Source: Haloarcula marina (GTDB taxonomy: Archaea > Halobacteriota > Halobacteria > Halobacteriales > Haloarculaceae). Taken from it: a stretch of DNA of 64,000 bases. Where the stretch lies: positions 1,550,001 through 1,614,000 of the forward strand of contig NZ_CP100404.1 of the NCBI RefSeq assembly GCF_024218775.1, written 5' to 3'. Shown in pieces: positions 1 to 64,000 of this stretch. The notes beneath the pieces are model-generated. The model was not told the origin of the DNA and ran no database searches. It saw only the letters and a program-made list of their open reading frames with translations. Numbering within the stretch: the first letter of the stretch is position 1; the number at the start of each line of letters is the position of its first letter. Position numbers and translations under genes: made by a program.

Positions 1-84
1 CTGGAGGGCAGTGGTCTCCCCACGCGCTTCGTCCGGAGCGTCGGGTCCCCTATCCCGATGCTCGTCGATGGGTGTGAGACTCAT
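1..84 (-). CDS. partial CDS, N-terminus of an unknown protein
   Basis: An open frame reads leftward out of the window from an ATG at 84-82 and gives 28 codons beginning MSLTPIDEHRDRG. It lies 57 bases downstream of the HD-domain gene, on the same strand. About 28 bases upstream of the ATG is a T-rich TATA-like stretch (GTTTTG on the minus strand), which would fit a leaderless haloarchaeal transcript. The fragment is too short to assign a family. It could be a chance frame; the promoter position and acidic composition make it somewhat more likely to be real. Confidence 0.45.
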   Translation of the reverse strand, partial: MSLTPIDEHRDRGPDAPDEARGETTALQ

Positions 85-105
85 ACACAGGGGTATGGTG
101 TGGGG

Positions 106-124
106 CTACAAAACGGTTGTGTAG
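106..124. promoter_or_regulatory. imperfect palindrome over a putative promoter
   Basis: CTACAAAA-CGG-TTGTGTAG is an inverted repeat with 7 of 8 arm positions paired. It overlaps the TATA-like element 22-40 bases upstream of the ATG at 84, a typical repressor site. No regulator gene sits beside it. Confidence 0.35.
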
Positions 125-141
125 CTCACAGGTTACCCAGC

Positions 142-954
142 TTAGAGTTCGATACGTTCGACGATTTGGTTGCCGTCCTCCCGGGTGTTGAGCGCGACGA
201 TGCGGACGTACTCTTCGAGGCCCGAATCGTTCAGTTTCGCCTTCAGCAGGTTGTCGACCTGATAGACGCCCGCGGCGTTGTTCATCTCTATCTCGACCAA
301 GACGGGGTACTCCTCGCCGCGGCTGAGCGTAACCGTCTCGATGGCCTGACTGGAGACGGTGTTGATACCGCGCCCGCCGTGTTCGTAGGGGATGCGCGAA
401 CGGCCGCGTTCCATGTCGAGCGCGTCGGCGACCCTGACGACGCCCGCTTCGAGTGTCAGCGGCATCTCCTCGGTATGGTGGCAGATGATGGCGTGGAGGA
501 TTTCCCCCTTCATCTGGACTCGTTCGGTCACGTCGTAGAACGGTTCCAACAGGTCGTCGAGGAGGTCCGCGGCCAGCGGAATCGAGTAGTAGGGATGGTC
601 GTCGCGGTGGACGACGTGGCCGATGTCGTGCAGCGTCGCCGCGAGGGCCACGATGACCGCCTCGTCGGCCTCGTCCAGTCCGTGGTCCAGCGCGCCGTTG
701 AACTCGACGCCGCTCTGTTTCAGTAGGTCGTACAGGCACAGCGCCCGGTTCCGGACGATGCTGATGTGCTTCTTGCCGTGGTCGTTGTACCGCTTTCGGG
801 TGACCGGATTGACGTTCTGGGCTTCGAGGTACGCCTGCACCGTCTCGTCGGCGGCGATGGATTCGAGGACGGCGTTGACTCGGCCGTCGGGGAACGCGTG
901 GGGGGCGTCGGGGTCGTAGATTCGGCCGACCGTCTCCTCGTCTGTCTCACTCAT
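142..954 (-). CDS. HD domain phosphohydrolase
   Basis: This 270-residue protein carries a metal-dependent HD phosphohydrolase fold. Visible ligand candidates are His59/His63, the paired His109-Asp110 in LHDIGHVVHRDDH, then His154, His159-His160 and Asp177. The spacing fits soluble HD-domain phosphatases/phosphodiesterases acting on nucleotides, and no sensor or membrane segment is present. The ATG start (MSETDEET) is the only good one and gives an acidic haloarchaeal N-terminus. It is co-directional with the partial gene at the left edge, and the peroxiredoxin gene lies 42 bases upstream on the same strand. The substrate cannot be told from sequence. Confidence 0.85.
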   Translation of the reverse strand: MSETDEETVGRIYDPDAPHAFPDGRVNAVLESIAADETVQAYLEAQNVNPVTRKRYNDHGKKHISIVRNRALCLYDLLKQSGVEFNGALDHGLDEADEAVIVALAATLHDIGHVVHRDDHPYYSIPLAADLLDDLLEPFYDVTERVQMKGEILHAIICHHTEEMPLTLEAGVVRVADALDMERGRSRIPYEHGGRGINTVSSQAIETVTLSRGEEYPVLVEIEMNNAAGVYQVDNLLKAKLNDSGLEEYVRIVALNTREDGNQIVERIEL

Positions 955-996
955 ACGTGATACATCTGGGCGGAGCGAAAAAAACTCACCCCCGTC

Positions 997-1470
997 TCAG
1001 GCCGATTCGACGGCGGCGACCACTTCCTCGTAGTCGGGTTCGACGCCCGGGTCGTCTGACACCCACGCGTACGTGACGACGCCGTCCTCGTCGACGACGA
1101 AGACGGCGCGCTTCGCGAGGTCGTGGACGCCCAACGCCTCGAAGTCCATCGACGCGTCGTACGCCTCGACGATGTCCCGGTCGTTGTCGCTGACGAGCGA
1201 GAAGTCCAGTCCGAGTTCGTCGCGGAACGCGTTCTGCGCGAACGGCGTGTCGATGCTGACGCCGTAAACCGTCGCGTCGAGGTCGCGCAGTGCGTCGAGT
1301 CTCTCGTCGAACGCTTCCATCTCGTGACTGCACACGCTGGTGAACGCACCGGGGAAGAAGGCCAGCACGACTGGCCCGTCGCCGAGTTCGTCCGAGAGGG
1401 TGAGTTCGTCCACGTCACCGTTCGCCAGCGGCGCGGTGAAATCGGGCGCGTCGTCTCCGACAGATACCAT
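997..1470 (-). CDS. peroxiredoxin (AhpC/TSA, Bcp-like)
   Basis: The product reduces hydroperoxides through a peroxidatic cysteine. The thioredoxin-fold motif PxxxTxxC is seen at residues 40-47 (PGAFTSVC), making Cys47 the catalytic residue. No second cysteine is present, so it should act as a 1-Cys enzyme regenerated by an outside thiol. I placed the start at MVSVGDDAPDF (157 aa) because AhpC-type proteins begin just before this GDDAPDF stretch. An in-frame upstream start at 1497 would add nine residues of no family character. Cytosolic; no export signal. Confidence 0.88.
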   Translation of the reverse strand: MVSVGDDAPDFTAPLANGDVDELTLSDELGDGPVVLAFFPGAFTSVCSHEMEAFDERLDALRDLDATVYGVSIDTPFAQNAFRDELGLDFSLVSDNDRDIVEAYDASMDFEALGVHDLAKRAVFVVDEDGVVTYAWVSDDPGVEPDYEEVVAAVESA

Positions 1471-1581
1471 ACCCGCCGCTATCGACTGCCGCGGCATAGC
1501 CCTTACGTGATGTCCTTCTCGGCGCTCGGGAAAACCACGCCGAGGCCCTCATTTAAGGCCGTCGCACCCCACTCACCGCCT

Positions 1582-1818
1582 ATGGGCGATACGATGGAAG
1601 TCTACACCGGTACCGAGGTTCACGTCGAACACGTCGACAGGCTGGCGAGCGGCGGCGCTCGCTTCGACATCACCGCCGAAGACGGTCGCAAGTGGCGCGT
1701 CGATGTCACCCGCGACGGCGGGATGGACGTGGTGACGACGTGGCGCGACGGCACCCTCGCCGACGTGGACGTTCCGGAGTGGTTCGACGACGTAATTGCG
1801 CGGTTACGCCACCAGTAG
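1582..1818 (+). CDS. conserved small acidic protein of unknown function
   Basis: This 78-residue protein (starts MGDTMEVYTGTEV) has no recognised family. It alternates short beta-type stretches (VHVEHVDR, RFDITAEDG, KWRVDVTRDGG) with a C-terminal helix-like end containing a WFDDVIARL segment. Composition and codon use match the neighbouring real genes. It is divergent from the peroxiredoxin gene; the 111-base gap holds the promoters. A second ATG five codons in (MEVYTG) is an alternative start. Confidence 0.7.
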   Translation: MGDTMEVYTGTEVHVEHVDRLASGGARFDITAEDGRKWRVDVTRDGGMDVVTTWRDGTLADVDVPEWFDDVIARLRHQ

Positions 1819-1965
1819 GCTGCCACGTATTCGGTAGGGACCCTCTAGTACGTACCAGAACCACGCCGATTCGCTGCTGGGGCCGTCAGAAGGCCTATAA
1901 CGGCGTCCCAGCGCCCGGCGACTAGCAAAAAGACTATAATAGCAACCACGTAAACTTCGGACACA

Positions 1966-2244
1966 ATGTCAGGGACATTCGTACCACTGTTCCCCGGAAT
2001 GCCCGGGACGACGGAGATGATGGTCATCCTCCTCATCGCCGTCCTGCTGTTCGGGGCGAACAAGATTCCGAAGCTCGCACGCTCGACCGGCGAGGCGATG
2101 GGCGAGTTCCAGAAGGGGCGAACCGAAGTCGAGCAAGAACTCGAAGAGATGAAAGAGGGCGGCAGCAAGCCCGAAACGTCGGCCGCTGGCGAGTCGTCGA
2201 CGGAGACGGCGTCCGAAGAGAAGTCCACCGAAACGAGCAACTGA
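1966..2244 (+). CDS. tatA: twin-arginine translocase subunit TatA
   Basis: TatA forms the size-variable pore of the Tat pathway, which exports folded proteins and is the dominant secretion route in haloarchaea. The 92-residue protein shows a short extracellular N-terminus, one membrane segment at about 17-30 (MVILLIAVLLFGA), the hinge NKIPKLARSTGEAMGEF and an amphipathic helix, then a disordered acidic Ser/Thr/Glu tail. This is the standard TatA/TatE architecture. It is monocistronic here. At least three Tat substrates (two halocyanins and a PQQ-type dehydrogenase) are encoded within 18 kb, though the link is not specific. Confidence 0.92.
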   Translation: MSGTFVPLFPGMPGTTEMMVILLIAVLLFGANKIPKLARSTGEAMGEFQKGRTEVEQELEEMKEGGSKPETSAAGESSTETASEEKSTETSN

Positions 2245-2312
2245 CTCTTCTCGTCTTTTCGCTGTCTCACCGAACGAAAGGGTTTTTCAGCAGTCCCACG
2301 ACCCGCGAACGA

Positions 2313-2386
2313 GGGCGTGTGGCCTAGTGGACGAGGGCGAGGGGTTCCTAACCCCTAGACCGCGGGTTCGAATCCCGCCACGCCCG
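2313..2386 (+). tRNA. tRNA-Arg (anticodon CCT)
   Basis: A full 74-base cloverleaf can be folded. The acceptor stem GGGCGTG/CACGCCC has 7 bp, the D stem is GCC/GGC, and the anticodon stem AGGGG/CCCCT encloses loop TTCCTAA. The T stem GCGGG/CCCGC encloses TTCGAAT, the variable region has 5 bases, and the discriminator base is G. The anticodon at positions 34-36 is CCT, so it decodes AGG arginine codons. There is no intron and no encoded CCA. Its 3' end is partially repeated about 113 bases downstream. Confidence 0.95.
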
Positions 2387-2477
2387 TCGCCGCCGAACGA
2401 TAGTGAGGCGTGCGTCGGCCCGGAGTTCGAACCCTGCAAGTCGCAGCGCCGAGCGGAGCGACCGACCGTCTTGCTTC

Positions 2478-2499
2478 GGTTCGAATCCCGCCGCGCCCG
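2478..2499 (+). repeat. partial copy of the tRNA-Arg 3' end (possible att remnant)
   Basis: The 22 bases here match the T-arm and 3' acceptor end of the tRNA at 2365-2386 with one mismatch (G for A2380). There is no D-arm or anticodon arm in front, so it is not a tRNA gene. A less similar T-arm-like stretch (GGAGTTCGAACCC) lies at about 2421. Integrase-type elements leave such 3'-end duplications at tRNA genes. The rest of the 2387-2592 gap has no supported gene. Confidence 0.6.
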
Positions 2500-2592
2500 C
2501 TCCCTTCAGGCGCTCGCGGCCGCGGCGTAGTTCGCAAACGTCGTACGCTTGTTCACTCCCGCACCGCCCGCTCTACGAGCGCCGTTGGCGGC

Positions 2593-3459
2593 TCACTCGA
2601 CGATTACTGCTCCCTTCATGCCCAGCGCTCGGTGTGGCAGACAGGAGTACAGGTACTGGCCGGTCGTCTCGAAGGTGTGTTCGAACGTCGTCCCGGCGTC
2701 TGGGGTCACCCCGCCGGAGTTGATGTCGTGGCCGTCGAACACGACGTTGTGACCGCCGCCCTCGCCGGTCCACTCCCAGCGGACGGTACTGCCAGCACTG
2801 ATTTTGAGCGCCGGCGGTGAGAAGGCGAAGGCACCGCCGTTGCCCTCGCTCCCGACGGTGACGGTGGCCGTCTCACGGTCAGTTCGGTCAACGACGGTGC
2901 CGTCGAAGTTACCGGCACCGGCCAACCACTCGTCGACGGCCGCGTAGCCAGTCGACGGCGGTTCGGCGACGATGACGGCCCCCTTCATCCCGTCGTCGCG
3001 GTGGGGTTCGCTGACGAAGGCGTGTTCCCCGGGTTCGCTGAAAACGTACTGGTAGCAGGTACCGGGCTGTGCGTTGGTTCGACCGCTGTCGAACGTCCCA
3101 TCGAGGGCGACGACGTTCTGTTGGCCACCGTGGCCGGTCCACTCCCACACGACGTTCGTTCCCGGGGCAATTTCGATGACGGGCGGGTCGAACGCCAGTC
3201 CGTCGGTGCCCGCGCCGACGCTGATTGTGGGGCGGGAGTCGGGGCCGAATCGACGGGGTTCGCCGTCGTAGCCGTTCGCGTCGCTGAGCCACTCGTCGAG
3301 ACTGTTTGGAGACGTCGGCGAGGTTTCGGTGGCCGTCGTCTTCTCGCGCTGCATCCCGAGTGATTGGTTGGTGGAATCGCTGGACAGACAGCCAGCGGTG
3401 GCGAGGAGACCAGTCATGGCTGTGCTTCGGAGGACGTCGCGGCGGGAGGGCTTTGACAT
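2593..3459 (-). CDS. two-domain halocyanin-like cupredoxin lipoprotein
   Basis: A 288-residue exported blue-copper-type protein. The N-terminus has a Tat motif (SRRDVLRST) and a lipobox ending at Cys24 (LLATAGC), so it should be a Tat-exported lipoprotein on the outer face of the membrane. Two tandem halocyanin domains follow, at about 80-166 and 199-288. Domain 2 keeps a complete type 1 copper site: His237, Cys273, His276, Met281. Domain 1 has lost two ligands, Gln114 for His and Ser150 for Cys, while His153 and Met158 remain; it probably does not bind copper as a blue site. The gene is divergent from an HTH regulator, with a palindrome in between. It likely carries electrons at the membrane surface. 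Confidence 0.9.
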   Translation of the reverse strand: MSKPSRRDVLRSTAMTGLLATAGCLSSDSTNQSLGMQREKTTATETSPTSPNSLDEWLSDANGYDGEPRRFGPDSRPTISVGAGTDGLAFDPPVIEIAPGTNVVWEWTGHGGQQNVVALDGTFDSGRTNAQPGTCYQYVFSEPGEHAFVSEPHRDDGMKGAVIVAEPPSTGYAAVDEWLAGAGNFDGTVVDRTDRETATVTVGSEGNGGAFAFSPPALKISAGSTVRWEWTGEGGGHNVVFDGHDINSGGVTPDAGTTFEHTFETTGQYLYSCLPHRALGMKGAVIVE

Positions 3460-3502
3460 CGCGTGTCCGGCTACGGCCGAACGAGAGGAAAAGTATCAGA
3501 CT

Positions 3503-3523
3503 GATTTCCACATTCTGGAAATC
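3503..3523. promoter_or_regulatory. perfect inverted repeat, candidate operator
   Basis: GATTTCCA-CATTC-TGGAAATC is a perfect 8-5-8 palindrome in the 219-base divergent gap between the two-domain halocyanin (start 3459) and the HTH gene (start 3679). On the minus strand it lies directly upstream of a TATA-like GATACTTTTC. This position suits an activator or repressor of the halocyanin promoter. Confidence 0.55.
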
Positions 3524-3678
3524 TGCGGTCGGGCCTTTGTACACTGGACTGCAACGAAGACGTACATGGTCGGCGCGGCAGCTATCCGAAAACCGACACG
3601 TTAAGGTTCGAGACGGCAGACAGTCTTCGCGACGGCCATACTCCACCCTGAATCCCTCTGAACCCCCGGAGGCCCCCC

Positions 3679-4041
3679 GTGAGAGGAGACGATTCCACAG
3701 ACGAGCAAGCCGTGTTCGAGGCGCTGGCGGACCCCGACTGCCGCGAAATCCTCGCGACGGTTGCGGAGCCATTGCCAGCGAAGGCGGTCGCACAGCAGTG
3801 TGACCTCCCGCAGACCAGTACGTACCGAAAACTCGAACAGTTGAGCGAGGCCGGACTGGTGGCCGAGCAGACGGACGTGCGCCCAGACGGGCACCACAGG
3901 ACGACGTACGTTCGTGACTGTAACGGCGTCTTCGTCGCGCTCGACGGCGACGATGCCTTCGACGTGGAAGTCGTCTCCGCTCAGCAGTCGCCCGACGAAC
4001 GACTGGCCCGCCTGTGGGCACGCGTTAGCGAGGAACTATGA
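3679..4041 (+). CDS. ArsR-like winged-helix transcriptional regulator
   Basis: The 120-residue product has a winged helix-turn-helix in its first 75 residues. VFEALADPDCREILATV is the helix pattern typical of ArsR-type haloarchaeal regulators, CDLPQTSTYRKLEQLSEAGL is the recognition helix, and a wing RPDGHHRTTYV follows. No ligand domain beyond a short acidic tail is seen. It starts with GTG and overlaps the next gene by 4 bases (ATGA), so the two form a unit. Flanking halocyanin genes on both sides suggest it controls them; this is inference from context and the palindrome at 3503-3523. Confidence 0.8.
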   Translation: MRGDDSTDEQAVFEALADPDCREILATVAEPLPAKAVAQQCDLPQTSTYRKLEQLSEAGLVAEQTDVRPDGHHRTTYVRDCNGVFVALDGDDAFDVEVVSAQQSPDERLARLWARVSEEL

Positions 4042-4340
4042 ACGGACCCATCTCACCCATCGTCATCGGCTTCAAGACAGTAACGCTCCTGCTCGGCGGC
4101 CTCATCACCTATCTGGCCGCCAAAGCGGCGAGGAAGACCCGGTCGAGGGCCTTGACCTATCTCGCTGTCGGGTTCGGAACGGTCACGTCGGGGTCGCTAC
4201 TGGCGGGCGTCGCCGACCAACTGTTCGGTATCGATACGCACACGGCGCTCGTCTTCGAGAACGCCATCACCGCGGCGGGATTCGCGGTCATCGCGTACTC
4301 GCTGTCCGTCGCGAGTCGGTCGGCGTTCGGCGACCGGTAG
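4038..4340 (+). CDS. small membrane protein (DUF7521-like)
   Basis: A 100-residue protein with three predicted membrane segments at about 7-28, 40-58 and 72-92, separated by a basic loop (AKAARKTRSRA). Haloarchaea often carry such proteins directly behind a winged-helix gene; the DUF7521 label is my recollection of this gene pair and is tentative. It overlaps the regulator by 4 bases and abuts the convergent halocyanin gene with no gap. It could be a membrane partner that modulates the regulator or the halocyanins; nothing in the sequence gives a catalytic role. Confidence 0.75.
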   Translation: MNGPISPIVIGFKTVTLLLGGLITYLAAKAARKTRSRALTYLAVGFGTVTSGSLLAGVADQLFGIDTHTALVFENAITAAGFAVIAYSLSVASRSAFGDR

Positions 4341-4898
4341 TCACTCCACGATGACCGCGCCCTTCATGCCGAGGCTCTTGTGGGGCTGACAGTAGTAGAG
4401 ATAGACGCCGGACTCCTCGAAGGTGTGCTGGAAGTCGTTGCCGGAGTCGCTCACCAGACTGCTCTCGAAGTCGCCCTCCTCGTGGACGACGTTGTGTGAG
4501 CCGCCTTCGCCGTTCCACGCCCAGTTGACGTCCGTTCCGGCGTCGATACGGACGGCGGCCGGGCCGAACGCGTAGTTGCCGCCGTTGCCCTCCGCACCGA
4601 CCGTGACCTCGACGTTGCCGGTGCCGGTCTGGTCGGCGACGGTCCCGTCGAAGTTGTCGACGTCCGAGAGGTACTCCGAGACTTCCGACGGGACCCCGCT
4701 GGACCCGCTCCCGCCTTCGGTCGTGCTGGCCTCGGCGTCCGTCTCGGTACTCCCGTCGTTGCCGTCACCACTCCCGCTGTCGCCATCCGAACCACCGCTC
4801 CCGCCGTCGCTCGACCCGCCGCAACCGGCGAGCAGTCCGACGCCCGAGACAACAGCTGTACTCCGGATGAACGTCCGTCTATCGAGGTTGTCTGCCAT
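4341..4898 (-). CDS. halocyanin (blue copper lipoprotein)
   Basis: Halocyanins are small membrane-anchored blue copper proteins that shuttle electrons in haloarchaeal respiration. This 185-residue protein has a Tat signal (DRRTFIRST), a lipobox ending at Cys26 (LLAGC), a long Gly/Ser/Asp-rich linker (27-70) and one cupredoxin domain. The type 1 copper ligands are intact: His135, Cys170, His173 and Met178. The C-terminus (LGMKGAVIVE) is nearly identical to that of the two-domain paralogue at 2593-3459. The gene faces the HTH/DUF7521 pair, so three transcription units form one small island. Confidence 0.93.
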   Translation of the reverse strand: MADNLDRRTFIRSTAVVSGVGLLAGCGGSSDGGSGGSDGDSGSGDGNDGSTETDAEASTTEGGSGSSGVPSEVSEYLSDVDNFDGTVADQTGTGNVEVTVGAEGNGGNYAFGPAAVRIDAGTDVNWAWNGEGGSHNVVHEEGDFESSLVSDSGNDFQHTFEESGVYLYYCQPHKSLGMKGAVIVE

Positions 4899-5132
4899 AC
4901 AGTCATTCTTGGGTTCTGAGACGTAAAAGAGGGTCGCTTCGGAGACAGTGAAACGAACGATTATGGCCGATACAAGCCCCGAGGATATGGTTTAAGTCTT
5001 TGCCCTAACGTGTTCGTGTAAGGGAGTGGATACCTGCCTCAACGACCGCGACCGGTGGGTACCGACACAGTTTGGAAGGGGGTTCATCCCCGTCGCGGGT
5101 GTATCGCGTACCATGCAACCGAGGACACTGCT

Positions 5133-6659
5133 GTGACGGTTTGGGTGCGCGGTGACCACCTCGTGGCCGAGCGCGGACCGGTGGCAGACCGGCCCGACGA
5201 CCGAGTACTACTGGTGGAGGCCGCATCGTTCGCGCGGAAACTCCCGTATCATCCGCACAAACTGACGCTCGTGTTCAGCGCAATGCGGCACTTCCGCGAC
5301 GAACTCCGAGACCGGGGCCGCGAGGTCGAGTACCGGCGGGCCGACACCTTCGCCGAGGGCCTCGACGCCCACTTCGAAGAGTATCCGGACGAAACGCTGG
5401 TGACGACGCGCCCGCAGGCCGAGGGCGCGTGGGAACGCATCGAGACACTCGTCGAGGACGCCGGGGGAACCGTCGAGTTCGTCCCGGACGAGCGATTCCT
5501 CTGTTCGCCCGCACAGTTCGACGAGTGGGCCAGCGACGAGCGCTACCGCCACGAAGACTTTTACCGGTTCGTGCGCCGCGAGACGGGCTACCTGATGGAC
5601 GACGGCGAACCCGTCGAGGGCGAGTGGAACTACGACGACCAGAACCGCGAGACGCCGCCCGACGACTGGGACCCCGCCGACCCGCCGACGTTCGACCCCG
5701 ACGAGACCACCGAGGCAGTCGCCGAGTGGGTCGCGGAGGCGTTCGACGGCGACTACGCCGACCCGCCGTACGGCGGCGGCTGGGCGGCTCCAGAGTCGTT
5801 CAACTGGCCGGTGACGCGCCGACAGGCTGTACAGGCGCTCGACCACTTCGTCACGCATCGTCTCGCGGAGTTCGGCCCGTATCAGGACGCCATGCTTCGC
5901 GAGGAGTGGGCGATGAGCCACAGTCTGCTCTCCACGTCGCTGAATCTCGGCCTCCTCCTCCCCGGCGAAGTCGTCGAACGCGCTATCGCGGCCTACGAGG
6001 AGGGCGACGCCCCCCTGAACAGCGTCGAAGGGTTCGTCCGACAGGTCGTGGGGTGGCGGGAGTTCCTCCGGCACGTCTACCGGTGCGAGACGCCGGAACT
6101 GACGGAAGCGAACCAACTCGGGGCCGACGAGGCCCTCCCCGAGTTCTACTGGACCGGCGAGACGGACATGGCGTGCCTCTCGGACGTGGTCGACGGCGTT
6201 CGCAAGCGGGGCTACTCGCACCACATCGAGCGCCTGATGATTCTCTCGAACTTCGGGCTCATCTACGGCGTGGAACCGGCGCAACTGAACCGCTGGTTCC
6301 ACGCGGGCTACGTCGACGCCTTCCACTGGGTGACGACGCCGAACGTCGTGGAGATGGGGCTGTACGGCGCGGGCGTCTTCGCGACGAAACCGTACGCGTC
6401 CTCCGCGAACTACGTCGACAAGATGAGCGATTACTGCTCGGGGTGTCCCTACTACAAGACGAAGACCACCGGCGAGGGTGCGTGTCCGTTCAACGCGTTG
6501 TACTGGGACTTTCTGGACAGAAACGAGGACGAACTGCGGTCGAACCACCGGATGGGGCTGATGTACAGCCACGTCGACGGCAAGGACGACGAGGAGTGGG
6601 CCGAGATTCGCGAACGGGCCGCGGAGATTCGGTCGATGGCCGCCACTGGGGCCCTCTAG
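5133..6659 (+). CDS. iron-sulfur cryptochrome/photolyase (FeS-BCP/PhrB type)
   Basis: Members of this class repair UV photoproducts with FAD and a [4Fe-4S] cluster. The roughly 508-residue protein has the N-terminal alpha/beta domain with the family pattern KLTLVFSAMRHF. Its C-terminal FAD-binding half contains RQVVGWREFLRHVY and NYVDKMSDYCSGCPY. Four cysteines suited to the cluster are visible: one after the TDMA stretch, two in DYCSGC and one in GEGACPFN. I chose a GTG at 5133 (reads TVWVRGDHL) because the family begins close to this strand. The frame stays open to 5055, but that extension looks non-coding. A TATA-like TTTAAG lies near 4991. It ends convergent with DUF2270, overlapping by 4 bases. 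Confidence 0.9.
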   Translation: MTVWVRGDHLVAERGPVADRPDDRVLLVEAASFARKLPYHPHKLTLVFSAMRHFRDELRDRGREVEYRRADTFAEGLDAHFEEYPDETLVTTRPQAEGAWERIETLVEDAGGTVEFVPDERFLCSPAQFDEWASDERYRHEDFYRFVRRETGYLMDDGEPVEGEWNYDDQNRETPPDDWDPADPPTFDPDETTEAVAEWVAEAFDGDYADPPYGGGWAAPESFNWPVTRRQAVQALDHFVTHRLAEFGPYQDAMLREEWAMSHSLLSTSLNLGLLLPGEVVERAIAAYEEGDAPLNSVEGFVRQVVGWREFLRHVYRCETPELTEANQLGADEALPEFYWTGETDMACLSDVVDGVRKRGYSHHIERLMILSNFGLIYGVEPAQLNRWFHAGYVDAFHWVTTPNVVEMGLYGAGVFATKPYASSANYVDKMSDYCSGCPYYKTKTTGEGACPFNALYWDFLDRNEDELRSNHRMGLMYSHVDGKDDEEWAEIRERAAEIRSMAATGAL

Positions 6660-7396
6660 GCCTCGCTCGCGCCCTCGGTGTCGGCCTCGCCCTGATTCTC
6701 GCGCCACTCGTCGACGGCGCAGTCCCGGAGTTCCGACCGGGAGTGCCACGTCCGGGGCCGCATGGCGACGACGACGCCCGCGAGGTACGCGACGGCGACG
6801 GCGGCGGTGACGACGCTCCCGGGAACCATTCCGATGCTCGCGCTCGCGGGCCACGCGCCCGATTCGGCGAACGCCGTCACGCGGATGACCCACGCGGCGG
6901 TGACGACGCTAAAGAGGGCGAGGTACACCCGCCGCAAGCGGTGGGCCAGCGCCTCCTCGAAGGACACCTTCAGCGTCGGATGCTGGTAGTCCGCACCGAG
7001 TTTCCGTCGCCACGCGTCGTCGTCGACGGGTTGGCTCGGGTCCAGTCCGTGCGACCAGACGTTCTGCTGGATGAGACGGACCCGGGAGCGCCACACGTCG
7101 AAGCCCCGGTAGCGGTGGGCCTCGATACCGAGGAAGATGGCGAGCGTCACCAGGCCGACGAGGACGAGATAGTGGGGGTTCGTCGGGTCCGAGAACGCCC
7201 ACGTGAGGATGGCCGCGATGACGGTGACCGCCCAGTTGGTCGTGCGGTCGAGTCGCTCGCGCCAGCGGGTCATCCGGTGGACTTCCCCGCGGTAGAGGTG
7301 GGCCATCGACGAACTCGGTCCCATGTCTCGCTCGAATAGCCCCGCGCCGAGAGCCCGCTCGCGTTCGCCGCTGGGGTCGAACTGCTCGTCGCTCAT
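6656..7396 (-). CDS. DUF2270 membrane protein
   Basis: A 246-residue protein with a hydrophilic N-terminus, then the conserved haloarchaeal DUF2270 pattern SSSMAHLYRGEVHRMT. Membrane segments lie at about 54-72, 78-94, 160-176 and 190-212. WSHGLDPSQP and RKLGADYQHP occupy the cytoplasmic loop. Function is unknown. It overlaps the upstream HTH regulator gene by 4 bases and so is the last gene of the sulfur operon. At its 3' end it overlaps the photolyase stop by 4 bases. Confidence 0.82.
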   Translation of the reverse strand: MSDEQFDPSGERERALGAGLFERDMGPSSSMAHLYRGEVHRMTRWRERLDRTTNWAVTVIAAILTWAFSDPTNPHYLVLVGLVTLAIFLGIEAHRYRGFDVWRSRVRLIQQNVWSHGLDPSQPVDDDAWRRKLGADYQHPTLKVSFEEALAHRLRRVYLALFSVVTAAWVIRVTAFAESGAWPASASIGMVPGSVVTAAVAVAYLAGVVVAMRPRTWHSRSELRDCAVDEWRENQGEADTEGASEA

Positions 7397-7776
7397 CCCG
7401 ATCGCTCACCGAACTTGTCGCGGAATTCGTGGATTAGCTGTCCCATCTTCGCGTAGTAGTCGTTCAGTTCGCGTTGCATCTGGTCGGCGATGGCGTCGGG
7501 GTCCTCGGGTTCGTAGACGTGGTAGTAGCTGCTCCCCTCGCCGCTGACCTGCGTCTTCACGACGAGGTCCGCCTCCAGCAGACGCTGGACCGACCGGTAG
7601 GCCGTCGTCCGGTCGCGGTCGACGCGGTCGGCGAGTTCGTCGACGGTCAGCGGGTCGTCGCTGGCTACCAACCGCTCGAAGCAGTTCCTGTCCAACTCCG
7701 TCAGGCCGTGGAAGCAGTCGAGCAGAAACTCGCATTCGAGGTCGTCCTCCAGCGTCGCGCGGATGGCTTCGGGCAT
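7393..7776 (-). CDS. HTH transcriptional regulator with N-terminal cysteines
   Basis: A 127-residue winged-helix protein of the TrmB/ArsR-like haloarchaeal type. ELADRVDRDRTTAYRSVQRL is the recognition helix, at about 50-68, followed by a wing with SSYYHVYEPED and a C-terminal helix. Three cysteines, Cys15, Cys21 and Cys32, sit just before the DNA-binding domain. Such a cluster could sense persulfide or redox state, which would fit its place in a sulfur operon. The start at 7776 (MPEAIRATLEDD) is the only good ATG and leaves a 49-base gap after the YeeE gene. It is coupled to DUF2270 by a 4-base overlap. Cysteine sensing is inference. Confidence 0.82.
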   Translation of the reverse strand: MPEAIRATLEDDLECEFLLDCFHGLTELDRNCFERLVASDDPLTVDELADRVDRDRTTAYRSVQRLLEADLVVKTQVSGEGSSYYHVYEPEDPDAIADQMQRELNDYYAKMGQLIHEFRDKFGERSG

Positions 7777-7825
7777 GGTTAGGCCTCCCTCGCCGTCGGA
7801 ATAGTGGTATCGTTCGTGTCGGTGG

Positions 7826-8290
7826 TCATGCTGGTTCCTCCGTGGCTTGGGTCGCACTCGACGACGAGCGGACGTATCCCTGCACGTACGCGCCGACGAA
7901 CATCCCGGCGATGGCGTAGAGGATGGTGACGTTGCCGACGCCGAGGCTGGCGTACGCGGCACCGGGACAGATGCCCGAGACTCCCCATCCGACGCCGAAG
8001 ATGCCGCCGCCGAGGACGACGTTCTTGTCCATCGACTTCACCCGCTTGCCGAACTGCTTGCCGGTGAGCGGGGCGCTCCCGCCCGTCGCGGACATCACGG
8101 CGAAGGCTGTCCCGGCGACGACGCTGGCCCCGCCCATCACGAGCAAGAGGCCGAAGTCCGTCAGTTGGAGGAAGCGAAGGACCACTTCCGGTTGGTACAT
8201 CTCGCTCAGGCCGAGGCCGAACCCGAAGACCACGCCGCCGACGAGGATGGCGGGCATGAACAGCGGGTGGCGACCGTCGCGTTCGCTCAT
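7826..8290 (-). CDS. YeeE/YedE family half-permease (sulfur transport)
   Basis: YeeE/YedE proteins move sulfur compounds such as thiosulfate through a conserved-cysteine path. This 154-residue protein is half the length of E. coli YeeE. It has four to five membrane segments, a GGGIFGVGWGVSGICPGAAY motif holding the conserved Cys, and a preceding GFGLGLSEM stretch. The start at 8290 overlaps the stop of the partner half-gene by 4 bases (ATGA), so the two halves are made together and probably form one pore. It sits in an operon with MBL/rhodanese, which supports a thiosulfate or persulfide role. Confidence 0.87.
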   Translation of the reverse strand: MSERDGRHPLFMPAILVGGVVFGFGLGLSEMYQPEVVLRFLQLTDFGLLLVMGGASVVAGTAFAVMSATGGSAPLTGKQFGKRVKSMDKNVVLGGGIFGVGWGVSGICPGAAYASLGVGNVTILYAIAGMFVGAYVQGYVRSSSSATQATEEPA

Positions 8291-8760
8291 GGAGACACCC
8301 CCAGCGCCGCGACGATTTGGGCCGTCCCGATGGCGATACCGACGAACGTGGCGACGTTGAGCAGCGACGTCTCCGACAGCGACCCGACGCCACAGACGCC
8401 GTGGCCGGAGGTACACCCCTTGCCGACGCGCGTTCCGATGCCGACGAGGACGCCGCCGGCGAGGAGTCGCCACCACTGCACGTCGGTCGTCCACCCGAAC
8501 TCGCCGAGGGTGAGGCCGTAGATAGCCCCGCCGAGGACGATGCCCAGCGTGAACACGACGCGCCAGTCGCGGGTCGCCCGGAAGCGGTACTGCTGGAAGC
8601 GCGACTGGTCGGAGACGTACGACAGCGTCGACTCGAGGAACGTGCTCGCGCCCGCCGTAATCCCCGTCGAGAGGTAGATGACGACGGTTCCGGTCCCGAT
8701 GAGCAGGCCCCCGATGAGATAGTGGAGCCAACCGTTCGGAAACAGTGTCTCGACCACCAT
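8287..8760 (-). CDS. YeeE/YedE family half-permease (sulfur transport)
   Basis: The 157-residue partner of the half-permease at 7826-8290. Its membrane segments (LIGGLLIGTGTVVIYL, VVFTLGIVLGGAIYG, LLAGGVLVGIGTRVG) surround the signature GKGCTSGHGVCG. The two cysteines of that signature belong to the sulfur-relay path in this family. It starts 1 base after the MBL/rhodanese stop and overlaps the next YeeE gene by 4 bases. Two half-size genes in place of one full-length yeeE is a common prokaryotic arrangement. Confidence 0.88.
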   Translation of the reverse strand: MVVETLFPNGWLHYLIGGLLIGTGTVVIYLSTGITAGASTFLESTLSYVSDQSRFQQYRFRATRDWRVVFTLGIVLGGAIYGLTLGEFGWTTDVQWWRLLAGGVLVGIGTRVGKGCTSGHGVCGVGSLSETSLLNVATFVGIAIGTAQIVAALGVSP

Positions 8761-8761
8761 C

Positions 8762-9952
8762 TTACTGCCCCGTCATCGCGTTCGTCGTGGCGGCGCAGTT
8801 GTTCGGGCCGCGTTCGAGTTCGGCGGCCTCGTCTCCGTCGACCCGCTGATGGCCGAGGTTCGCGGCGATGATGTCCTCGTAGTTGTCCGGTCGGGGTGGC
8901 ATATCGGCGAGGACGAACTCCACGAACGAATCTCTGTCGCGGTCGAGCGCGGGCATCGACGCGGCGATGTCACCGAGCGCGTCGCTGTAACTCCCGTCCC
9001 CGGCCGTCTCGGCGGCGTCGCTCGCGTGGCCAGGCGCGACCAGCGTCTCGTCGGGGAGCGACAGGATTCGGTCGTGGAGCGTGTCGTACAACTGCCCGGC
9101 GGCATCGGGCGCGCCCTCGTCGCCCCCTTCGAGGTCCGGGCGGGCGACGCTCTCGACGAACAGGCCGTCGCCGGTCAGCAGGACGGCCTCGTCGACGAGG
9201 TAGGAGGTCATCCCGGACGTGTGGCCGGGGGTGTGGATGGCTTCGACACTGACCGTCCCCACGTGGATTGCCTCCCCGTCGGTGACCGTGTCGTACGCCG
9301 TCTCGTACTCGATGCCGCGCTCCTCTGCGGCGGCGGGGACGACCGCTCGGACGCCGTACTCCTCGGCGAGTCGGCGGACGCCGCTGATGTGGTCCGCGTG
9401 GACGTGCGTGTCGACGGCGGCGACGAGTTCCGCGCCGTAGTCACGTGCGGCCGAGACGTACTCCTCGGCGAAGGCGTAGAGGGGGTCCACGACGAGGGCC
9501 TCCTCGCCGTCGACGACGAGGTAGGAGAGGCACCCCGACGAGGGCCGGTGGAACTGGACGACAGTCGCGTCGGTGTCGGCCGACAGTTCCGTGCTGTCGA
9601 GCACCGTCTCCCAGCCTTGCATGCCGTCCTCGACGGCGACCACGTCGTCGACGCCCGCCTGCGTCAGCACGTCGGCGACGAACTTGCTCGACTCGCCCTT
9701 CGCACAGACGGTGTAGATGGGACGCGCGTCAGGCAGTTCGTCGAGCGAGCTCTCGGACGCGCCGTCGAGGAAGTCGTAGTACGGGACGTTCGCGAAGTCC
9801 ACGGAGTCCCCGTCGATGCGCCAGTCGTCGACGCTGTTCGGAGCGCGCGTGTCGAGGACCCCGACGGACTCGCCAGCGTCGAGTCGGTCGTAGAGGTCGG
9901 TCGGTTCGATTGTCGCCACGTCGTCCGGGATGGTGAAGGGTTTCTCGCTCAT
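8762..9952 (-). CDS. rhodanese / metallo-beta-lactamase fusion (persulfide dioxygenase-like)
   Basis: Persulfide dioxygenases of the ETHE1 group oxidise low-molecular-weight persulfides to sulfite, and rhodanese domains move sulfane sulfur. This roughly 396-residue protein has an N-terminal rhodanese domain with active-site Cys83 (YTVCAKGES). A C-terminal MBL domain follows with THVHADH (His183, His185, Asp187, His188) and a later HTPGHTSG ligand. The usual order in bacterial PDO fusions is MBL first, so the rhodanese-first order is worth noting. I start at MSEKPFTIP; upstream ATGs at 9964 and 10006 run into promoter sequence. First gene of the operon reading into both YeeE genes. Haloarchaea use gamma-glutamylcysteine rather than glutathione, so the natural substrate is open. 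Confidence 0.88.
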   Translation of the reverse strand: MSEKPFTIPDDVATIEPTDLYDRLDAGESVGVLDTRAPNSVDDWRIDGDSVDFANVPYYDFLDGASESSLDELPDARPIYTVCAKGESSKFVADVLTQAGVDDVVAVEDGMQGWETVLDSTELSADTDATVVQFHRPSSGCLSYLVVDGEEALVVDPLYAFAEEYVSAARDYGAELVAAVDTHVHADHISGVRRLAEEYGVRAVVPAAAEERGIEYETAYDTVTDGEAIHVGTVSVEAIHTPGHTSGMTSYLVDEAVLLTGDGLFVESVARPDLEGGDEGAPDAAGQLYDTLHDRILSLPDETLVAPGHASDAAETAGDGSYSDALGDIAASMPALDRDRDSFVEFVLADMPPRPDNYEDIIAANLGHQRVDGDEAAELERGPNNCAATTNAMTGQ

Positions 9953-10164
9953 TCTGTACTCCATCGTAACGGACTGTGGTTGAAAAGTGTTGCGAGCGTA
10001 TTGCACAATTTGGGCAACTTGGGTGCGTCAACATATATTACAAACTGTGCCTTTGTAGGTGCCTTTGTTGAACTTCAGGGCGTGAAATTGTCGAATATAT
10101 CTCTTCGAGCCCGGGCAACAGATTTATGACTTTGAACCATATATTGCAGGACAAGCGAAATACA
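9953..10164. promoter_or_regulatory. divergent promoter region of the sulfur module
   Basis: This 212-base AT-rich gap serves both operons. A T-rich box near 9981-9986 suits the MBL/rhodanese gene, and ATTTATGA near 10120 suits tusA. Between them lies a direct repeat GTGCCTTTGT at 10047-10056 and 10059-10068, with a 12-base period. A short palindrome ATTGCACAAT is also present near 10000. These are candidate sites for the HTH regulator encoded in the operon. Confidence 0.5.
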
Positions 10165-10434
10165 ATGCCCGAAAATGCACCAACTGACGACGTGACGACG
10201 ACGATAGATGTGACCGGCGAGTCCTGCCCGATGCCGGTCGTCAGAACGAAGCAGGCGGTCGACGACCTCGCGGTCGGCGACGTGCTGGAAGTGCTGGCGA
10301 CGGATTCCGGCAGTGTCAGCGACATCGACGGGTGGGCGGCCTCGCTCGACGACGTGGAACTGCTCGCACAGACAGAGTCCGAGACGGACGACCAGACCGT
10401 CTACCACCACTTCGTGGAGCGTGTGGAGGCATGA
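10165..10434 (+). CDS. TusA-family sulfurtransferase (sulfur carrier)
   Basis: TusA proteins carry sulfane sulfur as a persulfide on a conserved cysteine. This 89-residue protein has the family signature TGESCPMPVVRTKQA with Cys21 in CPMP, followed by the beta-alpha-beta TusA fold (VGDVLEVLATD). The ATG at 10165 (MPENAP) is preferred over an in-frame start at 10126, which would lie on the TATA element. It overlaps the DsrE-family gene by 4 bases (ATGA). TusA followed by DsrE and opposite persulfide dioxygenase and YeeE makes a complete import-relay-oxidation set. Confidence 0.92.
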   Translation: MPENAPTDDVTTTIDVTGESCPMPVVRTKQAVDDLAVGDVLEVLATDSGSVSDIDGWAASLDDVELLAQTESETDDQTVYHHFVERVEA

Positions 10435-11018
10435 GCAGCGAGACGACTTCGAACGCGACAGAGGCCCCAGAAACCGTCGACGACGAGGCGGACGTGGCCG
10501 CGCTGTACGACCGTATCGAGGAACTGGAGTCGACCGTCGAATCACTCCGCGACGACGGCCCCAAGAAGATGACCATCATCGCGACCAAGGGGTCGCTGGA
10601 CATGGCGTATCCGCCGCTCATCCTCGCCAGCACGGCCGCCGCGTTCGGGTGGGATGTGACCGTCTTCCACACGTTCTGGGGCCTCGACATCCTCCACGAG
10701 GAGCGCTCGAAGGACCTGCGAGTGAGCGCCGTCGGGAACCCGAGTATGCCGATGCCGAACGTCATCGGCGCGCTCCCCGGCGGTGACTCATTGGCGACGT
10801 GGTACATGAACCGCGAAATCGAAGCGAACGGGACCGCTACTGTCGAGGAACTCATCGAGACGACGCTGGAGATGGGTGCAGACCTGCAGGCCTGCGAGAT
10901 GACGACCGAACTGTTCGGCTACGACCACGACGAGTTCTACGACGGCGTCACGACGGACGTGGGCGCGGCGACGGCCCTGCAACACATGGCCGACGCCGAC
11001 GTGCAACTACTGGTCTGA
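10431..11018 (+). CDS. DsrE/DsrF-like sulfur relay protein
   Basis: The 195-residue protein has an acidic, coiled-coil-like N-terminus (ALYDRIEELESTVESLRDD) and then a DsrE-type fold. KKMTIIATKGSLDMAYPPL is the first strand/helix and VFHTFWGLDILH follows. The conserved cysteine region is LQACEMTTELFGY with Cys155. DsrE/DrsE proteins accept sulfur from TusA. The gene is translationally coupled to tusA. Its last 12 bases overlap the 3' end of the convergent UbiB-type kinase gene. Confidence 0.88.
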   Translation: MSSETTSNATEAPETVDDEADVAALYDRIEELESTVESLRDDGPKKMTIIATKGSLDMAYPPLILASTAAAFGWDVTVFHTFWGLDILHEERSKDLRVSAVGNPSMPMPNVIGALPGGDSLATWYMNREIEANGTATVEELIETTLEMGADLQACEMTTELFGYDHDEFYDGVTTDVGAATALQHMADADVQLLV

Positions 11019-12746
11019 GGGGCCGTCACCCTCGCGCTGGCGCATCTCGTGGCGCGTGAACTGGGGCGCGGGCGTGGTCAGCGCGGACCCGCGTTCGCTC
11101 CGGAACGACCACGCGAGAATCACGAGAGAGAGCGCTGTTCCGCCCAGCGACAGCGCCGTCGCGTCGACGCTCGCGGTGACGTAGAGGAACGCGGCGATGG
11201 GGATGCCCGCGGCGGCCACCATGCCGAGCAAGAGGCGGAGGGCCATCCGCTGTGCAAGTCCGCCGCTGTCTTCCAGTATCGTGTCCAGGACGAGGTTCTC
11301 GCGGGTCGCCCTGTCGAGCGCGGCCTCGACGCGCGGGGCCGTCGTGACGAGCGAGCGTCCGGCGTCGGTCACGGTCCGCCGTATCTCCTCGCCGATGGCC
11401 GACCCGGCGTCGGCCATGCCCTCTTCCATCACGTAGTCCGTGATGATTTCGATGAAGTCGAACTCCGGGTCCAGGGTCCGGCAGACCCCTTCTAAGACGG
11501 TCGTGACCCGGACCACGAGCGCGAGGTCTTGGGGCAGTCGCATCGGGAACTCGTACAACTGACTCTCGAACTGGCCGACCAACTGCTCGATACGGTACTG
11601 GCTGATGTCCTCGCCGCGGAACTGCTCGATGACGATTTCGAAGGCCTCGCGCATCACGTCGCGGTCTGCCGCCGGGTCCAGCGCCCCCATGGCGACGAAC
11701 GCGTCCATCACGCGGTCCACGTCGTCGGTCGCCAGACCCACGTAGAACTCCATCAACTGCTCGCGGGTTCCCGACCCGAGTCGGCCCGTCATCCCGAAGT
11801 CGTAGAAGACGAGCGTCCCGTCTTCCTGCACGGCGAGGTTCCCGGGGTGCGGGTCGGCGTGGAACCGGCCGTCCTCGACTATCATCTGGATGTACACCTC
11901 CTCTAACCGCTGGACGAGCGCTTCGCGGTCGACGCCCATCTCATCCAGACGGGCCACGTCGTCTATCTTCACGCCGTCGAGGTACGTCATCGTCACCACA
12001 CGGTCAGTCGAGTGGCTCTCGACGGGCGTCGGGATGGCGACGCCGTCCTCGGCCGCGAAGTTCGCGCCGATTTCCCGGAGCATCCGCGCCTCGTGGGCGT
12101 AGTCCATCTCCCGGCGGATGGTGGCCGCGAACTCCTCGGTTAGGTTCTCCAGCGTGAACGCCTGTGCCGGGTCCGCGCCGCGGACGAGGACCGGCGTTAG
12201 CGTCTCCAAGACCCGGAGGTCAGATTCGACGCGCTCGCGGATGCCCGGTCGGAGCACTTTCACCGCGACGCGCTGACCGTCGAGTTCCGCCTCGTACACC
12301 TGTCCGAGCGACGCGCCGCTGATGGGCGACGTGTCGAAGCTATCGAACTGCTCGTCGACCGGCCCGCCGAACTCCCGTTCGAGGAGGGGTTCGATGTCGG
12401 CCCACGGGTCCGGCGGGACCTTGTCTTGGAGTTCCGAGAGCACCTCGATGTACTCCGCCGGGAGCGCGTCGGGCCGCGTCGACAGCATCTGCCCGAGTTT
12501 GATGAACGCCGGGCCGAGTTCCAGAAACGTCCGCTTCAGTCGGCGCGCCCGCCGGGTCCGGTCCTCGCTGGACACCGACCGCGAGGCCCCGAAGAAGACG
12601 TACCGTTTTCGGTCGCGGGCCCACGCGAGGACGAACGGCACGAACTGCCACGCGACGACGAGGGCGCGCCACAGCGCCCGCAGACGGACCCGAACGCCCG
12701 TCGGTTGCGTACCCGGTGTTCCGCCGCCCGACTGACTCTCACTCAC
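11007..12746 (-). CDS. ABC1/UbiB/AarF-type atypical kinase
   Basis: UbiB-family proteins are atypical ATPases/kinases tied to isoprenoid lipid and quinone metabolism. This 579-residue protein has the family hallmarks: FLELGPAFIKLGQMLSTRPD (KxGQ motif), the Ala-rich loop GASLGQVYEA, the lysine in VAVKVLRPG, the catalytic stretch FHADPHPGN and YDFGM. Two hydrophobic segments near the C-terminus (about 505-550) anchor it in the membrane. The start codon is GTG. It is a single gene convergent with dsrE and 49 bases downstream of copA; no partner suggests a precise substrate. Confidence 0.92.
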   Translation of the reverse strand: MSESQSGGGTPGTQPTGVRVRLRALWRALVVAWQFVPFVLAWARDRKRYVFFGASRSVSSEDRTRRARRLKRTFLELGPAFIKLGQMLSTRPDALPAEYIEVLSELQDKVPPDPWADIEPLLEREFGGPVDEQFDSFDTSPISGASLGQVYEAELDGQRVAVKVLRPGIRERVESDLRVLETLTPVLVRGADPAQAFTLENLTEEFAATIRREMDYAHEARMLREIGANFAAEDGVAIPTPVESHSTDRVVTMTYLDGVKIDDVARLDEMGVDREALVQRLEEVYIQMIVEDGRFHADPHPGNLAVQEDGTLVFYDFGMTGRLGSGTREQLMEFYVGLATDDVDRVMDAFVAMGALDPAADRDVMREAFEIVIEQFRGEDISQYRIEQLVGQFESQLYEFPMRLPQDLALVVRVTTVLEGVCRTLDPEFDFIEIITDYVMEEGMADAGSAIGEEIRRTVTDAGRSLVTTAPRVEAALDRATRENLVLDTILEDSGGLAQRMALRLLLGMVAAAGIPIAAFLYVTASVDATALSLGGTALSLVILAWSFRSERGSALTTPAPQFTRHEMRQREGDGPSDQ

Positions 12747-12795
12747 TACCCCACAGTCGGGGCCGACGGCAAAAGAGTGTACTGGAACCGCCGGT

Positions 12796-15408
12796 TCAGG
12801 GCCGGAGGAACCCGAGCAGTTCGTAGTCCTCGTCGGGCGTGTAGCGCCGGAACGCGAGGCTGTTGGCGAGGACGGACACCGACGAGGCGGCCATCGCGGC
12901 CGCGGCCAGCGCCGGTTGGAGCAGGCCCAGCGAGGCCAGCGGAATCATCACCGTGTTGTAGCCAAGCGCCCAGAAGAGGTTCTGTTTTATCTTCCGGAGG
13001 CTGGCGTCGGAGATGCGGATGGCCTTCAGCACGTCGGCCGGGTCGTCCCGGAGCAGGGTCACGTCGCCCGCCTCGATGGCCACGTCGGTCCCCGACCCGA
13101 TGGCGCACCCGACGGCGGCCGTCGCCAGTGCGGGAGCGTCGTTGACGCCGTCGCCGACCATCATCGCTCGCTTGCCCTCGGACTGAATCCCCTCGACGGC
13201 CTCCGCCTTGTCCTCGGGGAGGACGCCCGCGCGGACGTTGTCGGGGTCGATACCGACTTCTTCGGCGACGGCCCGGGCGGTGCGCTCGTTGTCGCCGGTA
13301 ATCATCCACACGTCGAGGCCGCGGTCGCGGAGGCCCGAGACGGCGTCGGCGGCGCTGGGCTTGACGGTGTCCGCGTCGGCGACGACGCCGACCAGACGGA
13401 ACTGGTCGTTCGTCGCCCCGCCGTCGGCCGCGGCGACGAGCATCGCCGTCTTCCCCTCGCGTTCGAGGGCGTCCATCTGCTCCTCTGCGGGGGCCGTGTC
13501 GACCCCCGCGTCTTCGAGCAGTTTCCGGTTGCCGACCAGCACCTCGCCGTGGGGCGTCGTCGCGCGCACGCCCTGTCCGGGGACGTTCTCGAAGTCATCG
13601 GCGTCGGCCACGTCGATACCGCGCTCTCGCGCCCCGTCGACGATGGCCCGCGCGAGGGGGTGTTCGCTCCCGCTCTCGGCGCTGGCGGCCAGTTCGAGGA
13701 CGTACGCCTCGGTGAGTTCGGGAGGCTCTTCCAGCGTCCCACCGTCCGCCGCCGCTCCCACGACTTCCACGTCGGTCAGTTCCATCTCGCCCTCGGTGAG
13801 CGTCCCCGTCTTGTCGAAGACGACGGTGTCCACGTCGCGGACCTGTTCGAGCACGTCGCCGCCCTTGAACAGGACGCCGTTGCGCGCGCCGATGGCCGTC
13901 CCGACCATCGTCGCCGCGGGCGTCGCCAGTCCCAGCGCGCAGGGACAGGCGATGAGCACCGCCGACGCGAACACGACGACGGCGAACTCGGAGACGCCGA
14001 CGGCGGCGGGACCGCCCGCCGCCAGTCCCCACACGGGGAGCGCGCTCACGAACCCGGCCAGCACTTCGGGCGCGACGGCCCAGACGCCCGCCCACAGCAG
14101 GGCGTTGGCGATGACCGCCGGGACGAAGTACGCCGAGATGCGGTCGGCGAGATTCTGAATCTCGGGCTGGCGGGACTGGGCTTGCTTCACGCGCTCGACG
14201 ATTTGTTGGAGCGCCGTTTCGGACCCGACTTTCGTGGCCTCGACTTCGAGGACGCCGTTCTGGTTCACCGTCGCGCCGATGACCTCGTCGCCCGCCCCTT
14301 TCTCGACGGGGACGGACTCGCCGGTGACCATCGACTCGTCGACGGCCGAGTCGCCGTCGACGACGACGCCGTCGGTCGGAATCTTCTCGCCGGGGCGGAC
14401 CTTCAGGCGGTCGCCGACCTCGACGTCCGAGAGGGGAATCTCCTCCTCGGAACCGTCCTCGCGGAGGACCGTCGCGGTGTCGGCTTCCATCTCCAGCAGT
14501 TGCCGGATGGCCGCGCCCGCTTGGCTCTTCGAGCGGGCTTCGAGGTAGTTCCCGAGCGTGATGAACACGAGGATGAACGCCGCCGTGTCGAAGTACAGGC
14601 CCGTGCTGGCGATGAGGTCCAGCAGTGCGACGACGGAGTAGCCGTACGCCGTCGAGGACCCCAGCGCGATGAGCACGTCCATGTTCGCGCGGCGGTTCTT
14701 CACGAGCGCCTTGTACGCGTTCTCGTAGAACGGCCGACCGAGCGCGATTTGCACCGGCGTCGCCAGCGCGAACTGGACCCACCCGAGCGGAACGCCGAAC
14801 AGCGTCGACTCGAACAGGCCGAGTCCCAGCAGGTGGTCGGCCATGAAAACGAGCAGGGGGGCCGACAGCGCCGCGCCGAAGAGGGTCAACCGGAGTTGCT
14901 TCCGAACCTCGGCGTTCCGGGCGGCGTCCCGACGGTCCTCGGACGATTGCTCGGCGCCCTCACCGTCTCTGTCGTCGGCGCTTCCGTCCTCCCGAACCGG
15001 GGTGTAACCCGCCGATTCGATGGCGTCGTAGAGGGTCGACAGCGACGCCGCCGACGGGAGGTAGGTGACCTGTGCCTCGTCGGTGGCGTAGTTCACGTCG
15101 GCCGAGACGACGCCGGGCGTCCGTTCCAAGGCCTCGGCGTTCGTCTCGGCGCAGTTGGCACACGACATATCGGTGATGGCGACGGTCACCGACTCGGTGA
15201 CGACGCCGTAGCCCGCGTCTTCGACGGCGGCCACGATATCGCCGAGCGAGACGGTCTCGGGGTCGTACGTCACGCTCCCCTCGTCGGTGGCATAGTTGGC
15301 GTCGACAGACTCGACGCCGTCCAACCGCCCGACCGCGTCCTCGATGGTCGCCGAGCAGTTGGCACAGCTCATCCCCGTGAGTTCGAGGCGAACGGTTCTA
15401 TCAGTCAT
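12796..15408 (-). CDS. copA: copper-transporting P-type ATPase (P1B-1)
   Basis: CopA pumps Cu(I) out of the cell using ATP. The 870-residue protein has two N-terminal heavy-metal-associated domains with Cys15-Ala-Asn-Cys18 and Cys83-Ala-Asn-Cys86. The P-type core follows: TGES in the actuator domain, the CPC metal motif ([10 protein letters not shown], about 487-489), the phosphorylation site DKTGT (about 530), SEHPLARA in the nucleotide domain and [11 protein letters not shown]. The CPC motif with later NxxxYN and MASS pairs indicates Cu(I)/Ag(I) rather than Zn. A Lrp/TRASH regulator lies 131 bases upstream on the same strand. A TATA-like element lies near 15457-15470. Confidence 0.95.
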
Positions 15409-15456
15409 CTTGTCGTATACTACGTGGTACTCTTTGATGCGGTTTGTGCTTAGGGA

Positions 15457-15470
15457 GCAAAAGTATATTC
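15457..15470 (-). promoter_or_regulatory. putative copA TATA box
   Basis: On the minus strand the sequence reads GAATATACTTTTGC, an AT-rich island in GC-rich surroundings about 50-60 bases before the copA ATG. The 131-base gap between the regulator stop and copA therefore probably holds an independent, metal-regulated promoter. Confidence 0.4.
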
Positions 15471-15539
15471 CCGGGACAGTCTACGATTCGAAAGTGAAGT
15501 AGCGTAGAATCTTCGTCACCGTCGCCCGAACGCCCAGAC

Positions 15540-16130
15540 TCACGCCCCCTCTTTCAGCGATTCGTACTGTTCGACGAAGCGAGACTCGCACGACCCACAG
15601 CAGAAGTAGTAGGTGTCGCCGTCCAGCACCGTCCGCTCGCCCTCCTCGTCCACGGTGTTGCCGCACTCGGCGCAGTCCGGGGCGAACTCGGCGGTTCCGA
15701 GGCCGGGTGTCCACTCGGTGTCGGCGACGAGTCGCACCTCGTAACTGTCGATGTCGGCAACGTCGACGTGGGCGTCGAGGAGGTCCGTGACCGCCGACTG
15801 CGGGACGGTCGCCGTCACGGTCACTCTGTGGTCGGCGGTCCTGAAGACGTGTTCCACGGCGTCGGCGTCGTTGAGACCGCTCGCGACGGCGTCTGTCCGC
15901 CCCGGTTCGGCGACGATTTCCAGCAGTACCGGTACGCCGGACCGGAGCAGCGACCGGTCCAGGTCGAGCGTGAACCCCCGCACGACGCCCATCTCCTGTA
16001 AGCGGTCGACCCGGTCGGAGACGGCGGGGGCCGACAGTCCCACGCGGTCGGCGATGTCGCTGAACGGGCGACGGGCGTCGTCGAGCAACAGTCTCACTAT
16101 CTCTCGGTCGGTGTCGTCGAGGCCGCGCAT
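15540..16130 (-). CDS. Lrp/AsnC-type regulator with TRASH metal domain (copper-responsive)
   Basis: The 196-residue protein joins an AsnC-type HTH to a metal-sensing domain. The HTH spans about 1-60 (DDTDREIVRLLLDDARRPFS, then ADRVGLSAPAVSDRVDRL) and is followed by a Lrp-like alpha/beta region. A C-terminal TRASH domain at about 150-192 contains CAECGNT and FCCGSCESRF, with the Cys pairs that bind metal. TRASH/HTH proteins next to copA are the known archaeal copper regulators (CopR/CopT type). Position directly upstream of copA supports control of copper efflux. Confidence 0.9.
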   Translation of the reverse strand: MRGLDDTDREIVRLLLDDARRPFSDIADRVGLSAPAVSDRVDRLQEMGVVRGFTLDLDRSLLRSGVPVLLEIVAEPGRTDAVASGLNDADAVEHVFRTADHRVTVTATVPQSAVTDLLDAHVDVADIDSYEVRLVADTEWTPGLGTAEFAPDCAECGNTVDEEGERTVLDGDTYYFCCGSCESRFVEQYESLKEGA

Positions 16131-16178
16131 ACCCGACGATGCTCGCCGCTCCGTAATGAGTGTCCGTGGTGACTGGAC

Positions 16179-16886
16179 TCAGAGGCCCACGGCGGCGACG
16201 ACGGCCCCGACTATCGTCTCCCAGACGGAGACGCCGAACAGCACGCTCACCGCGCCGTCGGCCGCGAAGAACAGGAACAGGGCGGCCCCGGCGAAGTGGG
16301 CCTTTCGAAGGTCGAAGGCGTGCGAGAAGCGGTAGAAGACGAGCGCGTTCGCGAGGCTCACCGGGATAATGGCGAGCATCTCGCCGGTCCAGATGGCCGT
16401 CGGGAACGCGGTGTACTGGGCGGCCAGTGAGATGGTGATGAGTTGGGTCTTATCGCCAAACTCGCCGAAGGCCATCAGCGCGAAGATGGGGAGAAAGCCG
16501 CCGAGTTTGTTCGGAACGCGCCACCCTACCAGTGGGACCTGCACGTCCAGTTCGCCGCCGTCGGTCAGGAGGTCGCGTGCGGGTTCGCGGTCGGGGGCGT
16601 CGGCCGCGGGAGCGGTGTGGACGAGGAGGTACGCAAAGAGGAGGAATAGCCCGGCGGTCAGGGCGTCCAGGTAGATACCCGGCAACAGCGAGGTGACTCG
16701 TTGGCCCAACCAGACCTCGACGGCGGTCCACCCGGCGAAGGCCGTGCCAGCGGCCGCGACGACCATGTACGGGTTGAAGCGCGTCGACAGACCGGCGATG
16801 ATGAACTGGACCTTCTCCCCGGGGAGCACCGCCAGTTGCGCACCGGCGGCGATGAAAACGACGGTCAGCCACGTCGCCTCGCTCAC
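16179..16886 (-). CDS. TMEM165/GDT1 (UPF0016) family manganese/calcium exporter
   Basis: Proteins of this family export Mn2+ or Ca2+ in exchange for protons. The 235-residue protein has six to seven membrane segments arranged as two related halves around a hydrophilic loop (about 78-110). The second half keeps the family motif ExGDK(T/S) as GEFGDKTQ. The first half has PGEKVQF, which retains Glu and Lys but not the GD spacing. The gene starts with GTG and overlaps the stop of the DtxR/MntR regulator by 4 bases. This pairing points to manganese export. Confidence 0.85.
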   Translation of the reverse strand: MSEATWLTVVFIAAGAQLAVLPGEKVQFIIAGLSTRFNPYMVVAAAGTAFAGWTAVEVWLGQRVTSLLPGIYLDALTAGLFLLFAYLLVHTAPAADAPDREPARDLLTDGGELDVQVPLVGWRVPNKLGGFLPIFALMAFGEFGDKTQLITISLAAQYTAFPTAIWTGEMLAIIPVSLANALVFYRFSHAFDLRKAHFAGAALFLFFAADGAVSVLFGVSVWETIVGAVVAAVGL

Positions 16887-17575
16887 ACCTCGCTCACCCC
16901 GTCGGCGATGGTGTCGTCCGCCCTCGTGACCTGAATCGCGCTGGCGATATGGTCCGGGAGCGAGACGGTTTCGCCGTCGCCGAGGCGAACGGTGACCATC
17001 CCGATGGGTGCGACTTCTTTCACGACGAGTGTCGTCCCGGGCGTGACGCCCGCCTCGTCGAGGTACGTGAGTTCCTCCGCGTTCCGGTCGCGAACTCGGG
17101 CGACTTCGAGACGCGCCCCTTCGCCGTGGTCCGAGAGCGACGACGCGGGGATTTCCTCTATCGGTTCGAGTTCGTCGTTGGGAATCGGGTCGCCGTGGGG
17201 GTCGACGGCGGGTTCGTCGAGCGCCGCGGCCACGCGGCGTTCGAACTCCTCGCTGATGTGGTGCTCTAAGATTTCGGCCTCCTCGTGGACCTCGGACCAG
17301 TCGTAGCCCAGTTGCTCGGTGAGAAACGTTTCCAGCAGGCGGTGGTGGCGAATGACCTCCAGCGCGACGGTTTCGCCCTCCGGCGTGAGCGTGACGCCCT
17401 TGTACTTCTCGCGCTCGACGAGGTCCCGGTCTTCGAGTTTCTCTATCATGCTCGTCGCCGTCGGCGGGGTCACCTCCAGCGTCTCGGCGATTGTCGACGT
17501 CGCGACCGGTGGCTCACCCTCCCGTTCGAGTCGGTAGATGGCCTTCAGGTAGTCCTCCATCGTCGCGCTCAGCAT
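16883..17575 (-). CDS. DtxR/MntR family metal-dependent regulator
   Basis: DtxR/MntR proteins bind DNA when loaded with Fe2+ or Mn2+. The 230-residue protein has the winged helix (about 6-65: MEDYLKAIYRLE, VTPPTATSMIEKLEDRDLVE). The metal-binding/dimerisation helices follow, with HHRLLETFL and EAEILEHHISEE as typical ligands. A C-terminal SH3-like FeoA domain occupies about 155-218. It is translationally coupled to a GDT1-type exporter, so Mn2+ is the likely effector. A palindrome 9-22 bases before its start suggests autoregulation of the pair. Confidence 0.9.
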   Translation of the reverse strand: MLSATMEDYLKAIYRLEREGEPPVATSTIAETLEVTPPTATSMIEKLEDRDLVEREKYKGVTLTPEGETVALEVIRHHRLLETFLTEQLGYDWSEVHEEAEILEHHISEEFERRVAAALDEPAVDPHGDPIPNDELEPIEEIPASSLSDHGEGARLEVARVRDRNAEELTYLDEAGVTPGTTLVVKEVAPIGMVTVRLGDGETVSLPDHIASAIQVTRADDTIADGVSEV

Positions 17576-17583
17576 GCGGTAAA

Positions 17584-17597
17584 TTAGACGAGTCTAA
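17584..17597. promoter_or_regulatory. MntR/DtxR-type operator palindrome
   Basis: TTAGAC-GA-GTCTAA is a perfect 6-2-6 inverted repeat just upstream of the regulator's ATG (17575). On the minus strand it follows the TATA-like CTTTTAG, so it covers the likely transcription start. Its TTAG...CTAA form matches the style of DtxR-family operators, although the exact haloarchaeal MntR consensus is not something I can confirm here. Confidence 0.7.
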
Positions 17598-17652
17598 ACT
17601 AAAAGTGTGGCGGAAGAAAGCAAATCGTTCGTCAGGTCCGTGGGACGTTCTG

Positions 17653-17805
17653 TCAGTCTTCGTCGGCGGTGTACGTCTCGCGCCGCGACCGGGTGAGTAA
17701 CCAGAGGAAGAAGTAGCCGATAGCGCCGAGGACGAAGAGCGTCGCCGGGATGAGGAACGGGCCGAACGTCTCGATGAGCAGGTCCAGTCCCGGCACAACG
17801 AACAT
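17653..17805 (-). CDS. small single-pass membrane protein
   Basis: A 50-residue protein starting MFVVPGLDLL with one long hydrophobic helix (about 17-37), a basic stop-transfer (TRSRRE) and an acidic end (YTADED). Family not recognised; such short membrane proteins are common in haloarchaea. It sits between mntR and the divergent YdjM-like gene. The frame extends further upstream, but that part looks non-coding. Confidence 0.65.
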   Translation of the reverse strand: MFVVPGLDLLIETFGPFLIPATLFVLGAIGYFFLWLLTRSRRETYTADED

Positions 17806-17889
17806 ACCTTTCGTTTGGAAGCCCGACACATAAACCGCAAGGAAACGGTAGCCGTCAGGCACAAGGGTCGGGTCCACCAACGGACGGGC

Positions 17890-18387
17890 ATGTATCGGCC
17901 GGGACATTACGGGGCGGCGCTCCTCGTCTACGCGCCGTTGGGGGCCGCGTTCGTGACGCTCGATTCGTTCGGCCTCGCCGTCGCGGGCGGGGCGCTGTCG
18001 CTCGTCCTCGCGCCCGTTCCCGACTACGACCAGCGAGTACCGCTGGTCACTCACCGCGGCGTGACTCACACGCTGTTGTTCGCTCTCGCGGTGGGTCTCG
18101 TACTCGGGACTGCGGGGTGGCTACTCGGTTCGACGGGCGGCGTCGCTCCGTGGCGCCCGGCCGCCTTCGGGTTCCTCGTCGGGACGACGGCCATCGTCTC
18201 ACATCTGCTCGCCGACGTGATTACGCCCGCGGGAATCGCGCCGCTGTGGCCGCTTTCCGGAAAGAAGTACACGCTCTCGCTCACCCGTGCCGACAACGTC
18301 GTGGCGAACTACGCCATGCTGGCGCTCGGCGTGTTCGCCGCCGCCGTCGTCGTCGCCCTCGCTCGACCGTCGCTGGTCGCCGCTTAG
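17890..18387 (+). CDS. YdjM-like membrane-bound metal-dependent hydrolase
   Basis: A 165-residue protein with four membrane segments and the family's histidine/aspartate pattern: APVPDYDQRVPLVTHRGVTHT near residues 40-58, then HLLADVITPAGI. These acidic and His residues are thought to bind metal in the YdjM (DUF457) family, whose substrates remain poorly known. The ATG at 17890 (MYRPGHYG) fits the family start. It ends convergent with DUF5789, with 4 bases of overlap. Confidence 0.82.
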   Translation: MYRPGHYGAALLVYAPLGAAFVTLDSFGLAVAGGALSLVLAPVPDYDQRVPLVTHRGVTHTLLFALAVGLVLGTAGWLLGSTGGVAPWRPAAFGFLVGTTAIVSHLLADVITPAGIAPLWPLSGKKYTLSLTRADNVVANYAMLALGVFAAAVVVALARPSLVAA

Positions 18388-18632
18388 ATGAGGTCCTGGC
18401 TCTCCAGCGACTCCATCACGTCGTCGACGAAGGCGTCGACGCTCTCGTACGGGAACTCGCCGTTGAGTTTGGTGTTGAGTTCCATCGCGGTCATCGAGAA
18501 GTCGCCCGACTCGAACTTCGTGGACGGACCGCTCGGCAGCGCCGGAACGAGGTCCATCGGGCTGGAGATGGGATAGTCTGCGTCTTCGAACGCTGCGACG
18601 AACTGTTCGCGAAGGTCCGCTTTGTCGACCAT
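18384..18632 (-). CDS. DUF5789-like small haloarchaeal protein
   Basis: An 82-residue soluble acidic protein. The conserved middle (YPISSPMDLVPALPSGPSTKF) and helical C-terminal part (ELNTKLNGEFPYESVDAFVD) are what I associate with haloarchaeal DUF5789. Function unknown. An ATG at 18632 is chosen over in-frame codons further upstream that overlap an AT-rich promoter (TTTGATAAACTATT). Confidence 0.78.
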   Translation of the reverse strand: MVDKADLREQFVAAFEDADYPISSPMDLVPALPSGPSTKFESGDFSMTAMELNTKLNGEFPYESVDAFVDDVMESLESQDLI

Positions 18633-18752
18633 AAGTCGTCTCACCATTGCGGGAGCCGTTTGATAAACTATTCGAACTCGATACACTTCTCCGTTGTTTG
18701 GAGTTTATTCGTCGGAACCAACGTTCTTGAGCGTCGAACCCCTCCCCTCGCC

Positions 18753-20084
18753 ATGGACTATTCGACGCGCCGACAGTTCCTCCGCGCTGGCGGCGTCGCG
18801 CTCGCCGCGCTCGCCGGTTGTTCGGGCACGGACTCTTCCCCCGGGCAACAGACGGACGGGACCCCGGGCCAGCAGACGGCCTCGCCCACCGGCGACCCCA
18901 CCCTCGAAACGCTCGAACTCGGGAGCCAACTCGTCGCCGACGGATTCACCGCCCCCGTCGACGTGGTCCCGTCCTCGGGCCGGTACTTCGTCGTCGACCA
19001 ACCCGGGCGCGTGTACGCCGTCGACGCCGAGAGCGGCGAGACGACCACGGCGGCGGACCTCACCGACCGCGTCGTCGACGTGGGCGGCTACGACGAGCGC
19101 GGCCTTCTGGGAATGGCCGTTCATCCGTCATCTGACGACGGACGGGCGTTCCTCCGGTACAGCGCACCGCGGCGCGACGGCACCCCCGACAACTACTCGC
19201 ACACGTTCGTCCTCTCGGAGTTCTCGCTCTCCGGTGGTACCATCGACCCCGACAGCGAGCGCACCCTCTTGGAGATACCCGAACCGCAGCCGAACCACAA
19301 CGCCGGGGCCGTCGGGTTCGGGCCGGACGGCTACCTCTACGTCGCGGTCGGCGACGGCGGCGGCGCGAACGACCAAGGCCGGGGCCACGTGGCCGACTGG
19401 TACGACGCCGTCGACGGCGGCAACGGACAGGACGTGACAGAGAACCTCCTGGGGAGCATCCTCCGTCTCGACGTGGACCGGACCGGCGAGGATAGGCCGT
19501 ACGGGATACCCGCAGACAATCCGCTGGTCGGGAAATCCGGTCTGGACGAACAGTTCGCGTGGGGATTTCGCAACCCGTGGCGGTTCTCCTTCGGTCCCGA
19601 CGGCCGTTTCTTCGTCGCCGACGTGGGCCAGTTCCGGTGGGAGGAGGTCAGCATCGTCGAATCGGGCGGGAACTACGGGTGGAACGTCCGCGAGGGCGCG
19701 AACTGCTTCCGGGTCGACGACTGCCCGACCGAGACCTCCGACGGAACGACGCTGACCGACCCTATCGTCCAGTACCCGCACGACGGCGGTGCGGTGTCGG
19801 GCATCTCGGTTATCGGCGGGTATCTGTACGCTGGCGAGGCGATTCCGACGCTCCGGGACCGCTACGTCTTCGCGGACTGGCAGGCGGGCGGCGACCTGTT
19901 CGTGGCGACGGACACCGGCGGCGAACGGTGGTCGGTGACGACGGTGCCCGTGGTCAGCGACGGGTTCGGTTCGAACGTCCTCTCCTTCGGCCGCACGTCG
20001 TCGGGCGAACTCCTCGTCTGTACGACGAACAGGCAGGGAATCGGCGGGTCGAGCGGCGCGGTCCACCGTCTGCGGACCGCCTGA
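18753..20084 (+). CDS. PQQ-type sugar dehydrogenase (GSDH/sorbosone dehydrogenase family), Tat lipoprotein
   Basis: Soluble quinoprotein sugar dehydrogenases oxidise aldoses outside the membrane. The 443-residue protein has a Tat signal (STRRQFLRAGG), lipobox ending in Cys at about 23 (LAALAGC) and a Thr/Gln-rich linker. A six-bladed beta-propeller follows with family motifs RGLLGMAVHP, GPDGYLYVAVGDGG, FAWGFRNPWRFSFGPDG and NYGWNVREG. PQQ synthesis genes are not in the window, and some members bind no PQQ, so activity is uncertain. Monocistronic. Confidence 0.9.
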   Translation: MDYSTRRQFLRAGGVALAALAGCSGTDSSPGQQTDGTPGQQTASPTGDPTLETLELGSQLVADGFTAPVDVVPSSGRYFVVDQPGRVYAVDAESGETTTAADLTDRVVDVGGYDERGLLGMAVHPSSDDGRAFLRYSAPRRDGTPDNYSHTFVLSEFSLSGGTIDPDSERTLLEIPEPQPNHNAGAVGFGPDGYLYVAVGDGGGANDQGRGHVADWYDAVDGGNGQDVTENLLGSILRLDVDRTGEDRPYGIPADNPLVGKSGLDEQFAWGFRNPWRFSFGPDGRFFVADVGQFRWEEVSIVESGGNYGWNVREGANCFRVDDCPTETSDGTTLTDPIVQYPHDGGAVSGISVIGGYLYAGEAIPTLRDRYVFADWQAGGDLFVATDTGGERWSVTTVPVVSDGFGSNVLSFGRTSSGELLVCTTNRQGIGGSSGAVHRLRTA

Positions 20085-20111
20085 GTGCCGCGAAATCGCG
20101 TTCCGAGAAGT

Positions 20112-20705
20112 TCAGTCGTCTGCGGCCACGGCGGCCTCGCCGTGGCTCACTTCGTCGCCCAGTACGGTCATGAACTCTGCCAGCCACTCGGGGTGGTCGG
20201 GCCACGCCTGCCCGGTGACGAGGTTTCGGTCGCGGACGACGCCGTCGACCCACGAACACCCGGCGGCCTCGCACTCGGGGCGGCAGGCCGGGTAGGCGGT
20301 CATCTCGTAGCCGTCCAGCACACCCGCGGCGGCGAGAATCTGCGGGCCGTGACACACCGCCGCGACGGGTTTGTCGGCGTCGAAGAAATGCCGTACCGCG
20401 TCCAATACCTCATCGTGGGTCCGCAGATACTCCGGCGCGCGGCCGCCGGGGACGACGAGGGCGTCGTAGTCGCTCGGGTCCACGTCCGCCATCGTGGCGT
20501 TCAGTTCGAAGTTGTGCCCGCGAGTCTCCATGTACGTCTGGTCGCCGCGGAAGTCGTGAATCGCCGTCTTGATTGTGTCGCCCGCTTCCTTCTCGGGGCA
20601 GACGGCGTGGACGTCGTGGCCGACGCTCTGGAGCGTCTGGAACGGGACCATTATCTCGTAGTCTTCGCCGAAGTCGCCGACTATCATCAGGATGGTTTTG
20701 CTCAT
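20112..20705 (-). CDS. DJ-1/PfpI family protein
   Basis: The 197-residue protein has the class I glutamine amidotransferase-like fold. Glu14 (FGEDYE) and the nucleophile elbow AAVCHGPQ with Cys118-His119 form the DJ-1/PfpI catalytic site. [15 protein letters not shown] is the other family signature. PfpI proteins have been described as proteases or protein/nucleotide deglycases, and the exact role is debated. ATG at 20705 is preferred over an upstream in-frame GTG at 20714. Confidence 0.9.
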
Positions 20706-20769
20706 CGGTATCACCGCGCGAACGTACGTCCGGAGTCACGATAAAACTCTAGTCGAGACAACACGACCA

Positions 20770-21558
20770 TCAGCGACCTTCGAAGACGCTGTCCACGTCG
20801 GCCAGCGAGTCCAGGACGTGGTCGGGCGTCACGTCGCTTCGCTCGATGGCCCGGTCGTCGCTGACGCCGGTTCGGACGAGCGCCGTCTCCATGCCCGTCC
20901 GCTCGCCCATCGCGATGTCCGTGTCCAGTCGGTCCCCGACGACGAGGCACTCCTCGGGGCGACAGTCGAGACGGTCCAGCGCGGCGGCGACGGCGACCTC
21001 GGACGGTTTTCCGAGAACGAGGTCTGGTTCGCGTTCGACCACGCCAGCGATGGCGCGGATGATGGCCCCGGACCCCGGCGTCGGGTTGCCGTCCGCGTCC
21101 GGGAACGTCCGGTCCGGGTCCGTCCCCAGAAAGGCGGTGTCGTCGTCCAGCGCCCGGAGCGAATCCACCATGTCTCGGTAGTGGAACTCGTCGGTCCACG
21201 AGGCGAGGAGGGCGTCGGCGTCCCGGGGGTCGGTGACCAGTTCGGCCCGCGTCGCTCCCACGCGAGTCCGAATCGAGTCGGACCCGACGACGAAGACGCC
21301 GTCGCCCGCGTGGTGGTCGTCGACGTACTCCCGCGTGACGACGGCCGAGGAACACGCCTCACCGGGCCGCGCGTCCACGCCCAGCGATTGGAGGCGGTCG
21401 ACGTACTCCGCGCCGTCGTGCAGCGGGTTGTTCGAGAAGAAGCACAGCGAGAGGCCGCGGTCGCGGAGTCGGTCGACGGCGTCGGCCGCGCCGGGTAGCG
21501 GCCGGTCGCCGTGGTAGACGGTCCCGTCGAGGTCCAGAATCACGCCCCGGAGTGTCAT
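20770..21558 (-). CDS. HAD-superfamily phosphatase (NagD/p-nitrophenylphosphatase group)
   Basis: A 262-residue HAD hydrolase. Motif I is DLDGT (Asp9, Asp11), motif II is FFSNN, motif III uses the lysine of LGKPS, and motif IV is VVGDRLDTDI. A large C2-type cap sits between motifs II and III, which is typical of NagD/AraL phosphatases acting on small phosphorylated metabolites. Substrate unknown. The gene is followed by the hybrid kinase region and is not obviously in an operon. Confidence 0.9.
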   Translation of the reverse strand: MTLRGVILDLDGTVYHGDRPLPGAADAVDRLRDRGLSLCFFSNNPLHDGAEYVDRLQSLGVDARPGEACSSAVVTREYVDDHHAGDGVFVVGSDSIRTRVGATRAELVTDPRDADALLASWTDEFHYRDMVDSLRALDDDTAFLGTDPDRTFPDADGNPTPGSGAIIRAIAGVVEREPDLVLGKPSEVAVAAALDRLDCRPEECLVVGDRLDTDIAMGERTGMETALVRTGVSDDRAIERSDVTPDHVLDSLADVDSVFEGR

Positions 21559-21594
21559 CGTCGCCGCTAGGGGGGCCGCCCTGAAAAACTCGTC

Positions 21595-22968
21595 TCAGTC
21601 GAGGATTTCGACGCCGGTTATCTCGAAGCGCGCGCCGCCGGACTCGCTCTCGGTGTGCGTCACCGTCCAGCCGTGGGCTTGGGCCACCTGCATCACGATG
21701 GCGAGGCCGATGCCGGTGCCGTCGCGACTCGTGGAGTGACCCATCTGGAAGACGCCCGCGTCCTCGTCGATGCCGCTCCCGTCGTCGGCGACGTAGAACC
21801 CGTCGGCCAACCGCCCGACGGTCACCGTCACTCGCTCGTCGTTGTGTTCGACGGCGTTGCGAAAGAGGTTCGCGAAGACGTCCTGTGCGCGGTTGGGGTC
21901 GGCGCGAATCGCCGCGTCCGTCGCCACCGAAAGCGCTGCGTCGTCCGTCTCGACCCACGCCCAGGCTTCGGTCGCAATCGCGTCGAGGCCGACTTCCTCG
22001 GGGTCGTCGACCGTCTGGCCGTCGCGGGCCAACTTCAGCACGTCTTCGATTATCTCGCCCATCCGGTCGAGCGAGCGGTCCACCTTCGAGAGCAGTTCTG
22101 CATCCTCGTCGTCGTCGGGCCATTCGAGCAGTTCGATGGCGCTCTCGGCCACGTTGAGTGGGTTCCGCAGGTCGTGACTGACGACGCCCGCGAACTGCTC
22201 TAAGCGCTCGTTCTGCCGTTCGAGTTCCCGCTGGCGCTGGATCTGGTCGGTCACGTCCCGTGAGACGAGTTGGACCGTGTTGCGCTGTCGGTGACTTTCG
22301 ACGGGGATACACTGGGTGTGGTAGTGACGCCCGTCGACCGCTTCCTCGATGACCTCCGCCTCGCCCGTGTCGATAGCGCGGCGGACGGCGGCGACCCGAC
22401 GGCGGGCCGCTTCGGTGTCCATCACGTCGGTGAGCCGCTCACCTTCGAGTTCGGCGGCCTCGGTCCCGAGTCGGTCGGCAATCGCGGAGTTGGCAGACAG
22501 CAACACGCCGCCGTCTGTCACCTGCGCGATACCGTCGGGTGAGTTCGCGACCAGCGACTCGAACTTCTTTCGGGTCCGGTCCTGTTCGACGACGCTCTGG
22601 ATGCGGTTCGCGAGGCGACCGTACTGCTTGTCCTCGACGACTTCGAGTTTCAGCAGATAGTCCGCGACGCCGACGGCGATGGCTTTGCTCGCCGTCTCCT
22701 CGTCGCCGCGACCGGTCAAGAGGATGAACGGAAGCGTCGGGTCGTCCTCGCGTATCGTCCGCAGTAGCTCCAGTCCGTTCATCTCGGGCATCTCGTAGTC
22801 GCTGACCACGCAGTCGAAGTCTTCCTCGGCCAGTTTGTCGAGCGCACCCTGGCCGCTGTGGACCGCGACCGAATCGATGTCGTGTTCCTCCGTCAACGTC
22901 TCGGCGGTCATCTGCGCGAAGAACTCGCTGTCGTCGACGACGAGTGCCCTGATTTTTCCTTTGACCAT
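21595..22968 (-). CDS. hybrid sensor: receiver-PAS-histidine kinase
   Basis: A 457-residue soluble two-component protein. The N-terminal receiver domain (1-120) has Asp12/Asp13, phosphoacceptor Asp57 (VVSDYEMPEMNG), Thr85 and Lys107. A PAS domain lies at about 135-245. HisKA has His265 in SHDLRNPLN, and the HATPase has FRNAVEHN, DDGSGI and GTGIGLAIV. No membrane helix is present. Receiver-first kinases relay input from another kinase in haloarchaea. Part of its HATPase region resembles the broken gene at 57208-57740. Confidence 0.93.
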   Translation of the reverse strand: MVKGKIRALVVDDSEFFAQMTAETLTEEHDIDSVAVHSGQGALDKLAEEDFDCVVSDYEMPEMNGLELLRTIREDDPTLPFILLTGRGDEETASKAIAVGVADYLLKLEVVEDKQYGRLANRIQSVVEQDRTRKKFESLVANSPDGIAQVTDGGVLLSANSAIADRLGTEAAELEGERLTDVMDTEAARRRVAAVRRAIDTGEAEVIEEAVDGRHYHTQCIPVESHRQRNTVQLVSRDVTDQIQRQRELERQNERLEQFAGVVSHDLRNPLNVAESAIELLEWPDDDEDAELLSKVDRSLDRMGEIIEDVLKLARDGQTVDDPEEVGLDAIATEAWAWVETDDAALSVATDAAIRADPNRAQDVFANLFRNAVEHNDERVTVTVGRLADGFYVADDGSGIDEDAGVFQMGHSTSRDGTGIGLAIVMQVAQAHGWTVTHTESESGGARFEITGVEILD

Positions 22969-23045
22969 CGTGGCTCTATCCGTACTGAGTGACAGTTAGA
23001 TACTGCCGCACTTATAACTAAAGGCAACGGCCGTGACCCCTCGAA

Positions 23046-24446
23046 TTACGCTCGGAACCGACGTTCCCAGCGCGGCCCGGCGCGCCTCGCCAGTCTCCAT
23101 CCGACTACCCCGGCCGCCGACGCGAGGACGACGGACGCGACGACGACAGCGGTCGGCGAGACGGAGACGACGAGGGCCGCGACGAGCAACGGGAGCGCCA
23201 CCGCGGCGAGCGCCGCGCCGAAGACGGCGAACAGCGCGGTGTCGAAGAGCAGTTCGTTCGGCGAGAGGCCGGTGAGATACGCCGCGACCCCGAACACGTA
23301 GACGACGACGCCCGGAACGACCAGCAGGCCGACGAGCAACCGGTCGACGGGATACCACAGCGCCGCGACGGCGAGGTACCCCGCGGCCGTCGCGAGCGAG
23401 AGGACGAGATACGCCCGGAGCGTCCCCCGGAACACCGCGCGATAGGACACCGGAAACCGGAGGAACTCCCGCGGCGCGTCGAACTGCGTCACCCAACTGT
23501 ACGTCGTGAACGCGCCGAGACCGAGTAACGTCCCGAAGGCGATTCCCTGATGGGGCCGACTTCCCGTTCCGGCCGTCACTCGCCCCAGCAAGAGCGCCGT
23601 CACCGCGAACAGGACGCCCATCGAGAAGACGACCTTTCCGACCGACCCCGACGAGCGAGCGACGGCGAGGAGCGAGCGCCGTGTCAGCGGGTCCGAGACA
23701 CCCGTGAACAGGCCGTCGGTCGCTCGACGGCGACCCGAGGAGCCGTCGTCGACGGGTTCGAACAGCGCGACGCCGACGGCGGCCAGTATCGCCGTCGGAA
23801 CGACGCCGCGAGCGAGGCTTCCGATGCTCGGGTCCGCGTAGAGCGCGTACGGGGTGTACGCGACCGGGTCGAGGAAGCCGCCGACCACGGTGACGGTTCC
23901 GACCGCCAGCGCGGCGAGGAGCGCGAGGCGGTTCCGGGTGGACAGCGCGACAAGCGAGAGGCTGAGCGACGCGCCGAACGCGAACGCGAGGACGACGGCG
24001 ACCCACAGGCGCGCGACGGTCGCGAGACCGACCCCCGCGCTCACCGCCACCGCGCCGTAGCCGACGACGACGGGCGTGAGGACGAACCCGGTGTAGTAGC
24101 ACACGTCTTTCACGAGGAACGTGGCGAGCAACCGCCGCCACGACAGCGGGAGCGTCCGCGCCGAGAACACCAACAGCGTCACGTTCCCGAGCACGTCACG
24201 AAGCGCGTCACGACCGACCAGTCCGATAGTGCCCACTTGGAGGCCGAAGAAGCCGACGAGCGCGACGAGGCCGCCCGCGACCGTCGCCAGTCCCATGTCC
24301 GTGAACGCGAGCAACCACGCGCCAGCGCCGCTGACCGCGGCGACGGCGAGCGGGAACGCCGCGAACCGTCGCCCGCCGAACAGGTGGCTGTGCAGTCGCC
24401 ACTCCTCGCGCATCAGCCAGCGGAACAGCGTCGCGGTGCCGGTCAC
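23046..24446 (-). CDS. ABC-2 type transporter permease
   Basis: A 466-residue polytopic protein with about 12 hydrophobic segments and no nucleotide-binding motif. It starts at a GTG (24446) and overlaps the ATPase gene by 4 bases (GTGA), so both are made as one unit. The N-terminus (FRWLMREEWRLHSHLF) is a cytoplasmic amphipathic segment as seen in ABC-2 exporters. A likely efflux permease; the substrate cannot be read from sequence. Confidence 0.8.
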   Translation of the reverse strand: MTGTATLFRWLMREEWRLHSHLFGGRRFAAFPLAVAAVSGAGAWLLAFTDMGLATVAGGLVALVGFFGLQVGTIGLVGRDALRDVLGNVTLLVFSARTLPLSWRRLLATFLVKDVCYYTGFVLTPVVVGYGAVAVSAGVGLATVARLWVAVVLAFAFGASLSLSLVALSTRNRLALLAALAVGTVTVVGGFLDPVAYTPYALYADPSIGSLARGVVPTAILAAVGVALFEPVDDGSSGRRRATDGLFTGVSDPLTRRSLLAVARSSGSVGKVVFSMGVLFAVTALLLGRVTAGTGSRPHQGIAFGTLLGLGAFTTYSWVTQFDAPREFLRFPVSYRAVFRGTLRAYLVLSLATAAGYLAVAALWYPVDRLLVGLLVVPGVVVYVFGVAAYLTGLSPNELLFDTALFAVFGAALAAVALPLLVAALVVSVSPTAVVVASVVLASAAGVVGWRLARRAGPRWERRFRA

Positions 24447-25168
24447 GCCCGCACCTCCGCGGCGTCGCCGCCCACCTCCGCGATGAAGTAGTCGAGCAGT
24501 TCGTCTTCGGTCATCTCCCGCGGGTCGCACTCGGCGACGAGTCGCCCGTCGTCGACGATACCGACGTGCGTGCACAGTTCGGCGGCCACGTCGACGTAGT
24601 GCGTGGAGAGAAACAGCGTGTTGCCCCGGTCGCAGTAGTCCGCCAACTGTCGTTTGACCTGTTCCTGCATGATGGGGTCCAGATTGACCAGCGGTTCGTC
24701 GATGAACACGAGATCCGGGTCGTGGAGGAACGCCGCCGCGAGCATCACGCGCTGTCGCTCGCCCTCCGAGAGGCCCGTCGAGAGGGCGTCGAGGACGGAA
24801 GCACAGTCGAGGCGGTCGGCCCACGCCTCGATGCGGCCGTCGATGTCGTCCACTTCGCGGACCTCGCCGACGAACGTCAGGTACTCCCGGGGGGTGAGAA
24901 AACTCGGCGGGTCCTCGCGCTCGGGGAGAATGCCGATGGCCCGTCTGACACCCATCGGGTCCGCCACCGGGTCGTGGCCGACGACGCGGGCCTCGCCGCT
25001 CGTGGGTTCGCGCTGGCCGGTCAGAAGTTCGATAGTGGTGGTCTTCCCGGAGCCGTTCGGTCCGAGCAACCCGAACAGCGACCCTTCGTCGACGGACAGT
25101 GAGAGGCCGTCCAGCGCCGTCACGTCGCCGAACCGCCGGGTGAGGTCCGTCGTCTCGATGGCAACCAT
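24443..25168 (-). CDS. ABC transporter ATP-binding protein
   Basis: The 241-residue ATPase has Walker A (GPNGSGKTTT), the signature LSEGERQRVM, Walker B (LVFIDEPLVNLDP) and the switch His (LSTHY). It resembles the CcmA/NatA-type exporters. The ATG at 25168 (MVAIETTDLTRRFG) is the natural start. It drives the permease encoded downstream with a 4-base overlap. It is distinct in sequence from the second ABC ATPase at 32762-33664. Confidence 0.93.
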   Translation of the reverse strand: MVAIETTDLTRRFGDVTALDGLSLSVDEGSLFGLLGPNGSGKTTTIELLTGQREPTSGEARVVGHDPVADPMGVRRAIGILPEREDPPSFLTPREYLTFVGEVREVDDIDGRIEAWADRLDCASVLDALSTGLSEGERQRVMLAAAFLHDPDLVFIDEPLVNLDPIMQEQVKRQLADYCDRGNTLFLSTHYVDVAAELCTHVGIVDDGRLVAECDPREMTEDELLDYFIAEVGGDAAEVRA

Positions 25169-25220
25169 GTCGACCGAATACTGTGTGTGCGCTCCCTTGG
25201 CTGTTTGGACCGTCGCTGGC

Positions 25221-25844
25221 TCACGCGGCCGGGGTCGCCCGCTCGCCGACCAGATGCCACCGCGCTGTCCAGAGCACCCAGGCGCTGAACAGCAACGCCC
25301 CCAGCATCTCGGGGACGGCGAGGCCGCCACGGGACAGTCCGCCGCCAGAGAGCCACCACCACCAGACGCCGACGTGGAGGCCGACGAGCGCGACGGTTCC
25401 GGCCGCTCGGCGTCGCGCACCGGCGAGCGCGTTCCCGACACCGTACGTCGTCATCGCCGCCATCGTCCCCAGATACAGCGTCATCGCCGACGGGGCGTGT
25501 AGCGCCTTCGGGTACGGGAACACGCCGACCCCCGCCATCCCGAGGAGTGCGACGCCGAACAGCGGGACCGCCAGTTTCTCGACGACGTTGCGACTCCGAA
25601 CCCACAAAACGTAGCCGAACCCGAGGCCCACGACGCCGCCGACGACGAGGCCGCCGTCGAACAGCAGGGTGGTCACCGGCGTCGCCACGGGGTCGCCGGA
25701 ATAGCCGAGGTTCGACAGCGCGTGGGTCGTCCACGAAAAGGACGGTGAGGCGAGCGTCGCCAGGAGTATCGCCGCGTTGGTCAGCGCTACCGAGACGACG
25801 CCGCTCCACCCGCTCACCCGCTCGTACTCGTTCACGATATACAA
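25221..25844 (-). CDS. DUF998 family membrane protein
   Basis: A 207-residue protein with six membrane segments and the DUF998 pattern HALSNLGYSG near the first loop and GVFPYPKALHAPSAM in the middle. Proteins of this family are unassigned integral membrane proteins. It is 52 bases upstream of the ABC transporter genes on the same strand, so read-through is possible. A run of Trp residues (GVWWWWLSGGG) in the fifth segment is unusual. Confidence 0.82.
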   Translation of the reverse strand: MYIVNEYERVSGWSGVVSVALTNAAILLATLASPSFSWTTHALSNLGYSGDPVATPVTTLLFDGGLVVGGVVGLGFGYVLWVRSRNVVEKLAVPLFGVALLGMAGVGVFPYPKALHAPSAMTLYLGTMAAMTTYGVGNALAGARRRAAGTVALVGLHVGVWWWWLSGGGLSRGGLAVPEMLGALLFSAWVLWTARWHLVGERATPAA

Positions 25845-25883
25845 CTAGCCACGCCTGGTGAGTTGTAAAGTTTCGGACCCACC

Positions 25884-26579
25884 TCAGTCGAGCCACACCG
25901 GTCGAGGCGGCGCGAGTCCCAGTTCCGCCTCGGGACTGTAGTGAACCAACGGCTCACCGAGCGGTTCGGGAAAGGACAGCACCGCGGCGAGCGCTTCGGT
26001 CACGTCGGCGTCGACGCCCGCCAGCGGCCACGGGTCGTGGCCGACGCTCCCGACGAGGCGGTCCCCCAGTGGCCCGGTCGCGTAGTACCGCTGGCGCTCG
26101 ACGAGAAAGGCCGCGAGCGAGTCCGGCGGCGCGGTGGTCGTCTCGCCGTCCGCGGGCGTGTACCGCAGGTCCAGCACTCGGCGTCCGTCCACGTCGAGGG
26201 TGCGACGGGTGCGAAACTCGCCCTCGTCACGGCGACGCGACAGCACGCCTTCCCGATAGGGTAGTCGGAGCGTCGGCCCGCCGACGGCACTCGTCAGCGG
26301 GTCCTCCGAGAACAGCGCGAGGAAGTAGACGCCCCGCTGGCCGTCGGGGCCGCGGACGTAGGTTCTGAAGTTGACGGCCTCGGCGGGTCGTCTCAGGTCG
26401 GCCCCGAACGTCTGGACGCCCCTGACGGTGTGGGCGACGGCGGTCAGCCACGCGTCGCCGTCGGCCGTCTCGACGGTCAGCCAGTCGGGGACCCGTTCCC
26501 TCAGCGCCGCGGCGTCGACCGGCCAGTGACAGAAGCACACGTCGGCGACCGTCACCGAGAGCGGACGGACGGAGTACAC
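25884..26579 (-). CDS. DUF2071 (YqjF-like) protein, copy 1
   Basis: The 231-residue protein belongs to DUF2071: CHWPVDAAALRERVPDWLTV at the start, NFRTYVRGPDGQRGVYFLAL in the middle and VHYSPEAELGL at the end. Function is unknown. No ATG fits, so I use a GTG at 26579 (reads YSVRPLSVTV). It is the second gene of a tandem pair; its paralogue lies 43 bases upstream. The two copies share layout but differ clearly in sequence, so the duplication is old. Confidence 0.78.
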   Translation of the reverse strand: MYSVRPLSVTVADVCFCHWPVDAAALRERVPDWLTVETADGDAWLTAVAHTVRGVQTFGADLRRPAEAVNFRTYVRGPDGQRGVYFLALFSEDPLTSAVGGPTLRLPYREGVLSRRRDEGEFRTRRTLDVDGRRVLDLRYTPADGETTTAPPDSLAAFLVERQRYYATGPLGDRLVGSVGHDPWPLAGVDADVTEALAAVLSFPEPLGEPLVHYSPEAELGLAPPRPVWLD

Positions 26580-26622
26580 GCCACCATATGCGGGCCCTGG
26601 CGAAATCAGTGTAGCGCCGCCG

Positions 26623-27309
26623 TCACAACCGCCGCAACCGCCCGGCCGTGACGGAGATGCCCGGACTGTAGTAGACGACTGGTTCTCCGTCCGGACGGTC
26701 GAAGCCGTTGGCCGCGAACAGGTCGTTCCGCCGAATCTCGACGGTTCCGTCCTGCAACGGCCACGGGTCGTGGTCGATGTCGGCGTAATAGATGCTCCCG
26801 TCGGCGTCGGCGACGTAGAAGCGGTAGCGCGAGACGAGGAAGGCTTCGAGTGACCCCGCTCGCGGGGGGTGTGTCTCGGCCCCGTCGACGGGGCCGTACG
26901 AGGCGTCGAAGTCCGCGTTCGGTGCGCGCCCGTCGGTCCGATGGCTCTGGAAACGCACGCCGTCGCCGTCCCGACTGAGGGCCATCGACGCGCGGTAGTA
27001 CGGCAACCCGAAGAACCGCCGGGCAATGGCGACGCTCAGCCGGTCGTCGGCGTCGAGGTTGTAGAAGTACACGCCCGGCGTCTCGCCGTCGGTGACGTAC
27101 GTCCGGAGGTTCAACTCACCGAACGACCGGCCGATGGGACTCGCGCGCGGACGGATGTCGCCCATCTCGAACGGGACGACGCCCAGCCAGGCCTGGCCGT
27201 CGTACGTGTGGACGGTGAGGCCCTCGGGGAGCGTCCGAGCGACGACCTTCGGGTCGACCGGCCAGTGGACGAACCCCACGTCTCGCCAGTCCATCCTGAG
27301 CAGGTCCAT
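26623..27309 (-). CDS. DUF2071 (YqjF-like) protein, copy 2
   Basis: A 228-residue DUF2071 protein: VHWPVDPKVVARTLPEGLTV, LNLRTYVTDGETPGVYFYNL and VVYYSPGISV correspond segment by segment to the downstream copy. The start at 27309 (MDLLRMDWRDVGF) has an ATG. This is the first gene of the pair and is divergent from the macro domain gene, with a 93-base gap. The role is unknown; nothing catalytic stands out. Confidence 0.85.
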   Translation of the reverse strand: MDLLRMDWRDVGFVHWPVDPKVVARTLPEGLTVHTYDGQAWLGVVPFEMGDIRPRASPIGRSFGELNLRTYVTDGETPGVYFYNLDADDRLSVAIARRFFGLPYYRASMALSRDGDGVRFQSHRTDGRAPNADFDASYGPVDGAETHPPRAGSLEAFLVSRYRFYVADADGSIYYADIDHDPWPLQDGTVEIRRNDLFAANGFDRPDGEPVVYYSPGISVTAGRLRRL

Positions 27310-27402
27310 ACCGACAGTTGGGGCCGGAGCGGTTTCGGACTGGCGTGACAGGGTGTGGCGCACGCCCGTAGTTCTTTGCGGCGGGCGGCCCCACCGTCGG
27401 AC

Positions 27403-27903
27403 ATGGAGTTCGAGGTCATCCACGGAAACATCGCCGAACAGTCCGCGGACGCGCTCGTCAACGCCGCGAACACGAGTCTCAGGATGGGGTCGGGCGTCGC
27501 TGGCGCGCTCAAACGCGCGGCCGGGGCCGGACTGAACGACGAGGCGGTCGCGAAGGGCCCGGTGGACCTCGGCGGGGTCGCCACCACCGACGCCTACGCC
27601 CTCGACGCCGAGTACGTCGTCCACGCCGCCGCGATGCCGCCCGGCGGCCGGTCGACGGCCGACAGCATCCGCGACGCGACCCGGAACGCGCTGGCAGAGG
27701 CCGACCAACTCGGCTGTGAGTCGGTCGTCCTCCCGGCCATCGGATGCGGTATCGCGGGGTTCGACTTCGAGGACGGCGTCCGCCTCATCTGCGAGGAGAT
27801 AGCGGCGTTCGACCCGGAATCACTCGCCGACGTTCGCCTAATCGCCTACGACGACGGCGAGTTCGAGACGATGCAACGGGTGGCCGCGGAGGTACGGGCG
27901 TGA
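27403..27903 (+). CDS. macro domain protein (ADP-ribose/ADP-ribosyl hydrolase type)
   Basis: Macro domains bind ADP-ribose and many remove it from proteins or O-acetyl-ADP-ribose. The 166-residue single-domain protein has the first loop GNIAEQSADALVNAANTSL, the glycine-rich GSGVAGALKRAAG and the second loop PAIGCGIAGFDF. The catalytic-style Asn in NAANT and the glycine loops are intact. ATG at 27403 (MEFEVIHGN) is preferred over one 48 bases upstream. Coupled by a GTGA overlap to a zinc ribbon protein. Confidence 0.92.
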   Translation: MEFEVIHGNIAEQSADALVNAANTSLRMGSGVAGALKRAAGAGLNDEAVAKGPVDLGGVATTDAYALDAEYVVHAAAMPPGGRSTADSIRDATRNALAEADQLGCESVVLPAIGCGIAGFDFEDGVRLICEEIAAFDPESLADVRLIAYDDGEFETMQRVAAEVRA

Positions 27904-28190
27904 GCGAGGACTCGACTGACAGTGCGGTCGACGAGCGTGCGCAAACGGCCGAGGACGGAGCGACGGCCGACGCGCCGGTCATCTGCCCCGTGTGTGGGAC
28001 GGACTTCGAATCCGTATCCCTCCACGACGAGGGCGTGATGGTCAACCTGCTCGACAACGAGCGGTTCCAGCGCGTCTGCTTCGAGCCAGTTCGCGACGAC
28101 GAGGGAACGCCGCTCCTCCGATTCTTCCACCACACGCACGACCAAGCGGGTACGGCCCCGCCGGGGAGCGCGGGCGGTCGGATTCCGTAG
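27900..28190 (+). CDS. small zinc-ribbon-like protein coupled to the macro domain gene
   Basis: A 96-residue protein with a disordered acidic N-terminus (1-30), one CxxC knuckle in CPVCGTDFESVSLHDEG, and a conserved FHHTHDQAG near the end. His residues there could complete a metal site. It starts with GTG inside the last codons of the macro domain gene (4-base overlap), so they are co-translated. Family not recognised. Confidence 0.72.
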   Translation: MSEDSTDSAVDERAQTAEDGATADAPVICPVCGTDFESVSLHDEGVMVNLLDNERFQRVCFEPVRDDEGTPLLRFFHHTHDQAGTAPPGSAGGRIP

Positions 28191-28261
28191 CGACGAACCG
28201 TCTCTCGGGCCGATTCGCCTTCGAACTCCGTCTGCCCCAGCGGCGTATCGACCGTCACCAC

Positions 28262-28690
28262 TCACGCCGCCGATTCGAGCAGTTCCGTGATAGCGAGTGA
28301 GGTGTCTTCGAACGCCGCTGCGTCCATCGTGTCGGTGGTCAGGATGACACCCGCCTGGTCGGCGAGTATCCGAACGACGAAGCCGTCGCCGTGGACCCTG
28401 ATGGTGAACTCGTAGGGGCCGATACTCTCCGGTTCGCGAGGCACGGAGAGCGCCGTGCGGACGGGCGCCTCTGTGAACCCGACGCGTTCGAACTCCACGA
28501 GGCGTGCTTTCGCCTCCAGTGCCCGCTGCTGGGACTCGTAGAGGTCCGTCCTGACGTACAGGAGGTCCATCTCGGACGGTGTGAAGTAGATGACGCTCCG
28601 CAGCATGTCTCCGATGTTGGTGCGGGCGGTGTCCACCAACTCGTCGGCGAAAGGGGCCTCTATGTCCGTTCTGAACGGTACGTCGTACAT
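28262..28690 (-). CDS. conserved haloarchaeal protein of unknown function
   Basis: A 142-residue soluble protein. It reads as an N-terminal helical half (DTARTNIGDMLRSVIYFTPS) and a C-terminal beta-rich half (YEFTIRVHGDGFVVRILA). Residues SEMDLLYVRTDLYE form the most conserved-looking core. I recall similar short haloarchaeal proteins as DUF7522-like, but this is tentative. It stands alone, 81 bases from the next gene. AT-rich DNA at 28715-28760 looks like its promoter or a terminator of its neighbour. Confidence 0.72.
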   Translation of the reverse strand: MYDVPFRTDIEAPFADELVDTARTNIGDMLRSVIYFTPSEMDLLYVRTDLYESQQRALEAKARLVEFERVGFTEAPVRTALSVPREPESIGPYEFTIRVHGDGFVVRILADQAGVILTTDTMDAAAFEDTSLAITELLESAA

Positions 28691-28771
28691 GACAGAGAGA
28701 CGGGGGCAGATATATTAGCAGTTGTGCAATTTTCAGAGGAAAAATAAAAATTCAGGGCAGAAAACGGTCCG

Positions 28772-29749
28772 TTATTCGTGGCCCGAGACGCGAACCGGTT
28801 CGTACGGCTCTTCCACCCACTCGACGTCGCTCTCGGCGAGGTCGATGTCCAGCGCCGCGACGGCCTGCTCTAGGTGTTCGACGCTGGTCGTCCCGACGAT
28901 TGGGGCGTCGACGCGGTCCTTGTGTAGGAGCCACGCCAACGCGATTTGGGCCATCGTGGCGTCGTACTCGTCGGCCAACTCCTGGACGCGCTCGTTCACC
29001 GTTCGACCGCCGCCCTCGAAGTACGGGTGTTCGCGGGCGTAGTCGTCGGACTGGCCGCGCGTGGTGGCCTCGAACTCTTCGTGCGGTCGCGTGAGGTACC
29101 CACGCGCCAGCGGACTCCACGGGATGACGCCGACGTTCTCGCGCTCACAGAAGGGGAGCATCTCCCGCTCTTCCTCCCGGTAGAGGAGGTTGTAGTGGTT
29201 CTGCATCGTGGCGAACCGTTCGAGGTCCTCCTCGTCGCTCACTTGCTGAGCGTGGGCGAACTGGTGGGCCCACATCGAGGACGCGCCGACGTAGCGCGCC
29301 TGTCCGCGGCGGACGGCGTCGTCGAGCGCCCGCATCGTCTGTTCGATGGGGGTGTCGTAGTCCCAGCGGTGAATCTGGTAGAGGTCGACGGTGTCCATCC
29401 CCAGTCGGTCCAGCGAGTTCGATAGCTCCTGTTCGAGCGCCTTCCGCGAGAGGCCGCCGGAGTTGGGATTCGTCTCGTCCATCTGGAAGAACCCCTTCGT
29501 GGCGACGACCTGCGAATCGCGGTCGTAGCCCGAGAGGACGTTTCCGAGCACCCGTTCGGACTCGCCGAGCGAGTACATGTTGGCCGTGTCGAAGAAGTTG
29601 ATACCGAGGTCGATTGCGCGCTCGATTATCTCGTGGCTCTTCTTTTCGTCTAACACCCAGTCCCGCCAGTCGGAGGTTCCAAAGCTCATACAACCCAGAC
29701 AGAGGCGGCTGACCTCGACGCCGGTATCTCCGAGTGTCGTGTACTCCAT
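28772..29749 (-). CDS. aldo/keto reductase
   Basis: The 325-residue protein is an NADPH-dependent aldo/keto reductase with the (beta/alpha)8 fold. The catalytic tetrad is visible as Asp and Tyr in FFDTANMYSLGES, Lys in QVVATKGF and His in YQIHRWD. The C-terminal cofactor loop is PIVGTTSVEHLEQ. Closest in style to the YhdN/YajO-type reductases for small aldehydes. It is monocistronic. Confidence 0.93.
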   Translation of the reverse strand: MEYTTLGDTGVEVSRLCLGCMSFGTSDWRDWVLDEKKSHEIIERAIDLGINFFDTANMYSLGESERVLGNVLSGYDRDSQVVATKGFFQMDETNPNSGGLSRKALEQELSNSLDRLGMDTVDLYQIHRWDYDTPIEQTMRALDDAVRRGQARYVGASSMWAHQFAHAQQVSDEEDLERFATMQNHYNLLYREEEREMLPFCERENVGVIPWSPLARGYLTRPHEEFEATTRGQSDDYAREHPYFEGGGRTVNERVQELADEYDATMAQIALAWLLHKDRVDAPIVGTTSVEHLEQAVAALDIDLAESDVEWVEEPYEPVRVSGHE

Positions 29750-29790
29750 ATCGGAGTGGCGGCCGCCGCGGTGAAAAAGCTATACCGCCA

Positions 29791-30885
29791 TCAGAGCGCG
29801 GCGGCGTCGACGCGGGCGACGTACCGACGCGCCACCGCGTAGCCGAAGACGGCGAGGCCGACGGCCCCGGCGACGTGCGCATAGGTCACGAGCGTCGGGC
29901 TATCGACGGCGAGTTTCGCCACCGTCGTCGCCGGGTGTTCCGGCAGGGCGACGGCCGCGCCGAAGACGACGAGCGTGAGCACGGAGTACAGCAGTTGCGC
30001 GGGCCGTCGCTTCCGCATCCCGACGCCGAGGACGACGCCGATAGTCACGACCAGCGCCGAGGCGGCGGTGATGAACACCAGAAGTGGGACGACGTTCGCA
30101 ACCCGGATGCCGTTCAGCGACAGCAGGGCGACCCACAGGAGCGACTGGGCGGGTGCCAACACCACCATCCCGAGCGCCTTCCCGTCGACGATGTCCAGCA
30201 GCGACACCGGCGCGACCCGAAGCAGTTCCAGCGTCCCCCGCTCTATCTCCTCGGTGATGGTGTCGACGGCGACGGACCCGCTGATGAACGCCGGGAGAAA
30301 CAGGAGGAGGGGAATCAACACGGTGTAGGTGAACCCGAAGTACGGACTCGCCGCGGCCTCCGGCGGGAGGGGAACCGGTAACCGGTCGAGCGACCCGATT
30401 CGCCGGGTCCGCTCCTGTCGTTCCAGCGTGTTCAGCACCCGCCGCACCTCGACGACGATGAGCGTCGACCGCACGCTCCCCTCGGGGATGCGCGCGGTCA
30501 CCGCTATCCGATTGCCGTCACCCGCGTTCGAGTCGGTGTACCTGCCGTTCAACACCGCGTCGACCCGTCCCTCTTGGAAGGCGAGGATGGCGGCGTCCGG
30601 ATTCCGATAGACGACGGCGTTGGCCCCTTCGTGTTCGCTCGCGGCGCGGAGCAGTTCGTCTCGGGCGTCGCCGGTAACGGCCATTTCAACCTCCCCGGTC
30701 GAGACGGAACTCGGGTCGTACAGCGACGTGAGGCCGACGACGAGGAACGACGAGAACCCCGCCACGAACAACTGGATGAGCAGGGCGAGGACGATGGTCT
30801 TCTCGCGGGAGAGCGAGGCCACGTCCCGTCGGGCGATGACCAGTCGCGGGTCCCGGTACCACGGCCGAGAATCGCCTTCAGGCAA
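29791..30885 (-). CDS. ABC-2 type transporter permease (NatB-like)
   Basis: The 364-residue protein has an N-terminal membrane segment (about 30-52), a large extracellular loop (55-185), then five to six membrane segments. This is the ABC-2 layout of NatB-type exporters. Motif-like ITEEIERGTLELL, seen in many ABC-2 permeases, is at about 212-224. It starts with TTG (30885), overlapping the stop of the upstream permease/protease gene by 8 bases. Third gene of a three-gene operon reading from 33664. Confidence 0.85.
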   Translation of the reverse strand: MPEGDSRPWYRDPRLVIARRDVASLSREKTIVLALLIQLFVAGFSSFLVVGLTSLYDPSSVSTGEVEMAVTGDARDELLRAASEHEGANAVVYRNPDAAILAFQEGRVDAVLNGRYTDSNAGDGNRIAVTARIPEGSVRSTLIVVEVRRVLNTLERQERTRRIGSLDRLPVPLPPEAAASPYFGFTYTVLIPLLLFLPAFISGSVAVDTITEEIERGTLELLRVAPVSLLDIVDGKALGMVVLAPAQSLLWVALLSLNGIRVANVVPLLVFITAASALVVTIGVVLGVGMRKRRPAQLLYSVLTLVVFGAAVALPEHPATTVAKLAVDSPTLVTYAHVAGAVGLAVFGYAVARRYVARVDAAAL

Positions 30886-32761
30886 GGGAACTCACCACCG
30901 TCAGATTGTAGGCGAAGTGAACGACGACGGCGACCCCCACGGCCGCCGCGTAGGCGCTCCGACCGCGTTGTGCACCCACCGACGAGATGGCGGCCGTCAC
31001 CGAGTGCAAGGCGAGGGGCGCGAACAGGAACAGCAGCGCCACGACCCACAGCGGAACCCCGGCGGGCGGCGTCGCCCCCTGCAAGGCGGCGTTCCCGATG
31101 GGCAGGCTCTCCAGGTCGGAGAGTCGCGCGATGAGCAGGCCCTTCTCGGCGACGAAGAAGCCGAGGCCCGAGAGCGCGCCGAGGCCGAGTGCCGACCGCA
31201 CGGTTCGCTCGTAGCGGGCGTGGGCGTACCCGGCGTAGATGTGCAGGCTCTTCGCGAGTTCTTCGACCAGCGCGACGACGACGAGGATGAGGACGATGCC
31301 CAGCGACTGGTTCGTCCCGAAGACGTTCAGCGAGACGGAGTCTAAGACGAACAGGAACGCGATGGCCGCCAGTTCCGCGACGACGACGAACGGGAGCAGG
31401 ACGGCGCTCATCTTCGCCGCGCTCTTCCTGGACTTGATGCGGCCCGCCAGCGCGTCCAGCACCTTCAGCGGAATCGACCGCTGGGTGAACATGTCCTCCT
31501 CGCGGTAGAGGCCCGCGCCGAGGCCGAACAACACGAGCGCCGTCACCAGCGGCGGCACCGTCGAGAACGCGAACTCCGAGAGCGTGACCGCCTGCCCGGT
31601 GAGGTCCATGACGACCAGCGTCAGCGGCGAGATGAGCGCGATGGGCGTCACGTCGGTGAAGATTGCCGGGACGAACGCGTAGGAGGTCAGCGAGACGGTG
31701 ATGGTGACGGTGACGAAGGTGAGTTCCTTGAACGAGCGGGCGAACATCGCGCCGCAGAACGTCGCCGACAGGAACAGCAGCGCGATGGGAAGAATCGCCA
31801 GCACCGCGATGGCACTGCCGCTGGGCGCGATGCCCGAAAAGCGGAGCGCCGCGGTGATGGCCGCCGCGACGCCGAGCGCCCCGGCGAAGTACGGCAGCGT
31901 CTTGCCCGCGATGATGTCGCCCCGTGAGGCGGGCGTCACGAGCAGTAACTCCCCGCGGCGATTCAACCGTTCGGAGAGCATCGAGGACCCGTACGCCTGA
32001 ATCACGAAGTTCATCGGGACGATGTAGAGGAAGGCGAGGACGAGCGACTCGAAGGGGAACGGCGGCGAGATGTCCGAGGGCGTGCCGCCGCGCACGTCGC
32101 CGGTCAACTGCGCGCCGATGTTCCCGAGGTTCGCGCCACCCCCTCCGGCCGCACCGTCTCCGGTCCCGCCGCCAGCGGTGCCACCCGCGGTCCCGTCACT
32201 GCCCCCGCCAGCGGTCCCGTCACCGCCCGCCGCGCCGCCGTCCGTGGTTTCGGTCCCGTCGGTGCCATCGCTCACGGCGGTGTCGGTCCGCGTATCGAGC
32301 GGACTCGGCCCGTCCTGTGCCCGATAGACGAGCGTCACCGTGACCGGGAACGCGGCCGTCTGATTGTCGTCGCGGGCGAGTGTCCGGTCGTTGTAGCGCT
32401 CGGTGGTGTCGCGAAACTCGGTCAGCGCCGCCGCTTGCTTCGACGTTCGAGGGACCGTCTGGAGCGTCGTGCCGACGAACACGAGTTCCTGGTCCCCGCG
32501 AGCGGCCGCGGTTCTATCCGGCGATTGCACGCGGAACGACCCGTCCTCCGCGGCCACGTCGTAGTAGGGACTCGACTGCTCGACGCCGATGCGGTAGATG
32601 CCCGCGTCGAGGCCGGGACTCGCCCCGGCGACGGCGACGCCCGCGACGCCGCCCATCGCGACGATGGCGACGGCCATGATGGCGATGGTCCGCCGGTCGA
32701 CGCCGCCCGCGTTCTTCGTCACCTCCCACTTCGCGACCCGGAGCAGTTTGTCCTGACGCAT
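30878..32761 (-). CDS. ABC-2 permease fused to a PrsW-like intramembrane protease
   Basis: A 627-residue membrane protein in two parts. Residues 1-430 are an ABC-2 permease: an N-terminal membrane segment, an extracellular loop with a Gly/Ala/Thr-rich linker (about 165-220), and six membrane segments including ERLNRRGELLLVTPASRGD. Residues 440-627 carry a PrsW/CPBP-like glutamyl membrane protease: EELAK (EExxK) near 500, FFVAE (FxxxE) near 535, and His residues in HSVTAA (about 585) and HFAYN (about 615). It follows the ATPase with no gap and overlaps the second permease. It may export and process or degrade membrane substrates; the substrate is unknown. Confidence 0.83.
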   Translation of the reverse strand: MRQDKLLRVAKWEVTKNAGGVDRRTIAIMAVAIVAMGGVAGVAVAGASPGLDAGIYRIGVEQSSPYYDVAAEDGSFRVQSPDRTAAARGDQELVFVGTTLQTVPRTSKQAAALTEFRDTTERYNDRTLARDDNQTAAFPVTVTLVYRAQDGPSPLDTRTDTAVSDGTDGTETTDGGAAGGDGTAGGGSDGTAGGTAGGGTGDGAAGGGGANLGNIGAQLTGDVRGGTPSDISPPFPFESLVLAFLYIVPMNFVIQAYGSSMLSERLNRRGELLLVTPASRGDIIAGKTLPYFAGALGVAAAITAALRFSGIAPSGSAIAVLAILPIALLFLSATFCGAMFARSFKELTFVTVTITVSLTSYAFVPAIFTDVTPIALISPLTLVVMDLTGQAVTLSEFAFSTVPPLVTALVLFGLGAGLYREEDMFTQRSIPLKVLDALAGRIKSRKSAAKMSAVLLPFVVVAELAAIAFLFVLDSVSLNVFGTNQSLGIVLILVVVALVEELAKSLHIYAGYAHARYERTVRSALGLGALSGLGFFVAEKGLLIARLSDLESLPIGNAALQGATPPAGVPLWVVALLFLFAPLALHSVTAAISSVGAQRGRSAYAAAVGVAVVVHFAYNLTVVSSLA

Positions 32762-33664
32762 CTACTCTGCGTCCTCCCCGACGTATCGGGTGCCGCGGGT
32801 GCCCGCTTCCGCGACATTGAGGAACACCTCTTCGAGGCTGGACTCCTCCGTGCGGATGTCGACGACTTCGCCGCCCGCGGACTCGGCGGCCGTCCGCGTC
32901 TCCTCGACGGCGTCCATGCTCTCGACGACGCGGCGGTAGTGGCCGTTCTCGTGGGCGGCCTCCGGCACGTCGACGGTGGTGTAGACGTGGTAGCGCGTCT
33001 GGCCGTACTCCTCTTGAAGCGCCGCGAGGTCGCCACGGGCGACGATTTGCCCCTCGTTCATGATGGCGACGCGGTCGCAGATGGACTCGACGTGAAAGAG
33101 GTTGTGCGCCGAGAAGACGATGGTCTTGCCTTCCGCCGCGAGTTGCTCGGTGAACTCGATGACGTAGTTCGTCGTCAGCGGGTCCAGTCCCGACGCCGGT
33201 TCGTCGTAGATGAGCACGTCGGGGTCGTTGATGAGCGAGCGCGCGATGGCCACCTTCCGCTTCATCCCCTTGGACATGTCGCCGAGTTTCCGGTCGCGGT
33301 GTTCCAACTCCAGTTCGTCCAGCGTCTCGTGCATCCGTCTCTCGGCCACGTCGCCGGGCACGTCGTAGAGGTCAGCGAAGAACTCCAAGTACGAGACGGG
33401 CGTCATCTCCTCGTACAGCGGCGACTCCTCGGGCAGGAAGCCGAGTCGCTGGCGCATCTCCGTCGTCTCCGTGTCCAGCCCCGCGATTTCGGCGTCCCCC
33501 GCGGTCGGTTCGAGGAGTCCGGCGAGCATTTTCAGCGTGGTCGTCTTCCCCGCGCCGTTCGGGCCGATGATGCCGAACACTTCCCCCCGGTCCACCGAGA
33601 ACGTACTGCCCTCTACGGCGACGAAATCGCCGTACTCCTTACGCAGGTCGCGGGCGTCAATCAT
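32762..33664 (-). CDS. ABC transporter ATP-binding protein (NatA-like)
   Basis: The 300-residue ATPase has Walker A (GPNGAGKTTT), a Q-loop (FLPEESPLYEEMT), signature MSKGMKRKVAIARSL, Walker B (VLIYDEPASGLDP) and the switch His (SAHNLFH). A C-terminal extension of about 80 residues is typical of NatA/CcmA-type exporters. First gene of the operon with two permeases. The gap to the divergent SRPBCC gene is 60 bases and holds both promoters. Confidence 0.94.
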   Translation of the reverse strand: MIDARDLRKEYGDFVAVEGSTFSVDRGEVFGIIGPNGAGKTTTLKMLAGLLEPTAGDAEIAGLDTETTEMRQRLGFLPEESPLYEEMTPVSYLEFFADLYDVPGDVAERRMHETLDELELEHRDRKLGDMSKGMKRKVAIARSLINDPDVLIYDEPASGLDPLTTNYVIEFTEQLAAEGKTIVFSAHNLFHVESICDRVAIMNEGQIVARGDLAALQEEYGQTRYHVYTTVDVPEAAHENGHYRRVVESMDAVEETRTAAESAGGEVVDIRTEESSLEEVFLNVAEAGTRGTRYVGEDAE

Positions 33665-33724
33665 CTGCGAACCGGTAGTTACCGAACCAACCTATACCTT
33701 GTCTCCGCCCTATCTCGTCTGATA

Positions 33725-34150
33725 ATGAGCCTCTCGCTCGGCGAAACGGACGTGTCGATAGGCGAGACGCCAGACGGGCGCCGCCTCCTCATTCGGCGGC
33801 GCGTCGACGCATCTGCCGACGCTGTCTGGGACGTGTTGACCGACACGGAGCGATGGCCCGACTGGGGTCCGTCGATTACCGCTGTCGACACCCCGACGCG
33901 CTACATCGCGGCCGGGACGACGGGTCGGGTAAAAACTGTCGCCGGACTCTGGGTCCCTTACGAGATTACGACCTGTGAGAATCACCGCTGGACGTGGTCC
34001 GTCGCGGGAATCCCCGCGACTGGGCACGTCGTCGAGTCCCGCCCCACCGGGTCCGTCGTCGGGTTCGAGATACCCCTCCTCGCGAGCGGCTACGCGCCCG
34101 TCTGTGCGAGGGCGTGTGGCCGCATCGCGGCGCTCGCGGACCGAGCGTAA
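33725..34150 (+). CDS. SRPBCC (START-like) family protein
   Basis: A 141-residue hydrophobic-pocket protein of the polyketide cyclase/SRPBCC fold. The family pattern is seen in RRRVDASADAVWDVLTDTER, WPDWGPSITAVD and HRWTWSVAGIPATGH. The C-terminal helix that closes the pocket is short (CGRIAALADRA) and may be trimmed compared with the usual 145-150 residues. Ligand unknown. Confidence 0.85.
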   Translation: MSLSLGETDVSIGETPDGRRLLIRRRVDASADAVWDVLTDTERWPDWGPSITAVDTPTRYIAAGTTGRVKTVAGLWVPYEITTCENHRWTWSVAGIPATGHVVESRPTGSVVGFEIPLLASGYAPVCARACGRIAALADRA

Positions 34151-34168
34151 TCTGCGTCGACCTGAGAA

Positions 34169-34405
34169 TTACTGCTTGGTCACTCGCGCGTCGGATACCT
34201 GGTGAATGTCCTCGTTGATGCCACTCCCGTCGCAGTCTTCGTTCGGGCAGCGATAGTGCCACCCGTCCTCCGTGGCCGCTCGCTCGGTGAATCGCCCGCC
34301 GCACTCGTCGCAGTAGAGTTGCCCGGCCGAGCACGTATCGAGATGGAGTTCGAGTTCGAGTTCTGTGCCAAAGGTCCGCTTGCAGTTGCGGCAAGTGTGG
34401 GGCAT
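34169..34405 (-). CDS. small zinc finger protein
   Basis: A 78-residue protein with two metal-binding units. The first is C2HC (Cys5, Cys8, His21, Cys25: CRNCKRTF then HLDTC). The second is a four-Cys knuckle pair (CDECGG and CPNEDC). Haloarchaea have many such short zinc finger proteins, some with roles in motility or biofilm; the function here is unknown. A TATA-like AGCTATAAGG lies about 30 bases upstream. The remaining gap to 34586 holds no supported gene. Confidence 0.82.
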   Translation of the reverse strand: MPHTCRNCKRTFGTELELELHLDTCSAGQLYCDECGGRFTERAATEDGWHYRCPNEDCDGSGINEDIHQVSDARVTKQ

Positions 34406-34586
34406 ACCAGAATGTTACTATTGATTCCTTATAGCTACACCGGAACGTTCACGTCGCCGGGTCGGTCTCCCGGAATACCTGCTCTTTCTTGCGGTTTCTG
34501 CGCATCTGTTCACTACTCTCCACTCCACTCGGCTGAAAGATGGACGTTCGGGCAGGCGTTTCAGACGACCTTACTGTCCGGAACGT

Positions 34587-35573
34587 TCAGCGAACGGTAA
34601 CGTCGACGCGAGTCCCGCCCGACTCGCTGTCGCCGAGTTCGATGTCCCATCCGAGCGCCGTCGCCGTCCATTCGGCGACGAACAGGCCGTAGCCCTCCCC
34701 CTCGCGAGTAGTGCCGTAGCCCTGCTCGAAGACGGCTTCCCAATCTTCTTCCGGGATGCCCGGTCCGTCGTCGGCGACGGCGAATCCGCCGTCCGTGTCG
34801 GTGACGGTCACCGTCTCCCCGCCGTGGGCCACCGCGTTCTCCAACAGGCGAGTCAGAATGGTTCGGAGGGCCTCGGGGTCCGTCGCTATCGTCTGTTCGG
34901 CTTCCACGGCGAGCGTCGAATCGGTCGTCGCGACTTTCGCCCAGACCTCCCGCACCACGTCGTCGAGCGCTACTGGTTCGCTCTCGTCGACCGGCCCCAT
35001 CACCTGGACGACCGTCGAGAGTTCGCCGAGCAGGGAGTCGACGCGCCTGACGGAGCGCGTCATCGCGTCTGCGTGCGTCTCGTCGATATCGACGAGTTCG
35101 AGTCGACCGGAGACGACGTTCAGCGGGTTCTTCGCGTCGTGAGCCAGCGAGCGAATCACGGCCTCCCACCGACCGGTCATCGCTGCCCCGTCCACCCACG
35201 GGAGCCGAACCGAGGTGCGGAGTTTGGCCGCGAGTTCGGGCGCGCTGTCTTGGTCTCGCCACGCGACGTACTCGCTGAGCCCCGCCGCGAGCATCGCTTC
35301 GATACGGTCGCCGTCGTTCCCCTCGCCGACCGCCAGCACGGGGAGGGCCGCGTCGGCCGCGCGGACGCGCTGGAACGCGTCGAGGGCGTCGGTGTCCGGC
35401 GGGTCGTCCGCGACGAGGAACGCGTCGAACGCGTCTCCCGTGACCGACGCGGGGTCCGCGACGGCCGTCACGTCGACGCCGTCGTGCTCGGCGAGCGCGG
35501 GATGTATGTCACTGACGGACGCGCTGTCGAGGCCGTACGAGGCGACCCGCACTGTCTGCTCACCGGGACTCAT
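34587..35573 (-). CDS. histidine kinase with degenerate receiver domain
   Basis: A roughly 328-residue soluble kinase. The N-terminal receiver-like fold (about 8-120) lacks the acidic pair near strand 1 (VRVASYGLD) and the conserved Lys after strand 5 (EYVAWRD). It is probably a pseudo-receiver, although Asp residues remain in LVADDPPD. HisKA follows with His in SLAHDAKNPLN (about residue 145), then HATPase (LLENAVAHGG, VADDGPGI, GEGYGLFVAEW). ATG at 35573 is preferred over a GTG three codons upstream. Confidence 0.87.
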   Translation of the reverse strand: MSPGEQTVRVASYGLDSASVSDIHPALAEHDGVDVTAVADPASVTGDAFDAFLVADDPPDTDALDAFQRVRAADAALPVLAVGEGNDGDRIEAMLAAGLSEYVAWRDQDSAPELAAKLRTSVRLPWVDGAAMTGRWEAVIRSLAHDAKNPLNVVSGRLELVDIDETHADAMTRSVRRVDSLLGELSTVVQVMGPVDESEPVALDDVVREVWAKVATTDSTLAVEAEQTIATDPEALRTILTRLLENAVAHGGETVTVTDTDGGFAVADDGPGIPEEDWEAVFEQGYGTTREGEGYGLFVAEWTATALGWDIELGDSESGGTRVDVTVR

Positions 35574-35612
35574 TCGCTTCACGTACGAAAAGCGGGAATA
35601 AGAAAGCGAGGG

Positions 35613-36485
35613 TTACAGCAGGTCTTCGATGTGGTCGGCGACTTCCTCGGGCGTGTCGCCCACTGGGACGCCGTTGTCTTCGAGGGCCGAAATCTTCGAT
35701 TCGGCGGTGCCGGTCCCGCTACCGGAGACGATAGCGCCCGCGTGGCCCATGCGCTTGCCCGGCGGGGCCGTACGACCGGCGATGAAGCCAGCGACGGGCG
35801 TGTCCATGTGCTCGCCGATGTAGCGCGCCGCTTCTTCTTCGTCCTCGCCGCCGATTTCGCCGCACATGGCGACGGCGTGGGTGTCGGGGTCGTTCTCGAA
35901 CAGTTCCAGCGCGTCGATGAAGTCCGTACCGATGATGGGGTCGCCGCCGATGCCGATGGCGGTGGACTGACCGAGTCCGCGCTCGGTGAGATTGTCGACG
36001 ACCTGATAGGTCAGGGTCCCCGAGCGGGAGACCAGGCCGACGTTGCCCGACGAGAAGATGTTGCCCGGCAGGATGCCGAGTTTGGCGACGCCGGGAGTGA
36101 TGAGGCCGGGGCAGTTCGGCCCGACGAGGTACGTATCGGTCTCCTGCAGTTTGCGGTAGACGCGGGCCATGTCCTGCGTCGGGACGCCTTCGGTGATGGC
36201 GACGACGAGGTCCAGGCCCTTCGCGTCCAGCGACTCGAAACAGGCGTCGGCGGCGAACGCGGGCGGGACGAACACGACGGAGGCGTTGGCGTCCTCCTCG
36301 CGGGCGGCCTGCTGGACGGTGTCGTAGACGGGAACACCGGCGACTTCCTGACCGCCGCGGCCGGGCACCGCGCCAGCGACCACGTTGGTCCCGTACTCGA
36401 GCATCTGCTCGGTGTGGAACTTCCCTTCTCCGCCGGTGATACCCTGCACGACGACGCGCGTGTCTTCGTCGACTAGAACACTCAT
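35613..36485 (-). CDS. sucD: succinyl-CoA ligase (ADP/GDP-forming) alpha subunit
   Basis: SucCD interconverts succinyl-CoA and succinate with substrate-level phosphorylation in the TCA cycle. The 290-residue alpha subunit has the CoA-binding Rossmann N-terminus ([18 protein letters not shown]), PGLITPG and the phosphorylated His in [11 protein letters not shown]. Its start ATG overlaps the sucC stop by 4 bases. The full-length domain set is intact and codon use is like other core genes here. Confidence 0.96.
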
Positions 36486-37630
36486 GCTTCCACCTCCTGT
36501 GCGAACTCGACGGCACGTTGGACAGCGTCCTCCAGCGTGTACTCGACCGTGACGAGTTCTTCGTTCAGAATCTCCATGCCCTCCTCGGCGTTGGTCCCGG
36601 CCAGTCGGACGACGACTGGCTTGGGAATCTCGTCGAACTGTTCGAGGGCCTGATTGATACCCTGTGCCACCTCGTCGCCGCGCGTGATGCCGCCGAAGAT
36701 GTTGAACACGACGGAGTCGACGTTGTCGTCGGAGAACACCATGTCCAGCGCGTTCGCGATGCGGTCGGCTTTCGCGCCGCCGCCCACGTCGAGGAAGTTA
36801 GCGGGCGTGCCGCCGTAGTAGTCCACGAGGTCCAGCGTCGTCATCACGAGGCCCGCGCCGTTGCCGATGATGCCGACGTTACCCGAGAGGCGGACGTAGT
36901 CGAAGCCGTACTCGTCGGCCTTCTGTTCGAGTTCGTCGCCCTCCGCGGCCTCCTCGCCCATCTCGGCGAGTTCTGGCTGGCGGAACAGGGCGTCGTCGTC
37001 GATGTTCATCACGGCGTCGGCGGCGACGACCTCGTCGTCGCTCGTGATCATCAGCGGGTTGACCTCGACGTCGCTGCCGTCCCGGTCGTCCCAGAGCTGG
37101 TAGAGCGTCGTCAGCACCGAGGCCACGTCGTTGGCGACGTCGCGGTCGACGCCCGCCTCGTAGACGACCTTCCGGGCCTGGAAGGGGTGCATCCCGAAGG
37201 CGGGGTCGATGTGTTCGCGCGCGATGGCGTCGGGGTCTTCCTCGGCGACTTCCTCGATGTTGACGCCGCCTTTCGTCGAGACCATCGCGACGGGTTTGCC
37301 CTCGCCGCGGTCCATCGTCACGCCGACGTACAGTTCGTTTACGAAGTCGACGGCCTCCTCGACGAGCACCTTCGAGACGTGGTAGCCCTTGAGGTCCATC
37401 CCGAGGATGGCGTCCGCGGCCTCGCGAGCCTCGTCCTTGCTCTCGACGAGTTTGATACCGCCGGCTTTTCCGCGACCACCGACGTGGACCTGTGCCTTGA
37501 TAGCGACCGGGTACCCGATTTCTTCGGCCGCGTCGACGGCCTCGTCGACTGTTTCGGCCAGTTGCGACGCGGGTGTGGGGACTCCCGCCTCGGCGAAGAC
37601 TTGTTTCGCCTGGTATTCATGCAATCGCAT
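36482..37630 (-). CDS. sucC: succinyl-CoA ligase beta subunit
   Basis: The 382-residue beta subunit has the ATP-grasp nucleotide-binding domain ([39 protein letters not shown]) and the C-terminal CoA ligase domain ([34 protein letters not shown]). It forms the heterodimer or heterotetramer with SucD, encoded with a 4-base overlap. A clean TATA box is found just upstream. Confidence 0.96.
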
Positions 37631-37657
37631 GTCATACGGACAGGCGAGCGGTGGCGG

Positions 37658-37663
37658 TTTAAA
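37658..37663 (-). promoter_or_regulatory. TATA box of sucCD
   Basis: TTTAAA about 28-33 bases upstream of the sucC ATG, preceded on the minus strand by a CGAAAG stretch that fits a BRE. Spacing implies a near-leaderless transcript. A perfect 12-base palindrome ATTTCGCGAAAT lies farther upstream at 37748-37759. Confidence 0.65.
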
Positions 37664-37772
37664 TCCGTCTTTCGCGGACGCACTAGCTGCCTGTCACTTC
37701 TCGGCATTGTTGTGGCTTCGGAAATTCCACCCGGAGAAAGTGACCGAATTTCGCGAAATATGCGGATAGGTG

Positions 37773-38063
37773 CTATACCGAGTCGGTATGTGGCCCGTCG
37801 TGGCCGTCCCACCGAGCATGCAATCGGAGAATCCCGGCCCCGCCGAGCAAGAGGAGTTGATGGAGCGTCGTGCCGAGGGCGACTGCCCCCGCGACGCTCG
37901 CGACGACGAGCCACGCCGGAGCGCCCTGATACAGCAGGACGGAGAGAACGATGACGCCTGCCATCGCGCCGTTGCGGAGGGCACAGTACAGTTCCGAGCG
38001 GAGGAGCGCGCCAACGCTCGTCGCCGCGATGTCGTCGTCGTTCACGAGTCGGTCGTAGCACAT
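37773..38063 (-). CDS. small membrane protein, unknown
   Basis: A 96-residue protein with two hydrophobic helices (about 34-46 and 50-77) after a short polar N-terminus (MCYDRLVNDDDIA), ending in a His/Asp-rich tail (HARWDGHDGPHTD). The hydrophobic helices and acidic tail make this strand more likely than the Arg/Glu-rich frame on the opposite strand. No family recognised. Confidence 0.6.
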   Translation of the reverse strand: MCYDRLVNDDDIAATSVGALLRSELYCALRNGAMAGVIVLSVLLYQGAPAWLVVASVAGAVALGTTLHQLLLLGGAGILRLHARWDGHDGPHTDSV

Positions 38064-38110
38064 AGCACCCTGTGAGGACTCGGCACAGTTAAATCGGCCG
38101 CCGGGCCGTC

Positions 38111-38305
38111 TCAGAGGAGGCTACTCGCGGGGAGCAAGTCCAACTCACAGGGCTGGCACGTCTCCATCCCGAACCGGTCGAAGCACTGTCTGTCTTCCCC
38201 GCACAGTTCGCACACGCCCGGACTCCCGTACGTGGAGTCAGACCGCTCACTCGACCCGTACAGTCCACTGGTTCTGCGAGACTGTTTGTTCAGCGATGAC
38301 AGCAT
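38111..38305 (-). CDS. short CxxC protein
   Basis: A 64-residue protein with a polar, basic N-terminus and a C-terminal four-Cys zinc ribbon (CELCGEDRQC and CQPCELDLL). The T-rich element GTTTTATG (minus strand) about 30-40 bases upstream supports expression. The 230-base gap to the Sir2 gene is AT-rich and holds an inverted repeat ATAAAA-CTA-TTTTAT at 38336-38350 but no other gene. Confidence 0.6.
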   Translation of the reverse strand: MLSSLNKQSRRTSGLYGSSERSDSTYGSPGVCELCGEDRQCFDRFGMETCQPCELDLLPASSLL

Positions 38306-38535
38306 TTAGTAGCTGATATTTTCATTCAGGCGGGCATAAAACTATTTTATCACGATTATTGCTCGTGGAACTGCCGTATTCCCCAATTAATGGCTGGGTG
38401 GCCGCACGCTAGTCACCAACTGGTTAACCGCTGGCATCTGGCGGTGTCGAAGTGCCTCGGCAATGCGTCTGCGCGGACCGGTGACGGCTGACCGGTAGCG
38501 ATTCCACGGTTCGCCGAGTAAGGGGACAACAACGC

Positions 38536-39294
38536 ATGCACGATATCGACACGGACACCCTCGACACCGTCGCCGACGCCCTCCGGCGGGCCGACACCGC
38601 CGTCGCGCTGACCGGTGCGGGCGTCTCGACGGCGTCGGGCATTCCCTCGTTCCGCGGCGAAGACGGTATCTGGGACCGCTTCGACCCGACGGATTTCCAC
38701 CGTCGACGGTTCGACGCCGACCCCGCTGGCTTCTGGGCCGACCGGCGTACGCTCCGGGAGGAGATGTACGGCGACGTGAAACCCGGCCCGAACGCCGCAC
38801 ACGACGCGTTGGCGGCGCTGGAAGCCGAGGGGCACGTCGACGCCGTCGTGACGCAGAACGTCGACGGCCTCCACGCCGACGCCGGAAGCCAACGCGTGGT
38901 CGAACTCCACGGCACGCACCGCCGCGTGCGGTGTGACGACTGCGGTGACCGCCGTCCGGCCGACCCGGTGTTCGCCGCGGCGGCCGACGGTGACCTCCCG
39001 CCACGGTGTGACTGCGGCGGCGTGTACCGGCCCGACGTGGTGCTGTTCGGGGAATCACTGCCGGACGACGCGCTGACGGACGCGCAGGGACTGGCCCGCG
39101 AAAGCGACGTGTTCCTCGCCGTTGGGTCGTCCCTGTCGGTCAGACCCGCCTCGTTACTGCCAAAGATAGCCGTCGACTCGGGGGGTCGATTCGTCGTCGT
39201 GAACTTCGACGAGACGACGCGGGACGGGGCGGCGACAGACGTGATTCGGGAGGACGTTACGGACGTGCTACCCGCGCTCGAAGAGCGGGTCTAG
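38536..39294 (+). CDS. Sir2-type NAD-dependent protein deacylase
   Basis: Sirtuins remove acyl groups from lysine using NAD+. The 252-residue protein has GAGVSTASGIPSFRG (about 27-41), TQNVDGLH (106-113), catalytic His125 in ELHGTHRR, and a zinc site of Cys133, Cys136, Cys158 and Cys160. The late NAD motif GSSLSVRPA is present. Length is typical for short archaeal sirtuins. It ends overlapping the convergent DUF5793-like gene by 4 bases. Confidence 0.95.
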   Translation: MHDIDTDTLDTVADALRRADTAVALTGAGVSTASGIPSFRGEDGIWDRFDPTDFHRRRFDADPAGFWADRRTLREEMYGDVKPGPNAAHDALAALEAEGHVDAVVTQNVDGLHADAGSQRVVELHGTHRRVRCDDCGDRRPADPVFAAAADGDLPPRCDCGGVYRPDVVLFGESLPDDALTDAQGLARESDVFLAVGSSLSVRPASLLPKIAVDSGGRFVVVNFDETTRDGAATDVIREDVTDVLPALEERV

Positions 39295-39716
39295 AGTTCG
39301 ACGCCGCCGGGAATGAGGCTTCGCTGGCGGAGGAGGCTGCCGTCGTGGTCGTAGACGAGCAGCGTCCCCTTTTCGTACGCCACGGACTCGCCGTCGCTGT
39401 CGGTCAGGACCACGCGGTACTCCCCGTCGTCGTGGCTCTCGGCGGCGGCGACGAACCCGTCGATTTCGCCGGGGTCGGCCATGACTTCGAGGACGAACTC
39501 GCCGGTCATGCGGTTCGTCAGCGACAGGACGCCGCCGTCGGTGTCGGCCTGCCGTCGGAACGTTACGTCGACTTCGCCGCCGTCGAGTGTCTCGCCGGTC
39601 GCGGTCGTGAGGCGCTCTCGGAGTACACCCGACGGGCCGTCGTAGTCGATACTGAGCGTAGGTGTCCCGTCGTCGGGGTCTTCTCGGATGTCGAGCGTGA
39701 AGTAGTCGCGCCTCAT
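39291..39716 (-). CDS. DUF5793-like haloarchaeal protein
   Basis: A 141-residue soluble acidic protein starting MRRDYFTLDIRED, beta-rich through VDVTFRRQ, NRMTGEFVLEVMAD and YRVVLTDSDGES. I recall this family in haloarchaea as DUF5793, with no known role. It is divergent from the membrane protein gene at 39838, with 121 bases between them. Nothing in its sequence suggests a catalytic site. Confidence 0.78.
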   Translation of the reverse strand: MRRDYFTLDIREDPDDGTPTLSIDYDGPSGVLRERLTTATGETLDGGEVDVTFRRQADTDGGVLSLTNRMTGEFVLEVMADPGEIDGFVAAAESHDDGEYRVVLTDSDGESVAYEKGTLLVYDHDGSLLRQRSLIPGGVEL

Positions 39717-39837
39717 TCGGGTGATTGACGCTTGGGTCGCCGTCGCAATGAACGTAACGGCGGCGGCACCGACACAACCGTTTTGCGTCGGCGCTTTCGG
39801 TAGCTTTTACCCCGTCGCTGTCGCCGGTGCTGACAGG

Positions 39838-40341
39838 ATGACGTGGGTGAAGTCAGAGTACGCCGGAGAACTGGCCGTCCTCTCGACGTGGTTGGTAGCG
39901 CTGGCCCCGTGGTCGGCGTCTGTCTTCGAGGTGTCGAACCTGACGGTCGTCGCGCTTCGCTTCCTCCCCTTCAGGTTCCAGTTCATCTTCGGCGCGACCC
40001 TCGACAACGAGCGCCCGTTCCTCTGGGCGTGGGAAGTCGCCCGGTTCCAACAGTCGGCGGAACTCACGCTGGCGGGCTACGCCGGGTTCGCCGCCTTCCT
40101 CCTCTTTGCGGTCCCGTTCGCGCTGAGCCTGTTCTACTACTTCGAAGAGGAGCGACTGACCGACGCGCTGCCCGTCGACCCCGTGGCGCTGTTCGGGTGG
40201 TTACTCGCCGGTGTCGCCGCCCTCACCCTCGCCGCGACGGCGCTGTTCGTCCGGTACTTCCCGGGCCTGACCGTCCCCGTCGGGGCGGCCGTCGCCGCCG
40301 TCCTCGCGTACGTCCTGCTCACCAGCGAGCAGGCGGACTGA
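39838..40341 (+). CDS. membrane protein of unknown function
   Basis: A 167-residue protein with four membrane segments (about 10-28, 36-52, 75-98, 118-162 in two helices) and a charged loop YYFEEERLTDALP. A TATA-like CTTTTAC at 39804-39810 lies about 28 bases before the ATG, indicating a leaderless mRNA and deciding this start over in-frame codons upstream. No family assignment beyond conserved haloarchaeal membrane protein. Confidence 0.75.
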   Translation: MTWVKSEYAGELAVLSTWLVALAPWSASVFEVSNLTVVALRFLPFRFQFIFGATLDNERPFLWAWEVARFQQSAELTLAGYAGFAAFLLFAVPFALSLFYYFEEERLTDALPVDPVALFGWLLAGVAALTLAATALFVRYFPGLTVPVGAAVAAVLAYVLLTSEQAD

Positions 40342-40439
40342 ATCTGCGGACGGAGTGGTACGAACCGGGCGCGCGAATTTAAGTAGGTGGCCACATAATG
40401 GCTGATAACTGCTGTCCGACCCATCTTCACTGGCTACCG

Positions 40440-42062
40440 ATGGCTAACCCCGAGACACCTGCCCCCGGCGACGTCGTCCGCGACCCACTCGGTCACGTGC
40501 AGTCGTGGCTCTCGCGCACCGCGAGTCTCCTCTCCGGGTCGGTCGTCCCGGAGTCGAACTACGACCCGAGCAGGCACGACTCGCTGGTGACTTTCGACGG
40601 CCTCGCTGGCTACGAGGAAATCGAGCGCTACTGGCTCAACGCCCCGTTCTCGTTCGTCTCCATCGAACACGACACGCAGAACGACGAGCACCTGTACCAC
40701 GTGGTCGAACCCTCGCTCACGGACATCGAATCCGAACTCTTAGACCGCCTGTACGACGACGTTCGCGGCCCGCTCATCTACCGCCGCGACGTGGAGACAG
40801 ACCCCGAGACGGCGCTCCGAGAGGAGTTGCGCGACCGTCTGGAGGAGTACGGCGTCGTCGTCGAACCCGAGACGTTCTACCGGTTGTTCTACTACCTCTA
40901 CCGCTCGTTTCAGGGGTACGGCTACATCGACCCGCTGATGCACGACCCCCACATCGAGGACATCTCCTGTGACGGGTCGAACCTCCCGATATTCATCTAC
41001 CACGACGACTACACCGATATCGAGTCGAACATCGTCTACGGCGAGGAGGAACTCGACGACTTCGTCATCCAGTTGGCGCAGCGCTCGGGCCAACACGTCT
41101 CCATCTCCGACCCCGTCGTCTCGACGACGCTCCCGGACGGGTCGCGTATCGAACTCGCGCTCGGCGAGGAAGTCACTCCGCGTGGCTCCGCGTTCACCAT
41201 CCGGAAGTACGCCGACGAACCGTTCACGCCCATCGACCTGCTGGAGTACGGCACCTTCTCGCTGGAGATGCTCGCGTACCTCTGGTTGGCTATCGAGTCC
41301 AACAAGTCGCTCATCTTCGCTGGCGGGACGGCGGCGGGCAAGACCACGTCGATGAACGCGCTGGCGATGTTCGTCCCGCCGCGTTCGAAGGTGCTGACCA
41401 TCGAGGACACCCGCGAACTGTCGCTGTACCACGACAACTGGCTCTCCTCGGTCACCCGCGAGCGACTCGACGACTCCGACATCACGATGTACGACCTGCT
41501 CCGGTCCGCCCTCCGTCATCGACCCGAGTACATCGTGGTTGGCGAGGTCCGCGGCGAGGAGGCCATCACGCTGTTTCAGGCGATGAACACCGGCCACACG
41601 ACGTTCTCGACGATGCACGCCGACTCGGTGCAGACGGTCATCAACCGACTGGAGAACGAACCTATCAACGTCCCCCGGCCGATGGTGCAGAGTCTCGACA
41701 TCCTCTGCGTGCAGGTGCTGACCCGGTCGGGCGACGAACGCGTCCGCCGTGCGAAGACGCTCGCGGAAATCGAGGGCATCGACCAGCGGACCGGCGAACT
41801 CGACTACTCGACGAGTTTCTCGTGGCGGGCGACCGAGGACCGATTCGCCGAGAACAACAGCGAACTGCTCGACGAGATTCGCGAGGAACGAGGGTGGAGC
41901 CAGTCGACCCTCCTCACCGAACTGAAAGACCGACAGCGGTTTCTGGAGTACCTCCGACAGCAGGAGGTCGGAGACTACCGTCGCTTCACCGCGATGGTCA
42001 ACAAGTACTACGCCGACAAAGACGAAGTCATGGACCGCATCGGGTCCAGCGTGACGGTCTGA
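40440..42062 (+). CDS. type II/IV secretion (archaeal pilus) assembly ATPase, PilB/TadA-like
   Basis: Secretion ATPases of this group power assembly of type IV-like pili. The roughly 540-residue protein has an N-terminal all-alpha region (1-170). The RecA-like core carries Walker A GGTAAGKTTS near 295, the Asp box with LTIEDTREL, Walker B VGEVRGEEA and the His box FSTMHADS. TTTAAG at 40378-40383 is the TATA box, which places transcription start near 40405 and favours ATG 40440. An ATG at 40398 would add 14 residues. One base separates it from the PilC partner. No pilin gene is next to it. Confidence 0.92.
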   Translation: MANPETPAPGDVVRDPLGHVQSWLSRTASLLSGSVVPESNYDPSRHDSLVTFDGLAGYEEIERYWLNAPFSFVSIEHDTQNDEHLYHVVEPSLTDIESELLDRLYDDVRGPLIYRRDVETDPETALREELRDRLEEYGVVVEPETFYRLFYYLYRSFQGYGYIDPLMHDPHIEDISCDGSNLPIFIYHDDYTDIESNIVYGEEELDDFVIQLAQRSGQHVSISDPVVSTTLPDGSRIELALGEEVTPRGSAFTIRKYADEPFTPIDLLEYGTFSLEMLAYLWLAIESNKSLIFAGGTAAGKTTSMNALAMFVPPRSKVLTIEDTRELSLYHDNWLSSVTRERLDDSDITMYDLLRSALRHRPEYIVVGEVRGEEAITLFQAMNTGHTTFSTMHADSVQTVINRLENEPINVPRPMVQSLDILCVQVLTRSGDERVRRAKTLAEIEGIDQRTGELDYSTSFSWRATEDRFAENNSELLDEIREERGWSQSTLLTELKDRQRFLEYLRQQEVGDYRRFTAMVNKYYADKDEVMDRIGSSVTV

Positions 42063-42063
42063 C

Positions 42064-44511
42064 ATGGCGCTGAACCCGATAGGGCTGGCCCCGCTTATCG
42101 TCGTCGCCTGCATCCTCGCCGGGGCGGCGCTGGCCTCGGTGAGCGAGGGATTCGACCGCCGCGTGACGCGGTTCGCCCGCCGCTTGTTCGGCCGGTACGT
42201 CACGGCCGCGCCGGAACGCGAGCGCCAACTCGAAGCGGCCTACATCGGACAGACGTACCGGGGGTACGCGGCCCGAACGCTCCTGATTACCGGGCTCGCC
42301 GCCCTCGGCGGCGCGGCGGCCGGGGCATATGTCGTCGGCGGATTCTTACTCCTCGTCCCGACTATCGTCGACCTGCTGATGGGACTGCCGCGGACGATGG
42401 TGAACGCGCTCGGCATCCGGGGGTTCGAACTCGTTCTGACAGGGCGCCAGACGCTGGGTATCCTCATCGGAAGCGGGGTCGTCTTCGGTATCGGATGCGC
42501 CGCCGTCGCCTACTGGCTTCGCTGGGAACTCCCGCGGAACACGGCGGAGGTGCGTCGGCGGAATATCAACGAGGGGATGACACGCACCATCGCGTTCATG
42601 TACGCGCTCTCGCGCGGTGGGGTCGCATTCCCGGATGTGATGCGCGTGCTGGCGAGGAACGACGATATCTACGGCGAGACGGCCCGGGAGATAAGCATCG
42701 CTATCCGGGAGATGGACATGTTCGGCAAGGACATGATAACGGCCATCGAACGGATGACCGCCCGAACGCCCAGCGAGGAGTTCAAGACCTTCGCGGAGAA
42801 TCTCTCCAGCGTCCTCCAGAGCGGCCAGTCGCTGTCGACGTTCCTCAACGACCAGTACGAGCGGTATCAGGAGGAGGCCGCGGAGCGACAGGCCGACCTG
42901 CTCGAATCGCTCGCCACCATCGCCGAGGCGTACGTCACCATCTTGGTCGCCGGGGTGCTGTTCCTCATCACCATTCTGCTCGTCTTCGGTCTGACGACGA
43001 CGGACACCCTCGTATTCCTGCAACTACTCGGCTACCTCGCGATTCCGCTGGCGAACCTCGGCTTCATGGTGTATCTGGGGCAGAAACTCGACGCCCTGGG
43101 CATCGGGCGAGCGGGAACGACGGGGGTCCTCGACCGGCAAGACCTCTCGGCGCTCGGCCGTCCGAAACCGGTCCAGACGCGGACCGGGGTGACCGACGGC
43201 GGGATGCTCCCCAACGAGGGGGCCAACTGGCGGCGACTCCGGATGTACGACCGCGTCCGGGCGGTGAGACGGACGCTTCGCTCGCCGGTCCAGACGCTCG
43301 TCTGGAACCCCTCAAAAGTGCTGTACCTCGCGGTCCCGGTCGCTATCGTGTTGTTCGCGGTCCGCGCACCGCAGGCGTTCCAGACCGGGTCGATGAACGT
43401 TCGACTGCTCGACGACTTTCTCGTCCAGTCCGCGCTCGTCGTGCTCGGGTCGTTCGCCGTCGTTCGGACGCTCTATACGCGGCGCGTCCAGCGCATCGAG
43501 GCGGCGACGCCGGAACTGCTCGAACGGTTGGCGAGCCTCAACGAGGCGGGGATGACGCTCGTCGAGAGCCTGCGCCGGGTTCGAGGGAGCGAGGTGGGTG
43601 TCCTCTCGCCCGAAGTCGACCGCATCTGGGCGGACATCCGGATGGGCGCGAACGTCGAGGACGCGCTTATCCGGTTCGGCCGCCGAATTCGAACGGTGGC
43701 GATTACGCGGGTGGTGACGCTGGTGACGCACGCGATGCAGGCCTCGGGGCAACTCGGCCGCGTGCTCCGAATCGCCGCCTCCCAGTCGCGGGCGGACCGG
43801 AGACTCCAGAAGCGCCGCCAACAGCAGATGCTCACCTACCTCGTCGTCATCTACGTCTCCTTTCTCGTCTTTCTGGTCATCATCGTCGCCGTCCAAGAGG
43901 TACTGGTCCCCAGTCTCCCCTCGTCCGTGCCGACGCCGCCCTCCTCGAACCGCCTCGGCGTCGGCGTCGACCAGTTCGCACGTCTCGGCCAAGTCGATAA
44001 GGCGGCGTACACACTCGTCTTCTTCCACACGGCGCTGATTCAGGCCGTGTTGACCGGGTTCGTCGGCGGCCAGTTAGGTGAGGGGTCGCTCCGCGACGGG
44101 GCGAAACACGCCGCCGTGTTGCTCGGCTTCGCTTACCTCGTGTTCGTCCTGCTGTCCTCGCCGGTGGCCTCGATGACGATAACCGAGCCTACCGTCGAGA
44201 ACGGCCAGATTTCGGTCGATTCGGCATCGCTGTCCAGCGGCGGATTCCTCGTCGTCCACGCCCACGACGAGGACGGGCGAGTCGTCGGCGTCTCCCCGTA
44301 CCTCGCCCCGGGGTCACACAGCGACGTGTCCGTCCAGTTGGACAACCCGCCGTCGGCGGGCCAGGACGTCGTCGTCGTCGCCCACCGCGACACCAACGGG
44401 AACGGCGTCCTCGACTACGACTTCGAGTTCCCCGGTTCCGACGCGACCGACCGACCCTACCCGGCCTCCGGGCAGAGCCAGACCGTCTCGGTGACGGTCG
44501 AGTTGGAGTGA
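42064..44511 (+). CDS. type II secretion F / PilC-TadC-like membrane platform protein with C-terminal extension
   Basis: The 815-residue platform protein pairs with the upstream ATPase. Two GspF-type domains are recognisable (about 165-340 with SRGGVAFPDVMRVLA; about 475-640 with LNEAGMTLVESLRRVRGSE). They alternate with about nine membrane helices. A final membrane segment near 690 is followed by a 110-residue extracellular beta domain resembling haloarchaeal DUF7282: VSPYLAPGSHSDVSV and HRDTNGNGVLDYDFEF. Haloarchaeal PilC proteins are usually shorter and, as far as I know, lack this end. The gap to the ATPase is one base. Confidence 0.9.
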   Translation: MALNPIGLAPLIVVACILAGAALASVSEGFDRRVTRFARRLFGRYVTAAPERERQLEAAYIGQTYRGYAARTLLITGLAALGGAAAGAYVVGGFLLLVPTIVDLLMGLPRTMVNALGIRGFELVLTGRQTLGILIGSGVVFGIGCAAVAYWLRWELPRNTAEVRRRNINEGMTRTIAFMYALSRGGVAFPDVMRVLARNDDIYGETAREISIAIREMDMFGKDMITAIERMTARTPSEEFKTFAENLSSVLQSGQSLSTFLNDQYERYQEEAAERQADLLESLATIAEAYVTILVAGVLFLITILLVFGLTTTDTLVFLQLLGYLAIPLANLGFMVYLGQKLDALGIGRAGTTGVLDRQDLSALGRPKPVQTRTGVTDGGMLPNEGANWRRLRMYDRVRAVRRTLRSPVQTLVWNPSKVLYLAVPVAIVLFAVRAPQAFQTGSMNVRLLDDFLVQSALVVLGSFAVVRTLYTRRVQRIEAATPELLERLASLNEAGMTLVESLRRVRGSEVGVLSPEVDRIWADIRMGANVEDALIRFGRRIRTVAITRVVTLVTHAMQASGQLGRVLRIAASQSRADRRLQKRRQQQMLTYLVVIYVSFLVFLVIIVAVQEVLVPSLPSSVPTPPSSNRLGVGVDQFARLGQVDKAAYTLVFFHTALIQAVLTGFVGGQLGEGSLRDGAKHAAVLLGFAYLVFVLLSSPVASMTITEPTVENGQISVDSASLSSGGFLVVHAHDEDGRVVGVSPYLAPGSHSDVSVQLDNPPSAGQDVVVVAHRDTNGNGVLDYDFEFPGSDATDRPYPASGQSQTVSVTVELE

Positions 44512-44564
44512 CTCCGGGTCGGGAATGAATGGGTTTACCCTCGCCCACCGGATACCGACAGCCG

Positions 44565-46217
44565 ATGGAGTTCGCTGACTTCGCCGCCCGCGCGTCCGAA
44601 ATCGAGTCCGAGAGCGCCGATATCGCCATCACGGAATCGGTCACCGAACTGCTCGGCGAGGCGGACGACGACTTGGCGACGCTCGCGCGGTTCGTGCAGG
44701 GGCGGGTGTTCCCCGCCCACGAGTCGACGACGCTCGATATCGGGCCGCGATTGTGCTACGAGGCCATCGCGCGCGCCGCGGGGCAGAACGTGAGCGCCGA
44801 CGACGTGGAGACCCGGTTGGCCGAGCGGGGTGAAATCGGCGAGGTGGCGGCGAGCTACGACTTCGGGGGGCAGCGCGGCCTGGCCGCGTTCGGGTCCGGC
44901 GGCGAGGACGCGCTCACCGTCGCGACCGTCGCCGACGAACTGTCGGCTCTCGCCGCCGTGACGGGGTCGGGGAGCCAGGAGACGAAAGTCGACATGCTGT
45001 TCGGGCTATTCAACCGCGCGGACCCCGAGGAAGCCCGCTATCTCGCACGCCTCGTCCTCTCGGAGATGCGTATCGGGGTCGGCGACGGCACCGTCCGCGA
45101 CGCCATCGCGGCCGCCTTCGACGCGCCGGTCGACGCCGTCGAACGTGCGCTCCAGGTCTCGAACGACTACGGCTACGTCGCCGAGGTGGCCCGCGACGAG
45201 GGCGAAACGGGACTCGCCGCAATCGACCTCGAAGTCGGCCGCCCAGTGCAAGCGATGCTCGCCCAGGCCGGGACGAGTACCGGGGCGCTCGAAGACTGGG
45301 AAGCGGTCGCCGTCGAGTGGAAGTACGACGGCGCTCGCGTACAGGTCCACTTCGACGGCGAGTCGGCCCGCCTGTTCTCGCGAAACATGGAGGAGGTGAC
45401 CGACCCGCTTCCCGAAATCGTCGCCACCGTCGACGACGCGCTGGAGACACCGGCTATCCTCGACGGCGAGGTGGTCGCCGTCGACGACGACGGCGCGCCG
45501 CTCCCGTTTCAGGAGGTCCTCCGGCGGTTCCGCCGGAAACACGACGTGGCCGCCACCCGCGAGGACGTGACCGTCCGTCTGCATCTGTTCGACTGTCTGC
45601 ACGCCGACGGCGAGGATTTGCTCGACGCGCCGTTGCGCGAGCGACACGACCGCCTCGAATCGCTGTTTCCCCCGGATACCGTCTCGGACCTGTGGACCAC
45701 CGACGACCCGGCCCGAATCGCGGACATCGAGGCCGAAGCGCTGGAGGCGGGCCACGAGGGAATCATGCTGAAGGACCCCGACGCGGCGTACACGCCCGGC
45801 AAGCGCGGGAAGAACTGGCGCAAGCGCAAACCCGACGTGGAGACGCTCGACTGCGTGATCACCGGGGCCGAATGGGGCGAAGGCCGCCGGGCGAACGTCC
45901 TCGGAACGTTCGAACTCTCGGTACGCACGGACGACGGATTCGCGCACGTCGGCAACGTCGCCACCGGGTTCACCGACGCGGAACTGGACGCGGTGACCGA
46001 GCGCCTCGAACCGCACATCTCTGCCGAATCCGGGCGCGAAGTGGCCCTCGACCCGCATCTCGTCTTCGAGGTCGGCTACGAGGAGATACAGACCTCTTCG
46101 AACTACGACGCCGGGTACGCGCTCCGGTTCCCCCGCTTTCTCGCCGTCCGCGAGGACAAGACCCCCGACGATGCGGACTCGCTGTCGCGGGTCGGACGAC
46201 TCGCCGACGCCGAGTGA
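44565..46217 (+). CDS. lig: ATP-dependent DNA ligase
   Basis: Seals nicks in DNA replication and repair. The 550-residue archaeal-type ligase has an N-terminal DNA-binding domain (1-200). The adenylation motif I is EWKYDGARVQ with nucleophile Lys253, motif III is FSRNME, motif IV is EGIMLKDP, motif V is KPDVETLDCVI, and the C-terminal OB fold has FEVGYEEIQTS. ATG at 44565 (MEFADFAARA) is the family start; an in-frame ATG 36 bases upstream is less likely. It stands behind the pilus genes but is unrelated to them. Confidence 0.95.
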   Translation: MEFADFAARASEIESESADIAITESVTELLGEADDDLATLARFVQGRVFPAHESTTLDIGPRLCYEAIARAAGQNVSADDVETRLAERGEIGEVAASYDFGGQRGLAAFGSGGEDALTVATVADELSALAAVTGSGSQETKVDMLFGLFNRADPEEARYLARLVLSEMRIGVGDGTVRDAIAAAFDAPVDAVERALQVSNDYGYVAEVARDEGETGLAAIDLEVGRPVQAMLAQAGTSTGALEDWEAVAVEWKYDGARVQVHFDGESARLFSRNMEEVTDPLPEIVATVDDALETPAILDGEVVAVDDDGAPLPFQEVLRRFRRKHDVAATREDVTVRLHLFDCLHADGEDLLDAPLRERHDRLESLFPPDTVSDLWTTDDPARIADIEAEALEAGHEGIMLKDPDAAYTPGKRGKNWRKRKPDVETLDCVITGAEWGEGRRANVLGTFELSVRTDDGFAHVGNVATGFTDAELDAVTERLEPHISAESGREVALDPHLVFEVGYEEIQTSSNYDAGYALRFPRFLAVREDKTPDDADSLSRVGRLADAE

Positions 46218-46264
46218 CCGCGGCGACCGATAGTCGTATCCCACCGGTGCGTGTACGCCCGTCC

Positions 46265-47011
46265 ATGACCATCAGACACGACGGTATCACGGCCGAATGG
46301 CTCGGGTACGCGACGCTCAAACTATCGGACGGCGAGACGACGGTCTATCTCGACCCCGGGCGATACGGCGTCCTCACCGGCGAGTGGGAACCCGATACGC
46401 CCGGCGTCGGCCATCCGAAGACGCGTGACTACGCGCCGAAGGACGGCGATATCGTCTGTGTCACGCACATTCATCACTACGACCCGGACGGCATCCGTCG
46501 CGTCGCCAGCGACGACGCCACCGTCGTCGCGTTCGAGGGCATCAACGTCCACCAGTCTGACCGCGACCTCGATAGACTCGCGGACCTCGACTACGAGGTC
46601 CGAAAAGTCGGGATGGAAGACGAACTGCTCGTCGGCGACGTGCCTATCTGGACGATGCCAGCGTACAACCGCGAAGACGGCCCGAACGTCGACGCGAACG
46701 GCGACCCGCACCATCCGAAGGGTATCGGCTGTGGATTCCTCGTCGCGCTGGACGACACCCGCGTGTTCTGGCCGGGCGATTCGGACGTGCTCCCGGGCCA
46801 CGCCGAACTCGACGTGTCGCTGTTCGTCCCGTCTATCTCACAGAGCTATACGATGGACCGTCACAGCGCGGCCGACCTCGCCGCGGAGATGGACCCGGAC
46901 CTCGTCCTCCCCATCCACTACAACACGTTCACCGCGCTTGAGGCGGACGACGAGGCGTTCGCCGCCGACGTGGCGGGCCGTCGAGTCCCGGTCGTCTTGG
47001 ACCGCGACTGA
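46265..47011 (+). CDS. MBL-fold metal-dependent hydrolase (UlaG-like)
   Basis: A 248-residue metallo-beta-lactamase-fold protein. TIRHDGITAEWLGYATLKL is the first strand pair, THIHHYDPDGI the HxHxxD motif, FWPGDSDVLP the Asp ligand region and VLPIHYNTF the final His. The ATG at 46265 (MTIRHDGI) fits the family. It follows DNA ligase by 47 bases; a role in nucleic acid metabolism cannot be inferred from that alone. Confidence 0.88.
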   Translation: MTIRHDGITAEWLGYATLKLSDGETTVYLDPGRYGVLTGEWEPDTPGVGHPKTRDYAPKDGDIVCVTHIHHYDPDGIRRVASDDATVVAFEGINVHQSDRDLDRLADLDYEVRKVGMEDELLVGDVPIWTMPAYNREDGPNVDANGDPHHPKGIGCGFLVALDDTRVFWPGDSDVLPGHAELDVSLFVPSISQSYTMDRHSAADLAAEMDPDLVLPIHYNTFTALEADDEAFAADVAGRRVPVVLDRD

Positions 47012-47020
47012 CGAACTCGG

Positions 47021-47182
47021 TCACTCGGCCGCCGCCAGCGAGTCGAACCGGTCCCAGCATTCACAGTCGAGGTCCTCCAAACTCGTCACTTCGTCGGGGA
47101 AGGAACTCACGGGCATCCCGTCGTCGAACTGGTCGCACTCCTCGCGGTGCAGCGAGAAGTCGTCGCTGGACATGACGGGCAT
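47021..47182 (-). CDS. small acidic protein, unknown
   Basis: A 53-residue protein (MPVMSSDDFSLHRE...) with CECWDRF near the C-terminus and one further Cys (EECDQF), possibly metal binding. Second ATG three codons in. The frame extends far upstream, but only this part has the acidic haloarchaeal composition. A TATA-like stretch (ATCTCGCTATACTCG, minus strand) lies just upstream. It sits between the convergent MBL gene and top6A. Confidence 0.5.
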   Translation of the reverse strand: MPVMSSDDFSLHREECDQFDDGMPVSSFPDEVTSLEDLDCECWDRFDSLAAAE

Positions 47183-47235
47183 GGCTATAGTCTGCGAGTA
47201 TAGCGAGATAAAGTTTCGTTCTCGGGCAGTCTTCG

Positions 47236-48339
47236 CTACAACACGCCCATCTCGGTCAGGCGCTCTGGGAGGTAGGTATCGGTCACGAAGTCGAGGCCGC
47301 GCGAGGCGAGCGCCTGCTGTTCCGCCTTCTTCCCGATGTCGAGTTGGAGTTCGATTTGCTCCTTCCAGAAGTCGGTCTGGAAGCGGGGGTCTTCCAGTTC
47401 CGATTCCAGCGCGTTGATGTCCGAATCGCTCAGCGGGTCCGTCGGCAGGTCGTAGTCGACGATGTCCTGTGGCCGGATGCCGACGAACTCCGCCTCCGGC
47501 GTCGCGAGGTACTCCGAGAGGTGGGCCGACTTGATGGACCCGTAGGCGACGGACCCGTAGATGCGGTACGACCACGGGTCGCCGTCTGTGAAGACCACGA
47601 CTGGCAGGTCGAGTTCGTCGTGGAGGCGCTTGGTGATGCGCCGGGTCGCCCGCGCCGGTTGCCCTTTGAGGTGGACGACGATGACGTTGTACTCCTCGTC
47701 GAACCCGTTCTCGACGAGTCGGTCCCGCATCCCGCCGGTCTCCACGCACAGGATGAAGTCGGCGTCGTGGTCGAGGAACTCGATGGTGTCGGGGTTGTTC
47801 GGAATCTGATACCCCCCTTCGCCAACGTCCTCCTGACAGTGTATCTCGCGCTCGCCGCGGCGGGTCTGCTCGCGAATCTGGAGCGGCCCCATCAGCGTCG
47901 CCCCCGACTCCTCCGGGCGCATGTGGAAGTCCTCGCGGGTGACCTCAGAGACGATTTCCAAGTCCTCGACGAGGTCGTTGGACTCGTCCTGGCTCTCGAA
48001 CTGCGCTTCTTCGAGGTCCCACGACTCGGAGAGGTAGTACAGTTCACGCAGGGTCGACGAGCGGTCCTCGTCGAGTTGTTGCGCGAGGAAATCGATGGTG
48101 TAGGTCGCTTTCAACAGCTTCTCCGCCCCGGAGACGGTCTTGGCCGACCGCGTCGACTGCCGGTCGCCGTACACCCACACGTCCTTGTCCTCGTCGTACT
48201 CGATGTTGGACTTGGTCCGGGTGGGAATCGACATCGTGGGCACGTCGCCCTCTGCGAACTGGTCGTAGAACTCCGCCGCGAGGTCGATGAGTTTCTCGCG
48301 GGCCACTCTCGATTGGGGTGCGTCGTTGTCCGTGCTCAT
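47236..48339 (-). CDS. top6A: DNA topoisomerase VI subunit A
   Basis: Top6A is the Spo11-like cleavage subunit of type IIB topoisomerase. The 367-residue protein has the 5Y-CAP domain with the catalytic tyrosine region [12 protein letters not shown] (Tyr101/Tyr102). The Toprim domain has [12 protein letters not shown] and [22 protein letters not shown] at 48339 (MSTDNDAPQ). It directly follows top6B with a 2-base gap, so the A2B2 enzyme is made from one transcript. Confidence 0.96.
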
Positions 48340-48341
48340 GG

Positions 48342-50732
48342 TTAGGCGTCCACCGTCAGTTTCTCGTCTTCGACACCGTCGACGGAGACGGTGAACTCGG
48401 CGTCGTCTGTCACGCGGTACTCCAGCGTCGCGGACTCGCCAGCGGCGACGGTCGGCGACCACTTCACGAACCACTCGCCGTCCATCTCGACCACCGTCGC
48501 CCCGTTCGTGTCCTGGGGTTCGGCGGTGACGATGTCGGTCAGGTCCACGTCGGCGTTCGTGTCGTCGTTGTTCTCGACGGTCAACCGGACCGTCTCGCCG
48601 TCGAACTCGCGTTCGACGAGGACGTTGTTCATGATCCGGGCCAGCGAGTCGTCGATGTGCAACTCGTCGTTGCCCGTCACTTCGGTCAGTTTCTCGGCCA
48701 TCTCGGGGAGGATGGTCGCGAGTTTGTCCTGCTTCTTCCGGCGCTGTTGGAGCGAGCGGCGCTTGTTGAGGTAACTCTTGAGTTCGCGGGCGGCCTCCCG
48801 GATGGCGAGTTCGATTTCGTCTTCCATCTCGGGGATGTTCGCGATGGCGTCCTTGGACTCGCTCGTGAAGGGCACGTTCGTCGACGCGACGTGGACCATG
48901 ATGACCGCCGGACCGTTCGGAATGCCCGACCCGCCGGGTTGGTCCAAGTTGTAGTTGCGCCAGTTGATGCCCTTGATGACGTCCGTCGTCGCACAGGCCC
49001 CGCGCTGATAGACGAGGGGGACGCGGTTAGCGAAGCGCATCACGTCGACGGGCCCGTCGGCCTGGAGGTCGCCGCCGTAGGCGATGCCCGCCTCGACGAT
49101 GAACGGGTCGCCGCCGTGGACGGCCGCATCGCGGGTCGAGGCGGCGTAGAAGTCGGCCTCGAACTCCTTGCGAAGCCCCTTCTCGACGAGGTCCGCGCCG
49201 ATGGGCGAGAGGCAGTCGGTCGGCGGGGCGATGATGTCCGTCTCGCGCATCGCCTCCAGTAGATTACTCGCCGTATCCCGGTCGTCCGCGACTTCGGAGA
49301 CGTTCGGCGGGTCGTCGGGGACGGGGACGGCGGCGTCCCACAACTGGTCGAGGACGTTCTCGCGGGCCGTCTCGCCGAAGGTGGCGTCGTCGTGTTCCTC
49401 GGTCATGTCGGCCGCCCGGTCGACGTACCGGCGGAACTCGTCTCGGGTGAGGCGGTGGCGACTCTCCGTGTCGAACTTCTCCGCGAGTCGACTCGCCATC
49501 CCCTCGATGGCCGCGTCGTCTTTCCGCACGGTGGTCGCCGCGTCGACCAGTTCGTACAGGTCGCTGTTTCGTTCGGCCGTCACCGCGGCCCACGCGGCCT
49601 CGACGGCGTTCTCTCGAACCGTGGACCCGAACGTAGTGTCGTGTGCGGCCTCGGCGTCTTCGGCGGCGTCGGCGACGATGGCCTCGATTTCGTGGTGGGC
49701 CACGCGGTCGCGGTCGTGGATTTCGTCGGACACGGCGGCGGCGAACTCGGCGGTGGCCGTCGCGCCCTTGTTGGCGACGGCCTCCTCGACGGCCGTCTCG
49801 ATATCCACGTCCTCGTGGTGTTGGGGCGGCTTCCACGCCATCCCGCGGCCGAAGTGGCGGTCGTTGAAGTTGGCGATGATGCTGTCGGCCGTCTTCCCGC
49901 CGACGCGGGTGAACTCCCCTTGGACGAACCCAGAGATAGAGTAGGATTCCGTGGCTTCGAGCATCTTCAGGAGCGTCCCGAGTTCGACGCCGTGGGGGTG
50001 GGGCCGAATCTCGGAGGTCTCGGCGGGGAGTTCCGCGCCCTCGACGCGTTCGTACTTCAGGGGCTCGTCGAGGCCCGGTTCGTCGAACTCGATGCGGGCG
50101 TGGGGGTTGACGACGGCGGTGTCCTGAATGTAGTCGTGGAGGCTCCCGCGCGAGCGCATGTTCGCCTCCATCTCCAACTCGATGCGCGTCCCGTGGGGCC
50201 GTTCCCACGAGGTGGTCTCGTCGACGCTAATCTCGGGTTCGTTCGTGTCGGTGTCGACGATGAGTTCGAAGTACTGCGCCTCGGACTGGCCCTTCGGCCG
50301 CGAGGTGATTTTCGCGGGCTTCCCCGAGGTGAGTTGGGAGTAGAGGACGGCGGCGGAGATACCGATACCCTGCTGACCGCGGCTCTGCTCGCGGGCGTGG
50401 AATCGGGAACCGTACAGCAGTTTCCCGAAGATTTTGGGGAGTTGTTCTTTCGTGATGCCAGGACCGTTGTCCTCGACGACGAGGCGGTAGTAGTCGCCGA
50501 CTTCCTGAATCTCGACGTAGATGTCGGGCTTGATTCCGGCCTCCTCACAGGCGTCAAGCGCGTTGTCGACGGCCTCCTTGACGGCTGTGACGAGCGCTCG
50601 GGCGTTCGAGTCGAACCCGAGCATGTGCTTGTTTTTCTCGAAGAACTCGGCGATGGAGATGGCCCGCTGGGACTCGGCCAACTCCTCGGCGATGCCCTCG
50701 CCTTCGCCGAGTCGCGACTGATACGAGGTCAT
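48342..50732 (-). CDS. top6B: DNA topoisomerase VI subunit B
   Basis: The 796-residue ATPase subunit opens and closes the DNA gate of topoisomerase VI. The GHKL domain (about 1-230) has [20 protein letters not shown] and [15 protein letters not shown]. An H2TH and a large acidic insertion follow (about 330-510), then the transducer domain with [11 protein letters not shown]. At the C-terminus about 90 residues form an Ig-like tail ([16 protein letters not shown]). Haloarchaeal Top6B proteins are known to be long. Divergent from gyrB; the TATA box TTTTAA is at 50760-50765 on the minus strand. Confidence 0.95.
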
Positions 50733-50759
50733 TTCGTGGGGTACGTACCGCCGTCGGGG

Positions 50760-50765
50760 TTAAAA
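50760..50765 (-). promoter_or_regulatory. TATA box of top6BA
   Basis: On the minus strand the sequence reads CCTTTTAACC about 30 bases before the top6B ATG. A perfect 10-base palindrome GGTACGTACC at 50740-50749 lies between this box and the start, over the expected transcription start. Confidence 0.55.
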
Positions 50766-50907
50766 GGTAATCGCCACCGGGGTGAAAGTGGACTGACCGG
50801 GTCCGCGTGCGGGCCCGCAGTAAGGCGGTACTATCGCATCGCGGCGGCCGTTCGGTAAGCGCTCGTTACGCCTCGACCCGCCGGCCGCGCACACGCGCGT
50901 GCGGGAG

Positions 50908-50913
50908 TTTTAT
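50908..50913 (+). promoter_or_regulatory. TATA box of gyrBA
   Basis: GAGTTTTATGAG about 33-38 bases before the gyrB ATG (50946). The 213-base gap shared with top6B holds both promoters, pointing away from each other, and nothing else recognisable. Confidence 0.6.
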
Positions 50914-50930
50914 GAGCAGTGACCTTCTAG

Positions 50931-55324
<4,394 letters not shown>

Positions 55325-55426
55325 CACCGCGAGCGAAGCGAACGGCCCTCTTTACCCGCAACCTGACGTTTCTCACCTCCGTACACCAACTATGCAGACA
55401 CAGCGACAGGCTCCGGGAAGCCGACG

Positions 55427-56221
55427 ATGACGTCGTCCATGGTCATCGCTCACCGCGGATTCGCGGGCCAGTTCCCCGAGAACACGGTCCGGAGCGTTCG
55501 TGGGGCCGCGGCGGCGGACGCGGCGATGGTCGAGATAGACGTGCAACCGACCGCCGACGGCGACGTGGTGGCGTTCCACGACCGACGACTCGACGACGGC
55601 GGTGAGAGCCGTGGCGTCACCGACGAGAGGGGCGTCGTCTGGGAGCGGTCGACGGCGACAGTGACGAGCGCGAGAGTGTTGGGAACCGAGGAGCGGGTGC
55701 CGCTCCTGTCGGAGGTTTTCGAGGCACTACCTCCCGCAGTCGGCGTCAACGTCGAACTGAAGAATCCGGGGAGCGACGCGATTCGGCCCGGAGAGGCCCT
55801 CGGCGAACCTGCGAGGGAGGCCGCTCGACGGCGGTGGCAATCGTTCGTCACGTCCGTCCTCGCGGTGGCCGACCGCTTCGAACACGACGTACTCTACTCG
55901 TCGTTCTGCGAGGGGGCGCTCGCGGCCGTCGATTCGGTCGCACCCGGGGAATCGCTCGCCGTCCTCGTCGAACCGGGCGGGGCCGACGCCGGGGCGACCG
56001 TCGCCCGCCGCTACGATGTCGATGCGATAAACCACCCGCTCGCGGTGCTTCGTGCGGACGCCACACTCCCGGCGTCGCTCCAGACCGCCGCCGACGCAGT
56101 CGACGCCTCGCGGTACGTCTGGACGGTGACCGATTGGCGAGCGGCCGACCGGGCGCTCGCGAGCGGTGCAGACGGTATCATCGCTGACTATGCCGGGCTG
56201 ACCGCCTATCGGGACGACTAG
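55427..56221 (+). CDS. glycerophosphodiester phosphodiesterase
   Basis: The 264-residue protein hydrolyses glycerophosphodiesters to glycerol 3-phosphate and an alcohol. Catalytic residues are in IAHRGFAGQFPENT (His9, Glu18), then EIDVQPTADGDVVAFHD with the metal-binding Glu/Asp and the second His. Mid motifs VNVELKNPG and VLVEPGG also fit the GDPD family. No signal peptide, so cytosolic. It ends with a 4-base overlap against the convergent arginase gene. Confidence 0.92.
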   Translation: MTSSMVIAHRGFAGQFPENTVRSVRGAAAADAAMVEIDVQPTADGDVVAFHDRRLDDGGESRGVTDERGVVWERSTATVTSARVLGTEERVPLLSEVFEALPPAVGVNVELKNPGSDAIRPGEALGEPAREAARRRWQSFVTSVLAVADRFEHDVLYSSFCEGALAAVDSVAPGESLAVLVEPGGADAGATVARRYDVDAINHPLAVLRADATLPASLQTAADAVDASRYVWTVTDWRAADRALASGADGIIADYAGLTAYRDD

Positions 56222-57132
56222 AGAACTCGCTTACCGAAGGCGCTCGCGGCGAGTTCGCAGGCGAGTTCGGCGGTCCGGTTGTGGTCGTCGAGAATCGGGT
56301 TCACCTCGACCATCTCCATCGACCGGAGTCGGTCACGGTACTCGGCGACGTGTTCCATCGCGCTGTGGGCCTCTCGGTAGGAGACGCCGCCGCGGACGGG
56401 CGTCCCGACGCCGGGGGCTTCCGTGGGGTCCAGCCAGTCCAAATCGAGCGAGACGTGAATCCCGTCGGTCCCGTCGGTCGCGATTTCGATGGCTTCCGCG
56501 ACGACTTCCGGGACGCTCCGGGCGTCAAGGTCGGACATCGTGTAGGCCGTCACGTCGCTCTCGTGGATGAGTTCCCGTTCGCCGTCATCGACGCTCCGCA
56601 GGCCGACGATAGCCACGTTTTCCTCGCTCACGGCGGGGGTGTGCGCCCACGACTCGTCGGCGAACGGGCCTTTCCCGAGGATGGCCGCCAGCGACATCCC
56701 GTGGATGTTGCCGCTGGGCGTCGTCAGCGGCGTGTTGAAGTCGCCGTGGGCGTCGAACCAGATGACGCCGAGCGACTCGTCCGGGTCGGCCGCTCCAGCG
56801 ACGGTGCCGATGGCGATGGAGTGGTCGCCGCCGAGGACGAGGGGGAACTCGCCGTCGGCGACCGTCCCCTCGACGGCGCGCGTCACGTCTTCGCACACTT
56901 CCTCGGTCTCTCGGCGAAACTTCGCTCGCCCGCCGTGTGGCTGGTTCGCGTCCGGGTCGCGTTCCTCCGGCCGCGGGACGGCGAGGTCGCCGCCGTCGAG
57001 GCAGTCGATACCGAGGGTTCCTAACTGCTTGGCGAGTCCGCCGTATCGAATCGCGGAGGGTCCCATGTCGACTCCGCGCCGGTCCGCTCCGAGGTCCATC
57101 GGGACGCCGAGTACGCGTACGGTCCTGTCCAT
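56218..57132 (-). CDS. arginase/agmatinase family ureohydrolase (probable arginase)
   Basis: A 304-residue binuclear manganese hydrolase. Metal ligands are in [18 protein letters not shown] and SLDLDWLDP, and [11 protein letters not shown] is also conserved. The N-terminus [21 protein letters not shown] matches the arginase (RocF) branch, which turns arginine into ornithine and urea. Agmatinase activity cannot be fully excluded by motif reading. Monocistronic; the upstream 60 bases hold its promoter (AATAAAG-type region, minus strand CTTTATT). Confidence 0.92.
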
Positions 57133-57207
57133 ACCCGACGTTGACGGTCCAGCGAATAAAGCACAGGGGCATCCATTTCCGTCCTGACTACGATACCTCG
57201 TACCAAT

Positions 57208-57740
57208 GCGGAGCGAGAACGAGTCGGGGTCGAGACGGGATTCGAACGGATGGACGACCTAATCGACGACGTACTCACCCTCGCCCGACAGGGCCGAGAC
57301 GCCGTCTCTCCGATGCCGGTCGACGTAGAGGACGTGGTCGACGTGACGTGGGCCGCATCGACGTGCCCCAATCGACCATCGAACGACCGCGAGAACTCGG
57401 AACGGTTCTCGGCGACGAGAGTCGCCGTCGACGGCTGATGGCCACCATCTTTCGAAACGCGATAGAACACGGCGGTCCGACGGTGACCGTTCGAGTGGGG
57501 CCGCTCCCGGACGGAGATGGGTTCTACGTCGAGGACGACGGCCCGGGGTTCCCGGCGATAGACGACGGCAACGTGTTCGATACCGCAGACACGACCAGCG
57601 ACGACGGAACGGGATTCGGTCTCTCTATCGTCAGGGAAATCGCGACAGCACACGGTTGGGAGGTCACCGCGACGGGTGGGAGCGACGGCGGTGCGCGGCT
57701 GGAGTTCACGGGCGTCGAGCGTCCCGGCGACGAACCCTGA
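57208..57740 (+). pseudogene. frameshifted, truncated histidine kinase remnant
   Basis: Two reading frames carry consecutive parts of a kinase. Frame 1 (57208 to about 57360) encodes [20 protein letters not shown], the segment after the H-box. Frame 3 (about 57370-57740) encodes [26 protein letters not shown] and [19 protein letters not shown], the HATPase. The switch lies near 57355-57375. No sensor domain or catalytic His precedes it. An ATG at 57438 could still give a 100-residue HATPase-only protein. The remnant resembles the end of the kinase at 21595-22968. Confidence 0.75.
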
Positions 57741-57743
57741 CTT

Positions 57744-58664
57744 TCAGTCGTACTGCGAACAGACCATCTCGACGCCGTCGTCGAAGGAAATCCGCGGTTC
57801 CCAGCCAGTCGCTTCGTACATCTTCGAGCAGTCTGCACGGGTGTCGTGGACGTAGACGTCCTCCGGGATTGGGTTGTCCTCGTAGACGGGGTCCACGCTG
57901 GTCCCGAGTTTCTCGTTGAGCACGTCGACGAGGTGGTTGAAACTGTACTGCTCGCCCGTCCCGAGATTGTAAATGCCGGTGAGTTCGTGGTCGGCCGCCA
58001 GTTCCAACCCTCTGACGATGTCGTCCACGTGGGTGAAGTCCCGCGTCTGACTGCCGTCACCCCAGATGACGGGATTATCGCCACTTGCGATGTCGTCGGC
58101 GAACTGCGCGATGAGGTTCGCGTACTCGCCCTTGTGTTCCTCGGCTCCGTCTTCCATGCCCTGATACACCGAGAAAAAGCGCATCCCGGCCATCGACATC
58201 CCGTAGTGGTTGTGGAAGTACTCGGCGTAGCGCTCGCGGGCGAGTTTCGACGCCTCGTACCCGGTGTTGACGGCCACGTCCATGTCCTCCGGGGACGGTT
58301 CGGTCCGGTCGCCGTAGATTGAGGAGGTGGACGCGTAGACGACGGTATCACAGCCGTCCTCGCGGGCTTGTTCGACGACGTTGACGAACCCTTCGACGTT
58401 GACTCGCGCGCCCCGCGTGGGGTCGTCCTCGTGCATCGCGTACGAGGAGAGCGCCGCGAGGTGGAACACGACGTCGACGTCCGTCGGCAGGTCGTCTTCG
58501 AGGACGCTCCGCTCGACGTACTCCACGTCGTCGTCGACGTTCTCGATGGTTCCGAGATAGCCGTCGTCGAGCGCGATAACCTCGTTGTCCGCCGCGAGTG
58601 CGTTCGCGAGGTTGGACCCGATGAAGCCGCCGCCGCCGGTCACCAACACGCGTTGTCCGTTCAT
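57744..58664 (-). CDS. NAD-dependent sugar epimerase/dehydratase (GalE-like)
   Basis: An extended short-chain dehydrogenase of 306 residues. It has VLVTGGGGFIGSNLA for NAD binding, HLAALSSYAM, the catalytic Tyr-xxx-Lys in YEASKLARERY with upstream Ser/Thr (ASTSSIYG), and NLGTGEQYS. Likely substrate is a nucleotide sugar for glycosylation or exopolysaccharide. ATG at 58664 (MNGQRVLVTG) is chosen over an extension of 19 residues. Its stop is 3 bases from the end of the kinase remnant. Confidence 0.92.
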   Translation of the reverse strand: MNGQRVLVTGGGGFIGSNLANALAADNEVIALDDGYLGTIENVDDDVEYVERSVLEDDLPTDVDVVFHLAALSSYAMHEDDPTRGARVNVEGFVNVVEQAREDGCDTVVYASTSSIYGDRTEPSPEDMDVAVNTGYEASKLARERYAEYFHNHYGMSMAGMRFFSVYQGMEDGAEEHKGEYANLIAQFADDIASGDNPVIWGDGSQTRDFTHVDDIVRGLELAADHELTGIYNLGTGEQYSFNHLVDVLNEKLGTSVDPVYEDNPIPEDVYVHDTRADCSKMYEATGWEPRISFDDGVEMVCSQYD

Positions 58665-58794
58665 ACTCGTGCCAGGACGAGCCACGAGTAAAGGAATATC
58701 GCTTTCACAGGCCCACTGCACCGTTGCCCATCAACGTTTACGCACAATATGTACCACCGTCGCCTTTATGAATAGAGGTACCGAACGAACGATT

Positions 58795-59328
58795 ATGTCA
58801 TCAATAGAACTGACCCCGAGTCAGAAAAACATCTTGCAGGAACTCGTAAACCTCTTCCGCGAGAGCGAGAGTGCGGTCAAGGGCGAGGACATCGCCGAGA
58901 AGGTCGACCGGAACCCCGGAACGATTCGCAACCAAATGCAGAGCCTCAAAGCGCTCCAGTTGGTCGAAGGCGTCCCCGGCCCGAAGGGCGGCTACAAGCC
59001 GACAGCGAACGCTTACGACGCACTCCAGATTCAGGATATGGACCAAGCCGCCGAGGTCCCCCTCCGACACAACGGTGACCTCGTCGAACACTCGAACGTC
59101 GAGGAAATCGACCTGACGAGCGTTCATCACCCCGAAGAGTGCCGCGCAGAGATTCAGCTACAAGGGTCCATCTCGGAGTTCCACGAGGGCGACTCCGTCA
59201 CCGTCGGCCCGACGCCGCTCTCGAAACTCCAGATTATCGGGACGCTCGAAGGGAAAGACGACACCAACAACAAACTCATCCTCACTATCGACGACATGCG
59301 GGCGCCCGCTGGCGAACCCGAACACTAA
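58795..59328 (+). CDS. Rrf2-like HTH transcriptional regulator with C-terminal domain
   Basis: The 177-residue protein has an N-terminal winged helix (about 5-70: LTPSQKNILQELVNLF, VDRNPGTIRNQMQSL) and a wing ending GPKGGYKPT. A C-terminal beta-rich domain follows (about 100-170) with conserved HHPEECRAEIQLQGSI. Haloarchaeal homologues are usually annotated as Rrf2-type or CBS-linked regulators; the C-terminal part is uncharacterised. It sits immediately before the ndh-like gene, separated by 161 bases containing a perfect palindrome, so ndh is a likely target. Confidence 0.82.
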   Translation: MSSIELTPSQKNILQELVNLFRESESAVKGEDIAEKVDRNPGTIRNQMQSLKALQLVEGVPGPKGGYKPTANAYDALQIQDMDQAAEVPLRHNGDLVEHSNVEEIDLTSVHHPEECRAEIQLQGSISEFHEGDSVTVGPTPLSKLQIIGTLEGKDDTNNKLILTIDDMRAPAGEPEH

Positions 59329-59413
59329 CGCCGCGCTTCTGCCGCCGCTCTCACGATTCGATTCGCTTCTCGACCCACCAGCGTCGACCGATTTTGTCGC
59401 CTCTGTTCCCGAC

Positions 59414-59431
59414 AAACAATCGTGATTGTTT
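59414..59431. promoter_or_regulatory. perfect palindrome upstream of ndh, candidate operator
   Basis: AAACAATC-GT-GATTGTTT, an 8-2-8 perfect inverted repeat at 59-76 bases before the ndh ATG and upstream of the TATA-like CCTTTGTATC (about 59457-59466). This position is typical for an activator, or for looping by the adjacent HTH protein. Confidence 0.6.
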
Positions 59432-59489
59432 CGCCCGTTCAGACGGCGATTTCGTAGCCTTTGTATCACCCGGACCCCGAGTCCGGCGT

Positions 59490-60653
59490 ATGAGTGAGAA
59501 GGTCGTCGTACTCGGAGCGGGTTACGCCGGTGCTGGCGCGATTAAAAGCCTCGAAGACGAACTGCACGGAGACGCCGACGTGACGTGGATCTCCGACACC
59601 GACTATCACCTCGTGCTCCACGAATCCCACCGCTGTATCCGCGACCCCTCGGTGCAAGAGAAGGTCGCGATTCCGGTCCACGAGATCAAACAGCCGACGA
59701 CGGACTTCGTGCAGGACACGGTCGTCGGTATCGACACCGACGAGCGACTCGTCGAACTGGAGAGCGGCGACGACGTCGAGTACGACTACCTGCTCGTCGG
59801 CCTCGGTTCGCAGACGGCCTTCTTCGGTATCGAGGGTCTCAAAGAGTACGCTCACACGCTGAAGAGCCTCGACGACGCGCTCGGTATCCACGACGCGATT
59901 CAGCAGGCCGCCCGCGAGGCCTCCCAGAGCGACCCGGCGCAGGTCATCGTCGGCGGTGCTGGCCTCTCGGGCATCCAGACCTGCGGTGAAATCGCGGAGT
60001 TCCGCGACGACCACCGCGCGCCCATCGACATCCACCTCGTCGAAGGGCTGGACGAAATCTTCCCGGGCAACGACCCCGAACTGCAGGGTGCGCTCCGTAA
60101 GCGACTGGAAGACGCCGACGTGAACATCATGACCGGCGACTTCATCGGCGAAGTCGACGAGGAGACGGTCTACATCGGCGACGACGAGGAAGTCGACTAC
60201 GACGTGCTCATCTGGACCGGCGGCATCACCGGCCGCGACTGCGTCCGCGACGTGGACCTCGAAAAGGACGAACGCAACCATCGCATCCACGCCGAAGGCG
60301 ACTTCCAGACGGAAGACGAGCGCGTCTTCGCCATCGGGGACTCCGCGCTCATCGACCAACCCGGCGACCAGCCCGCGCCGCCGACGGCACAGGCCGCGTG
60401 GCAGGCCGCCGAAGTCGCAGGCGAGAACCTCGCCCGCGCCGTCCGGGACCAGCCCCTGAAGACGTGGACTCACAAGGACAAGGGGACAGTCATTTCCGTC
60501 GGTGAAGAGGCAGTCGCCCACGACGTGATGGGCGTGCCCATCGACACCTTCGGCGGCCTCCCAGCGAAAATCCTCAAGAAGGGTATCGCCGCTCGCTGGA
60601 TCGCCGACGTGACCGGTGTCGGCCGCGCCGCGAAGGCGTGGCCGGACATGTAG
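59490..60653 (+). CDS. NAD(P)/FAD-dependent oxidoreductase, type II NADH dehydrogenase-like
   Basis: The 387-residue flavoprotein has two dinucleotide folds. The FAD-binding site VVVLGAGYAGAGAIKSLED is at the N-terminus, the NAD-binding GGAGLSGIQTCGEIA is in the middle, and FAIGDSALIDQ marks the FAD ribityl/flavin contact. This architecture is that of NDH-2/sulfide:quinone reductase-like proteins. SQR cysteines are not seen, so NADH:quinone oxidation is more likely. The final helix (FGGLPAKILKKGIAARWIAD) suits peripheral membrane binding. The TATA box lies about 28 bases before the ATG, so the mRNA is nearly leaderless. Confidence 0.9.
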   Translation: MSEKVVVLGAGYAGAGAIKSLEDELHGDADVTWISDTDYHLVLHESHRCIRDPSVQEKVAIPVHEIKQPTTDFVQDTVVGIDTDERLVELESGDDVEYDYLLVGLGSQTAFFGIEGLKEYAHTLKSLDDALGIHDAIQQAAREASQSDPAQVIVGGAGLSGIQTCGEIAEFRDDHRAPIDIHLVEGLDEIFPGNDPELQGALRKRLEDADVNIMTGDFIGEVDEETVYIGDDEEVDYDVLIWTGGITGRDCVRDVDLEKDERNHRIHAEGDFQTEDERVFAIGDSALIDQPGDQPAPPTAQAAWQAAEVAGENLARAVRDQPLKTWTHKDKGTVISVGEEAVAHDVMGVPIDTFGGLPAKILKKGIAARWIADVTGVGRAAKAWPDM

Positions 60654-60678
60654 AAGTACCTTTTTCGACGGGAGGTTC

Positions 60679-60769
60679 GGGCGCTGCGCGCCCTCAACCC
60701 CCCCAAAAATCTACGCTAAAATGGCGCGAATCGCACGGCGATTCGCGTGAAACCGCGCCGTCGGCGCGG
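60679..60769. repeat. cluster of three GC-rich hairpins in a convergent gap
   Basis: Three inverted repeats follow each other: GGGCGC-TGC-GCGCCC (60679-60693), CGCGAATCG with CGATTCGCG (60725-60747), and CCGCGCC with GGCGCGG (60753-60769). They lie between the ends of the ndh-like and udp genes; a T-run follows the ndh stop at 60659-60665. They could end transcription from both sides or be an intergenic repeat element. No ORF is supported in the 200-base gap. Confidence 0.6.
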
Positions 60770-60853
60770 TATGCTTCGCTCGTCAGCCTGCCCTTCCCCG
60801 TCCTCGCGCGGCAGAGCGCGCTCCCGGCCCCAAGGCCACGCCGCGCTATCGCC

Positions 60854-61678
60854 CTATCGCTCTATCGACAGGCCCGCGTGCCACCCGTCCGCGTCGGCTT
60901 CCTCGACGGCCTCGTCCATCAGGTCGAGATACGTCACGGCGAGACTGGCACACTTCGCGGCCTTGCGCTCGCCTTCGGTGCGGAACTCGCCGGTCTGGCG
61001 GTTGGCGTACACCGTACACACCGCGCCCGCTCGGAGGCCGTAGATGCTCGCCAGCGTGAGGATGCTCGCGGCCTCCATCTCGAAGTTCAGGACGCCCGCC
61101 TCGCGGAGTTCCGCGATGTTGGCGTCGCTGTCGCGCGCCTCGAACCCGCCGAATCCGGGCCGGGATTGGCCGGTGTAGAAACTGTCCGTGGTGCAGGTGA
61201 CGCCGAGGTGGTAGTCGTAGCCGAGTTCCTCGGCGGCGGCGACGAGCGCCGAGACGACGCGGTGGTCGGCGTTGGCCGGGTAGTCCTCGCGGACGTACTC
61301 CTTGCTCGTCCCCTCCTGCCGGACCGCTCCCGTCGAGATGACGAGGTCGCCGACGCTGGCTTCCGGTTGGATGGCTCCGCAGGACCCTACACGGAGGAAG
61401 GTGTCGACGCCGACGCGGGCGAGTTCCTCGACGGCGATAGCCGCGGAGGGTGACCCGATACCCGTCGACGTGACCGAAATCGGTGCGCCCTCGTGTGTTC
61501 CCGTCGCGGTGCGGTACTCGCGGTGTTCGGCGACGAGTTCGTGGTCGTCCCAGTAGTCGACGACTTTCTCGACGCGTTCGGGGTTGCCCGGCAGGAGAAC
61601 GCTGTCGGCCACGTCGTCTGGCCCGACGCCGACGTGGTACTGTACGTCGTCGTTCGGGTCCTCGCTTCCCCCGGTCAT
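60854..61678 (-). CDS. udp: uridine phosphorylase (nucleoside phosphorylase family 1)
   Basis: A 274-residue enzyme that splits uridine into uracil and ribose 1-phosphate. Family-1 motifs are visible: VLLPGNPERVEKV (phosphate-binding Gly/Arg), GSPSAAIAVEEL, RVGSCGAI and NFEMEAASIL (ribose-binding Met-Glu). Substrate preference between uridine and purine nucleosides is inferred from the UP-like pattern and from the cytidine deaminase in the same operon. Start ATG overlaps the cdd stop by 4 bases. Confidence 0.9.
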   Translation of the reverse strand: MTGGSEDPNDDVQYHVGVGPDDVADSVLLPGNPERVEKVVDYWDDHELVAEHREYRTATGTHEGAPISVTSTGIGSPSAAIAVEELARVGVDTFLRVGSCGAIQPEASVGDLVISTGAVRQEGTSKEYVREDYPANADHRVVSALVAAAEELGYDYHLGVTCTTDSFYTGQSRPGFGGFEARDSDANIAELREAGVLNFEMEAASILTLASIYGLRAGAVCTVYANRQTGEFRTEGERKAAKCASLAVTYLDLMDEAVEEADADGWHAGLSIER

Positions 61679-62061
61679 TTGTCGAGGTGGCCGGGCGTAA
61701 TCGTCGTCGGGAGCAGTTCCCCCAGCGTGTACTCCGCGCTGTCCTCGCCGTCGGTCCGAATCGGCAGGTCCTCGTCACAGAACTCGGCGAGGGTCTGTCG
61801 GCACATCCCGCAAGGGGTCACGCCGTCGCGCTTGTCCGATGAGACGGCGAGACGTTCGAATTCGCGGTGGCCCTCCCGAATCGCCGTCCCGATGGCGACT
61901 TCCTCGGCGTGGAGGCTGTTGCTGTAGTTCGCGTTCTCGATGTTGCACCCCGTGTATACGGTGCCGTCGGCCGTCTCGATGGCCGCACCGACGCGGTACT
62001 CCGAGTACGGCGCGTAGGAGGCTTCGACGGCCTCACGCGCGGCTTCCATCAGTTCGTCCAT
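61675..62061 (-). CDS. cdd: cytidine deaminase
   Basis: The 128-residue zinc enzyme converts cytidine to uridine. It has HAEEVAIG (His51, catalytic Glu53) and PCGMCRQ (Cys84, Cys87) as zinc ligands, and GCNIENANYS as the substrate loop. A His zinc ligand in the HAE motif is more like the E. coli dimeric form, yet the length is that of the short tetrameric form. It feeds uridine to the phosphorylase encoded next, with a 4-base overlap. Confidence 0.94.
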   Translation of the reverse strand: MDELMEAAREAVEASYAPYSEYRVGAAIETADGTVYTGCNIENANYSNSLHAEEVAIGTAIREGHREFERLAVSSDKRDGVTPCGMCRQTLAEFCDEDLPIRTDGEDSAEYTLGELLPTTITPGHLDK

Positions 62062-62107
62062 AGACGTGCGTCGGGCGGCCGGGGCAAATAGGCTCCGCTG
62101 GAACGGG

Positions 62108-63463
62108 CTACTCGGTGGCCGCGACGGCAGACTCGACTACTTCACGGACCGAGTCCACAAGCGAGTCCACGTCGTCGCTCTCGGCGTAGATGCGGACGTA
62201 CGGTTCCGTCCCGCTGGGTCTGACGAGCGTCCACGAGTCGTCGGGGAAGGTGAGTCGGACGCCGTACTCGGTGGAGACGCTCGCCGCCGGGAACGCGTCG
62301 GGGAGCGTCTCGCCAACAGTTTCCATCACCGCGGGCTTGCGTTCGTCGGGGCATTCGACGCTCACCTTGCGGTACGGACGCTCGGAAATCTCCCCTCGAC
62401 GGTCGGCCAGCGGTTCGCTCGCGAACAGTTGCGTGAGGACCGCCGCACTCGCCACGCCGTCTATCCAGCCGCCGAAGGGGAGATGGATGTGTTTCCACGG
62501 TTCGGCGGCGAAGACGACTTCTGTCTCGGGGCCGCCCGCCGCCCGCTCCCGCGCGACGCCTTCGTGTAGCGCCCCGAGGTGGACCCGTTCCACTCGCCCA
62601 CCGGCGGCCGCGACCCGTTCGTCGATGCGGCCGGAGGCGTTCGGCGTCGTCACCACCACGGGGTCCGATGAGTCAGCGGCCCGAGTGTAGTGTGCCGCCA
62701 GCATCGCCACGACGGTGTCTTCGTGGACCACATCGCCGTCGCCGTTGACGAGGACGATGCGGTCGGCGTCGCCGTCGTGGCCGAACCCGAAGTCGGCGTC
62801 CGTCGCCGTCACGAACGACCGAAAGTTCGCGAGCGTCTCGGGCGTCGGTTTGCTCTCGCGGGCGGGAAAGTGACCGTCGACGTTGGCCTCCGTCGCGACC
62901 ACGTCCGCCCCGAGCGCACGGAGGACTTGCGGTGTGGCGACCCCGCTCATCCCGTTGCCACAGTCGACGGCGACGGTCAGGTCAGTCGGTGTTGCGCCGA
63001 AGGATGCGGCGTAGTCCGCGACGGCGGCCCGGTATTCGGGTAGTACGTCTGCCGTGGTGGTGTCGCCCCAGTCGTACCACGCCGCCGGCCCGACAGCGTC
63101 GGCGACGCGCTGTTCGATGCGTCCCTCCGCTTCGCCGTCGTACTCTTGGCCGTCGACGAACAGTTTGAGGCCGTTGTCCGTCGGCGGGTTGTGGCTCGCC
63201 GTCACCATCACGCCGCGGCGCCCGCACGAGGCGAACGCCAGCGCGGGGGTCGGGACCGCACCCAGGCGGGTGACCCTGGTGCCGGTGCTCTCTAAGCCCG
63301 CCGCGACGGCGTCGGCCAGCGCGGGCGAACTCACGCGCCCGTCGTACCCGAGGACGAACGCCTCGCCGTCGCGTCCGGCCGCTTGCCCGACCTGTAGGGC
63401 GAGTTCGGGCGTCACTCGGTCGCCGACATCGCCGCGAATTCCCGCCGTCCCGAACAGTTCCAT
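62108..63463 (-). CDS. phosphoglucomutase/phosphomannomutase family protein (possible phosphopentomutase)
   Basis: A 451-residue alpha-D-phosphohexomutase. Active-site Ser is in TASHNPPTDNG, metal loop in GHDGDADR, and substrate phosphate loop in RPSGTEPYVR. N-terminus MELFGTAGIRG is that of the archaeal GlmM/ManB/DeoB-like group. Its place at the head of the cdd-udp operon suggests it handles ribose 1-phosphate, but sequence motifs alone cannot separate pentose from hexose use. ATG at 63463 is preferred to a GC-rich extension to 63526. Confidence 0.9.
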   Translation of the reverse strand: MELFGTAGIRGDVGDRVTPELALQVGQAAGRDGEAFVLGYDGRVSSPALADAVAAGLESTGTRVTRLGAVPTPALAFASCGRRGVMVTASHNPPTDNGLKLFVDGQEYDGEAEGRIEQRVADAVGPAAWYDWGDTTTADVLPEYRAAVADYAASFGATPTDLTVAVDCGNGMSGVATPQVLRALGADVVATEANVDGHFPARESKPTPETLANFRSFVTATDADFGFGHDGDADRIVLVNGDGDVVHEDTVVAMLAAHYTRAADSSDPVVVTTPNASGRIDERVAAAGGRVERVHLGALHEGVARERAAGGPETEVVFAAEPWKHIHLPFGGWIDGVASAAVLTQLFASEPLADRRGEISERPYRKVSVECPDERKPAVMETVGETLPDAFPAASVSTEYGVRLTFPDDSWTLVRPSGTEPYVRIYAESDDVDSLVDSVREVVESAVAATE

Positions 63464-63583
63464 GCACGGTGGTCCGACCGGTTCCCGCTTAGTTCTCCCG
63501 CTCTCGCGGTCCGAGCGGTGGCGCACATTCTCGCGATGTTGTAATCGGTGGTCGCCATCGGCGACCCGCCGCAGTAAAAAGGT

Positions 63584-64000
63584 CTATAGCAGTTCGTCGA
63601 AGTCGTAGCCCTGGATGTCCACGCCGTCGCTGGTCACGTCGGCGAGGAAGATGCCGTTACCGGAACCGGTGTCACGCTCGGCGGCGGCCTTGATGGACGC
63701 AGCGGCGACTTCGCGGGCTTCCTCGTTGGACATGTCGTCCTCGTAGCGGTCCTCCAAGGTCCCGTAGGCGACGGTGAGGCCCGAGCCAGTGACGGTGTAG
63801 TCGTCTTTCATCACACCGCCGGCCGGGTCGATAGAGTAGACGTGGTGGCCGTCCTCGTCGACGCCGCCGAGGATGGGGTTGATGGCGAAGAAGGGGCCGC
63901 CGCGGGCGAAGTTGCCCGCGAGCGTCGACAGCGCCTGCATGCTCATGTCCTCGCCGCGGCGGGCCTCGTAGAGGTTTACCTCGGCCCGGAGCGAGCGGAT
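63584..64000 (-). CDS. psmB: proteasome beta subunit, C-terminal part (truncated by window)
   Basis: The last 139 residues of a 20S proteasome beta subunit: SLRAEVNLYEARRGEDMS, the loop NPILGGVDEDGHHVYSIDP, and GSGLTVAYGTLEDRY with later helices (EEAREVAAASIKAA). The N-terminal catalytic Thr and propeptide lie beyond the right edge. The gene reads in the same direction as the nucleoside operon, 120 bases upstream of it. Confidence 0.92.
   Translation of the reverse strand: MRSLRAEVNLYEARRGEDMSMQALSTLAGNFARGGPFFAINPILGGVDEDGHHVYSIDPAGGVMKDDYTVTGSGLTVAYGTLEDRYEDDMSNEEAREVAAASIKAAAERDTGSGNGIFLADVTSDGVDIQGYDFDELL

Follow-up and report, generated by a model that had tools for sequence, protein, structure and literature searches.

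Among the closest described counterparts of the locus analysed here is the PilB3-PilC3 system of Haloferax volcanii, assigned to clade 2 by Makarova et al. 2016 (PMC4858521): its platform protein likewise exhibits two T2SSF domains, its partner ATPase carries PilB3_N and PilB3_C domains and its locus is without pilins. For the ATPase/TadC module of Halobacteria, the same paper suggests that it works with pilins that are encoded in trans. In the archaellum, ArlF and ArlG are described as anchoring the structure to the S-layer (PMC8667602), and ArlJ, the PilC homologue, is described as a presumed rotor, with a rotation of PilC having also been suggested (PMC8978795). Here, we report that, within a single family, a type IV pilus platform protein is fused to a surface-coat domain; the fusion is found in Haloarcula marina and its relatives and is most simply of one origin. 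We found no mention of a PilC-DUF7282 fusion in the titles and abstracts of the papers listed by our searches on pilus platforms and their anchoring, nor was DUF7282 found mentioned in the literature searched.

The gene lies in a window of 64,000 nucleotides (the whole stretch of DNA that was analysed; contig C1:1550001-1614000 of H. marina), with the following features given in window positions:

39291-39716, minus strand: DUF5793 gene, belonging to the conserved neighbourhood
39721-40341, plus strand: gene for a DUF7549 protein, part of the conserved neighbourhood
40398-42062, plus strand: pilB, gene for a PilB3-like ATPase directly upstream of pilC (T2SSE, PilB3_C and PilB3_N; translation may in fact begin at an ATG further downstream)
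42064-44511, plus strand: pilC, 815 aa, ATG start, encoding a platform protein in which Pfam finds T2SSF twice and DUF7282 at the C-terminal end
42595-42975, plus strand: first T2SSF domain, cytoplasmic by prediction (contig C1:1592595-1592975)
43519-43890, plus strand: second T2SSF domain, residues 486-609
43909-44004, plus strand: outer loop (residues 616-647) that joins predicted helices 8 and 9
44101-44178, plus strand: last predicted transmembrane helix, residues 680-705
44167-44499, plus strand: DUF7282 domain, a seven-stranded beta domain in the model
44299-44328, plus strand: YLAPGSHSDV motif, residues 746-755, common to DUF7282 of the S-layer type
44389-44418, plus strand: DTNGNGVLDY motif, residues 776-785

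The pilC reading frame (42064-44511) is complete, and the N-terminal residues of its product, MALNP.GLAP, are kept in orthologues. The original prediction was of a PilC-like platform protein whose DUF7282-like end bears the YLAPGSHSDV and DTNGNGVLDY motifs; Pfam finds the platform and the DUF7282 domains, and both motifs are present in the tail. T2SSF (PF00482, 1.4e-35) was matched in two stretches, and DUF7282 (PF23951) at residues 702-812 (3.7e-26, 92 bits against a cut-off of 27), with the tail as lone query reaching 97.7 bits; this match is well beyond chance. The nearest NCBIfam models to PilC are platforms of the ArlJ/FlaJ type, with a score under every curated cut-off, and no match to a haloarchaeal surface signal peptide or to PGF-CTERM was obtained with NCBIfam at E up to 1.

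The ATPase encoded upstream matches PF23990 (47.0 bits) and PF23989 (71.4 bits; cut-off of 27 in each case), i.e. the PilB3_N and PilB3_C domains. The order DUF5793 (opposite strand), DUF7549, PilB, PilC is common to tailed and untailed pilC genes: this neighbourhood is complete in some stretches and partial in others, and is reversed in L084 and partly so in L116. Given that tailed and untailed genes occupy one orthologous locus, one and the same gene has gained, or else lost, the tail, which does not mark a different pilus system. It had also been noted that the window holds no pilin or prepilin peptidase gene, which is true for both families tested: neither Pilin_N nor Peptidase_A24 is matched within it. 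Elsewhere on contig C1, Pilin_N matches lie at 1386-1388 kb, 2096 kb and 2591 kb, together with one under the cut-off at 899 kb, and the sole Peptidase_A24 match lies at 43 kb, outside the window. Beyond pilC (44529-50732), the next gene on the same strand encodes an ATP-dependent DNA ligase and is followed by opposite-strand genes for topoisomerase VI A and B; in other Haloarculaceae genera, several tailed pilC genes likewise have a ligase gene, a topoisomerase gene or both as neighbours.

A scan of the class using the whole protein returned relatives in 291 of 292 genomes: among the matches listed, the stop-free alignments reaching about residue 787-815 all belong to one family (f1), and most of the other matches listed stop near residue 700. 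As those relatives that bear names belong to Haloarcula and Halomicroarcula, this family is Haloarculaceae, the label that L048 and L049 also receive in the tree. We drew 73 orthologues from three sets of loci (12 of the 30, 9 of the 10 and all 52 of the 52 PilC loci), some rows being one species twice (L019 and L050 are identical) and L056 being left out as its gene is frame-shifted in the record. At least 100 residues follow the last helix in 37 of these 73 orthologues and at most 21 in the other 36, with none between; two PilC paralogues of H. marina exhibit neither residues after the last helix nor DUF7282. The domain is therefore not universal in haloarchaeal PilC, a possibility that had been raised against the original prediction, as it is absent from 36 of the 73 orthologues and from both H. 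marina paralogues examined.

When 391 genomes of the class (85 Haloarculaceae and 306 others; matches listed down to E 3.8e-15) were scanned with the last helix plus the tail, a match starting in the helix was obtained in 60 genomes, all of them Haloarculaceae. The fusion is carried by 60 of 60 genomes of the tailed genera (g1, g2, g4-g8, g11, g13, g80); among the matches listed, it is found in 0 of 25 genomes of the Haloarculaceae genera g3, g9, g10, g12, g78 and g86 and in 0 of 306 genomes outside the family. A tailed pilC was also seen in genera g81, g82, g83 and g85. In the family scan, apparent tail-less exceptions correspond to an N-filled stretch (G308), a frame shift (G343) and a contig end (G352), whilst G347 and G353 gave partial matches, the G303 match was broken across two frames and none was obtained at E 1e-60 in G340 or G355. 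The frame shifts of pilC in L056 (Halomicroarcula sp. SYNS111) and L119 (G343), the latter inside the tail, represent assembly errors or real losses. The PilC-DUF7282 fusion is neither an accident of the H. marina genome nor universal.

A maximum-likelihood tree built from 543 columns of the common core (H. marina loci L063-L065 left out) separates all 37 tailed rows from the others by a single branch (support 100/97); their sister group consists of the untailed Haloarculaceae rows, except for the long-branch L084. Judged from this tree, a single gain is the simplest history of the tail; the alternative, a gain in an earlier ancestor with subsequent loss in the sister clade, is a less simple possibility. 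The fusion is best explained as a single old gain that has been retained across 14 genera.

Averaged hydropathy indicates ten helices in PilC, and the positive-inside rule agrees with this and would assign both T2SSF domains to the cytoplasmic side and the tail to the outer side. Basic residues are abundant in the presumed cytoplasmic loops (29-72, 151-280, 339-414 and 470-588) and scarce in the others; the tail contains 16% acidic and 5% basic residues, compared with 11-17% K+R in the cytoplasmic domains, and DUF7282 otherwise occurs in secreted proteins and in proteins with signal peptides and PGF-CTERM. The frequency of N-glycosylation sequons (20 in 4514 tail residues versus 29 in 8288 residues of the cytoplasmic domains) is uninformative. 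Loop 668-680 exhibits few basic residues (mean K+R 1.0), which makes the placement of helices 9 and 10 the weak point of the prediction. The predicted topology puts the tail outside, where it had originally been proposed to project, and not in the cytoplasm, a placement that had been named in advance as counting against the proposal.

The outer loop that joins predicted helices 8 and 9 differs between the two groups of orthologues: variable in sequence and rich in Gly/Ser/Ala where the tail is absent, it became conserved in the tailed clade, where it reads P-LP--VPtP----RLGV--dqFARfG-vdKA. Its K+R content averages 3.2 (range 1-4) in the 37 tailed versus 0.6 (0-2) in the 36 untailed rows; in the tailed rows it would face an acidic tail. 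Of the 37 tailed rows, 33 exhibit a strict form of the RLGV..QFAR-G motif, as against none of the 36 untailed rows. Three of the four misses are near forms; the fourth, G002, the deepest tailed row and on a long branch, possesses the tail but a loop of the Ser/Gly type, which speaks against a strict pairing of the two traits. Identity of this loop between genera amounts to 0.58 in tailed Haloarculaceae, 0.26 in untailed Haloarculaceae and 0.22 in other families; in the same order, values are 0.64, 0.62 and 0.58 for the first T2SSF domain, 0.69, 0.71 and 0.60 for the second, 0.37, 0.16 and 0.30 for outer loop 107-129 and 0.39, 0.29 and 0.23 for the remaining outer loop. The T2SSF domains are thus similarly conserved in all groups. 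Against a special role of the helix 8-9 loop, loop 107-129 is likewise more alike in tailed than in untailed Haloarculaceae, if little more so than in other families, and the tail itself varies between genera (identity 0.35). The simplest reading of this pattern is that loop 616-647 has come into contact with a partner introduced along with the tail, in all likelihood the tail domain, and the change suggests docking. As it is one event on one branch, this coincidence of two traits is a lead rather than proof and does not count as independent support.

Our preferred reading, towards which we lean slightly, is that the tail acts as an extracytoplasmic brace at the base of the pilus, docked on the helix 8-9 loop. 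On this reading, the ancestor of one subclade of Haloarculaceae gained a single DUF7282 domain, similar to that found at the end of S-layer glycoproteins, behind the last helix of the PilC encoded at the class-wide pilB-pilC locus. The tail would sit in the space between membrane and S-layer, where it would fold as a small beta-sandwich, probably pack on the helix 8-9 outer loop and form a fixed brace or collar at the pilus exit that could hold the platform against the envelope during PilB-driven insertion of pilins; its outer partner could be the S-layer, a pilin or another protein, or else the tail may grip PilC alone. Whilst the data show the fusion itself, its confinement to one clade, its retention, the nearest relatives of the domain and the change of the loop, we infer the outside location, the docking on the loop and the brace function, as well as the seat at the pilus base and any effect on adhesion. 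A bolder version, which we put forward tentatively and regard as rather unlikely, is that the pilus motor has captured an S-layer module: the platform would then carry its own stator, tied to the envelope outside the membrane, and could not turn freely as the pilus grows. Were this the case, it would represent a second, independent invention of the role of ArlF/ArlG, achieved by domain fusion and not by duplication of a pilin.

Matches to DUF7282 are found at seven places in the H. marina genome. One is a 946-residue protein of the S-layer-glycoprotein type, in which DUF7282 is the last folded domain and which exhibits a surface signal peptide, a BGTF surface domain and PGF-CTERM (337 bits to the S-layer equivalog, whose cut-off is 1100); its gene adjoins that of archaeosortase A (L058:1059-5041, contig C1, about 2367-2371 kb). 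Two further DUF7282 proteins, one with CARDB and two DUF7282 copies, are encoded next to each other (L059:3479-6446, contig C1, about 12-15 kb). In other genomes, tandem S-layer-type genes are seen on G269 contig C9:251340-257831 (L150, L151), both with a near-terminal DUF7282 and a PGF-CTERM end; similar neighbouring pairs occur in other Haloarcula-type genomes, and head-to-tail arrays of five to seven DUF7282 copies occur in apparent membrane-anchored surface proteins (L129 in G306:C1, L130 in G287:C1, L137 in G315:C1). A profile of the PilC tail scores best with the single last domains of S-layer-type proteins (98-120 bits), with copies from tandem arrays reaching up to 96 and one multi-domain frame (L124) having a copy at 100.7; on these scores, the nearest relatives of the tail outside of PilC are the last domains of proteins of the S-layer-glycoprotein type. 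An unrooted tree of 81 DUF7282 domains, compatible with either direction of transfer, groups the PilC tails in one clade (100/98). The H. marina S-layer-type protein matches the solved S-layer protein of H. volcanii (7ptp) mainly over the linker and the PGF-CTERM end, and DUF7282 is therefore not equated here with the sixth domain of 7ptp.

This relationship invites the reading that the tail serves as an S-layer anchor, docking to the homologous DUF7282 of the S-layer or replacing it in the lattice, by analogy with the way in which ArlF fixes the archaellum. The kinship with S-layer-type last domains and the anchoring described for ArlF/ArlG speak for it, as does the result of a search with the H. 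marina S-layer-type protein in an H. japonica-like genome, where the PilC tail was the third match after two csg-type genes (72 bits, 41%). Membership of a common family does not, however, demonstrate binding, and in six genomes of two tailed genera (five of g5 and one of g7: G268, G327, G089, G079, G050, G069) no DUF7282 was found besides the PilC tail. Four of these (G089, G079, G050 and G069) encode BGTF surface-domain proteins above the cut-off, in frames of 842-1336 residues, and G268 and G327 have such matches only below it; with no further DUF7282 in these genomes, the candidate coat proteins there are without the domain and an S-layer DUF7282 partner is not needed. We consider such an anchor unlikely.

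Quite unlikely in our view is the reading that the tail aids only the folding, insertion or high-salt stability of PilC and has no outer partner. Identity of the tail between genera is 0.35 in the tailed rows, below the 0.64-0.69 of the T2SSF domains, and this faster divergence would fit, as would the same locus being kept tail-less in the untailed sister clade and in other families. However, across eight species pairs omega lies at 0.05-0.30 in the tail against 0.04-0.11 in the core, indicating that the tail is under purifying selection in all eight; it is, moreover, kept in every genome of the tailed genera scanned, and motif columns are fixed across the 37 tailed rows (G726, G727, G742, G750, D796 and Y799), with D776 retained in 97% of them. 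We take the DTNGNGVLDY motif to look like a calcium loop of the DxDxDG type, with calcium binding being putative.

The tail was modelled with seven strands at a mean pLDDT of 75 (76-92 for most blocks of the domain); the full-length AlphaFold model was unusable for topology or docking due to a mean pLDDT of 44.8 and a pTM of 0.26. The tail sequence found no match in the PDB, where a 20-row DUF7282 profile matched only calmodulin loops (E 0.068 and 1.5, taken as chance), and at an E threshold of 0.001 a fold search with the tail model was likewise without a match. VIA-align returned a best Z of 8.0, with immunoglobulin-like, C2 and carbohydrate-binding domains among many ties, as well as the archaeal pilin 8fk7 (Z 6.4); ArlF/ArlG were absent among the matches listed. 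These likenesses may reflect a common immunoglobulin-like arrangement and no specific relative. A role in surface display, in which the tail would reach outward as an adhesin-like or glycan-binding module held in the membrane by PilC, could draw on the weak likeness to carbohydrate-binding and adhesin domains and on the tandem DUF7282 arrays of surface proteins; but the fold likenesses are middling, and one domain of ~110 residues directly behind the helix would be unlikely to span the S-layer; we regard this role as very improbable. A cytoplasmic tail, suggested solely by the loosely placed helices 9 and 10 around the base-poor loop 668-680, is scarcely credible, as the tail would still be outside if both helices or neither crossed the membrane, its K+R content is below that of the cytoplasmic domains and its DUF7282 relatives are secreted.

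The fusion joins a surface-coat domain to a pilus machine, and sister lineages that have the same locus without the tail offer natural controls; since the rotation of PilC/ArlJ platforms is unsettled, a built-in outer domain of the S-layer type offers a handle on this question in Haloarcula. What would set it apart from the PilB3-PilC3 type of system is the tail: the untailed orthologues among the 73 examined end at most 21 residues past the last helix. The last domain of S-layer glycoproteins, which precedes a Thr/Glu linker and PGF-CTERM, exhibits the same DUF7282 motifs and about 36-44% identity in the best matches, whereas PilC is a polytopic platform without a match to the surface signal peptide or PGF-CTERM. 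The archaellum stator is described as having a beta-sandwich domain that lies between membrane and S-layer, next to a homologue of PilC (PMC8667602; for ArlJ, PMC8978795), a placement that the tail would resemble, although fold searches with the tail model yielded no specific relative; in contrast, ArlF and ArlG are separate, pilin-derived proteins with one N-terminal helix each, whilst the PilC tail is a DUF7282 domain fused to the platform itself as the C-terminal part of a polytopic protein.
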